A stretch of 38,757 bases of DNA from an uncultured Lachnospiraceae bacterium (GTDB taxonomy: Bacteria; Bacillota; Clostridia; Lachnospirales; Lachnospiraceae): the NCBI GenBank assembly GCA_944381535.1, contig CALWLN010000057.1:1-38757 (forward strand), given 5' to 3'. Shown piece after piece: positions 1 through 38,757 of this stretch; the stretch's first letter is position 1, and each line of letters opens with the position of its first letter. A model generated the notes under the pieces. That model was not told the DNA's origin and searched no databases. It worked only from the letters and a program-made list of their open reading frames with translations. Position numbers and translations under genes: made by a program.

Positions 1-211
<211 letters not shown>

Positions 212-213
212 CT

Positions 214-430
214 ATGCAGATCGCAAAAATCTTCACAGCCGACAAGGTGCTGACCGTCACCGCAGATGGAAAACGGCATGCTGATCCATCTTCGTCTGCA
301 CGAAAACGGCTATGTGAGGTTTAATGGGCTGCGGGACCTCTGCATACAGGTTTCTGAGGAAAGCTATCATGCGCTGCTGAATTTGCTGGACGATCATACG
401 GACGCTGCGGCGGTGGAAAATGGTTTATAA
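214..430 (+). pseudogene. Small ORF pair next to the recombinase, probably one frameshifted gene
   Basis: A 36-residue ORF starts at ATG 214 behind GGAAAGG and stops at 324. A second 50-residue ORF in the next frame runs from ATG 278 to TAA 430 and has ordinary protein-like composition (for example HENGYVRFNGLRDLC). Joined near 275-280 they would give one protein of about 70 residues, which suggests a one-base frameshift. The pair starts 20 bases from the divergent recombinase start and is probably part of the same mobile element. I do not recognise the family. The second ORF alone could also be a real short gene. Confidence 0.35.
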
Positions 431-437
431 GCAAAGT

Positions 438-502
438 AGCCGGCATTTGTCAGCAACGGCGTGGCACTCGCCATGCATTCAGACTGTTGACAAGAGCCGG
501 CT
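438..502. terminator. Imperfect inverted repeat between two convergent transcripts
   Basis: The arm 438-457 (AGCCGGCATTTGTCAGCAAC) pairs imperfectly with 486-502 (GTTGACAAGAGCCGGCT). It sits between the + strand ORF ending at 430 and the minus-strand ABC permease ending at 551, where a bidirectional terminator is expected. T runs on either side are poor (GTTTTC on +, ACTTTGC on -), so termination is plausible but not certain. A role as a mobile-element end is another possibility. Confidence 0.35.
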
Positions 503-550
503 GTTTTCGCTGTCTGCTCCCGATAGTTCCCTGGAACCATACTCCGAAGT

Positions 551-1276
551 CTACCCCCGAAGTTCCGTCCGGCGGATGACGGCGTAGGAGCCAAGGCCCA
601 GAAGGACGGTGACAAGCAGGAACGTCAGCACAGGGAAAAGGAGGTTGATACTTCCGTCCCCCATAAATCCCATGGCGTTAAGGGCCAGCTTCCCCAGGCG
701 GCTTAAAACTTCCCCGGAGAGGACAAAACGGAACAGGGCCACCAGCAGCAGTACAATGCCCGCAAGGATCACTCCCAGGAAAAGGGAGACCGTCTTACCC
801 ATTCGGTTTATCACAAGGACACCCAGATAAAACAGGCTGCAGACAAACAGGTAGACACAAAACAGCCAGACCCAGTTGGCAAAAACGTTGCCGTACCCGT
901 AGATACCGCCATACATGGAAAAATAGTTTTCCGACAGGGCGTGCAGCAGATTCCCGACCACGGTATCCACAAGGGCCATGATTGCTGAAATAAACGCAAA
1001 CAGGGAGAAGGTCGCAAGGAAAATATACCTGCGGGTAAAGCCGTTTTGTATCAGCATTTTAAAATCCTCATGAAAGCCCAGCACGCCGAGAATCCCCACA
1101 TAGATGAGGGAATTGATTTCCAGACAGTTGGTGCCCACCTGTTCGGTGCTTCCCACGCTGATTGCCACGATCAACGTGATAAGCGCCACGCATGCGTACT
1201 GTATGGCATAAAAAATCCAGATATATTTAAAGGAAGTAAGACACTCATATTGAATCACGGTTTTTAATTTCTTCAT
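551..1276 (-). CDS. ABC-2 type transporter permease, YtrA-linked
   Basis: A 241-residue integral membrane protein with about six hydrophobic segments, beginning with a long one at roughly residues 15-37 and ending with one close to the C-terminus (LLGLGSYAVI). It is probably the membrane half of the transporter whose ATPase lies just upstream. I chose ATG 1276 because AAAGGTGG lies 8 bases before it; a GTG twelve bases further upstream would sit inside that ribosome binding site. The start overlaps the end of the ATPase gene, which points to translational coupling. Family by context: small GntR(YtrA)-ATPase-permease operons of Firmicutes, often induced by cell-envelope stress. The substrate is unknown. 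Confidence 0.75.
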   Translation of the reverse strand: MKKLKTVIQYECLTSFKYIWIFYAIQYACVALITLIVAISVGSTEQVGTNCLEINSLIYVGILGVLGFHEDFKMLIQNGFTRRYIFLATFSLFAFISAIMALVDTVVGNLLHALSENYFSMYGGIYGYGNVFANWVWLFCVYLFVCSLFYLGVLVINRMGKTVSLFLGVILAGIVLLLVALFRFVLSGEVLSRLGKLALNAMGFMGDGSINLLFPVLTFLLVTVLLGLGSYAVIRRTELRG

Positions 1277-1277
1277 A

Positions 1278-2138
1278 TCAGTTTCCACCTTTCTCTGTCA
1301 GTTTGACAAACAGTTTTTGCAGGTTCATGGCTGAAAGCTGCAAGCGGCTGTTCTGGGGTAGCGGATCCTTTTCGCCCAGGATATACGCAAGCTTCAGGCC
1401 GCCCAGCTCGTCGCGGCCGATGACATTTTTGCCCTGGCAGTAGCCGTCAACCTCACTTGCCAGCCCGGAAACGCAGTACCCTTTTTCCAGCAGGGCGTCT
1501 ACGTTCTCCTGAAGGAGCACCTTTCCCCGGTCGATGAGCACCACCTCCTCGATGATGTTTGCCACCTCCTCGATCAGATGTGTGGCGATGATGATGGTCC
1601 GCTCCTGGCTCTCAAAATCCTGCAGCAGCAGATCATAAAACAGCTCCCGGTGGTTGGCGTCCAGTCCCAGTACGGGCTCGTCAAAAATCACGTAGGGCAC
1701 ATGGAGGGCCAGAGCTACCGTCAGTTTGAAGATGGACTGATACCCCTTGGACAGCGCCTTGAATTTCTTTCCGGTGTCCAGGTGAAACTGCTCCGCGATC
1801 CGAAAGGCCTTTTCCCTGTCGAAGCTGTCGTAGAAGCGGTCGATCCATTTAAAATGGTCTCTGATTTTCAGGCTGGTGTCGTACAGGTCCGCTTCGCTCA
1901 TACAGAAAATCTTCTCGTGTACTTCCATGTTTTCTTGTGCCGGAAGCCCGTCAATCAGAATCCGGCCCTCATCGGTGAAAATGCGGTTGGCGATCAAATT
2001 GATGAGCGTAGACTTTCCGGCCCCGTTTCTTCCCAGAAATCCGTAGATTTTCCCGAATTCAAAGGAGAAGGAGACGTTGTCAAGAGCCGTGACATTGCCA
2101 TATTTCTTCGTAACATTTTCAATTTGAATTGCGTTCAT
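1278..2138 (-). CDS. ABC transporter ATP-binding protein, YtrA-linked
   Basis: A 286-residue ABC ATPase with Walker A GRNGAGKST (residues 36-44), a signature in the variant form LSKGY (129-133), and Walker B VIFDEP (150-155) followed by GLD. It energises the small permease encoded next. Of three possible starts (TTG 2156, ATG 2144, ATG 2138) the last is best: the run AAAGGGG lies 8 bases before 2138 but only 2 bases before 2144. The gene overlaps the gntR stop by 20 bases, so the three genes form one coupled transcript. The C-terminal third (after about residue 200) is the variable part seen in ABC-2 exporters. The substrate cannot be inferred. Confidence 0.85.
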   Translation of the reverse strand: MNAIQIENVTKKYGNVTALDNVSFSFEFGKIYGFLGRNGAGKSTLINLIANRIFTDEGRILIDGLPAQENMEVHEKIFCMSEADLYDTSLKIRDHFKWIDRFYDSFDREKAFRIAEQFHLDTGKKFKALSKGYQSIFKLTVALALHVPYVIFDEPVLGLDANHRELFYDLLLQDFESQERTIIIATHLIEEVANIIEEVVLIDRGKVLLQENVDALLEKGYCVSGLASEVDGYCQGKNVIGRDELGGLKLAYILGEKDPLPQNSRLQLSAMNLQKLFVKLTEKGGN

Positions 2139-2508
2139 GCTCATAACCCCTTTCAATCAATGTAATTATTTCCTCTTTTGTCATCTTAAGCTTTGACGCC
2201 TCTTCGATCAGTGCGGCAATGTACTGCTCGTAGAACTGGCTTTGCCTTTTTAGACGTATCTTTTCAACAGCGCCTTCTTTTACAAACATTCCCAACCCTC
2301 TTTTCTTATAGATGATTTCCTCGTCCACCAGCATATTCATTCCTTTGAGAACCGTGTGGGGATTGATATTCAGCAGGGCCGATATTTCATTGGTGGAGGG
2401 AATTTTCGTCTCCTCGGGAAATACTCCTGTGAATATGGAGTCCTCCAGCTGTTCCGCAATCTGAAGGAAGATTGGTTTTTCGATATTTGGATTAATGTTC
2501 AATGTCAC
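2119..2508 (-). CDS. GntR-family (YtrA subfamily) transcriptional regulator
   Basis: A 129-residue protein with an N-terminal winged helix (about residues 11-76; recognition region IPSTNEISALLNINPHTV) and only a short helical C-terminus (about 85-125). This is the layout of the YtrA subfamily, which lacks a large effector domain and usually represses its own ABC operon. The start is GTG 2508, preceded by AAAGGAGG at suitable spacing. It is the first gene of the operon with the ATPase and permease. A 30-bp imperfect palindrome just downstream of its predicted promoter is the likely operator, which implies autoregulation. The inducing signal is unknown. Confidence 0.88.
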   Translation of the reverse strand: MTLNINPNIEKPIFLQIAEQLEDSIFTGVFPEETKIPSTNEISALLNINPHTVLKGMNMLVDEEIIYKKRGLGMFVKEGAVEKIRLKRQSQFYEQYIAALIEEASKLKMTKEEIITLIERGYEHERNSN

Positions 2509-2525
2509 TCAGCCCTCCTTTGTTC

Positions 2526-2555
2526 GCTAGTTAGTTAGTTGAGTAACAAACTAGC
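2526..2555. promoter_or_regulatory. Candidate YtrA-type operator
   Basis: The arms GCTAGTTAGTT (2526-2536) and AACAAACTAGC (2545-2555) form an inverted repeat with one mismatch over 11 bases and an 8-base centre. It lies between the predicted -10 box (2566-2571) and the gntR start, over the probable transcription start. A bound repressor there would block initiation. Assignment to the adjacent GntR protein is by position. Confidence 0.6.
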
Positions 2556-2565
2556 TTGCAAGATA

Positions 2566-2594
2566 AATATACAGGATTATAAGAGTGCTGTCAA
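2566..2594 (-). promoter_or_regulatory. Sigma-A type promoter of the gntR-ABC operon
   Basis: On the minus strand TTGACA (complement of 2589-2594), a 17-base spacer and TATATT (complement of 2566-2571). The -35 box is a perfect consensus. Initiation would fall near 2559, at the edge of the palindromic operator. Confidence 0.7.
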
Positions 2595-2734
2595 TGCTTT
2601 TTTGAAAAATATTGGAAAAAGCATTATATGCAATCTATGAAGCATTAATCGCATATTCTTTTAAAATAATGTCTGCTAGAATATATTTAAAAAGGAAAAT
2701 CAGAAAAACGTGAAATCGAGAAGGTAACTGAGAA

Positions 2735-4309
2735 ATGAAGCTTTTTGAACTTCTGAAAGACATTCCACATACTGTGATAAAAGGCACTGTCCTGCGAGAG
2801 ATTACTGCTCTGACCTACGATTCCCGCAGGGCCGTAGAGGGGTGCGTTTTCGTATGCGTTTCCGGCGCCCTGTGGGATGCCCATACATTTATCCCGGAAG
2901 CCATCCGACAGGGCGCCGTTGCCGTCATCGTGGAGAAGGATGTTGTTGTGGAAGCTGTCGCCCGGAAGAGAGATGTCACCGAGGAGGCCGTCACCTGGGA
3001 GCAGGCAGAAGCCGTGGCAGAAGATGTCACCGTAATCCGGGTGGGGAACACCCGCCATGCCCTGGCTCTGATGTCCGCCGCCTGGTTCGGCTACCCGGCT
3101 GAAAAGCTGATCACCATAGGAGTGACCGGCACCAAGGGCAAAACCACCACCACCTACATGATAAAATCCATCCTGGAAAAAGTGGGCTTACGGGTGGGGG
3201 TGATCGGTACCATCGAGGTGCTCATAGATGGAGAGAGTATCCCCTCCGTCAACACCACCCCCGAATCCTACGATCTGCAGGAGTATTTTTCCAGGATGGT
3301 GGCAGCCGGCATACAGGTCGTGGTGATGGAGGTATCCTCCCAGGGGCTTATGCTTCACCGGGTAAGCGGATTTACCTTTGATTACGGTATTTTTACCAAC
3401 CTGGAGCCGGACCATATCGGAGGCCATGAGCATAAAGATTTTGAAGATTACAAATACTGTAAAAGCCTGCTGTTCCAGCAGTGCAAGGTGGGCATATTAA
3501 ACAGCGACAGTCCGTATTTTCCCGAAATGCTGAAGAACCATACCTGCCGGGTGGAGACCTTCGGTTATGGGGAAGAGGCTGAACTTCGTGCCTCGGCGGC
3601 CACGTTGCTTCGCCTGCCGGGAATCGTGGGAGTGCGCTATCATTTATCCGGTCTCATAGATATGGACGTGACGGTGAATGTGCCCGGCAAATTCAGTGTC
3701 TATAATTCTCTGGCAGCCATCGCCCTGTGCCTCCATTTCGGAGCCGGGGAGAGCGCCATAAGCAAAGCCCTTCTGGATGTGCGGGTCAGGGGAAGAATCG
3801 AGCTGATACCGGTTTCCAAGGAATACACGCTGATGATTGACTACGCTCATAACGCCATGGCCTTAAGGAGCCTTCTGTTTACTTTGCGGGAGTACCGGCC
3901 AAACCGGCTGGTGTGCATGTTTGGCTGCGGCGGGGACCGGGACAGAAACCGGCGCTTTGAGATGGGGGAGGCTTCCGCCCGCTTATCGGACCTTACGGTA
4001 GTTACCTCCGACAATCCCCGCTTTGAGGAACCGGAGCGGATTATGGAGGATATTCTGGACGGTGTGAAGCAGGCGGACGGCGCCTATGTGACCATCGAGG
4101 ACCGCAGGGACGCCATTGCTTACTGTGTTCACAATGGGCAGCCGGGAGACATTATCGTGCTGGCGGGAAAGGGCCATGAGGAGTACCAGGAGATTCACGG
4201 GGTAAAATATCCTATGGATGAGAGAAGGCTGATTGCGGATATATTGGCGACAGAGGCCGAAAAGGAGCCGGGGGAGTCAGGAAAGGGTGAGAGATATGGC
4301 AGTATTTAA
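2735..4309 (+). CDS. murE: UDP-N-acetylmuramoyl-tripeptide synthetase (meso-DAP adding)
   Basis: A cytoplasmic ATP-dependent ligase that adds the third amino acid to UDP-MurNAc-L-Ala-D-Glu in peptidoglycan synthesis. The 524-residue protein shows the Mur ligase order: N-terminal substrate domain, P-loop GVTGTKGKTTTT (129-140), NTTPE (173-177), MEVSSQGL (198-205), CKSLLF with the likely carbamylated Lys (243), DYAHN (369-373), and a C-terminal domain. DNPR at 426-429 is the motif of meso-diaminopimelate enzymes, so DAP rather than lysine is expected. The N-terminal domain has a Val/Glu/Ala-rich stretch (about 68-98) that looks longer than usual, and the usual VPGR is replaced by VRGR (351-354). 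The start is ATG 2735 behind GAAGG. It overlaps dapA by 14 bases, which couples DAP synthesis to DAP use. Confidence 0.93.
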   Translation: MKLFELLKDIPHTVIKGTVLREITALTYDSRRAVEGCVFVCVSGALWDAHTFIPEAIRQGAVAVIVEKDVVVEAVARKRDVTEEAVTWEQAEAVAEDVTVIRVGNTRHALALMSAAWFGYPAEKLITIGVTGTKGKTTTTYMIKSILEKVGLRVGVIGTIEVLIDGESIPSVNTTPESYDLQEYFSRMVAAGIQVVVMEVSSQGLMLHRVSGFTFDYGIFTNLEPDHIGGHEHKDFEDYKYCKSLLFQQCKVGILNSDSPYFPEMLKNHTCRVETFGYGEEAELRASAATLLRLPGIVGVRYHLSGLIDMDVTVNVPGKFSVYNSLAAIALCLHFGAGESAISKALLDVRVRGRIELIPVSKEYTLMIDYAHNAMALRSLLFTLREYRPNRLVCMFGCGGDRDRNRRFEMGEASARLSDLTVVTSDNPRFEEPERIMEDILDGVKQADGAYVTIEDRRDAIAYCVHNGQPGDIIVLAGKGHEEYQEIHGVKYPMDERRLIADILATEAEKEPGESGKGERYGSI

Positions 4310-5162
4310 AGGAGCAGGCGTAGCGCTTATCACGCCGTTTTGTCAGGATGAAACCGTAGATTACCATGCGTTGGAGGGAATGTTGAACCGGCAGGTGGAA
4401 GGGGGAACGGATGCCGTTATCGTCTGCGGAACCACCGGGGAGCCCTCCACTATGACTATGGAAGAAAAGCTGTCGGTGATTGATTTTGCGGTAAAGACGG
4501 TGAATCACCGGATTCCCGTCATCGCCGGAACCGGCGGTAATTGTACCAGAGACGTGATCGCCATGTCGAAGAAAGCCCAGGACCTGGGGGTGGAGGGGCT
4601 GCTGGTGGTAACGCCTTACTACAACAAGACCACCCAGAAGGGGCTGTATGAGCATTATAGGACGGTGGCCGGGGAAGTGGACCTTCCCATCATCCTCTAC
4701 AACGTTCCCTCCAGGACGGGCTTAAATATTCTGCCCCAGACGGCGGTACGGCTTGCGGAGGATGTGGAAAATATCGTGGCCATCAAGGAGGCCAGCGGAG
4801 ACATTTCCCAGATTGCCCAGTTAGCCCAGCTTGGCCGGGGCGTGATTGACATTTATTCCGGCAACGACGACCAGATCATTCCCATTCTTTCCCTGGGAGG
4901 AATCGGCGTCATCTCCGTCATCTCCAACCTTTTGCCCCAGGCAGTTCATGATATGGTCATGGAGTATCTGGAGGGAGACCGGAAGAAGGCGCTGGACCTG
5001 CAGCTTCAATATCTGCCTCTGATGAAGGCGCTGTTCTGGGAGGTCAGCCCCATTCCCACCAAAGCGGCCCTGCGCGCCATGGGATTGTGTGAAAATGTGC
5101 TGCGCCTGCCCTTAACCACTATGGACCCGGAGAAGGAGAGGAAGCTTTTAGAGCTGCTGTAA
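4296..5162 (+). CDS. dapA: 4-hydroxy-tetrahydrodipicolinate synthase
   Basis: Condenses pyruvate with aspartate semialdehyde, the first committed step to DAP and lysine. The 288-residue protein has usual DHDPS length and motifs: GTTGE (45-49), VTPYYN (105-110), Tyr135 in YNVPSRTG and the Schiff-base Lys164 in AIKEASGD. The start is ATG 4296 with GAAAGGG upstream; a longer reading upstream in the same frame is inside murE and has no ribosome binding site. It overlaps the end of murE, so the two are co-translated. Its stop overlaps the stop of the convergent araC-type gene by 15 bases, with no terminator between them. Confidence 0.95.
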   Translation: MAVFKGAGVALITPFCQDETVDYHALEGMLNRQVEGGTDAVIVCGTTGEPSTMTMEEKLSVIDFAVKTVNHRIPVIAGTGGNCTRDVIAMSKKAQDLGVEGLLVVTPYYNKTTQKGLYEHYRTVAGEVDLPIILYNVPSRTGLNILPQTAVRLAEDVENIVAIKEASGDISQIAQLAQLGRGVIDIYSGNDDQIIPILSLGGIGVISVISNLLPQAVHDMVMEYLEGDRKKALDLQLQYLPLMKALFWEVSPIPTKAALRAMGLCENVLRLPLTTMDPEKERKLLELL

Positions 5163-5996
5163 TGATCCGGAAGCGCCGGGCGACACTCCGAAATGCTTCT
5201 TGTAGGCCCTAAAAAAGGTGGAGTAGTTCTGAAATCCGCTCTCAAAACAGGCACGGGTGGCGGGCATACCCTTGGAAATCAGATCCCTGGCAAACCGGAG
5301 ACGCTTGATGGCAAGATAATTGCCGATGGTGTAGCCGGTTTCCTTTTTGAAGGAGTGCATGAGATAATACTTGCTGGTGAAAAATTTTTCCGCCAGAGCG
5401 TCGATGGACAGCTCCTCCGTCAAATGCTCGTTGACATAGGCCAGGATGGCGAGAATCTTCTCGTTGGCCTCCCCGGTCTCCATAAAATGCAGGGAGTCAT
5501 GGACCGCGGCCCGGTTTAAGTGTATCATAAATTCTAAAAACAGCACGTCCCGGTACAAATCGCTGGCGTAATCCTCTTCGCTCGTGGATTCCTCCAGGGC
5601 AAGCAGCGCCTGATAGAGCCTGCTGTTTTTGAAGGAGGGCATGCGAAGTACGCCGGACTTTTTCTCTCTCGCCTGGGAAAAGCAGAGATCCAGGGCATAG
5701 GTCTGGCTGCGGTAAGAATCTAAAAATTCCGGCGACACGTAGAGGATGATACGCTCGTAGGTCTTATCGCTGTGGACGATGGGGCGGTGCACCTCCCCCG
5801 CATTGATCAGAACCATGTCGTAGGGGGTCAGAGCATAGGACTTTCCCTCAATGCAGTAGGTCACGTCCCCGCTTATGAAGAGTAGTATTTTATAAAAATC
5901 ATGGTAGTGGAAGGAAAATTCCCGCTGTCGGCTGTCCTTTAAGTGAAAAATGCGGAATTTCTGGTGAAGATAGCCCAGCTTTTCATATTCGTTCAT
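5148..5996 (-). CDS. AraC-family transcriptional regulator with cupin sensor domain
   Basis: A 282-residue protein. The N-terminal part (about 20-140) is a cupin-like ligand-binding domain (FSFHYHDFYKILLFISG, then AGEVHRP). The C-terminal 100 residues carry two helix-turn-helix units (LSIDALAEKFFTSKYYLMHSF and ATRACFESGFQNYSTFFRAYKK), ending with the typical GVSPG. Such regulators usually answer to small molecules such as sugars. The start is ATG 5996 behind AAAGGAG at 7 bases. The target genes are not evident. The gap to its right carries two copies of a palindrome that might be bound by it, but this is only positional inference. Confidence 0.88.
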   Translation of the reverse strand: MNEYEKLGYLHQKFRIFHLKDSRQREFSFHYHDFYKILLFISGDVTYCIEGKSYALTPYDMVLINAGEVHRPIVHSDKTYERIILYVSPEFLDSYRSQTYALDLCFSQAREKKSGVLRMPSFKNSRLYQALLALEESTSEEDYASDLYRDVLFLEFMIHLNRAAVHDSLHFMETGEANEKILAILAYVNEHLTEELSIDALAEKFFTSKYYLMHSFKKETGYTIGNYLAIKRLRFARDLISKGMPATRACFESGFQNYSTFFRAYKKHFGVSPGASGSLQQL

Positions 5997-6075
5997 GACG
6001 CGACTCCTTTATAGCCGTAGGTATGGGCCGGACAGCCATGGGACATGGGTATGCGGCAAATACTGTGTTGTCTGA

Positions 6076-6117
6076 TACTATAGTAAACGGCAAATTTATT
6101 TGTCATTTACTATAGTA
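6076..6117. repeat. Palindromic element, copy 1 (TACTATAGTAAAC type)
   Basis: Arms TACTATAGTAAACGGCAAAT and ATTTGTCATTTACTATAGTA form a 42-bp inverted repeat with two mismatches; each end, TACTATAGTA, is itself a perfect 10-bp palindrome. It lies 80 bases upstream of the minus-strand AraC gene. A near-identical copy is at 6497-6536. Candidate operator or small repeat element. Confidence 0.6.
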
Positions 6118-6147
6118 TAAAGCATTTTCGGGAAGAAAAAAAGAGGG

Positions 6148-6169
6148 AGCCGGTACTTTCGTACCGGCT
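6148..6169. terminator. Perfect 9-bp hairpin
   Basis: AGCCGGTAC-TTTC-GTACCGGCT. On the minus strand a T-rich run (CCCTCTTTTTTTC) follows after four bases, so it could end leftward transcription ahead of the araC promoter region. On the + strand the T tract is weak. No gene is clearly served by it. Confidence 0.4.
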
Positions 6170-6468
6170 TTCATATGAAAAAGATTTATGTGTATGAAAA
6201 AGTGAAGTTACCACTAATTGTTGGGAGGAACCTTGCCCGGGGCAAGGCTATGAAAAAGATTTATAAAAAGTAACTGAGGGGAATCAGTTATCTGTATGGC
6301 TAAGTTGTTTTTATCTTGTTTCCTTTAATGATTTAAGTATACGCGGAAGTTGTGTCTTTGATATGTTATCTGTGTGAGATTTTTGTAAACAATTTATGAA
6401 CAATTGATACAATTTGTAACAGTTTAGACAGCTACTATTTTCTTTCGAAAACATTAAGAAATTTTGCA

Positions 6469-6497
6469 TTGGAATGAAAGCCGATAATGTGTATAAT
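6469..6497 (+). promoter_or_regulatory. Promoter of the glycosyltransferase gene
   Basis: TTGGAA (6469-6474), 17 bases, TATAAT (6492-6497). The second palindrome starts at the last base of the -10 box and covers the expected transcription start, so this promoter is probably controlled through that site. The 5' leader to the gene at 6650 would be about 145 bases. Confidence 0.6.
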
Positions 6498-6536
6498 ACT
6501 ATAGTAAACGACAAATAAATCTGCCGTTTACTATAG
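6497..6536. repeat. Palindromic element, copy 2, overlapping a transcription start
   Basis: TACTATAGTAAACGACAAAT and ATCTGCCGTTTACTATAG form an imperfect inverted repeat of 40 bp closely matching copy 1 at 6076-6117. Its position directly after a TATAAT box fits a repressor operator. The remaining part of the 653-base gap 5997-6649 is AT-rich; I see a hairpin at 6148-6169 and a second palindrome CCTTGCCCGGGGCAAGG near 6232-6248, but no convincing gene. Confidence 0.6.
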
Positions 6537-6649
6537 CCCTCCGGAATAAATGGCTGACTGTAGCTACAGGGCTGTAAAATCACAGTCGGCCAGGAACGAG
6601 GAACAATGCAACGATTAACCTGTAAACATATGATACGAGGAGAAAAGTT

Positions 6650-7666
6650 ATGAAATTATTGTCAATTGCAATCCCCTGCTATAATTCTCAGGACTATATG
6701 GAGCACTGTATCGAAAGTCTGCTGCCGGGTGGAGAGGATGTGGAAATTATAATCGTAAACGATGGCTCCATGGACGCCACGGCGGATATTGCCAACAGCT
6801 ATGCGGAGAAATATCCCACCATTGTAAAGGCCATTCATCAGGAGAACGGCGGCCACGGTGAGGCGGTCAATACCGGAATCCGCAATGCCACCGGCTTATT
6901 TTTTAAGGTGGTGGATAGCGACGACTGGGTAGACGCGGAGGCTTACGGGGAGATACTTAAGACCCTGCGTCAGTTGAGCGGCGGAAACACAACCCTTGAC
7001 ATGCTCATCAGCAATTATGTGTATGAGAAGGAGGGAGCGAAGAAGAAGAAGGTGATGCAGTACGGAGGCATTTTGCCGGAGAACCAGCTTTTTGGCTGGG
7101 ACGAGGCCGGGCATTTCAAGAAAGGGCGGTATATCCTCATGCATTCGGTGATTTACCGGACGCAGCTTCTGCGGGAGTGCGGGCTGGAGCTTCCCAAGCA
7201 TACCTTTTATGTGGACAACATTTTCGTGTATGTGCCCCTGCCCTATGTAAAAACCATGTATTATCTGAACGTGGATTTTTACCGCTATTTTATCGGCCGG
7301 GAGGACCAGTCCGTCAACGAGGCGGTGATGATCCGCCGGATTGACCAGCAGATACGGGTCAATAAAATTATGATAGAATCCGTGGATCTGTGGAAGCTTC
7401 CAAACAAGAAGCTGCGGAAATACATGTTTAATTATCTGGAAATTATCACGATTATTTCCACCATCATGTGTATCCGCTCGGGCACGGAGGAGAATCTTCA
7501 GAAAAAGCGGGAGTTGTGGAAGTATATTAAGGATTATGATATCCGGCTGTTCCACCGGCTCCGCAACGGCATCATGGGCCAGACCATGAACCTGCCGGGC
7601 AAGGGTGGGCGGAAGATTTCCGTGGCGGCTTACAAGATTTCTCAGAAGGTAGTGGGATTTAATTGA
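6650..7666 (+). CDS. Family 2 glycosyltransferase
   Basis: A 338-residue cytoplasmic GT-A enzyme. The start LLSIAIPCYNSQDYM, then EIIIVNDGSMDAT (32-44), ENGGHGEAVNTG (65-76) and DSDDW (89-93; the metal-binding DXD) are the family 2 signature. Family 2 enzymes move a sugar from a nucleotide sugar to a glycan or lipid acceptor, often for cell-surface polysaccharides; the acceptor cannot be predicted. No clear membrane segment is present. The start is ATG 6650 with GAGGAG at 7 bases. The gene stands alone under a TTGGAA/TATAAT promoter with a palindromic operator and is closed by a terminator at 7709-7737. Confidence 0.9.
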   Translation: MKLLSIAIPCYNSQDYMEHCIESLLPGGEDVEIIIVNDGSMDATADIANSYAEKYPTIVKAIHQENGGHGEAVNTGIRNATGLFFKVVDSDDWVDAEAYGEILKTLRQLSGGNTTLDMLISNYVYEKEGAKKKKVMQYGGILPENQLFGWDEAGHFKKGRYILMHSVIYRTQLLRECGLELPKHTFYVDNIFVYVPLPYVKTMYYLNVDFYRYFIGREDQSVNEAVMIRRIDQQIRVNKIMIESVDLWKLPNKKLRKYMFNYLEIITIISTIMCIRSGTEENLQKKRELWKYIKDYDIRLFHRLRNGIMGQTMNLPGKGGRKISVAAYKISQKVVGFN

Positions 7667-7708
7667 TTATTTGATGAGAATCTAAGGATATTTTAGTGGA
7701 TATAAAAG

Positions 7709-7737
7709 ACCGCAGGCGTTGACTCCCTGCGGTTTTT
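7709..7737. terminator. Intrinsic terminator between convergent genes
   Basis: ACCGCAGG, nine-base loop, CCTGCGGT followed by a T run on the + strand. On the minus strand the same stem is followed by CTTTTATA, so it can serve both the glycosyltransferase and the convergent pncB gene. Confidence 0.85.
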
Positions 7738-7804
7738 CATTCTACAGTATATTATTTGAAAATGCGCAATTCAAAAATATTTACTCTTCTCATGGAAGAA
7801 AGTT

Positions 7805-9265
7805 TTAATCCATATTACTCATCTCATTGAACAAATCCGTTTTCATCTTATACAGCTTGTCGGACAGATCCACATACACCCGATGGGGATTCACAAACCG
7901 CTTGGTCTCGGCCCAGAGGGTCTCCTTCTCCTGATTGCAGTATTCCCGAATCTCCATGACGGAGGGGGAGGTGTAGACGCATTCGCCGTTTTTGAAGATC
8001 GGAACCAGAAGCTCCCGCATGGTGTAGGTGCCGCCGGGCAGCTTCGTCTTCTTCCAGGTCTCCACCGGGTCAAAGAGGCGCAGCTCTTCCTCCTCGTTGA
8101 ATTGCTCGCCCACCAGACAGATCAGATCGGCTTTTACCTTGCCGGTGTATTTCTCGTAGATACGGTACACGGTCTTGTTGCCAGGATTCGTGACTTTCTC
8201 GGTGTTCTCCGACAGCTTGATCTTGGGCACAAATTCACCCTGGGCATTTTGTATGGCCGCCAGCTTGTAGACACCGCCGAAGGCCGGGCAGTCCTTGGAG
8301 GTGATGAGGTTCGTCCCCACACCCCAGGAGGTGATGGTGGCGCCCTGTAGCTTCAGACTCTCAATGAGATACTCATCCAAATCGTTGGAAGCGGAAATCA
8401 CTGCGTCCGTGAAACCGGCGTCATCCAGCATTTTGCGGGCCTTTTTGGATAAATAGGCAAGGTCGCCGCTGTCCATGCGGATGCCGTAGAAGGTTAGCGG
8501 AATGCCGGCTTCCCGCATCTCGGTAAATACCCGGATGGCGTTGGGAACTCCGGACTTGATGGTGTCGTAAGTGTCCACCAGCAGGATACAGGCGGAGGGG
8601 TACAGATCCGCATAGGTCTTAAAGGCCGTATATTCGTCCGGGAAACTCATGATCCAGCTGTGGGCGTGGGTGCCTTTCACCGGAATATCAAAAAGCTGTC
8701 CGGCCAGCACGTTGGAGGTACCGATACAGCCGCCGATGACTGCGGCTCTGGCCCCATAAGTACCGGAATCGGGACCTTGGGCCCGGCGCAGGCCGAACTC
8801 CATGACGCCGTCTCCCTGGGCTGCGTGACAGACCCGGGCGGCCTTGGTGGCAATCAGACTCTGATGGTTGATAATATTTAAAATGGCCGTCTCAATCAGC
8901 TGGGCCTCCATGATGGGGGCGACTACTTTAATCAGCGGTTCTCTGGGGAAAATGACGGTGCCTTCGGGAATGGCGTAGATATCCCCGGAAAAACGGAAAG
9001 TACCAAGGTATGCTAGAAAATCCTCGTCAAAAATCCCAAGGCCCCTTAAATACGCAATGTCGTCCTCGTCAAACCGGAGATTTTTCACATAGTCGATGAC
9101 CTGGTCCAAGCCGGCCAGGATGGAGTAGCCTCCCCCGGAAGGATTGCTGCGGTAAAAGGCATCAAAGACTACCACGTCGTGGTTGTTGGATTTGAAGTAG
9201 CCCTGCATCATGGTCAGTTCATAAAGGTCAGTTAAAAGTGTCAGATTTAACGTGCTCATAATCAT
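7805..9265 (-). CDS. pncB: Nicotinate phosphoribosyltransferase
   Basis: Makes nicotinate mononucleotide from nicotinate, PRPP and ATP in the Preiss-Handler NAD salvage route. The 486-residue protein has the family start LLTDLYELTMMQGYF, the EFGLRRAQGPDSG block, GGCIGTSNVLAG and GTHAHSWIMSFPDE with the conserved His. Length is normal. Two starts are close: ATG 9265 (MIMST) and ATG 9259 (MST); neither has a strong ribosome binding site (only AAGAAA), so the exact start is uncertain by two residues. The leader just upstream holds a 9-bp perfect stem that could affect translation or bind a regulator. No other NAD genes are adjacent. Confidence 0.94.
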   Translation of the reverse strand: MIMSTLNLTLLTDLYELTMMQGYFKSNNHDVVVFDAFYRSNPSGGGYSILAGLDQVIDYVKNLRFDEDDIAYLRGLGIFDEDFLAYLGTFRFSGDIYAIPEGTVIFPREPLIKVVAPIMEAQLIETAILNIINHQSLIATKAARVCHAAQGDGVMEFGLRRAQGPDSGTYGARAAVIGGCIGTSNVLAGQLFDIPVKGTHAHSWIMSFPDEYTAFKTYADLYPSACILLVDTYDTIKSGVPNAIRVFTEMREAGIPLTFYGIRMDSGDLAYLSKKARKMLDDAGFTDAVISASNDLDEYLIESLKLQGATITSWGVGTNLITSKDCPAFGGVYKLAAIQNAQGEFVPKIKLSENTEKVTNPGNKTVYRIYEKYTGKVKADLICLVGEQFNEEEELRLFDPVETWKKTKLPGGTYTMRELLVPIFKNGECVYTSPSVMEIREYCNQEKETLWAETKRFVNPHRVYVDLSDKLYKMKTDLFNEMSNMD

Positions 9266-9270
9266 TTCTT

Positions 9271-9299
9271 ACAGTAAAGTAACATGGCGGCTTTACTGT
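9271..9299 (-). promoter_or_regulatory. Inverted repeat in the pncB leader
   Basis: ACAGTAAAG (9271-9279) and CTTTACTGT (9291-9299) are perfect 9-base arms with an 11-base centre, ending five bases before the pncB start. It may be an RNA hairpin next to the weak ribosome binding site or a DNA operator. I do not recognise a known NAD regulator site. Confidence 0.4.
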
Positions 9300-9350
9300 T
9301 GGGCGTAAGGCCCGGCTCCTCTCTTGCTTTTTTCATTTCGGGGTACTAGT

Positions 9351-9379
9351 ATTATACCTCTTTTTTAGCAAAATGCAAA
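9351..9379 (-). promoter_or_regulatory. Probable pncB promoter
   Basis: On the minus strand TTTGCA (complement of 9374-9379), 17 bases, TATAAT (complement of 9351-9356). The -10 box is perfect and the -35 box moderate. The leader to pncB would be about 80 bases and contains the inverted repeat at 9271-9299. Confidence 0.5.
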
Positions 9380-9428
9380 GCGTATCTGGAATTATTTGTG
9401 TTTTCTTTGAACAGAAGGCTTTCATTTT

Positions 9429-9456
9429 TTGGAAAGATGTGTTATCTTTATAGAAT
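9429..9456 (+). promoter_or_regulatory. Possible promoter of the lipoprotein gene
   Basis: TTGGAA (9429-9434), 16 bases, TAGAAT (9451-9456), 46 bases ahead of the ATG at 9503. The match is moderate. Confidence 0.35.
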
Positions 9457-9502
9457 ATTGTAGTATATCAAAGGAAAATGGAGCAGAAAGGTAACAAGAA
9501 AA

Positions 9503-10627
9503 ATGAAAAAGAGAGCAGCGCTTTTGTTGACAGGAGTATGTGTATTGACATTGCTGGCCGGATGTGGAAAAGAGAAGACCGGGGCAGGCAGTGAAAACGG
9601 AAGGGAATATAATATCGAGGAAGCCGTGACCTTAGGCGAATACAATGGCATGGAAGTGTCCGTGGAGAAAAGCGAGGTTACCGAGGATGACGTGAAGGCC
9701 TATGTGGAGAGCATGATCTCCATGTATGAAACCGTTCCGGTATTTCATCCTCTGGATAAGACCCAGGTGGAAGAAGGGGATGCGGTAAATATTGATTATG
9801 AGGGACTTTTGGATGGAGAAGCCTTTGATGGAGGTACGGCCACAGATCAGATCCTTGTGATAGGCTCCGGCCGCTTTATCGACGGCTTTGAGGAAGGTCT
9901 GATTGGAGCCAACGTGGGGGATTCTTTATCCTTGAATCTGACATTCCCGGAGACCTATACGCCCAATCCGGATATGGCGGGGAAGGATGTGGTATTCAAT
10001 GTGACGGTCAACAGCATTGGTGAGACGGAGGAAATGACCTACGAGAATCTGACGGATGAGTATGTGGCGAACAACTTCGGAGCCATGGGCGTTGATACGG
10101 CCCAGGCCTTAAAGGATACGGCTTCCAGTTATCTTGAAAGCAGCAACGAATATTATGCCGCGTCCAACAAGCGTACGGCGGTTCTTCAGAAGCTGCAGGA
10201 GCTTTGTACCGTGGAGGTGCCCCAGGAGCTTTTGGACGAGAGGGTGAAGGAATATAAGGAACAGTATGAGGCCAGTGTAAAAGAACAGTATGATATGGAG
10301 CTGGAGGAGTATCTGGAACAGAATTACCAGACTACCATGGAGGAGTTTGACGCCGATACCGTGGATTATATGAAGGAGAATCTCACGACGGAGATGATCC
10401 TGCTGGCTATTGCGGAGAAGGAAGGTCTTGAGGTTGACGAGGAGGGCTATCAGGAGTATCTTACCAATATGGTTTCCAACTACGGCTATGAGAGTGAGGA
10501 CGCTCTGATCGAGGAGTACGGGGAGGATTATCTGAAGGACTCCTACCTGTGTAATAAAGCCGTGGAATGGGTGGAGGAAAATGCAAAGGTGACCTACACC
10601 GAGCCGGAGGCAAGCAGTCAGGAGTAG
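9503..10627 (+). CDS. Trigger-factor-like lipoprotein with FKBP-type PPIase domain
   Basis: A 374-residue exported lipoprotein: signal peptide with lipobox LLAGC (Cys21). Residues about 85-165 form an FKBP-like peptidyl-prolyl isomerase domain (DAVNIDYEGLLDGEAFDGG, GFEEGLIGANVGD). The Glu-rich helical C-terminus (about 170-360) resembles the trigger factor C-terminal chaperone domain. Unlike cytoplasmic trigger factor it lacks the ribosome-binding N-terminus and should act outside the membrane, helping exported proteins fold. The start is ATG 9503 with AAAGG about 11 bases upstream. It is followed after 46 bases by asnS, possibly on the same transcript. The family link is clear; the clients are unknown. 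Confidence 0.85.
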   Translation: MKKRAALLLTGVCVLTLLAGCGKEKTGAGSENGREYNIEEAVTLGEYNGMEVSVEKSEVTEDDVKAYVESMISMYETVPVFHPLDKTQVEEGDAVNIDYEGLLDGEAFDGGTATDQILVIGSGRFIDGFEEGLIGANVGDSLSLNLTFPETYTPNPDMAGKDVVFNVTVNSIGETEEMTYENLTDEYVANNFGAMGVDTAQALKDTASSYLESSNEYYAASNKRTAVLQKLQELCTVEVPQELLDERVKEYKEQYEASVKEQYDMELEEYLEQNYQTTMEEFDADTVDYMKENLTTEMILLAIAEKEGLEVDEEGYQEYLTNMVSNYGYESEDALIEEYGEDYLKDSYLCNKAVEWVEENAKVTYTEPEASSQE

Positions 10628-10673
10628 GGAACGATAAGAAGAATCAGAAAATAACCGGAAGGAGAATAAAATT

Positions 10674-12065
10674 ATGGAATTTATCAGTATCAGAGATTTA
10701 TACCGAAGCAGAGAGCAGTATCTTGATAAGCCTGTGGAAGTCTGCGGCTGGGTGAGAAGTATCAGAAGCTCCAAGACCTTTGGATTTATTGTCATAAACG
10801 ACGGAACCTTTTTTGAGCCCTTGCAGGTAGTGTACGGGGAAAAGCTTTCCAATTTTGCGGAAATCGAAAAATTAAATGTTGGAGCGGCCCTCATCGTAAA
10901 GGGCACGCTGGTGGCCACTCCCCAGGCCAAGCAGCCCTTCGAGGTGCAGGCAGAGGAAATTTGGATCGAGGGAGCGTCCACGCCGGATTATCCCCTGCAG
11001 AAAAAGCGTCACAGCTTTGAGTATCTGAGGACTATCTCTCATCTGCGGCCCAGAACCAATACCTTCCAGGCCGTATTCCGGGTGCGCTCTCTGATCGCCT
11101 ACGCCATCCATAAATTTTTCCAGGAGCGGGATTTTGTCTATGTGCACACGCCCCTGATCACAGGAAGCGACTGCGAGGGTGCCGGCGAGATGTTCCAGGT
11201 GACCACCCTGGACCTTGCCAATGTTCCGAAAAAGGATGACGGAACCGTGGATTTTAGCCAGGACTTTTTCAACAAGCCCACCAACCTTACGGTGAGCGGA
11301 CAGTTAAACGGCGAGACCTTTGCCATGGCCTTCCGCAATATCTACACTTTCGGTCCCACCTTCCGGGCGGAGAATTCTAACACTACCCGGCATGCGGCGG
11401 AGTTCTGGATGATCGAGCCGGAGATTGCCTTTGCGGACCTTAAGGATGATATGATGCTGGCGGAGAGCATGTTAAAGTATATCATCCGCTATGTGATGGA
11501 GCAGGCTCCCGAGGAGATGGCGTTTTTCAACAATTTTGTGGATAAGGGGCTGATCGAACGGCTGAATCATGTGGTAAATTCCGATTTCGGCCATGTGACT
11601 TACACGGAGGCCATTGATATTTTGGAGAAAAACAATGACAACTTTGAATACAAGGTGTCCTGGGGCGTGGATTTGCAGACGGAGCACGAGCGTTATCTCA
11701 CAGAAGAGGTGTTCAAGCGTCCGGTGTTTGTGACGGATTATCCCAAGGAGATTAAGGCTTTCTATATGAAGATGAATGAGGATGGTAAGACCGTTGCGGC
11801 CATGGACTGCCTGGTTCCCGGTATCGGCGAGATTATCGGCGGAAGCCAGAGAGAGGACGACTATGAGAAGCTCTGCGCAAGGATACAGGAGCTGGGCTTG
11901 AAGCAGGAGGATTATGATTTCTATCTTGACCTGCGCAAATATGGTTCCGCCAGACACGCGGGCTTTGGACTGGGCTTTGAGCGCTGCGTCATGTATCTGA
12001 CCGGCATGGGCAATATCCGGGATGTGATTCCCTTCCCCAGAACCGTCAACAACTGCGACCTGTAA
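10674..12065 (+). CDS. asnS: Asparagine--tRNA ligase
   Basis: A class II aminoacyl-tRNA synthetase charging tRNA-Asn. The 463-residue length is normal. The N-terminal OB-fold anticodon domain (about 15-105, [19 protein letters not shown]) is followed by the catalytic domain: motif 2 [21 protein letters not shown] and motif 3 [15 protein letters not shown] with a typical end (RDVIPFPRT). The asparaginyl rather than aspartyl identity follows from [11 protein letters not shown]. The start is ATG 10674 with AAGGAG upstream. No T-box leader was seen before it. Confidence 0.96.
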
Positions 12066-12081
12066 ATGAGAGGATGAATAT

Positions 12082-12858
12082 ATGAATTGGGTTTTAGGGA
12101 TTTTGATTCCCTTTGTGGGGACGACGCTGGGCTCTGCCTGTGTATTTCTGCTGCGGGATAAATTGAAGCCTGTGGTACAGAAGGGGCTTTTGGGCTTTGC
12201 TTCCGGCGTGATGGTGGCGGCTTCCGTCTGGTCCCTGCTGATTCCGGCCATGGATATGTCGGAGGACATGGGCCGGCTGGCCTTTGTGCCGGCGGCGGTG
12301 GGGCTGCTTCTTGGAATGGCCTTTCTCCTTCTGATGGACAGAGTGATCCCACATCTGCATTTGAATCAGGAGAAGCCGGAGGGGCCGAAAAAGAGTCTAA
12401 AAAAAACCACTATGATGGTACTGGCAGTGACCTTGCACAACATTCCAGAGGGAATGGCTGTGGGCGTGGTGTTTGCGGGAGCAATCAGCGGAAACAGCGA
12501 GATTTCCATGGCGGGGGCTTTGGTTCTGGCCCTTGGCATTGCTATTCAGAACTTCCCTGAGGGCGCTGTGATTTCTCTGCCTTTAAAGAGCGAGGGGGAG
12601 AGTAAGCAGAAGGCCTTTGTGTCCGGCATGCTTTCTGGGATCGTCGAGCCCATTGCGGCGGTGATCACCATTCTGCTGTCCGGGCTTGTGGAGCCAGTTT
12701 TGCCCTACCTTCTGGCCTTTGCGGCGGGGGCCATGCTCTATGTGGTGGTGGAGGAGCTGATACCCGAGGCCTCGGAGGGGGAGCACAGCAACGTGGGGAC
12801 CATCGGCTTTGCCGTTGGGTTTGCTATTATGATGATCTTGGATGTGGCGTTGGGGTAG
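12082..12858 (+). CDS. ZIP-family divalent metal transporter
   Basis: A 258-residue membrane protein with about eight hydrophobic segments. The metal-site motifs of ZIP transporters are present: HNIPEG (119-124) in helix 4 and QNFPEG (156-161) in helix 5. Between helices 3 and 4 is a short loop with HLHLNQEKPEG, where ZIP proteins often have His residues. It probably imports zinc, iron or manganese; the ion cannot be set from sequence. It begins 16 bases after asnS and may be cotranscribed with it. Confidence 0.9.
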   Translation: MNWVLGILIPFVGTTLGSACVFLLRDKLKPVVQKGLLGFASGVMVAASVWSLLIPAMDMSEDMGRLAFVPAAVGLLLGMAFLLLMDRVIPHLHLNQEKPEGPKKSLKKTTMMVLAVTLHNIPEGMAVGVVFAGAISGNSEISMAGALVLALGIAIQNFPEGAVISLPLKSEGESKQKAFVSGMLSGIVEPIAAVITILLSGLVEPVLPYLLAFAAGAMLYVVVEELIPEASEGEHSNVGTIGFAVGFAIMMILDVALG

Positions 12859-13105
12859 GATACCGGATGGACAGGATATATGTCCGGATGAACTTTACGA
12901 TTTGGGGAAATTAGTTTCATAGATCTATTACAAGCAGGACAGAGTTGGCATTAAGGCCGGAGTTATCCGTTGCGACAGCTAATCTGGTTCTGCTTTTTTG
13001 CAAAATACCAGGAAACCATAGTTCTGCTAGCAAAGCCTGCCTGCGAGGGTACCATGTGTCAAATATATGATTTTTGCGCAAGCCATGTCCTTTTTGCGGA
13101 AAATG

Positions 13106-13114
13106 TGGTATGAT
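13106..13114 (+). promoter_or_regulatory. Extended -10 promoter before truA
   Basis: TGGTATGAT matches the extended -10 form TGnTATAAT, about 60 bases upstream of the truA ATG; no good -35 box is seen. The rest of the 316-base gap 12859-13174 contains only a weak stem (GGACA/TGTCC near 12869-12886) and no convincing gene. Confidence 0.4.
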
Positions 13115-13174
13115 GAAGTTACGGACAGATAACAGAAACATGTAAAAACACGCAGTTCATCATAAGGAGCGACT

Positions 13175-13909
13175 ATGAACTATAAAATGACGATTCAATA
13201 CGACGGCACCCGCTACAAGGGCTGGCAGAGCCAGAAGCACACGGACACCACCATTCAGGGAAAGCTGAACCATGTGCTCTCCCAGCTTGCCTGTGAGCCG
13301 GTGGAGGTCCAGGGCTCCGGTCGGACAGACGCAGGGGTTCATGCCCTGGGACAGGTGGCCAGTTTTACGCTGAAAAAAGCATTGCCGCCCCGGGAAATTA
13401 TGGATTATGTAAACCAATATCTACCGGAGGACATCGGCGTAGTGGAACTTACCGAGGCGTCGCCCAGGTTTCATGCCAGGCTGAATGCCAAATCCAAAAC
13501 CTATGTCTACCGGATCTGGAACAGCGCGCTGCCCAACGTGTTCGGACGAAAATGGATGTGTACCATACCGGAGAATCTGGACCTTGCGTCCATGAAGGAG
13601 GCGGCAGAGCTTCTTGTGGGCACCCATGACTTTGCGGCTTTCTGCAGTCTGAAGCAGAAGAAAAAATCTACAGTGCGTACAGTTTTTTCTCTGGATGTGG
13701 AGCAGAAAGGCGAGGAGGTCTGCATTGTAGTTACCGGAAACGGGTTTTTACATCATATGGTGCGGATTCTGGTAGGAACCCTGGTGGAAATCGGCCAGGG
13801 GAAGCGAAAGCCGGAGGATATCCCGGAAATTCTGGAGAGCAAAAACCGGGAGTGGGCCGGAATTACCATGCCAGCCAGGGGGCTGACCCTGTGGCAGGTA
13901 ACTTATTAA
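13175..13909 (+). CDS. truA: tRNA pseudouridine synthase A
   Basis: Isomerises uridines 38-40 in tRNA anticodon arms. The 244-residue protein has normal length and the catalytic motif GSGRTDAGVHALGQVA with Asp52; the start KMTIQYDGTRYKGWQ is typical. FCSLKQKKKSTVRTV and HHMVRILVGTLVEIG are the expected later blocks. The start is ATG 13175 with AAGGAG five bases upstream. It is followed by recJ after 22 bases, so the two are probably cotranscribed. Confidence 0.96.
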   Translation: MNYKMTIQYDGTRYKGWQSQKHTDTTIQGKLNHVLSQLACEPVEVQGSGRTDAGVHALGQVASFTLKKALPPREIMDYVNQYLPEDIGVVELTEASPRFHARLNAKSKTYVYRIWNSALPNVFGRKWMCTIPENLDLASMKEAAELLVGTHDFAAFCSLKQKKKSTVRTVFSLDVEQKGEEVCIVVTGNGFLHHMVRILVGTLVEIGQGKRKPEDIPEILESKNREWAGITMPARGLTLWQVTY

Positions 13910-13931
13910 GAGCGGAAAGAATGATAGGAAC

Positions 13932-15710
13932 ATGGAAGAGATAAAGGAAAAATGGATGGTCATGGCCAAAAAGGCCGATTTTAAAGGAATCGGAGAGCGG
14001 TTTTCCATCGACCCGGTGACAGCGAGGATCATACGCAACCGGGAGGTCGTTGGGGAGGAAGCCATAGACGCCTATTTAAACGGAGGTGTGGAGCAGCTTC
14101 ACAATCCCCGGACCATGAAGGACATGGAGAAGGCCGTTGCCATCTTGATTGACAAAATAAAAAATCAAAATCGGATTCGTATCATCGGGGACTATGACAT
14201 TGACGGAATCCAGTCCTCCTATATTTTGTCGGAGGCATTGAAAAGCTGCGGCGCACAGGTGGACATCGCCATTCCCAACCGGATTCTGGACGGGTACGGG
14301 ATTAATGAACGGCTGATTCTGGAGGCGCATGAGGAGGGCATAGACACCATCTTGACCTGCGATAACGGCATTGCTGCCGGGGATGTGATCGCGGAGGGAA
14401 AGAAGCTGGGGCTGACCGTTATCGTGACGGACCATCACGAGGTGCCCTACGAGGAGACAGACGAGGGAAGAATCTACCAGCCGCCCTGTGCCGACGCGGT
14501 GGTGAATCCCAAGCAGGCGGATTGTCCCTATCCCTTCAAGAGCCTGTGCGGAGCAGGGGTGGCCTATAAGCTGGTACAGGTGTTGTTTGAGGAAATGGGA
14601 AAAGAGCCGGAGGCGGTTGAGGCCTATCTGCCCTATGCGGCCTTTGCCACTGTGGGGGATGTGATGGACCTGCTGGGAGAGAACCGGATTCTTGTAAAAG
14701 AGGGTTTAAAGCGCCTGCAAAATACGGATAATTTAGGGCTGCACGCGCTGATGGTACAAAATAAGCTGTCTCCTAAGGATGTCAAAGCCTACCATGTGGG
14801 ATTTATCCTGGGTCCCTGTCTGAACGCCAGCGGACGTCTGGATACGGCCATCCGGGCCCTGAAGCTTTTGCAGGCCAGGGAAGAGGGAGAGGCTGTCTCA
14901 CTGGCCAAAGATCTGACGGACCTAAACGCCAGCCGGAAGGAAATGACCGCCCAGGGGGTGGAGCAGGCGGATGTGCTGGCCCGGGAGGCGCTGGAGGCCG
15001 GGGATAAGGTGCTGGTCCTGTATTTGCCGGATTGTCACGAGAGCCTGGCGGGAATCATCGCAGGGAGAATCCGGGAGAAATATAATCATCCGGTGTTCGT
15101 GCTGACCCGGGCGGAGGAGGGGGTCAAGGGCTCCGGCCGCTCCATTCCCGCATATTCCATGTACGAAGAACTGTGTAAGGTCAAGGAACTGTTTACGAGA
15201 TTCGGCGGTCACCCCATGGCGGCGGGGATTTCTCTTAAGGAGGAGGACATTCCCAGGCTTCGGCAGGGACTGAATACATACACCACGCTTACGAGGGAGG
15301 ATTTTATTCCGAAGATTATGATTGATGTGCCAATGCCCCTTGATTACATCACACCGCAGCTGGCGCGGGAACTGTCGGTGCTGGAGCCCTTCGGAAAAGG
15401 AAACGAAAAGCCGGTCTTTGCCGATAAGGACATCCGGATCCTCTCGGCCCGGGTGATCGGGAAGAACAACAATGTGTGCCGCATGAGGGTGGCAAGCAGC
15501 CTGGGCAGGGTAATGGATGCCGTTTATTTCGGAGATATAGAAAAAATTAAGAATTTTATAGCGGAAAAATACACAAATAATGTGGTAGAATTACTATTTA
15601 AGGGAGAAGCGGTTCCTGTGAATGTCACCATGTCCTTTGTGTATTATCCCGAACTGAACCGCTTTAACGGAAAGGAGACATTGCAGATCGTGATAAAAAA
15701 TTATTGCTAA
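13932..15710 (+). CDS. recJ: Single-stranded-DNA-specific exonuclease RecJ
   Basis: A 5'-3' single-strand exonuclease of the DHH family used in recombination and repair. The 592-residue protein shows DYDIDG (87-92), CDNG (143-146), TDHHEVP (166-172), a DHHA1 region (SGRSIPAYSMYEELC, FGGHPMAAG) and a C-terminal OB-fold part (from about 460). Metal-binding Asp and His residues are kept. The usual DYDADG reads DYDIDG here. The start is ATG 13932 with a weak GGA motif. It lies between truA and a hydrolase with short spacings. Confidence 0.93.
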   Translation: MEEIKEKWMVMAKKADFKGIGERFSIDPVTARIIRNREVVGEEAIDAYLNGGVEQLHNPRTMKDMEKAVAILIDKIKNQNRIRIIGDYDIDGIQSSYILSEALKSCGAQVDIAIPNRILDGYGINERLILEAHEEGIDTILTCDNGIAAGDVIAEGKKLGLTVIVTDHHEVPYEETDEGRIYQPPCADAVVNPKQADCPYPFKSLCGAGVAYKLVQVLFEEMGKEPEAVEAYLPYAAFATVGDVMDLLGENRILVKEGLKRLQNTDNLGLHALMVQNKLSPKDVKAYHVGFILGPCLNASGRLDTAIRALKLLQAREEGEAVSLAKDLTDLNASRKEMTAQGVEQADVLAREALEAGDKVLVLYLPDCHESLAGIIAGRIREKYNHPVFVLTRAEEGVKGSGRSIPAYSMYEELCKVKELFTRFGGHPMAAGISLKEEDIPRLRQGLNTYTTLTREDFIPKIMIDVPMPLDYITPQLARELSVLEPFGKGNEKPVFADKDIRILSARVIGKNNNVCRMRVASSLGRVMDAVYFGDIEKIKNFIAEKYTNNVVELLFKGEAVPVNVTMSFVYYPELNRFNGKETLQIVIKNYC

Positions 15711-15725
15711 AGGAGGAGAAGGACC

Positions 15726-16664
15726 ATGGCAAAACGGGTTTTTACATTTTTATCCGCAGATGGGAAAACGGAACTTCACGGGGTGAGCTGGGCGCCGGAG
15801 ACGCCGGATTACAAGGGGATTTTACAAATTTCCCATGGCATGGTGGAGTACATTGAGCGGTATGAGGATTTTGCGAAATATATGAACCGGCAGGGGTATC
15901 TGGTGGTGGGCCACGACCATCTGGGCCATGGAGAGTCGGTGAGAACCCCGGAGGACTGGGGATTTTTCACCACGGAGAAGAACGGAAGCAACGTGCTGGT
16001 GGAGGATATGCACCGGCTGCGAGCAATGACCCAGGAGCAATATCCCGATCTGCCTTACTTTATGCTGGGCCATAGCATGGGGTCCTTTTTGCTCCGCAAG
16101 TATCTGTGTATACACAATGACAGGCTGCGGGGGGCCATAATTATGGGTACCGGGTATCAGCCGGACATCCTTCTGAAATTCGGCAAGGGAATGTGCGGAT
16201 TTCTGGCGAAATTTCGGGGCTGGCGGTACCGCAGTAAACTCATGCAGAAGCTTGTTCTGGGAGGCAACGATAACAAGTTCCGGGGCGAGAATCTCACAAA
16301 CAGCTGGCTTACCAAAGATGTGGAGATTGTAAAGGCTTACTCCAGGAGCCCCAAATGTACTTTTCGGTTTACTTTGAACGGATTTTACAATCTGCTTGAT
16401 ACCATTTATTATGACAACCAGCCGGAAAATCTGGCGCGTATGCCAAAGAAGCTGCCGCTGTTTTTTGTCTCAGGGCAAGACGACCCGGTGGGCGGATTCG
16501 GCAAGGGCGTGGTGCGGGTGTACAACACCTACGAAGCGCTGGGGCTTTTGGATATCACCTGGAAGTTGTATGAGACGGACCGCCATGAGATTTTAAATGA
16601 GCTGGACCGGCAGCAGGTGTATGAGGACATCTACCACTGGATCGAGGTGCACAGGCTTACTTAA
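15726..16664 (+). CDS. Alpha/beta hydrolase (serine aminopeptidase / monoacylglycerol-lipase-like)
   Basis: A 312-residue cytoplasmic hydrolase of the S33 fold. The nucleophile elbow is GHSMGS (Ser118), the acid is Asp252 or Asp253 in SGQDDPV, and the base is His287 in TDRHEIL. The SHGMVEYIERY and GHDHLGHGES blocks are characteristic of lysophospholipase/monoacylglycerol-lipase-like members. The substrate is probably an ester of a lipid or similar molecule; it is not certain. The start is ATG 15726 directly behind AAAGGAGGAGAAGG, 15 bases after recJ. Confidence 0.88.
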   Translation: MAKRVFTFLSADGKTELHGVSWAPETPDYKGILQISHGMVEYIERYEDFAKYMNRQGYLVVGHDHLGHGESVRTPEDWGFFTTEKNGSNVLVEDMHRLRAMTQEQYPDLPYFMLGHSMGSFLLRKYLCIHNDRLRGAIIMGTGYQPDILLKFGKGMCGFLAKFRGWRYRSKLMQKLVLGGNDNKFRGENLTNSWLTKDVEIVKAYSRSPKCTFRFTLNGFYNLLDTIYYDNQPENLARMPKKLPLFFVSGQDDPVGGFGKGVVRVYNTYEALGLLDITWKLYETDRHEILNELDRQQVYEDIYHWIEVHRLT

Positions 16665-16677
16665 GGACCGGTTTTTA

Positions 16678-16710
16678 TTTTAGAGAAAAGTTCCGCGAAC
16701 TTCCCTAAAA
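16678..16710 (+). terminator. Weak hairpin after the hydrolase gene
   Basis: TTTTAG/CTAAAA outer pairs and AGTTC-CGC-GAACT inner pairs with a small bulge. There is no T run afterwards, so termination would be partial at best. Confidence 0.3.
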
Positions 16711-16777
16711 ATTGGAAAATAGAAACATGGAAAGAGAGATTTTGCAACCACGGAGATTTTAGAAAAGAGGAGATTTA

Positions 16778-17701
16778 ATGAAAAAGAAGATAACAGCAGT
16801 TTTGTTGGCGCTTACCATGCTGGCTTCCTCCCTGACGGCGTTTGCCCAGGAGGGCGAGGTGACGGAGCCTGTGGAGCAGGAGGGCGAGGTGACGGAGCCC
16901 ATCACCAAGGAGGATAAGCCCTATCTGTCCCTGGGGGCGAACCTCTCGGAGGAGCAGCGGAATACGGTGCTTGCGCTGTTGGGCGTGGACCCCGCCGAGC
17001 TTTCCGAGTATGATGTCATTTATACCACCATCGATGAGGAGTATCAGTATCTGGGAGACTATCTGTCCGCGGAAACCATCGGAAAGCGGTCCTTGTCTTC
17101 GGTGCTGGTGGTGAAACGGGAGCAGGGAAACGGAATTAACATTACCACGAAAAATATTTCCTACTGCACGGTGGGTATGTATAAAAATGCTCTGATTACG
17201 GCGGGAATTACCGATGCGGACATGATCGTGGCGGGACCCTTCCCCATCTCGGGAACGGCGGCTCTGGTGGGAGCCATGAAGGCTTATTCGGTCATGACCG
17301 GGGAGGAGGTTTCCGAGGAGAGTATGGACGCGGCAGTCAACGAACTGGTGCTCACCGGAGAGCTGGCGGAGAGCGTGGGAGACTCTCAGCAGGTGGAGGA
17401 ATTTATCGCCTACTTAAAGCAGCAGATTGTGGAGCAGGGGCTGAAGACGGAGGAAGAGATTCAGAAGGCCATTGAAGATGCTGAAAAGGAATTTGAGATT
17501 TCTTTAAGTGATGAGGATATGCTAAGAATCAATGAGTTGCTGCAGAAAATCAGCGATTTGGACCTGGATATCGACGCGCTGATGAGCCAGGCGAAGGATT
17601 TGTATGATAAGCTTGCGGAGATTGGGCAGTCCAGCGGCTTTTTTGATAAGGTGGCGGAATTCTTTCAGTCTATCGTAGACTTTTTTAAGAACTTATTTTA
17701 G
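16778..17701 (+). CDS. Secreted DUF1002 protein
   Basis: A 307-residue protein with a signal peptide (MKKKITAVLLALTML, cut near AFA-QE at residue 23) and no later membrane segment. The block LSLGANLSEEQRNTVLALLG and the following region match the DUF1002 family of extracellular Firmicutes proteins, whose function is unknown. Residues about 200-307 are charged and helical and could form a coiled coil, ending in an amphipathic FFDKVAEFFQSIVDFFKNLF segment. Right after the signal peptide, QEGEVTEP occurs twice, encoded by an exact 23-base repeat with period 30. The start is ATG 16778 with AAGAGGAG. It is followed by a cell-wall amidase, which suggests an envelope role. Confidence 0.88.
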   Translation: MKKKITAVLLALTMLASSLTAFAQEGEVTEPVEQEGEVTEPITKEDKPYLSLGANLSEEQRNTVLALLGVDPAELSEYDVIYTTIDEEYQYLGDYLSAETIGKRSLSSVLVVKREQGNGINITTKNISYCTVGMYKNALITAGITDADMIVAGPFPISGTAALVGAMKAYSVMTGEEVSEESMDAAVNELVLTGELAESVGDSQQVEEFIAYLKQQIVEQGLKTEEEIQKAIEDAEKEFEISLSDEDMLRINELLQKISDLDLDIDALMSQAKDLYDKLAEIGQSSGFFDKVAEFFQSIVDFFKNLF

Positions 17702-17748
17702 TAGGTTCGCAATGGTACGAAAATTTTGTGACAGGGTGAAGATGTTTC

Positions 17749-18486
17749 ATGAATACGGAAGAAATGCGTAGAAGACAGGCTGCGCGTGAGAGAATACGGA
17801 GAAAAAAGAAAAAGAGGACCATACAGTTGCTGCGGCGAATCGGGCTTTTCGTGGCGGCGGTTGCGCTGATTCTGGTCTTGGGGACGGTGACGGCGAAGCT
17901 TATCAAGGCCAGGGAGCAGAAGCAGGCCCTGGCGGAAAATTTTTCCAGGAAGGTTACGGAAATGCCGGAATTTGATGTGCAGCTGCTGACGCCTAATCCA
18001 TATTCCAGGCCCCAGACGGCGCTCAAAGAGGTAAAGGGGCTGGTGATTCACTATACGGCCAACCCGGGGACTACGGCCCAGCAGAACCATGATTATTTTG
18101 AAGGGCTTAAGGATTCTAAACTTACCAAAGCCAGCAGCCATTTTATCATCGGCATCGACGGGGAGATCATTCAGTGTATTCCCAGCAGTGAGATTGCCTA
18201 CGCATCCAATGAGCGCAATGAGGACACCCTGTCCATCGAGTGCTGTCACATGGATGAGACCGGGGAGTTTACGGAAGCCACCTATAACTCTCTGGTGGAG
18301 CTGACGGCATGGCTGTGCGGAAAGTTTGATTTTACCACGGAGGATGTGATCCGCCACTATGACGTGACGGGGAAGGACTGTCCCCGGTATTTTGTCCAGC
18401 ATGAGGATGCCTGGGAGCAGTTTCTTCTGGATGTGCAGGAGTATATTAAGACCCATGGAACCGAGGAGCCGGAAGGGCTTTCGTAG
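17749..18486 (+). CDS. Membrane-anchored N-acetylmuramoyl-L-alanine amidase (amidase_2)
   Basis: Cleaves between MurNAc and the stem peptide of peptidoglycan. The 245-residue protein has a very basic N-terminus, one membrane segment (about 29-49) and an outer amidase_2/PGRP domain (about 90-235). Zinc ligands are visible as His101 (VIHYTA), His203 (IRHYDVTG) and Cys211 (KDCPRYF); Glu164 (LSIECCH) is the likely catalytic acid. No extra cell-wall binding domain is present. The ribosome binding site (AGGGTGAAG) is weak. It ends ten bases before the methyltransferase gene, so the two are probably cotranscribed. Confidence 0.9.
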   Translation: MNTEEMRRRQAARERIRRKKKKRTIQLLRRIGLFVAAVALILVLGTVTAKLIKAREQKQALAENFSRKVTEMPEFDVQLLTPNPYSRPQTALKEVKGLVIHYTANPGTTAQQNHDYFEGLKDSKLTKASSHFIIGIDGEIIQCIPSSEIAYASNERNEDTLSIECCHMDETGEFTEATYNSLVELTAWLCGKFDFTTEDVIRHYDVTGKDCPRYFVQHEDAWEQFLLDVQEYIKTHGTEEPEGLS

Positions 18487-18496
18487 AGGAGAAAAG

Positions 18497-19975
18497 ATGG
18501 AAGAAATTTTACATGATATCAAGCAGGGCGTGAATGTTCGGGAAAATTTAATTGAAATCAGAAGCAGGCTGAAGGAGCCGTCGGAACGGGACGGGCTTTT
18601 TCGGCTTTTTGCGGGCGAACGGGAGCTGTTGGCCGCCCTTTTATCCCATGAGGACCCGAAGGCTCGCAAAAATGCGGCTCTTCTGATCGGAGAACTGGGG
18701 ATTCAGGAACTTCTGGCGGATCTGTATCAGGCCTATGAAAAGGAGGAAACGCTGTTTGTCCGGGCGGATTATCTGAAAGCCATGGAGCATCTGGACATTT
18801 CCGCTTATATAGAAAAACTGCGGGAGCAGCTGACGAAGCTGACGGCCCGTGAGGTGACGGAGGAAAACCGCAAGCATTACCGGGAGGAGGTTTCCAGGCT
18901 TCAGAGATTGGTGCTTAAGGAAACGCCGGGTGAGAACCATGCCTTTACCGGTTTTAAGGAGCGGTATGATGTGCTGCTGACCACCAACCGGAATTACCGG
19001 GAGATCACGGCCCGTCAGGTGAAGGAGGCGAAGGTGTCTCTGGTACCGTTGGGGGTCAGGGTCCGAAACGCGGAGCTGTCTCATCTGCTTTTTATCCCCA
19101 CCTTCCGGGAGCTTTTGTTCTGGCTTGACGTAACAACGGTGGAGGCGGACCCGGAGAAGGCGGCTGCGGGAATCGCCGGCTCCAATCTGCTGGAATTGCT
19201 GGAGCGGGGCCATGGGCCGTTTTCCACCTTTCGGTTTCGCATTACCGTGGCGGGGAAAATGCCTCTTGATAAGCGCGGCGATTTTATCAAAAAATGTTCC
19301 TTTGAGCTGGAACAGCGCACGGAGCGCAGGCTGATTAACAGCCCCGACCACTATGAGGCAGAATTGAAGCTGGCGGAGCGGAAGGACGGAACCTTCCTGC
19401 CCCTTTTGAAGCTGCACACGCTGAAGGATACCCGGTTTTCCTATCGGAAGGAGAGCATTGCCGCCTCCATTCATCCCTCGGACGCGGCGCTGATAGCGGC
19501 TTTGACGGTCCCCTATTTTGGCGACAGGGCCCAGGTGCTGGACCCCTTCTGCGGGGTGGGAACCATGCTCATAGAGCGGGACCGGGCCAGGCAGGCCGGC
19601 CCCATGTACGGCATTGACATCTTCGGGGAGGCCATCGCCAAGGCCCGGATCAATACCGCCCGGACCGGAAAGGAAATCCACTACATCAACCGGGATTTCT
19701 TTGCCTTCACCCATGAGTATCTTTTTGATGAGATTTTCACCAACATGCCGGTGCGGGGGAAAAAGACAAAGGAGGAGCAGGATATATTTTACAGCCGCTT
19801 TTTCGATAAAGCCGAGGAGGTCTTGAAGCGGGACGGCGTGATGATTCTCTATTCCAATGAAAAAGGCCTCATCAAAAAGCAGCTTCGCCTGCGGGAGGGC
19901 TGGCGGCTTCTCAACGAATTCTGCCTGAACGAAAAGGAAGATTTTTCCGTCTATGTCATCGGCCGGCGGAAGTAG
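18497..19975 (+). CDS. SAM-dependent methyltransferase, UPF0020/Trm11-like, with HEAT-like N-terminus
   Basis: A 492-residue cytoplasmic protein. Residues about 30-115 look like HEAT-type helical repeats; about 240-315 resemble a degenerate THUMP domain (FRITVAGK, SPDHYEAEL); 320-492 form a Rossmann methyltransferase with SAM motif DPFCGVGTML (349-358) and acidic GID (372-374). Trm11/TrmN/RlmL-type enzymes normally have (N/D)PPY in motif IV; here it is TNMPVR (415-420), so base specificity or even activity may differ. The likely substrate is a structured RNA. The start ATG 18497 is set by GAGGAG; an upstream reading frame extension lies inside the amidase gene. Confidence 0.75.
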   Translation: MEEILHDIKQGVNVRENLIEIRSRLKEPSERDGLFRLFAGERELLAALLSHEDPKARKNAALLIGELGIQELLADLYQAYEKEETLFVRADYLKAMEHLDISAYIEKLREQLTKLTAREVTEENRKHYREEVSRLQRLVLKETPGENHAFTGFKERYDVLLTTNRNYREITARQVKEAKVSLVPLGVRVRNAELSHLLFIPTFRELLFWLDVTTVEADPEKAAAGIAGSNLLELLERGHGPFSTFRFRITVAGKMPLDKRGDFIKKCSFELEQRTERRLINSPDHYEAELKLAERKDGTFLPLLKLHTLKDTRFSYRKESIAASIHPSDAALIAALTVPYFGDRAQVLDPFCGVGTMLIERDRARQAGPMYGIDIFGEAIAKARINTARTGKEIHYINRDFFAFTHEYLFDEIFTNMPVRGKKTKEEQDIFYSRFFDKAEEVLKRDGVMILYSNEKGLIKKQLRLREGWRLLNEFCLNEKEDFSVYVIGRRK

Positions 19976-19987
19976 AAGGAGGAGAAG

Positions 19988-20266
19988 ATGAAACCACACG
20001 TATGGTTTGTCTATTATCTCATAGGAATCAATATCATCAGTTTCCTGCTGATGTTTACAGATAAGCGCCGCGCTGCCCGGCACAAATGGCGCATTCCCGA
20101 AAAAACGTTATTTCTGGCGGCTCTCCTGGGAGGCAGTCCCGGAAGCCTCCTGGGCATGTACCTCTGCCGGCACAAGACGAAACACAAATCCTTCGTCATC
20201 GGAATGCCGGCGATATTTTTCGTGGAAACCGCCCTTCTGGCGGCAGGAATTTATTTCTTCACATAA
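19988..20266 (+). CDS. DUF1294 membrane protein
   Basis: A 92-residue protein with three hydrophobic segments (about 6-24, 41-60 and 70-91). The pattern FTDKRRAARHKWRIPEKTL, LGGSPGSLLGM and RHKTKHKSF is the DUF1294 signature. The function is unknown. The start ATG 19988 is directly behind AAGGAGGAG, 12 bases after the methyltransferase. Confidence 0.9.
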   Translation: MKPHVWFVYYLIGINIISFLLMFTDKRRAARHKWRIPEKTLFLAALLGGSPGSLLGMYLCRHKTKHKSFVIGMPAIFFVETALLAAGIYFFT

Positions 20267-20376
20267 GACAGGTGATCTAACCGTGCGGCCGGATTTCTAT
20301 CACGCTTTCCCGGACAGAGCCGCTCCCCGAAGCCAATACCCTGCCCCCACCACTTATCACCAGAAAATTTTTTATA

Positions 20377-20405
20377 TTGCAAACCCACAGCAAAACCGCT
20401 ATAAT
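20377..20405 (+). promoter_or_regulatory. glyA promoter
   Basis: TTGCAA (20377-20382), 17 bases, TATAAT (20400-20405). Initiation near 20412 gives a leader of about 55 bases, too short for a glycine riboswitch, and none was seen. Confidence 0.75.
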
Positions 20406-20465
20406 AATTGAAGAAGTGATTTGGCATATTACTAAAGTAAAGCGAAAAGGAAGGATGTAAGGACA

Positions 20466-21704
20466 ATGTATTCATTAGAAGAAGTAAAGGCAGTGGATAG
20501 TCAGGTAGCGGACGCCATCACTGCGGAGATGGACCGTCAAAACAGCCATATCGAGTTGATTGCCTCGGAAAACTGGGTGAGCAAGGCAGTGATGGCAGCC
20601 ATGGGAAGCCCCATGACCAACAAATATGCGGAAGGCTATCCCGGAAAACGGTACTACGGCGGTTGCCAGTGTGTGGACGTGGTGGAGAATCTCGCGATTG
20701 AGCGGGCGAAAAAGCTGTTCGGCTGTGATTATGCCAATGTGCAGCCCCATTCCGGCGCTCAGGCCAATATGGCGGTTCAGTTTGCCATGTTAAAGCCCGG
20801 CGACACCGTGATGGGTATGAATCTGGATCATGGCGGACATTTGACCCACGGAAGCCCGGTGAATTTTTCCGGTACCTATTTTCACATTGTTCCTTACGGC
20901 GTGAATGACGAGGGATTTATCGATTACGACCAGGTGCTTAAAATTGCCAGGGAATGTAAGCCCAAAATGATCATTGCCGGGGCCAGCGCCTATGCAAGAA
21001 CCATTGATTTCAAGCGGTTCCGGGAGATTGCGGACGAGGTGGGCGCATACCTGTTCGTGGATATGGCGCACATTGCGGGACTGGTGGCCGCAGGCCTTCA
21101 TCCAAGTCCCTTTCCCCATGCGCATGTGGTGACTACCACCACCCACAAGACCCTGCGGGGGCCCAGAGGCGGTATGATTCTCTGCAATCAGGCTGAGGCG
21201 GAGAAATTCAACTTCAACAAGGCCGTATTTCCCGGTATCCAGGGCGGACCTCTGATGCATGTGATCGCAGCCAAGGCGGTCTGCTTCAAAGAGGCCCTGG
21301 AGGACAGCTTCAAGGTGTATCAGCAGAATGTCATCGACAATGCCCAGGCACTGGCTCAGGGCTTGATGAAGCGGGACATCAAGCTGGTGAGCGGCGGCAC
21401 GGACAATCATTTAATGCTGGTGGACTTGACGCCCTATGATCTGACCGGTAAGGAAGTGGAGAAGCTTCTGGATTCCGTCAACATCACCTGCAACAAGAAT
21501 ACCATTCCCAACGATCCCAAGTCCCCCTTCGTGACCAGCGGTATCCGCCTGGGCTCTCCGGCTGTTACCTCCAGAGGCTTTAATACCGACGATATGGACC
21601 AGGTAGCCGAGGCAATCGCCTGCATGATTAAGGAGGGCGAGGCAGCGGCGGATAAGGCGCGGAGTATTGTCAGCGTTTTGACTGGAAAATATCCTCTGGT
21701 GTAA
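20466..21704 (+). CDS. glyA: Serine hydroxymethyltransferase
   Basis: A PLP enzyme interconverting serine and glycine with transfer of a one-carbon unit to tetrahydrofolate. The 412 residues are of normal length. [44 protein letters not shown] and the PLP-binding Lys228 in [14 protein letters not shown] are all present. The upstream SD is AAGGAAGG/AAGGACA. It is a single-gene unit with its own strong promoter and a terminator at 21781-21824. Confidence 0.97.
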
Positions 21705-21780
21705 GTGGCATATATGATTTGGAATAGAAACCGGGAAAGGTGAATATAGGCTGATTTCCGGAAGTGACTGATGATAAGTA

Positions 21781-21824
21781 AAAAGGCTCTCAACCTCTTG
21801 AACTTGGAGGGGTGGAGGGCCTTT
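21781..21824 (+). terminator. glyA terminator
   Basis: AAAAGGCTCTCAACCTC pairs with GAGGGGTGGAGGGCCTTT (three bulged bases) around a short loop. It lies 77 bases after the glyA stop. The final T run is only three bases, but the stem is long. Confidence 0.6.
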
Positions 21825-21834
21825 GTTGGCTACT

Positions 21835-21867
21835 CTGGCGGTGGTGCCGCCAGGGAGGTTTTCTTTT
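21835..21867 (+). terminator. Second hairpin with T tract after glyA
   Basis: CTGGCGG, five-base loop, CCGCCAG, then GGAGG and TTTTCTTTT. It may act as a back-up terminator. The GGAGG between stem and T tract makes it non-ideal. Confidence 0.4.
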
Positions 21868-21928
21868 GGGAGTGTTGCTGATAGGGACGGTTAGGGCTCT
21901 CGAGGCGCGGTTCAAAATAGCTCTTTAT

Positions 21929-22207
21929 TCAGCAGAAGTAGTGGATTTCACCGAAACAGTCAAGCCACTTTTGAATAATAGAGGTACTATTGGCTTCAAC
22001 CACGCGTATCAATTTGTTCAGAATTCTTGGCGGAATCTTTGAATTATTATTACAAAGAAGGACCTTTCCAGATTGTGTTATCCAAAGTTTTGTGGCATTG
22101 GCACTGGCGCGTCCTTCGGCAATGTGAACATGAACTGGTTCCAGAGGATTATTTTCATTTGACCAGAAGTATATCATATACGGCCCAATTCTAAGAATTT
22201 GTGGCAT
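21929..22207 (-). CDS. DUF4160 domain protein
   Basis: A 92-residue soluble protein. The start MPQILRIGPYMIYFWSNEN and EPVHVHIAEGRASANATKLW are the DUF4160 signature. Members often occur in two-gene modules with a small acidic partner and have been listed with toxin-antitoxin-like systems, but the activity is unproven. The start is ATG 22207 behind GGAGGGGGG at 8 bases. It overlaps its upstream partner by 17 bases. Base composition is more AT-rich than the neighbouring genes, which fits acquisition by transfer. Confidence 0.85.
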   Translation of the reverse strand: MPQILRIGPYMIYFWSNENNPLEPVHVHIAEGRASANATKLWITQSGKVLLCNNNSKIPPRILNKLIRVVEANSTSIIQKWLDCFGEIHYFC

Positions 22208-22463
22208 TTAAGATTCCCCCCTCCTGGGAAAACTCTATAATGAGGTGCGCATTATCTTTTATTAACTGCTGAAAGTAATTTAGTTCGGCTTCGGAGTAGC
22301 CTTCGATATCCTCCCATGTGTATTCCGGAAGCCAGCAGGTGGCGTTGTGAAATCCGTCTTTGATATCTGGGGTTTCGATGTAAACTTTGACTTTGCCGTC
22401 CGGCTTCATTTCGGAGTGAGTAATTTCTGTGTCATCGTTCAGTGTAATAAATGGATACATCAT
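22191..22463 (-). CDS. Small acidic partner of the DUF4160 protein
   Basis: A 90-residue soluble acidic protein (THSEMKPDGKVKVYIETPD near the N-terminus, WEDIEGYSEAELNYFQQLIK in the middle, EFSQEGGI near the end). It is of the type found immediately upstream of DUF4160 genes in Firmicutes; I cannot give it a firm family name. I chose ATG 22463 because AAAGGA is 10 bases upstream; a GTG at 22472 would overlap that site. Coding overlap with the DUF4160 gene means the two are translated together. The role (antitoxin-like or otherwise) is open. Confidence 0.65.
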   Translation of the reverse strand: MMYPFITLNDDTEITHSEMKPDGKVKVYIETPDIKDGFHNATCWLPEYTWEDIEGYSEAELNYFQQLIKDNAHLIIEFSQEGGILNATNS

Positions 22464-22739
22464 AATAAGCACATCCTTTTTGTTTTATTTGTTATATTTG
22501 TTGTATTACGCATACATGTTTTTCAGCAGTAAGTTTCAAGGCTATTATATAACAAAATCTTGAAATTGCAAACAAGTATCCAAAAAATAAAATGCGTCTC
22601 AAAAAGTAGTTTTCATTCTTAAGTGTTAGCAACAAATTAAGAACAAATTCGACAAAACCTATAAATTATAATAGCTTGAAGTGGAAATTTAAGGAAACTT
22701 TAAGAAAAACAATCAGCTTTCATAATGTGCGGATGTTAG

Positions 22740-22782
22740 GATGGTTATGAACGTAAGAAAGGCGGCATAGCCATCTTTTTTT
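22740..22782 (+). terminator. Intrinsic terminator in the leader of the export operon
   Basis: GATGGTTATG (22740-22749) pairs with CATAGCCATC (22766-22775), ten pairs including one G-T, and is followed by seven Ts. It lies 85 bases upstream of the first adaptor gene with no gene to its left on this strand, so it probably regulates the operon by attenuation. A TATAAT at 22667-22672 (poor -35) could start the transcript. A nine-codon ORF (22741-22770, MVMNVRKAA) overlaps the left arm and loop. Apart from this, the gap 22464-22866 is AT-rich and empty. Confidence 0.65.
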
Positions 22783-22866
22783 AAAACTTTTTCGGACTCT
22801 GTCTCGTCTAACAGAGCAGAGGCAGCAACAAGACAGTTGTCGTATCATTTTTTTAGGAGGAAAAGC

Positions 22867-24255
22867 ATGAGTAAGAAAAAAATCGGTATTATTGCCGCAG
22901 TTGCAGTCGTAGTAGTTGCGGCGGCGGCGACAGGAGTATGGTTCCTGCTTCGAGGTATCGGAGGGGGAAGTAACAACGGTGACAAGGTGTATGTGGAGTC
23001 CGTAGCCACATTAACCAACACAAACGCAGGAGTGCAGAACCGTTATTCCGGCGTGGTGGAGCCCCAGCAGTCCTGGGAAATCAAGAAGAATTCGGAAAAG
23101 ACCGTGAAGGAGATTTTTGTAAAAGAGGGGGATATGGTGGAAGTGGGCACTCCCTTATTTGAGTACGATACTGATTCCATCAAGGATGAGATCGCGCAGG
23201 CAAAGCTGGAGATGGAGGGGATAGACAATCAGATCTCCGATTACTACAGTCAGATTGAGGCACTTAAGGAGGAGCGGGCGGCGGTATCCGAGGATGAAAA
23301 ATTTCAGTATACCACCCAGATTCAGTCTATCCAGACCTCCATTAAGCAGGCTGAGTACAACAAAGAGAGCAAGAAGGCAGAGATAGCCAAGAAAGAAGAA
23401 TCCTTAAATAACGCTGTGGTGAACAGTGAGCTTGCCGGTACTATCAAGAGCATCAGTGAAAATGGTGTGGATCCCTATACGGGTCAGGAGATGCCCTTTA
23501 TGACGGTTCTGGCTGTGGGGGATTATCGTGTTAAGGGAACGGTAAATGAGCAGAATGTGTACAGTATCCCGGTTGGTTCTCCGGTGATTCTGCGCTCCAG
23601 AGTGGATGAGGAGCAGACCTGGACGGGGACTGTCACGGAGGTGGATACCAATACCACGGAGAGCAGTAATAACAATGGCGTGATGTATGACGGGGGCAGC
23701 CCGGAGACGGCCAGCAAATATCCCTTTTACATAGCCCTGGACGATGCGGAAGGCCTGATTCTGGGACAGCATGTCTATATTGAGATGGACATGGGCCAGA
23801 CCCAGCCAAAGGAAGGACTCTGGCTTTATGAGGGTTATATCGTGACGGACGAAGATGGAAGCTATGTGTGGGCGGACAACGGAAAGCAGCGGTTGGAAAA
23901 GCGCAGGGTAGAGCTGGGTGAGTATGACGGGGAGATGGCGGCCTATGAGATTTTATCCGGTCTCAGTGAGGAGGATTATATTGCCTTTCCCATGAATTCC
24001 ATGTATGAGGGCGTTCCCACCGTAACCGACATGGCTGAGGTGGATTACACCTCTCCCATGTATCAGGAGGAAAACGGCGACATGCCCGTGGATGAGGGTA
24101 TGCCGGAAGGCGGCGATATGCCTATAGATGAGGGGATGCAGGAGGACGACGATATACTCATGGACGAGGGTATGCCGGAAGAAGGAACCATAGACGATGG
24201 AGCTTCAGATGTTCCGATGACAGATACTCCGGCGGACGCCGGCGTCTTAGAATAG
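22867..24255 (+). CDS. Membrane-fusion adaptor protein 1 of a MacAB-like exporter
   Basis: A 462-residue protein anchored by an N-terminal membrane segment (about 6-28). Outside, it shows adaptor architecture: lipoyl half (KEIFVKEGDMVEVGTPLFEYD), a long coiled-coil hairpin (about 95-180), second lipoyl half, and a beta-barrel part (GTVNEQNVYSIPVGSPVILRS). This resembles YknX/MacA. The last 60 residues are an unusual tail rich in Met, Asp, Glu and Gly with a repeated DMPxDEGM-like unit. The start ATG 22867 follows TTAGGAGG; the frame extends upstream without a binding site. First of four genes that together form an exporter. Confidence 0.85.
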   Translation: MSKKKIGIIAAVAVVVVAAAATGVWFLLRGIGGGSNNGDKVYVESVATLTNTNAGVQNRYSGVVEPQQSWEIKKNSEKTVKEIFVKEGDMVEVGTPLFEYDTDSIKDEIAQAKLEMEGIDNQISDYYSQIEALKEERAAVSEDEKFQYTTQIQSIQTSIKQAEYNKESKKAEIAKKEESLNNAVVNSELAGTIKSISENGVDPYTGQEMPFMTVLAVGDYRVKGTVNEQNVYSIPVGSPVILRSRVDEEQTWTGTVTEVDTNTTESSNNNGVMYDGGSPETASKYPFYIALDDAEGLILGQHVYIEMDMGQTQPKEGLWLYEGYIVTDEDGSYVWADNGKQRLEKRRVELGEYDGEMAAYEILSGLSEEDYIAFPMNSMYEGVPTVTDMAEVDYTSPMYQEENGDMPVDEGMPEGGDMPIDEGMQEDDDILMDEGMPEEGTIDDGASDVPMTDTPADAGVLE

Positions 24256-24272
24256 ATTCCGGAGGTGCCTCT

Positions 24273-24962
24273 ATGATACTTGATTTGAAACATATTTATA
24301 AGGATTATCAACAGGATAAGCTGGTGGTACCGGTGCTGAAGGATATTTCCCTGCAGGTGGAGGAAGGGGAGTACGTGGCCGTTATGGGTCCTTCCGGTTC
24401 CGGAAAAACCACCCTGATGAATATCATCGGCTGCCTGGACCGTCCCACTTCCGGGACTTATGAGCTGGCCGGAGAAGATATTTTAAAGTACAAGGATAAA
24501 GAAATGTCGAATGTGCGTTTAAGAAGCATTGGCTTCGTGTTCCAGAGCTTTCATCTGCTGCCGAGACAGAGCGCCCTTGAGAATGTGGCTCTGCCCTTAA
24601 GCTATGCAGGCGTTAAAAAAAGAGAGCGAAGGGAGCGGGCGGCCAGGGCTCTTGAGCGGGTTGGGCTGGGAGATCGTCTGAATTTCAAACCGACTCAGTT
24701 ATCCGGCGGGCAGAAACAGCGCGTAGCCATTGCCCGGGCCATGGTGAACAATCCCAAGCTGCTGCTTGCGGATGAGCCAACAGGAGCCCTGGATTCCAAG
24801 TCCGGGAAACAGATTATGGAGCTGTTTGCGGCTCTGCACAGGGAGGGAGTCACTATTGTGATGATCACCCATGACAAAGCCATAGCTTCCCACGCAAAGC
24901 GTGTGGTGCAGATTATAGACGGTGAGATTACCGAGGGCAGCAAGGAGGTACAGGATGCGTAG
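24273..24962 (+). CDS. ABC transporter ATP-binding protein, MacB/LolD/YknY-like
   Basis: A 229-residue ABC ATPase with Walker A GPSGSGKTT (39-47), Q-loop Gln91, signature LSGGQ (143-147), Walker B LLLADE (163-168) and H-loop His200. The DEPTGALDSKSG pattern is typical of the MacB/LolD/FtsE group, which works with FtsX-type permeases by mechanotransmission. It lies between the two adaptor genes; the start is behind GGAGGTG. Its end overlaps the second adaptor gene by 8 bases. Confidence 0.95.
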   Translation: MILDLKHIYKDYQQDKLVVPVLKDISLQVEEGEYVAVMGPSGSGKTTLMNIIGCLDRPTSGTYELAGEDILKYKDKEMSNVRLRSIGFVFQSFHLLPRQSALENVALPLSYAGVKKRERRERAARALERVGLGDRLNFKPTQLSGGQKQRVAIARAMVNNPKLLLADEPTGALDSKSGKQIMELFAALHREGVTIVMITHDKAIASHAKRVVQIIDGEITEGSKEVQDA

Positions 24963-26556
24963 GACGAAGAAGATTATCGTAACTATTATAACCCTGCTGG
25001 TCGTTGCGGCCCTGGCTGCCGGAGGAATTTTCATCTATCTGTGGCAGCGGAACAATCAGCTGGTGGCAGAGGTCCAACCGGTGGAAAATCTTACCTGGGG
25101 CTACAGCGGAAATGAGATGACAAGCTCCGGTATGGTGACGAATGATTTTTACCAGGATGTGTATCTCATTGAAGGCCAGACGTTGAAGGAGGTTTATGTG
25201 GCAGAGGGGCAGGAGGTAAAGGCCGGCGACCAGTTGCTGGCCTATGACATGACCCTCACCGAGCTTCAGGTAGAGATGCAGGAGCTGGAGGTCGAGAATA
25301 TCAAGAATAAGATCATACTGGCAAAGCGGGAGCTGGAAAAATTGAAGAACACAACCCCCATACCGGAGCAGCCTGTGATTCCGGAACAGCCCGCAGAACC
25401 GGAGCCGGAACCAGTGGAGCCGGTGCAGTATGACGAAACGGCCGGGGCATTTCACTTTTTAAACGGAGAGGTGGATACTGAACTTGCTGAGAGCGGCGGA
25501 AAAGGAACGCCGGAGGCTCCTTATATTATCCGCTGCATGCCTGGATGTTATGTGGAGGGCAGTTATCTGAATCAGATTGCTTTAGCGGAAACACCCGTGT
25601 TTGTGAGGCTGCAGATAATCGACCCAACCTCCGGTGCGGCCGTGTCCGGAAAATTCTGGGATATCAACACCAGACAATTTAACGGCATGGCTTTTGACGA
25701 CTTGGCAAAATGGTCTGTGGAGGCCAAGGCTCCCATAGAGGAAGAAGTGCCGGAGGAGCCGGAGCTGCCAGAAGAACCGGAGCTTCCTGTGGAACCGGAA
25801 ATTCCTCAGGGCTATACTGCCAAGGAGCTTGCCGCGGCTGTCAAGACTGCCGAGAAGAATTTAAAGGATCTTGATTTGCAGAGACGCCAGGCGGAGCTTC
25901 AGTTGGAACAGATGAAAAAGGTGACAGCGGACGGCGTGGTGACAGCCACAGTGGACGGAACCGTCAAGACTGTGGGAGACATGGCAAATCCACCCCAGGA
26001 TGGGTCCCCCTTCCTCACAGTGTCCGGGTCGGAAGGTCTGTATGTATCCGGAACCCTGACAGAGCTTCAGCTTGAGGATGTCACGGTGGGCCAGGTAGTA
26101 TATGCCAACTCCTGGGAGAGCGGCATGAGTTTCGAGGCTACCATTCAGGAGATTTCTCCCTACCCCACGGAGAACAGCAACAGCTGGGGAGAGGGCAATC
26201 CAAACGTGTCCTACTACCCCTATACGGCCTATATTTCCGATACGGAAGGACTTCGAAACGGGGAGTATGTGGATCTGACCATGACCGCCATGTATTCCGA
26301 GGAGGAGGCGAGCGCCCTTTATCTACAGAAGGCCTATATCCGTGAAGAGAACGGCAGAAGCTATGTGATGATAGCCGATGAGAAGGATCGCCTGAAGAAG
26401 CAGTATGTGGAGACCGGGAAAACCATTTACGGGGAAGCCGTAGAGATCAAGTCGGGACTTTCCAGGGAGGACAGGATTGCCTTCCCTTACGGAAAGACGG
26501 CGAAAGAGGGTATCCGGGTAAAAGACACTTCCGATTCCGGAATGATATATTATTAA
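24955..26556 (+). CDS. Membrane-fusion adaptor protein 2 with an inserted domain
   Basis: A 533-residue membrane-anchored protein (hydrophobic segment about 7-29). The lipoyl half (about 60-98) and first hairpin helix (99-132) are followed by a Pro/Glu-rich linker (133-158), an extra domain of about 100 residues (159-260) that I do not recognise, a second Pro/Glu-rich linker (261-286), then the return helix (287-322) and the rest of the adaptor. The insert thus sits at the tip of the hairpin. The start is ATG 24955, with AAGGAGG in the end of the ATPase gene. It is a second, distinct adaptor in the same operon; most such operons encode one. Confidence 0.82.
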   Translation: MRRTKKIIVTIITLLVVAALAAGGIFIYLWQRNNQLVAEVQPVENLTWGYSGNEMTSSGMVTNDFYQDVYLIEGQTLKEVYVAEGQEVKAGDQLLAYDMTLTELQVEMQELEVENIKNKIILAKRELEKLKNTTPIPEQPVIPEQPAEPEPEPVEPVQYDETAGAFHFLNGEVDTELAESGGKGTPEAPYIIRCMPGCYVEGSYLNQIALAETPVFVRLQIIDPTSGAAVSGKFWDINTRQFNGMAFDDLAKWSVEAKAPIEEEVPEEPELPEEPELPVEPEIPQGYTAKELAAAVKTAEKNLKDLDLQRRQAELQLEQMKKVTADGVVTATVDGTVKTVGDMANPPQDGSPFLTVSGSEGLYVSGTLTELQLEDVTVGQVVYANSWESGMSFEATIQEISPYPTENSNSWGEGNPNVSYYPYTAYISDTEGLRNGEYVDLTMTAMYSEEEASALYLQKAYIREENGRSYVMIADEKDRLKKQYVETGKTIYGEAVEIKSGLSREDRIAFPYGKTAKEGIRVKDTSDSGMIYY

Positions 26557-26571
26557 GGAGGAGAGCGGCTC

Positions 26572-27825
26572 ATGTTAGAAAATATCAGACTGTCCTTTCA
26601 GGGGATTTGGTCACATAAAATGCGTTCGTTCCTTACCATGCTTGGTATCATTATCGGGATTGCGGCGATCATCGCCATTGTCTCTACCATCACAGGAACG
26701 AACGAGCAGATTAAGCAGAATTTGATTGGCGCCGGGGACAACAATGTCAACGTGCAGTTGTACATGGGGGATTCCACCTATGAAATAGAGTACAGCGGAA
26801 TTCCCGAGGGGGTTCCCGTTATCACCAGGGAGGTCCTTGAGGAGATTCGAGGTGTGGAGGAAGTGAAGGACGCCGCCCTCTTCGTATCCAGGGATACTTA
26901 CAATACCATTTACCATAAAAATACGGGAATTACCGGCGGAAAGCTTTACGGCGTTGAGAAGGAATATTTTGATGTGTGCAATTACATAGTCAAGAGCGGG
27001 CGTGTTTTTGACGACGGAGACGTCAGCAATTTCAGAAAGGTGGCCGTTCTTGACGAGGACTCCGCGGAAACGTTGTTTTCCGGGGAGGATCCGGTGGGAA
27101 AAACCATTGAGATTTTAAAGGAGCCTTACGTGGTCATCGGAGTGGTGACAAAGTCCAGTAAGTTTGAACCGGTGATCAACAGCATGGATGATTATTACAT
27201 GTACGCCCAGCGAAGCAGCGGCGGCGTGTTTGTGCCCTATGCGACCTGGCCGGGGCTTTATGGCTATGATGAGCCCCAGAAGCTGGTGCTGACGGTGAAC
27301 AATACCGAGGACATGACGGCGGCGGGCAAAAAGAGCGCGGATATTTTGAATTCTTATCTGTCGGTGACAGATAACACCATACAGTACAAGGCCATTGATC
27401 TCTTAGAGCAGGCCAAGGAAATTCAGGAGTTGAGCAGATCCACCAACACCATGCTGATATGGATTGCGGGAATTTCCCTTCTGGTGGGCGGTATCGGCGT
27501 CATGAACATCATGCTGGTGTCGGTGACGGAGCGGACCCAGGAGATTGGATTGAAGAAGGCCATTGGAGCCAGAAAATCCAGGATACTGGGACAGTTTTTA
27601 ACCGAGGCGGCAGTGCTGACCAGTCTGGGCGGATTGTTCGGCGTGATCGTGGGAATCATTCTGGCGGAGGTCATATCCAAGCTCACCGGAACGCTGGTGG
27701 CCATCAGCGCGCCGGCGGCGGTGGGTGCCGTGGTATTTTCCATGATCATCGGTATTGTGTTCGGGTTGCTGCCCTCCTATAAGGCGGCGAATCTGAATCC
27801 CATTGACGCGCTGCGGCATGAGTAA
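26572..27825 (+). CDS. ABC transporter permease, MacB/FtsX type
   Basis: A 417-residue permease with a first membrane helix at about 18-42 (LTMLGIIIGIAAIIAIVS), a large extracellular MacB-like domain (about 43-280), and three C-terminal helices (about 287-310, 338-365, 378-400). SVTERTQEIGLKKAIGARKSRI is the usual coupling segment, and the end NPIDALRHE is typical. It works with the ATPase encoded at 24273-24962. Gene order adaptor-ATPase-adaptor-permease suggests one complex exporting a peptide or hydrophobic compound. The start is behind AAGGAGGAG. The operon ends at terminators at 27883-27939 and 28025-28063. Confidence 0.92.
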   Translation: MLENIRLSFQGIWSHKMRSFLTMLGIIIGIAAIIAIVSTITGTNEQIKQNLIGAGDNNVNVQLYMGDSTYEIEYSGIPEGVPVITREVLEEIRGVEEVKDAALFVSRDTYNTIYHKNTGITGGKLYGVEKEYFDVCNYIVKSGRVFDDGDVSNFRKVAVLDEDSAETLFSGEDPVGKTIEILKEPYVVIGVVTKSSKFEPVINSMDDYYMYAQRSSGGVFVPYATWPGLYGYDEPQKLVLTVNNTEDMTAAGKKSADILNSYLSVTDNTIQYKAIDLLEQAKEIQELSRSTNTMLIWIAGISLLVGGIGVMNIMLVSVTERTQEIGLKKAIGARKSRILGQFLTEAAVLTSLGGLFGVIVGIILAEVISKLTGTLVAISAPAAVGAVVFSMIIGIVFGLLPSYKAANLNPIDALRHE

Positions 27826-27882
27826 GCGCGGAAGCGGAAGCTGATGGTCGTGCCGCGGCATGGCCGGGCAGAAAAATTCAGG

Positions 27883-27939
27883 AAAAAGAAGGTGTCGGCA
27901 AAATCTTCAACATTGAGGGTGGAGCGATACCTTCTTTTT
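27883..27939 (+). terminator. Terminator of the export operon
   Basis: AAAAAGAAGGTGTCG pairs with CGATACCTTCTTTTT (one bulge and mismatch) around a 27-base loop, with T run. It lies 58 bases after the permease stop. Confidence 0.7.
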
Positions 27940-28024
27940 CAAAAAATCTTGCTTTTTCTGCCGCAAAAAATAGGAATGGATTGAATATGACTTTGCTACG
28001 ATACAAGAGTTTTTCGCCTCTGCT

Positions 28025-28063
28025 ACGATACAGAGTAGAGCGGTCTTTTGTATCGTTTTTTTT
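28025..28063 (+). terminator. Second terminator with a duplicated left arm
   Basis: ACGATACA (28025-28032) pairs with TGTATCGT (28049-28056), followed by eight Ts. An extra copy of the left arm, GCTACGATACA, lies 27 bases earlier (27995-28005), so two alternative stems are possible. It separates the export operon from padR. Confidence 0.75.
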
Positions 28064-28107
28064 GCTGAGACTGATGCTTACAAGAGAAATTCAACTATAT
28101 TTTTACA

Positions 28108-28137
28108 TTGACAATACTGTGCAATACACAGTATAAT
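28108..28137 (+). promoter_or_regulatory. padR promoter with operator in the spacer
   Basis: TTGACA (28108-28113), 18 bases, TATAAT (28132-28137). The spacer contains a perfect inverted repeat ATACTGTG-CAATA-CACAGTAT (28114-28134), of the kind bound by PadR repressors. Binding would cover both boxes. Initiation at about 28144 leaves a very short leader, with the AGGAGG almost at the 5' end. Confidence 0.8.
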
Positions 28138-28152
28138 GAAGTCAGGAGGTGT

Positions 28153-28503
28153 ATGGCTGTGGGAGAAGAAAAGGATTTACGGGACAGTCTGTTGATGGAG
28201 CTTCGCAGAGGAACGCTGGTGCTTAGCGTATTAAGCCAGATGGGAACGCCCAAATACGGCTATTCTCTGGTACAGAGTCTGGAAGAGAAGGGCGTGTCCA
28301 TCGACCCCAACACACTGTATCCGTTACTTCGCCGGTTAGAGAAGCAGGGGCTTCTCAAGAGCCAGTGGGAGATGGGCGGTTCCAAGCCCAGAAAATACTA
28401 CCAGAGAACGGAATATGGCAGTGAGATTTACCGGGAACTTAAGGGTCAGTGGCAGCAACTAGCCGCCGGTATGGAGCAGCTGTGGAAGGAGGAGGAGCTA
28501 TGA
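28153..28503 (+). CDS. PadR-family transcriptional repressor
   Basis: A 116-residue winged-helix regulator. The block RGTLVLSVLSQMGTPKYGYSLVQ and then SIDPNTLYPLLRRLEKQGLL are the PadR DNA-binding core, with a short C-terminal dimer helix as in subfamily 2. The start ATG 28153 follows AGGAGG closely; GTG 28159 is an alternative with more usual spacing. It overlaps the next gene through ATGA and probably represses its own promoter through the inverted repeat at 28114-28134. Whether it also controls the export operon upstream is unknown; no copy of its site was seen before that operon. Confidence 0.92.
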   Translation: MAVGEEKDLRDSLLMELRRGTLVLSVLSQMGTPKYGYSLVQSLEEKGVSIDPNTLYPLLRRLEKQGLLKSQWEMGGSKPRKYYQRTEYGSEIYRELKGQWQQLAAGMEQLWKEEEL

Positions 28504-29636
28504 ATAAAAAAGACAGAGATTTGATGGAACGGTACATTTATCAGGTAGTCCGACGTCTGCCGGGAGACCAGCGTAAGGAGGTAGGGCTAGAGCTTGAGGA
28601 ACTGATAGGAGATATGTGGGAGGCGGCGGAAGCCGCCAAAGAAACGGATACTTCCGGGGGAACTTCTTCCATGGATGAAATTTTGACAAAGCTGGGCAAT
28701 CCTGCGGATTTTGCAAAAAAATATCAGGATGATACCCATTATGTAATCGGGCCGGAGTATTTTGATACCTATCGGTGGTTTATGAAGGTCGTGTTGGTTG
28801 GCGTGCTGATTTCGGTGTTGGTGGTCGGTGTGCTGGAAGGTTTCAGGGAGGTGGGGTTCAGCCTGAATACGCCTGATCTTCGGATTTTGGCAAGAGTTAT
28901 TGCGGAGGCCGTGGCGGACATGATCGGAAACGGCATTGTGTCCGCAATGGGGGCCTTTGGCGCAGTAACGCTGATTTTCGCTCTGTTGGAGCGTCGGAGG
29001 GTAAAGCTGGATATTGGAAAGATGGCAAAATGGACGGCGCGGGAGCCAGGGGATAATTTTTCCGGGAAGAAGGCCGGATGGACGACGGAGTATTTGGAGC
29101 CCATACCGCATAAGAAGGCACTGATTAAGCGCAGTGACAGTATCGTGAACATTATACTCTCGGTCTTTGTATGCATACTTTTTCTGCTTGCGCCGGAGCT
29201 GTTCGCCCTAGTTTCCAGAGAAAGCGGTCAATGGGTTACGGTTCCTGTTTTGAATTTGGCAGAGTGGAACAGGATTTATCCATGGATTCTTCTAAGTATG
29301 CTGTTTGGCGTGATAGATTCTGTCGTCCGCCTTGCCGTCGGGCATTATTGTAAAACGGTGATGATTAGCGGAATTGTGTTTGGCGGGATTTTACAGATCG
29401 TCACCTGCATTGCCGCACTCAAAACGACAACCTTCTGGAATACGGATTTTATTGAAAATTGTAGGCAGCTTCTGGGGGAAGTGTTTGTGGAGAGCCAGGG
29501 CCTTCTGGCCCACTGGAACGCCGGAACTATAACGAATGTGGTTCTAACAATTTGTCTTATCGTAATTTTGGCGGAGGTAGCGGTCACCGTTTACAAAACG
29601 CTCCGTTACGGCCTGGAGCGTTGGGAGGTTCCGTAA
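28500..29636 (+). CDS. HAAS-domain membrane protein paired with PadR
   Basis: A 378-residue protein: an N-terminal soluble helical domain (about 1-80, ERYIYQVVRRLPGDQRKEVGLELEELIGDM, ending with LTKLGNPADFAKKY) matching the HAAS/DUF1700 type, followed by about six membrane segments (first at 97-120, last near 345-370). HAAS proteins are usually encoded next to PadR regulators and are thought to act as their membrane partners or anti-regulators. The ATG at 28500 overlaps the padR stop (ATGA) with GGAGGAG upstream, so the two are made together. The signal sensed is unknown. Confidence 0.8.
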   Translation: MNKKDRDLMERYIYQVVRRLPGDQRKEVGLELEELIGDMWEAAEAAKETDTSGGTSSMDEILTKLGNPADFAKKYQDDTHYVIGPEYFDTYRWFMKVVLVGVLISVLVVGVLEGFREVGFSLNTPDLRILARVIAEAVADMIGNGIVSAMGAFGAVTLIFALLERRRVKLDIGKMAKWTAREPGDNFSGKKAGWTTEYLEPIPHKKALIKRSDSIVNIILSVFVCILFLLAPELFALVSRESGQWVTVPVLNLAEWNRIYPWILLSMLFGVIDSVVRLAVGHYCKTVMISGIVFGGILQIVTCIAALKTTTFWNTDFIENCRQLLGEVFVESQGLLAHWNAGTITNVVLTICLIVILAEVAVTVYKTLRYGLERWEVP

Positions 29637-29676
29637 AAAGCGTGTATACAAGGGGGATACCATCTTCCTGAATGAC

Positions 29677-29705
29677 TTGACAAATATATTTCTTTGAAGT
29701 ACAAT
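29677..29705 (+). promoter_or_regulatory. Promoter of the toxin-antitoxin operon
   Basis: TTGACA (29677-29682), 17 bases, TACAAT (29700-29705). It lies 56 bases ahead of the antitoxin ATG. Confidence 0.75.
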
Positions 29706-29760
29706 TTCTTTAAAACATGGAAACAAAGAAAGTTTGCAATTTTAATTCGGGAGGGATTAT

Positions 29761-30141
29761 ATGGCGATTGACACAGCCAAAAGGCGTGATATCATGGAAA
29801 CAAAAAAGATTCATATTTCTGAAAAACGTCAGATAACAATACCCAAGAAATTCTTTGTAATGTTGGGATTTGATACGGAAGCAGAGTGTGTGGTTCGGGG
29901 AAATGAGTTGGTGCTTAGGCCGGCCAGGCAGAACAGGGACGGAGCGTTTGCGGAGGAATTACTGGCAGATTTGATTCGGGAAGGCTATAGTGGAGAGGAG
30001 TTGCTTTGCGAGTTTAAGAGAAGGCAGAAGCAGATACGGCCGGCAGTAGATGCTATGTTAGAGGAGGCGAAACGTGCGGCAGCTTCCGAGACAGAGTATA
30101 TGACGTACCAGGAAATTTTTGATGAGGAGGACAACGTATGA
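29761..30141 (+). CDS. AbrB/SpoVT-type antitoxin
   Basis: A 126-residue protein. Residues about 13-58 (KKIHISEKRQITIPKKFFVMLGFDTEAECVV) are a swapped-hairpin AbrB/MazE DNA-binding domain; the charged C-terminal half (about 65-126) should bind the toxin. It is expected to neutralise the toxin encoded next and to repress the operon. The start is ATG 29761 behind GGGAGGG. It overlaps the toxin gene by ATGA, the usual coupling. An internal ATG 33 bases later has no binding site. Confidence 0.85.
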   Translation: MAIDTAKRRDIMETKKIHISEKRQITIPKKFFVMLGFDTEAECVVRGNELVLRPARQNRDGAFAEELLADLIREGYSGEELLCEFKRRQKQIRPAVDAMLEEAKRAAASETEYMTYQEIFDEEDNV

Positions 30142-30431
30142 TGGAGGTACGTTTTCTTCCTCCTGCCGCTAAATTTTTAAAAAAGTTGAAGGATAAGACA
30201 TTAAAAAAATTGTATCAGGAAGCCGTTGATACAATTTGCGCGGATTATACGGTGGGGGACGCCAAAACAGGGGACTTGGCGGGAATTTACGGTTATGATA
30301 TTTACTATAATAAAACCAATTATGAATTGGCTTATACGGTGGAATATCAGAATGGAGAAATAATCGTTGTGATTATGGCAGGAACCAGAGAAAATTTTTA
30401 TGAAGAACTGAAGCGGTATATGAAAAATTGA
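30138..30431 (+). CDS. RelE/ParE-superfamily toxin
   Basis: A 97-residue basic protein beginning VRFLPPAAKFLKKLKDKTLKKLY and containing GIYGYDIYYNKTNYELAYTVE, the pattern of the RelE/ParE fold. RelE-like members cut mRNA on ribosomes; ParE-like ones act on gyrase; which applies here is open. The start ATG 30138 lies 7 bases after GAGGAGG. AbrB-type antitoxins usually pair with MazF or PIN toxins, so this pairing with a RelE fold is somewhat unusual but known in Firmicutes. A fragment of another RelE-family toxin follows directly. Confidence 0.8.
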   Translation: MMEVRFLPPAAKFLKKLKDKTLKKLYQEAVDTICADYTVGDAKTGDLAGIYGYDIYYNKTNYELAYTVEYQNGEIIVVIMAGTRENFYEELKRYMKN

Positions 30432-30441
30432 CACAGGTTCC

Positions 30442-30558
30442 GGGAATTTGTCAGGATTTTGGAGCAGGAGAATCAATGACCGGGACAGACTGATATACAA
30501 GCTCGACGAGGAAAACGTCTTTATTTTGGCTTGCCGGTATCATTACTATGACAGCTAA
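30442..30558 (+). pseudogene. Truncated YoeB/Txe-type toxin remnant
   Basis: In the frame ending at TAA 30556-30558 the translation reads NLSGFWSRRINDRDRLIYKL and then ENVFILACRYHYYDS. This is the C-terminal 37 or so residues of a YoeB/Txe toxin, including the catalytic Arg/His area (RRI, CRYHY). There is no start codon with a binding site, and a stop at 30421-30423 closes the frame upstream, so the N-terminal half is lost. The fragment abuts the intact RelE-like gene, suggesting that one toxin-antitoxin module inserted into or recombined with another. Confidence 0.8.
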
Positions 30559-30569
30559 GCAAAACCACC

Positions 30570-30598
30570 TTGCCAGAATCCACAAACTGCGCTATAAT
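30570..30598 (+). promoter_or_regulatory. serS promoter
   Basis: TTGCCA (30570-30575), 17 bases, TATAAT (30593-30598). It starts just after the yoeB remnant and about 150 bases before serS. Confidence 0.75.
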
Positions 30599-30599
30599 A

Positions 30600-30636
30600 G
30601 TTCTGCTTGGCGAGGTGTTGTCGAGCTTAGCAGAAC
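30600..30636. promoter_or_regulatory. Inverted repeat at the serS transcription start
   Basis: GTTCTGCT (30600-30607) and AGCAGAAC (30629-30636) are perfect 8-base arms with a 21-base centre, immediately after the -10 box. It could be an operator or a 5' hairpin of the mRNA. No T-box features (specifier loop, conserved antiterminator) are seen. Confidence 0.4.
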
Positions 30637-30677
30637 GAATACCTAGTCCCTTAACGAATTGGAGCCGGAGGCGAACA

Positions 30678-30716
30678 ATGAGTTTAGTGGCTATGGTGAA
30701 ATGTGGGAAAGCTTAA
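30678..30716 (+). CDS. Possible 12-residue leader peptide upstream of serS
   Basis: MSLVAMVKCGKA, ATG 30678 with GGAGG six bases upstream, TAA at 30714-30716, 34 bases before serS. The ribosome binding site is as good as those of real genes nearby. It contains a single Ser codon, so classical attenuation by serine starvation is unlikely. It could tune serS translation or be accidental. Confidence 0.3.
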   Translation: MSLVAMVKCGKA

Positions 30717-30750
30717 AACAGCCGGAAAACAGAAGCGGAGAGGAATAAGA

Positions 30751-32040
30751 ATGATTGACTTAAAATTTTTGCGGGAGAACCCGGACATTGTAAAACAGAA
30801 CATCAAAAATAAATTCCAGGACAGCAAGCTTCCCCTGGTGGACAAAGTCATCGAGCTGGACGTGAAGGCCAGGGCGGCCCAGCAGGAGGCGGATGATCTG
30901 CGGGCGGAGCGTAAAAAACTGTCCAAACAGATTGGCGCGCTGATGGCCCAGGGTAAGAAGGAAGAAGCCGAGGCCGTGAAGGCCCGGGTAAATGCCGGGG
31001 CGGAGCGACTGGCTGTTCTTGAGAAGGAAGAGACGGAGCTGCGGGAGAAGGTAACGGGTATCATGATGATCATCCCCAACATCATCGACCCCTCCGTTCC
31101 CATCGGAAAGGACGACAGTGAGAATGTGGAGGTGGAGCGGTTCGGGGAGCCGGTGATGCCGGACTTTGAGATCCCCTACCACGCTCAGATTATGGAGTCT
31201 TTTCACGGCCTGGACTTAGACAGCGCCCGGAAGGTAGCCGGAAACGGATTTTACTATCTGATGGGGGACATTGCGAGACTTCACTCCGCGGTGATTTCCT
31301 ATGCCAGAGATTTTATGATCAACCGGGGCTTTACCTACTGCGTACCGCCCTTTATGATTCGTAGCAACGTGGTTACCGGCGTCATGAGCTTTGCCGAGAT
31401 GGACGCCATGATGTACAAGATTGAGGGCGAAGACCTGTATCTGATCGGTACCAGCGAGCACTCCATGATCGGAAAATTCATCGACACCATTTTACAGGAG
31501 GAAGAGCTGCCCAAGACCCTTACCAGCTATTCTCCCTGCTTCCGGAAGGAGAAGGGGGCCCACGGCATTGAGGAGCGGGGCGTGTACCGGATTCATCAGT
31601 TTGAGAAGCAGGAGATGATCGTGGTCTGCAAGCCGGAGGAATCCCCCATGTGGTTTGATAAGCTGTGGCAGAACACTGTGGACTTGTTCCGCTCTCTGGA
31701 TATTCCGGTGCGGACTCTGGAATGCTGTTCCGGGGATCTGGCGGATCTGAAGGTGAAATCCATCGACGTGGAGGCATGGTCCCCCAGACAGCAGAAATAT
31801 TTTGAGGTGGGCAGTTGCTCCAACCTGGGAGACGCCCAGGCCCGCCGCCTGAAAATCCGTGTCAACGGCCAGGACGGCAAGTATTTTGCTCACACTTTGA
31901 ACAACACGGTGGTGGCTCCGCCCCGGATGTTGATCGCCTTTTTGGAGAATAATCTGAATGCGGACGGCAGTGTGAATGTGCCTGTGGCCCTGCGGCCTTA
32001 TATGGGCGGCCAGGAAAAGCTGGTGCCACCGGAGAGATAA
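30751..32040 (+). CDS. serS: Serine--tRNA ligase, atypical form
   Basis: Charges tRNA-Ser. The 429 residues show the long N-terminal coiled-coil arm (about 30-105) and a class II core. Motif 2 is CFRKEKGAHGIEERGVYRIHQFEKQE (263-288) and motif 3 is LNNTVVAPPRMLIAFLEN (383-400), keeping Arg392. Common bacterial SerRS has TAE(V/I) near here and NGSGLAVGRTL in motif 3, so GTSEHSM (233-239) and NNTVVAPPR place this one in a divergent group. The start ATG 30751 follows GGAGAGG; the frame runs further upstream without a binding site. It is a single-gene unit with its own promoter and a terminator at 32066-32107. Confidence 0.92.
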   Translation: MIDLKFLRENPDIVKQNIKNKFQDSKLPLVDKVIELDVKARAAQQEADDLRAERKKLSKQIGALMAQGKKEEAEAVKARVNAGAERLAVLEKEETELREKVTGIMMIIPNIIDPSVPIGKDDSENVEVERFGEPVMPDFEIPYHAQIMESFHGLDLDSARKVAGNGFYYLMGDIARLHSAVISYARDFMINRGFTYCVPPFMIRSNVVTGVMSFAEMDAMMYKIEGEDLYLIGTSEHSMIGKFIDTILQEEELPKTLTSYSPCFRKEKGAHGIEERGVYRIHQFEKQEMIVVCKPEESPMWFDKLWQNTVDLFRSLDIPVRTLECCSGDLADLKVKSIDVEAWSPRQQKYFEVGSCSNLGDAQARRLKIRVNGQDGKYFAHTLNNTVVAPPRMLIAFLENNLNADGSVNVPVALRPYMGGQEKLVPPER

Positions 32041-32065
32041 GAGATAATAGAAGAGTCAGAGACAG

Positions 32066-32107
32066 AAAGAGAACTGCGCATACGTTGGTGTGGCAGTTTT
32101 CTTTTTT
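32066..32107 (+). terminator. serS terminator
   Basis: AAAGAGAACTGC pairs with GCAGTTTTCTTT (one G-T pair) around a 15-base loop, with further Ts. It lies 25 bases after the serS stop. Confidence 0.8.
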
Positions 32108-32271
32108 CTTTGTCCGCTATAGACATGCCCTAACGGGAACATTATCTGTACTAAATATCTAAAAAATGTTTACAAATTATACATTTATTGTTAATGCTGA
32201 CTATATTTTTTCTGGATATACTATTTTTAGATAAATTTCGAGAATGGCATACAGAAAGAAAAAGGTGCAGT

Positions 32272-33357
32272 ATGGTACGAGCGAGGCGCATGGAATACGG
32301 AATTGTGATACGGATTGGAATGTTTTTGACAGCATGCCTTTTCTGGGCGGCGGTGATCAGCCAGATAGGCTATGTGGTCCTGCGCTTTCCTGTCTTTTTT
32401 ACAGACAGAAGTGTGACGGAGCCTATTACCAGCACGGATTACCGTTTCCAGAAGCGTTTTGCGGGAACGATCAAACGCTACGGCCAGTTCGCGAATCTGT
32501 ACCGGGAGGAATACAGCACGGCTCTGCCGGGACTTTCCTATACCAGCATGGGGGATATTGGTTCCCACCATATGGTTCCACAGGGGATCTGTATCGCCGG
32601 AGATTACATGCTGATTACCGCCTATGACAATAAGAAAGTGGAGAAATCCGTCGTTTACGTCCTGTCCAACCGGGACGCTTCGGCCCGCGGTTTTCTGGTG
32701 ACGCTGATTCTGCCGGACCAGAACCATGTGGGCGGCATTACCTTTGACGGAAGCAACGTATGGATCGCGAAAAGCACCAGCGGCTATGTAAGCTCTCTGC
32801 CTTATGAGCTTATCGAGGAAGCGGCCGCCTCCGGCCGCGACAGCTATCGGGTAGAAAGTTATGGACAAAATCTCTACTGCGGCGTTACGGCTTCCTTTGT
32901 GAGCTATTACAACGAGCGGCTCTGGGTGGGCACTTATCGCTCGTCCTTAAGCGGAACAGGAACGCTTAACTGCTACCGCCTGGAGCAGGAAGAGGATACT
33001 ACCCGGCTTTTGTGGGAGAGCGCTGCGGAAATCCCCGCCTACGCTCAGGGAATCGCGTTTCTAGAACAGGAGAATACGACTTATGCCCTTCTAAGCACTT
33101 CCTGTGGCCGCTACCGGGATTCCAAAGTTTATCTTTATGAACTGAAGCAGGACTCCGGGGAATTTGCGCTGACGCAGGCGGCTCAGTACCGTTTCCCGCC
33201 TATGGCGGAGGAACTGGCCACCGACGGGGACTACACCTATGTCGTCTTTGAATCTGCCGCCTCCTGTTACAGTAACCCGGGGTATGGCAGGTGCATATAT
33301 CCGGTGGACAGGATCAGCGCCCTCTCCAATCAGGAACTGCTGGCGGGACTGCCATAG
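32272..33357 (+). CDS. Membrane-anchored propeller-like extracytoplasmic protein
   Basis: A 361-residue protein with an uncleaved signal-anchor (about 12-40) and a large outer domain. The outer part has repeated beta-rich units with motifs such as HHMVPQGICIAGDYMLITAY, NHVGGITFDGSNVWIAKS, YNERLWVGTY and YAQGIAFLEQ. This spacing of G-I-x-x-x-G-x-x-x-W/M-I strands looks like a beta-propeller. I cannot name a function. The start ATG 32272 has AAAGGTG just upstream; a TTG 84 bases earlier in the same frame has no binding site and falls in AT-rich leader DNA. It stands alone between serS and carAB. Confidence 0.65.
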   Translation: MVRARRMEYGIVIRIGMFLTACLFWAAVISQIGYVVLRFPVFFTDRSVTEPITSTDYRFQKRFAGTIKRYGQFANLYREEYSTALPGLSYTSMGDIGSHHMVPQGICIAGDYMLITAYDNKKVEKSVVYVLSNRDASARGFLVTLILPDQNHVGGITFDGSNVWIAKSTSGYVSSLPYELIEEAAASGRDSYRVESYGQNLYCGVTASFVSYYNERLWVGTYRSSLSGTGTLNCYRLEQEEDTTRLLWESAAEIPAYAQGIAFLEQENTTYALLSTSCGRYRDSKVYLYELKQDSGEFALTQAAQYRFPPMAEELATDGDYTYVVFESAASCYSNPGYGRCIYPVDRISALSNQELLAGLP

Positions 33358-33432
33358 ATTTTCAGTATGTGGTTCCCGGCATCAGGAGATAGTTTTTCCT
33401 GCCGTCCGATTCCGGTATGCCTGAATGTACCA

Positions 33433-33470
33433 GCCCCGGCAAACAATTCTGACAATTTTTTGCCGGGGGC
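33433..33470. terminator. Long GC-rich hairpin before the carAB leader
   Basis: GCCCCGGCAAA pairs with TTTGCCGGGGGC around a 15-base AT-rich loop. No T run follows on + (CTTACCGG), so it is a strong stem of uncertain role; most likely it ends the upstream gene's transcript. Confidence 0.5.
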
Positions 33471-33560
33471 CTTACCGGATTTTGTAAAAATTTTTGTGCA
33501 AAAAACAGTTGAAAAATAAAAGCCGTTATGATAAACTTTTTACAATTTAAAAACAGACAG

Positions 33561-33619
33561 AAAAAAAGAGATTACTGTTCCCGCTGTGGGCAGTGACAGG
33601 CCAGGTCCCTCTTTTTTTT
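33561..33619 (+). terminator. Structured terminator in the carA leader (candidate attenuator)
   Basis: The outer stem AAAAAAAGAG (33561-33570) pairs with CTCTTTTTTT (33609-33618), followed by a further T. Inside it, ACTG-TT-CCC-GCTGT-GGG-CAGT (33574-33594) makes a second hairpin. It ends 34 bases before carA. A terminator inside the leader suggests attenuation of pyrimidine or arginine genes, but the PyrR-binding consensus was not found. The promoter is probably around 33510-33535 (TTGAAA, TATGAT), with poor spacing. Confidence 0.6.
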
Positions 33620-33653
33620 GCCCAACAGCAGTAGAAAGGACAAGTGAAACCCT

Positions 33654-34724
33654 ATGAAAGCTTTTCTCATCCTAGAAAACGGCACGGTATTTCCGGGGAA
33701 TAGTATCGGCTCCCCAAAAGAAATCATCAGCGAAATTGTTTTCAACACCTCTATGACAGGTTATCTTGACGTCCTCACCACCCCTTCTTATGCCGGACAG
33801 GCAGTTGTTATGACTTACCCCTTAATTGGAAATTGCGGCGTTACGCCGGATATGGAATCCACGAAGCCCTGGGTGGACGGACTCATTGTGCGCGAGCTTG
33901 TGAGGCGGCCCAGCAATTTCCGCTGTCAGGGAACATTGGAGGACTTCCTGGTAAAAAATGATATTACGGGAATCGCAGGCGTCGATACCCGGGCGCTGAC
34001 CAGGCTGCTTCGGAACAACGGAACCATGAACGGTATGATCACCACCGACGAAAATTACAACCTGGAGGAGCTTTTGCCGAGAATAAAAGCTCACCGGGCC
34101 GGTGATCTGGTGTCCCAAGTGACCTGTGCGGAGAAAAAGGTTCTCCCCGGCAAGGGAAAGCGTGTGGCGCTGCTGGACTGCGGCACCAGAAAAAGCATTG
34201 AGCGGATTTTAAATGAGCGGGAATGCAGCGTGATGGTTTATCCGGCGAGTACATCCGCGGAGACGATTCTTGCGGAACATCCCGATGGAATCCTCCTTTC
34301 CGGAGGCCCTGGGGACCCCAGAGAGTGCGGGGATATCCTGGCGGAAGTGAAGAAACTCTATGAAAGCGGCCTGCCCCTGATGGGAATCGGTCTTGGACAT
34401 CAGCTTCTGGCCCTGGCCACCGGCGCAACCGTCGCCAAAATGAAACACGGTCACAGAGGAAGTAATTATCCTGTGCGGGATATTAAGACCGGACGGGTCT
34501 ACATTTCCACTCAGAGCCACGGTTATGTGGTGGAGACGGACAGCCTGGACCCGGAAGTGGCGAAGGAATCCTTTGTAAATGTCAACGACAGGACCAACGA
34601 GGGGATTTCCTACCAGAATGGAAACGCCTTCTCCGTGCAGTTTTACCCGGAGGCCAGCCAGGGCGTCCAGAGCAGCAGCTACCTGTATGATTTGTTTATC
34701 GAAAAGATGGGAGGGAATCAGTAA
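33654..34724 (+). CDS. carA: Carbamoyl-phosphate synthase small subunit with disabled glutaminase site
   Basis: The small subunit normally hydrolyses glutamine and passes ammonia to CarB. The 356-residue protein has the standard N-terminal domain (IVFNTSMTGYLDVLTTPSYAG, TYPLIGN) and a class I glutamine amidotransferase domain (about 168-350). The nucleophile motif, normally GICLGHQ, reads GIGLGHQ with Gly246 instead of Cys. The catalytic His, normally in HPEAS, is Tyr331 (YPEAS); only Glu333 of the triad remains. The SGGPGDP oxyanion loop is kept. The protein should therefore not release ammonia from glutamine and may instead serve as a structural subunit. The start is ATG 33654; the stop overlaps carB by one base. 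Confidence 0.93.
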   Translation: MKAFLILENGTVFPGNSIGSPKEIISEIVFNTSMTGYLDVLTTPSYAGQAVVMTYPLIGNCGVTPDMESTKPWVDGLIVRELVRRPSNFRCQGTLEDFLVKNDITGIAGVDTRALTRLLRNNGTMNGMITTDENYNLEELLPRIKAHRAGDLVSQVTCAEKKVLPGKGKRVALLDCGTRKSIERILNERECSVMVYPASTSAETILAEHPDGILLSGGPGDPRECGDILAEVKKLYESGLPLMGIGLGHQLLALATGATVAKMKHGHRGSNYPVRDIKTGRVYISTQSHGYVVETDSLDPEVAKESFVNVNDRTNEGISYQNGNAFSVQFYPEASQGVQSSSYLYDLFIEKMGGNQ

Positions 34725-37700
34725 TGCCAAAGAATCCGGATATTAAGAAAGTATTAGTCATCGGTTCCGGGCCGATCATCATCGGACAGGCGGCAGAGTT
34801 TGACTACGCCGGAACCCAGGCCTGCCGGGCCTTGAAGGAGGAAGGCGTGGAGGTTGTGCTGGTCAATTCCAATCCGGCCACCATCATGACCGACAAGGAT
34901 ATTGCGGACGAGGTTTACATTGAGCCACTGACCATCAAGGTGCTGGAACAGATTATATTAAAAGAGCGCCCCGACAGCGTACTGCCCACCCTGGGCGGCC
35001 AGGCGGGTCTGAATCTGGGGATGGAACTGGCGGAGTCCGGCTTTCTTGCAAAGCACGGTGTAAAACTCATCGGAACCACGCCCCTCACCATCAAGAAGGC
35101 CGAGGACCGGCTGGCCTTCAAGGAGACCATGGAGAAAATCGGTGAGCCCTGCGCTCCCTCCCTGGTGGTGGAAACGGTGGAGGACGGAATCGCCTTCACC
35201 AACACCATCGGCTATCCGGTGGTACTGCGCCCGGCCTACACCTTGGGTGGAAGCGGCGGCGGTATCGCTAACAATGAGGCGGAGCTGATCGACATCTTAA
35301 GCAACGGCCTGCGCCTTTCCCGGGTGGGACAGGTGCTGGTGGAGCGCTGCATTGCCGGCTGGAAGGAAATCGAGTATGAGGTGATGCGGGACGCAGCCGG
35401 AAACAGCATCGCCGTATGTAATATGGAAAATATCGACCCGGTAGGGGTACACACCGGAGACAGTATGGTAGTGGCGCCCACCCAGACCCTGGGAAGCCTG
35501 GAGTGCGAAATGCTTCGGACCGCAGCGCTGCGTATCATTGAGGAAATCGAAATCACCGGAAGCTGTAACGTGCAGTTTGCCCTTCATCCGGACAGCCTGG
35601 AGTATGTGGTGATTGAGGTAAATCCAAGGCTCAGCCGTTCCTCCGCCCTGGCCAGCAAGGCCACCGGTTTCCCCATCGCCAAGGTCGCAACCAAGATTGC
35701 CTTAGGGTTCAACCTGGACGAGATTAAAAACGCCATCACTGGCAAGACCTACGCCAGCTTTGAACCCGCCATCGACTACTGCGTGGTGAAGCTGCCAAGA
35801 CTGCCCTTTGATAAATTCATCACCGCCAAGCGGACCCTGACCACCCAAATGAAGGCCACCGGCGAGGTGATGAGTATCTGCGCCAGCTTTGAGGGCGCTC
35901 TGATGAAAGCCATCCGTTCTCTGGAACAGCATGTGGACAGCCTGGTGACGGATGAGTACAGCCATCTGTCCTATGATGATTTTATTGAGCGGTTAAAGAT
36001 TGTGGACGACAGGCGGATCTTCGTCATCGCCGAGGCGGTGCGAAGGGGAATCGCCTATGAGACCATTTTTGATCTTACCAAAATTGATATCTGGTTTATC
36101 GACAAGATAGCCATTCTGGTGGAGATGGAGAAGCGGCTCCGCAGCGAAGCCCTTACCGTGGACTTGCTGAGGGAAGCCAAGCGCCTGGAGTTCCCGGACA
36201 ATGTGGTTGCCAGGCTCACCGGCAAATCCGAGGAAACCGTCAGGAACATGCGCTACGAGAACGGAATCGTCGCGGCCTACAAGATGGTGGATACCTGCGC
36301 CGCGGAATTTGACGCCGCCACCCCCTATTACTACTCTGTCTATGGCGGGGAAAATGAGGCTGTCAGCAGCCATGACCGGAAAAAGGTGCTGGTGCTGGGC
36401 AGCGGACCCATCCGTATCGGCCAGGGTGTGGAATTTGACTACTGCTCCGTACACTGTACCTGGGCATTTTCCAGGGAGGGGTATGAGACCATTATTGTCA
36501 ACAACAACCCGGAGACCGTTTCCACAGACTTCGATGTTGCGGACAAGCTGTACTTTGAGCCTCTGACCCCGGAGGATGTGAAGAATATTGTGGACATCGA
36601 GAAACCCGACGGCGCTGTGGTGCAGTTCGGCGGTCAGACGGCCATCAAGCTGACGGAAAGTCTGATGAAAATGGGAGTGCCCATCCTGGGCACCCAAGCC
36701 GAGGATGTGGACGCAGCTGAGGACAGGGAGCTGTTTGACAGGATCCTGGAACAGACGAAAATTCCGAGAGCCGCAGGGGGAACCGTGTTCACCGCTGCCG
36801 AGGCCAAGGAAGTGGCAAACCGTTTGGGGTATCCGGTGCTGGTGCGCCCCTCCTACGTGCTGGGGGGCCAGGGTATGCAGATTGCCTACTCCGATGAAGA
36901 GATTGAGGAGTTTATGGAAATCATCAACCGGATTGCCCAGGACCATCCCATTTTGATAGACAAATACCTCCAGGGCAAGGAAATCGAGGTGGATGCGGTC
37001 TGCGACGGTACCGACATTCTCATTCCAGGTATTATGGAGCATATCGAGCGCACCGGCGTTCACTCCGGTGACAGTATCTCCGTATATCCGGCCTTCACCA
37101 TCAGCGACAAGGTGAAGGACACCATTGTGGAGTACACGAAACGGCTGGCCCAGGCCCTGCATGTCATCGGGCTTATCAATATCCAGTTTATCGCTATGGG
37201 GGAGGAGGTTTATGTGATTGAGGTCAATCCCCGGTCCTCCCGTACGGTGCCCTATATCAGCAAGGTGACCGGAATCCCCATTGTGGAGGTGGCCGCCAAA
37301 GCCATCATGGGCCATACCTTAAAGGATATGGGCTATCCTGCCGGACTGGCTCCCGCCGCCGATTACATTGCCATCAAAATGCCGGTATTTTCCTTTGAAA
37401 AGCTCAGAGGAGCGGAGATCAGCCTGGGGCCGGAGATGAAGTCCACCGGAGAATGCTTAGGCATTGCCAAGACCTTCAATGAAGCTTTGTACAAGGCATT
37501 CCTGGGCGCAGGCATCAACCTGCCCAAGTACAAGCAGATGATCATCACGGTAAAGGATGCGGATAAGCCGGAGGCGGCGGAGATTGCCAAACGGTTTGAA
37601 GCCCTGGGCTATATTATCTACGCCACCAGGAGCACCGCAAAATATCTGCAGGAGCATGGGGTCAGTGCCCGCCGGATCAACAAGATCAGTCAGGAATCCC

Positions 37701-37927
37701 CCAATGTCATGGATCTGATCCTGGGCCACAAGATTGACCTTGTCATCGATACGCCCACTCAGGGCCGGGACAAGTCCAGAGACGGCTTCTTGATCCGCAG
37801 GAACGCCATTGAGACCGGCGTGCACTGTCTGACCGCCATAGATACCGCCAGAGCGCTGGTGACCAGCTTAGAGTGCGCCAATGATGAATTGAATCTGGTG
37901 AATATTGCGACGGTAAAGAATATCTAG
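34724..37927 (+). CDS. carB: Carbamoyl-phosphate synthase large subunit
   Basis: Makes carbamoyl phosphate from bicarbonate, ammonia and two ATP for pyrimidine and arginine synthesis. The 1067 residues are full length: two homologous halves, each with a nucleotide-binding start (LVIGSGPIIIGQAAEFDY and LVLGSGPIRIGQGVEFDY) and an ATP-grasp domain (about 128-330 and 670-865), an oligomerisation region between them, and a C-terminal MGS-like regulatory domain (about 935-1067). NPRLSRSSALASKATG and NPRSSRTVPYISKVTG are the expected active-site blocks. It is coupled to carA by a TAATG junction with GGGAGGG upstream. With a glutaminase-dead CarA it would have to use free ammonia or receive it from elsewhere. 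Confidence 0.97.
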   Translation: MPKNPDIKKVLVIGSGPIIIGQAAEFDYAGTQACRALKEEGVEVVLVNSNPATIMTDKDIADEVYIEPLTIKVLEQIILKERPDSVLPTLGGQAGLNLGMELAESGFLAKHGVKLIGTTPLTIKKAEDRLAFKETMEKIGEPCAPSLVVETVEDGIAFTNTIGYPVVLRPAYTLGGSGGGIANNEAELIDILSNGLRLSRVGQVLVERCIAGWKEIEYEVMRDAAGNSIAVCNMENIDPVGVHTGDSMVVAPTQTLGSLECEMLRTAALRIIEEIEITGSCNVQFALHPDSLEYVVIEVNPRLSRSSALASKATGFPIAKVATKIALGFNLDEIKNAITGKTYASFEPAIDYCVVKLPRLPFDKFITAKRTLTTQMKATGEVMSICASFEGALMKAIRSLEQHVDSLVTDEYSHLSYDDFIERLKIVDDRRIFVIAEAVRRGIAYETIFDLTKIDIWFIDKIAILVEMEKRLRSEALTVDLLREAKRLEFPDNVVARLTGKSEETVRNMRYENGIVAAYKMVDTCAAEFDAATPYYYSVYGGENEAVSSHDRKKVLVLGSGPIRIGQGVEFDYCSVHCTWAFSREGYETIIVNNNPETVSTDFDVADKLYFEPLTPEDVKNIVDIEKPDGAVVQFGGQTAIKLTESLMKMGVPILGTQAEDVDAAEDRELFDRILEQTKIPRAAGGTVFTAAEAKEVANRLGYPVLVRPSYVLGGQGMQIAYSDEEIEEFMEIINRIAQDHPILIDKYLQGKEIEVDAVCDGTDILIPGIMEHIERTGVHSGDSISVYPAFTISDKVKDTIVEYTKRLAQALHVIGLINIQFIAMGEEVYVIEVNPRSSRTVPYISKVTGIPIVEVAAKAIMGHTLKDMGYPAGLAPAADYIAIKMPVFSFEKLRGAEISLGPEMKSTGECLGIAKTFNEALYKAFLGAGINLPKYKQMIITVKDADKPEAAEIAKRFEALGYIIYATRSTAKYLQEHGVSARRINKISQESPNVMDLILGHKIDLVIDTPTQGRDKSRDGFLIRRNAIETGVHCLTAIDTARALVTSLECANDELNLVNIATVKNI

Positions 37928-37978
37928 AATCTTGGACGTATGCTCTATAGGGAAGTTCGAAGAATTTTCCTATAAAAT

Positions 37979-38041
37979 AAAAAAGTGTGGCTGCCGCCCG
38001 GCTGATGATTGTCGGCTGGCGCGGAAATGCCACACTTTTTT
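37979..38041. terminator. Bidirectional terminator between carB and the DtxR-type gene
   Basis: AAAAAAGTGTGGC (37979-37991) pairs with GCCACACTTTTTT (38029-38041) around a 37-base loop that has its own GCCG/CGGC pairs. It gives T runs on both strands. Its right arm touches the stop codon of the minus-strand gene. Confidence 0.9.
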
Positions 38042-38421
38042 CAACGGCTTTCCGGGGTGGCTGCGCCCACATATTTCTTGATGGCCTCAAAGCTCTCCCG
38101 GCTGATGACATGTTCAATTTTGCAGGCGTCTTCCACAGCCGTTTTGGAATCCACACCTAGGCGTATCAGCCAGGAGGAAATCATTTCATGGCGCTCAAAA
38201 ATCATTTCGGCAATCTCCCGACCGCTGTCCGTCAAGGTGATAAAACCGGACTTGTCCACCTTGATGTGACCTTTTTCCCGCAGATTCTTCATAGCCACGC
38301 TGACGCTGGATTTTTTAAACTGTAGTTCCTCAGAAATATCCACGGCCCGCACCGCCGGCAGGCGTTTACTCAAAATCAGAATGGTCTCCAGATAATTTTC
38401 GGCAGATTCATTAATATGCAT
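38041..38421 (-). CDS. DtxR/MntR-family metal-dependent regulator
   Basis: A 126-residue repressor: N-terminal winged helix (about 1-62; VDISEELQFKKSSVSVAMKNL) and a metal-binding/dimerisation domain (63-126), without the SH3-like third domain, as in MntR. Aligned by eye with known members, the metal positions read Asn9, Glu12, His78, Cys100, Glu103 and His104. MntR has Glu where Cys100 stands, whereas DtxR/IdeR have Cys (CRWEHVMS against CKIEHVIS), which hints at iron rather than manganese. The start is ATG 38421 with AAGGAG 11 bases upstream. No metal transporter is adjacent within the window. Confidence 0.88.
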   Translation of the reverse strand: MHINESAENYLETILILSKRLPAVRAVDISEELQFKKSSVSVAMKNLREKGHIKVDKSGFITLTDSGREIAEMIFERHEMISSWLIRLGVDSKTAVEDACKIEHVISRESFEAIKKYVGAATPESR

Positions 38422-38446
38422 AAGTTTACGTTCTCCTTGCGTATTG

Positions 38447-38465
38447 TTGTAAATCTAATTATCAA
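38447..38465. promoter_or_regulatory. Possible operator upstream of the DtxR-type gene
   Basis: TTGTAAATCTAATTATCAA is an imperfect 19-bp palindrome (TTG/CAA and AAT/ATT pairs), the size of DtxR-family sites. It lies 26 bases before the start codon; a TATGAT-like -10 box lies just upstream of it on the minus strand. The evidence is weak. Confidence 0.3.
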
Positions 38466-38519
38466 AAGTATATCATACATGTTGAAAAATGGCAATGAAA
38501 TACCGTATTTCTGGGAATT

Positions 38520-38535
38520 CCCTGCAAGAGCAGGG
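38520..38535. terminator. Short perfect hairpin
   Basis: CCCTGC-AAGA-GCAGGG, followed on + by TTACTTTT. It lies between the DtxR-type gene and the large palindrome. It could end + strand transcripts, though no source gene is visible. Confidence 0.35.
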
Positions 38536-38624
38536 TTACTTTTCGCAGGGTGGGGAAATTAAATAGTTTGTTGCTCATCACAGAATCAGAAGGATTTTTA
38601 GGTTTTGTCTGGAGGTCGCCCTGA

Positions 38625-38756
38625 ATGGCACATTTGTTACCGCAGACACGCTCCCGCTCAAATCAAGACGCAACGGTACTAGGCTCGCCGCCCGTAAACG
38701 GTCGGTTCGCCAAGTGCCGGCGTCTTTCCATGGTCTGCTTATAACAAATGCGCCAT
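38625..38756. ncRNA. Large nested palindrome: structured RNA or small palindromic mobile element
   Basis: Three levels of pairing are visible. The outer arms ATGGCACATTTGTTA (38625-38639) and TAACAAATGCGCCAT (38742-38756) match in 14 of 15 positions, then GCAG/CTGC. The middle arms are AAGACGC/GCGTCTT (38665-38671 with 38720-38726), then CGGTAC/GTGCCG. The apical arm is GGC, CCG, CCGT paired with ACGG, CGG, GCC (38682-38708+). The one outer mismatch is a G-U pair only in a minus-strand transcript. No ORF fits. A database name cannot be given; the strand is undecided. Confidence 0.5.
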
Positions 38757-38757
38757 C

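Follow-up and report, generated by a model that had tools for sequence, protein, structure and literature searches.

The window analysed here, a stretch of 38,757 nucleotides from an uncultured Lachnospiraceae bacterium (genome G000), carries on its forward strand a carAB pair encoding a carbamoyl-phosphate synthase (CPS). The genes, here called carA1 and carB1, and the features relevant to them are listed below; CarA proteins with the nucleophile Cys are referred to as Cys-type, those without it as Cys-less.

32188-33357, + strand: ORF upstream of carA1, with no Pfam or NCBIfam match; also upstream of carA in G005, G001, G003 and G004
33509-33537, + strand: putative promoter TTGAAA-N17-TAAACT, within a block that is conserved across five genus genomes (alignment)
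33654-34724, + strand: carA1, CPS small subunit, almost certainly glutaminase-null, 356 aa (translation, profiles, AlphaFold2 model)
33768-33770, + strand: Asp39, where Cys-type CarAs have an invariant Glu (E. coli E41; alignment)
33780-33782, + strand: Thr43, where Cys-type CarAs have an invariant Asp (E. coli D45; alignment)
34188-34190, + strand: Arg179, where Cys-type CarAs have an invariant Lys (E. coli K202; alignment); Lys in G005
34302-34304, + strand: Gly217, where Cys-type CarAs have an invariant Asn (E. coli N240; alignment), next to the oxyanion glycines
34389-34391, + strand: Gly246 codon, site of the nucleophile Cys269 of E. coli (translation, alignment)
34515-34517, + strand: Ser288, where Cys-type CarAs have an invariant Asn (E. 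coli N311; alignment)
34644-34646, + strand: Tyr331 codon, site of the catalytic His353 of E. coli (translation, alignment)
34665-34667, + strand: Val338, where Cys-type CarAs have an invariant Pro (E. coli P360; alignment)
34724-37927, + strand: carB1, full-length synthase subunit, 1067 aa (ORF, profile, residue check)

The translation of positions 33654-34724 is unbroken over 356 aa, and the last base of carA1 is the first base of carB1 (a 1-base overlap). CarA1 matched the profiles NCBIfam NF009475 (E 1.8e-142; 474.6 bits versus a cut-off of 221) and TIGR01368 (E 8.3e-122; 406.6 bits versus 307.35), both curated cut-offs being exceeded over the full length. The solved folds nearest to its AlphaFold2 model (mean pLDDT 85, pTM 0.86; pLDDT below 50 at residues 57-63 and 336-338) are those of E. 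coli CarA (1cs0, 1jdb; TM 0.89), followed by human CPS1 (5dou; TM 0.84). By sequence, predicted fold and gene order, CarA1 is a CarA. Automatic naming is misleading in this case, since NCBIfam calls the protein glutamine-hydrolysing with high scores.

The sequence-only reading of the window had placed a Gly at the site of the nucleophile Cys and a Tyr at that of the catalytic His, and alignment with E. coli CarA bore out both assignments. Gly246 lies within LMGIGLGHQLLALA (elbow motif GIGLGHQ) and Tyr331 within SVQFYPEAS, so that the Cys of GxCxGHQ and the His of HPE, by which glutamine-hydrolysing CPSs and other class I glutamine amidotransferases are recognized, are both absent. The invariant N311, K202 and N240, also used to define the class, are replaced as well (Ser288, Arg179 and Gly217), while the GHQ of the elbow and the catalytic Glu of HPE (Glu333, E. 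coli Glu355) are retained. CarA1 thus combines a retained glutaminase domain (predicted fold) with the lack of the catalytic Cys, which is characteristic of CPS I-type enzymes. The replacement of the catalytic residues is as good as certain, and the loss of the glutaminase activity nearly so.

These substitutions were placed in a wider frame by an alignment of 141 rows (140 distinct CarAs, including that of the window, plus E. coli), of which 108 are Cys-type and 33 are not (30 Gly, 3 Asn); the set was steered, as part of it had been chosen with the Gly pattern. CarA1 deviates at 8 of the 44 positions that are invariant across 107 Cys-type CarAs (E41, D45, K202, N240, C269, N311, H353 and P360; L181, which has a frame break within residues 256-293, was set aside). 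When each Cys-type CarA was left out in turn, it deviated at 0 or 1 of the positions that do not vary among the remaining 106, which argues that the substitutions in CarA1 did not arise by chance. We take N311 to belong to the glutamine site and N311, K202 and N240 to act in glutamine binding, and several of the eight positions presumably line the glutamine pocket seen in E. coli CPS structures. The whole glutamine site therefore seems to have been released, including the Asn that precedes the oxyanion glycines. The oxyanion loop had been described as intact; Gly218 and Gly220 are indeed kept, but the preceding invariant Asn (N240) is Gly217.

CarB1 is open over its 1067 aa and scored 1518.5 bits against a profile cut-off of 599, so the absence of frame damage and the full-length carB noted earlier were confirmed for both genes. 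The ATP-grasp catalytic residues inspected are all kept; among the same positions, none was found that would account for a better use of ammonia.

The ORF upstream of carA1 is shared with four genomes of the genus and the promoter-like block is conserved, which indicates that carAB1 occupies the usual place of carAB in this genus. No Rfam match to a known structured RNA was obtained in the window, and the predicted folding of the carA1 leader is barely more stable than that of shuffled sequence (z -0.97). The leader contains eight T residues followed by GCCC (33612-33623), with a counterpart in four of five genus members (absent in G004); this is possibly a slippage or attenuation element. Further upstream, genes for membrane-fusion-type proteins, an ABC ATPase and a MacB-like permease stand in a row (22837-27825), forming an export system ahead of serS and carAB.

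Conservation of carAB1 within the genus and a second carAB

CarA was present in five of the six genus genomes searched. That of G005, an uncultured Lachnospiraceae bacterium of the same genus (isolate E08__bin320), is 85% identical to CarA1 (carA dS 0.54), carries the same Gly and Tyr, and deviates at seven of the eight changed invariant positions (Lys is kept at K202). A sequencing or assembly error as the source of the two residues was therefore judged unlikely. The other 28 CarAs aligned with this pair have Cys and His throughout, including those of G001, G003 and G004 from the same genus. In the CarA tree, the window and G005 proteins form one clade (100, starred), which is nested in a larger clade of mainly Cys-type proteins and has the CarAs of G001, G003 and G004 next to it. 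Conservation of the Gly and Tyr among relatives, proposed as a check on the sequence-only reading, thus holds for the sister species and fails for G001, G003 and G004; Cys-less CarAs do recur beyond the genus.

Selection was estimated by Nei-Gojobori counts, with G001/G003 as the normal reference pair. Between the window and G005, carA1 showed an omega of 0.171 (dS 0.54) compared with 0.061 (dS 0.54) in the reference pair, and carB1 an omega of 0.040 (dS 0.58) compared with 0.026 (dS 0.68). Thus, relative to its normal counterpart, carA1 evolves at about three times the rate and is still constrained: the constraint on CarA1 is relaxed yet real, and CarB1 is nearly as constrained as normal. Within carA1, omega was 0.154 for the first 150 codons, hardly below the value for the remainder (0.166), so that a special scaffold role of CarA1 is not visible in the rates.

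We considered whether carAB1 is a redundant copy in decay, i.e. whether carA1 lost its glutaminase by drift after a second carAB had arrived, with the operon now on its way out. A second carAB is indeed present (see below), carA1 evolves fast, and the carB of G005 (L279:469-3672) contains a single in-frame stop at codon 235; this gene lies on a draft metagenome contig, so that the stop may be either an error or a recent loss, and the carB copies of the window and of further genus genomes are intact. Against this stand the undamaged frames in the window, the low omega values (0.17 and 0.04) maintained at a carA dS of 0.54, the conserved promoter-like block, and similar losses in genomes where no other CarA was found. 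Decay is thus unlikely, and the earlier claim of selection rather than decay gains support from the constraint on both genes and from the conserved promoter-like block and upstream neighbour.

The second carAB of G000 lies on contig C125, which starts inside carA2, past the nucleophile, so that about the last 100 residues of CarA2 are visible. This part keeps the catalytic His (HPES) and adjoins a second carB, whose product is 54% identical to CarB1; no other piece of carA2 was found in G000 at an E value of 0.001. In G005, CarA2 (L183, identical with L039) is complete and normal (GICLGHQ, QYHPES). A normal second carA, which the sequence-only reading had suggested looking for, is therefore present as far as the His goes, and its Cys was read in the G005 copy only. 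The G005 carAB2 closes a run of asnB (cut by the end of the stretch), purC, purA, purB, pyrG, purF, carA2 and carB2, mostly genes for glutamine-using enzymes (five genes named by Pfam, purB from its start sequence only and the car genes by alignment). Between G000 and G005, omega was 0.053 for carB2 (968 codons) and 0.138 for carA2 (101 comparable codons). A third CarB-like piece, corresponding to CarB residues 861-1051 with 38% identity, was detected at a contig end (L009; G000:C151:4989-5564).

Distribution of Cys-less CarAs

In the family of the window, a scan for the exact motif, blind to other replacements of the nucleophile, identified a CarA with GIGLGHQ in 2 of 397 genomes (those of the window and G005). 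The motif itself is not diagnostic of CarA and was rejected as such, since GTPases that we take to be of the Obg type carry GIGLGHQFLRH: the seven matching genomes comprised 2 with CarA, 4 with Obg-type proteins and 1 with a 9-residue frame. Among 60 relatives, 47 had a CarA, 46 of which were read (G011 and two pieces of G041 were left aside), and only those of G005 and G042 were Cys-less. Cys-less CarAs are thus rare near the window.

A wider contig scan (GIGLGHQ plus two L/F-type codons) yielded at least 118 stretches, assigned by motif, among the matches listed, to CarA (26), Obg-type proteins (70) and others or stretches without the motif (22). Seventeen of the CarAs, from 80 of the matches listed, were followed into their 17 genomes, which were thus chosen for a Gly-type CarA. 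In fourteen of these, no Cys-type CarA was found: nine had a single Gly-type CarA, and five had two, both with Gly (Bacillus sp. HF117_J1_D, Siminovitchia fordii, Lederbergia galactosidilytica, L. lenta and L. panacisoli). The remaining three had a second CarA with Cys, in one case (L181) with a frame that breaks ahead of the His.

In the family of Sporosarcina (Caryophanaceae in NCBI), surveyed around G435, a non-Cys CarA was found in 11 of 61 genomes (7 Gly, 4 Asn). Two of these also had a Cys-type CarA, which leaves nine genomes of 61 with Cys-less CarA only, one being the chosen centre G435; three identical rows were dropped from the reading of this family and the relatives. The Asn proteins (L215, L216, L223 and L230, from G480, G496, G462 and G443) represent a separate, inactive-looking type with GINLGHE and QFDPEAS, i.e. 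with Cys replaced by Asn, Gln by Glu and His by Asp; it is the sole CarA found in G462 and G496.

An unsteered estimate was obtained by sampling the phylum of the window evenly, which added 100 genomes with a completeness of at least 90%. CarA was present in 72 of these, and 89 stretches were read; the nucleophile was readable in 86 and was Gly in 12 and Cys in 74 (it was unreadable in L394, L397 and L398, whereas in L382 the Cys was read and the His was not). No CarA with both Cys and His was found in 8 of the 72 CarA-bearing genomes, of which two, G538 (match ending at residue 233) and G529, were unread. The eight comprise (i) G537, G560, G515, G586, G524 and G518, with one Gly-type CarA, (ii) G506, with two, and (iii) G512, with a Gly-type and a Cys/Tyr CarA. 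G515 is a single contig (98% complete) and G524 consists of three contigs (100%). Both Cys- and Gly-type CarAs occurred in G557, G539 and G532.

A tree was built by a quick method from 73 of the 141 rows (33 non-Cys and 40 thinned Cys-type sequences) with 20 trait columns dropped. The Cys/non-Cys label switches at least 10 times on it, six of these switches being forced by starred branches; L179, L180 and L184 are long and unsurely placed, and the direction of change is not taken from the tree, loss being our interpretation. The Cys-less CarAs share changes at E. coli positions N240, H295, N311 and H353, although His353 is kept in 15 of 33. Those of Lederbergia, Siminovitchia, Sporosarcina and clostridial metagenome genomes resemble CarA1 in the Gly at the nucleophile site, but most are separate from it on the tree and many represent the only CPS found in the genome.

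Nitrogen metabolism of the host genomes

Carbamoyl phosphate is apparently still needed where no Cys-type CarA was found. Genes of the aspartate/ornithine carbamoyltransferase family were detected in all 30 genomes examined (G000, G005 and 28 with only Cys-less or Cys/Tyr CarA; G479, G442 and G496 were left aside), with two copies of the domain in 26 genomes, three in G000 and G005, and one in G524 and G518. In L. lenta, the two Gly-type carA genes lie about 3.2 and 1.8 kb, respectively, from two different carbamoyltransferase genes, a spacing that would fit arginine and pyrimidine operons. The only carA of G042 (Gly) and that of G462 (Asn) lie in an apparent pyr cluster, judged by ORF order and start sequence rather than by profile.

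Neither urease nor an absence of glutamine synthetase offers a general cause of the change, since urease was found in 6 of 21 genomes and the glutamine synthetase family in 20. The exception is Sporosarcina jiandibaonis (G435), whose sole CarA is of the Gly/Tyr kind and which has urease and no glutamine synthetase match. Its CTP synthase (L296:598-2196; match 2e-249) carries GIALGLQ, with Ala in place of the nucleophile Cys and the His kept; its GuaA-like protein retains the Cys. Judged from its genes, this set would fit an economy that uses ammonia directly, which is not general, as the other Cys-less genomes keep the glutamine synthetase family. In G439, a glutamine synthetase-family match (C60:723-1712) lies directly upstream of the only carA, which is of the Gly type (C60:1838-2887).

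G000 itself has glutamine synthetase-family genes in addition to its three carbamoyltransferase-family genes, and no urease match was obtained in G000 or G005. A general loss of glutamine amidotransferases in G000 was rejected: among its four other class I matches, three, which resemble TrpG, GuaA and HisH in size and motif, retain the Cys, and the fourth (L306) gave no readable motif. With glutamine synthetase-family genes and a second carAB retained, the use of ammonia is not forced in this species.

Ammonia as the probable nitrogen donor

The interpretation that we favour, with a probability of roughly 0.8, is that carA1-carB1 (33654-37927) is the usual carAB of the genus minus glutamine hydrolysis and would act as an ammonia-fed CPS. 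Where no Cys-type CarA is present, glutamine cannot feed CPS by the known mechanism, which makes ammonia the likely donor; bacteria with only a Cys-less CarA probably make pyrimidines and arginine from free ammonia. Such genomes make the chief case for a functional Cys-less CarAB, a case that is extended to CarAB1 by analogy. Taken with the loss of Cys and His and the constrained carB1, they favour the proposal of the sequence-only reading that CarAB1 is probably ammonia-dependent. The points counted against this include the stop in the G005 carB, the faster evolution of carA1, the lack of a urease match in G000 and G005, and the rarity of such CarAs near the window.

Mechanistically, CarA1 would still dock on CarB1, as a non-catalytic subunit holding the synthase in its working form. 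E. coli CarA C269 mutants keep ammonia-dependent activity. Free NH3 may enter CarB1 through a side path of the kind proposed for human CPS1 and perhaps for E. coli CPS or, alternatively, through the emptied glutaminase pocket of CarA1, and would then be converted by the normal two-ATP chemistry. PMC4655335 attributes the inability of human CPS1 to use glutamine to the Cys to Ser change, proposes the alternative ammonia path, and mentions a possible, less clear counterpart in the E. coli enzyme. According to a 2018 review (PMC6245113), however, E. coli CPS needs very high ammonia, which is likely not physiological, so that an ammonia-fed CarAB1 must be assumed to have changed in affinity. For an ant symbiont lacking glutamine synthetase, carAB has been suggested to use ammonia (PMC3017870). 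In G000, CarAB1 may serve when ammonia is plentiful and CarAB2 when nitrogen must come via glutamine.

Other roles for CarA1 fit the data less well. A non-catalytic regulator, i.e. a scaffold or decoy through which CarB1 or CarB2 is modulated, in a complex without useful ammonia activity, would account for a predicted fold kept after the catalytic residues had gone and for two CPS systems within one genome. It would leave unexplained why the catalytic residues inspected in CarB1 are kept under strong constraint, and genomes with only Cys-less CarA would have no working CPS despite their carbamoyltransferase genes; we regard it as no more probable than decay. Still less probable is an exchange of subunits, with the normal CarA2 feeding CarB1 and CarA1 acting as competitor or spare: both systems share one genome and the two CarBs are 54% identical, but the exchange is impossible where no Cys-type CarA was found, and carA1 and carB1 remain adjacent and overlapping. 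Hydrolysis of glutamine by another nucleophile, for which the retained GHQ and Glu333 might speak, is hardly credible with Cys and His both gone and the residues at N311 and K202 also replaced, Cys-269 and His-353 being described as essential in PMC6245113.

The bacterial enzyme of E. coli (PDB 1jdb, 1cs0) and CarAB1 have in common two side-by-side genes, the same folds (predicted for CarA1) and the inspected catalytic residues of CarB; they differ in that CarAB1 lacks the Cys, the His and further invariant residues, and glutamine use is not expected of it. Vertebrate CPS I (human CPS1, PDB 5dot/5dou) likewise retains a glutaminase-like part without the catalytic Cys and uses free ammonia (PMC4655335, PMC7657897). 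In CPS I, however, the two parts are fused into a single chain, Ser occupies the Cys site and N-acetylglutamate is required, whereas CarAB1 is bacterial, is encoded by two separate ORFs (33654-34724 and 34724-37927), carries Gly and Tyr, and lies within a mostly Cys-type bacterial clade. The precedent of vertebrate CPS I, invoked earlier, is therefore useful for the way in which CarAB1 would work but not for its membership, and CarAB1 is of separate origin. In fish and frogs, the loss of triad residues (Cys) or of glutamine-binding residues accompanies ammonia use, according to PMC7657897.

The carbamate-kinase-like CPS of Pyrococcus is of the carbamate kinase kind and not a CarA/CarB enzyme, from which it presumably differs in fold. 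It shares with the proposed activity of CarAB1 the formation of carbamoyl phosphate and is ammonia-dependent by a title cited in PMC6245113. The same review takes glutamine, the nitrogen donor preferred by the E. coli enzyme, to be preferred by every bacterial CPSase. This generalization is challenged by a glutaminase loss that is both recurrent and conserved and that in some genomes affects the sole CPS detected. Our search of open-licence PMC text returned no description of a glutaminase-null bacterial CarA.

The wider picture, to which we give somewhat better than even odds, is that bacterial CPS has become ammonia-fed several times by loss of the glutaminase. About a tenth of the CarA-bearing genomes of the phylum sample would then lack a glutamine-using CPS and build pyrimidines and arginine on free ammonia, the loss would have spread to CTP synthase in one Sporosarcina for which no glutamine synthetase match was obtained, and coexisting types would act as a pair, one fed by ammonia and the other by glutamine, with nitrogen supply as the switch. 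If true, bacteria would have repeated the CPS III to CPS I transition several times independently, in some cases in cultured isolates, and the Cys-less CarABs would allow tests of which residue changes enable a CPS to work at low ammonia and of the reason for retaining the inactive subunit.

At the nucleophile site, Gly was found in all 12 Cys-less CarAs of the phylum sample and in 30 of 33 in the larger, partly Gly-picked set. The residue of the nucleophile elbow sits in a strained turn, and Gly may be favoured there for this reason. One protein of G512 (L342) keeps the Cys but carries Tyr in place of the catalytic His, and the other CarA of this genome has Gly and Ile at the two sites, which suggests that the losses may begin at either residue.
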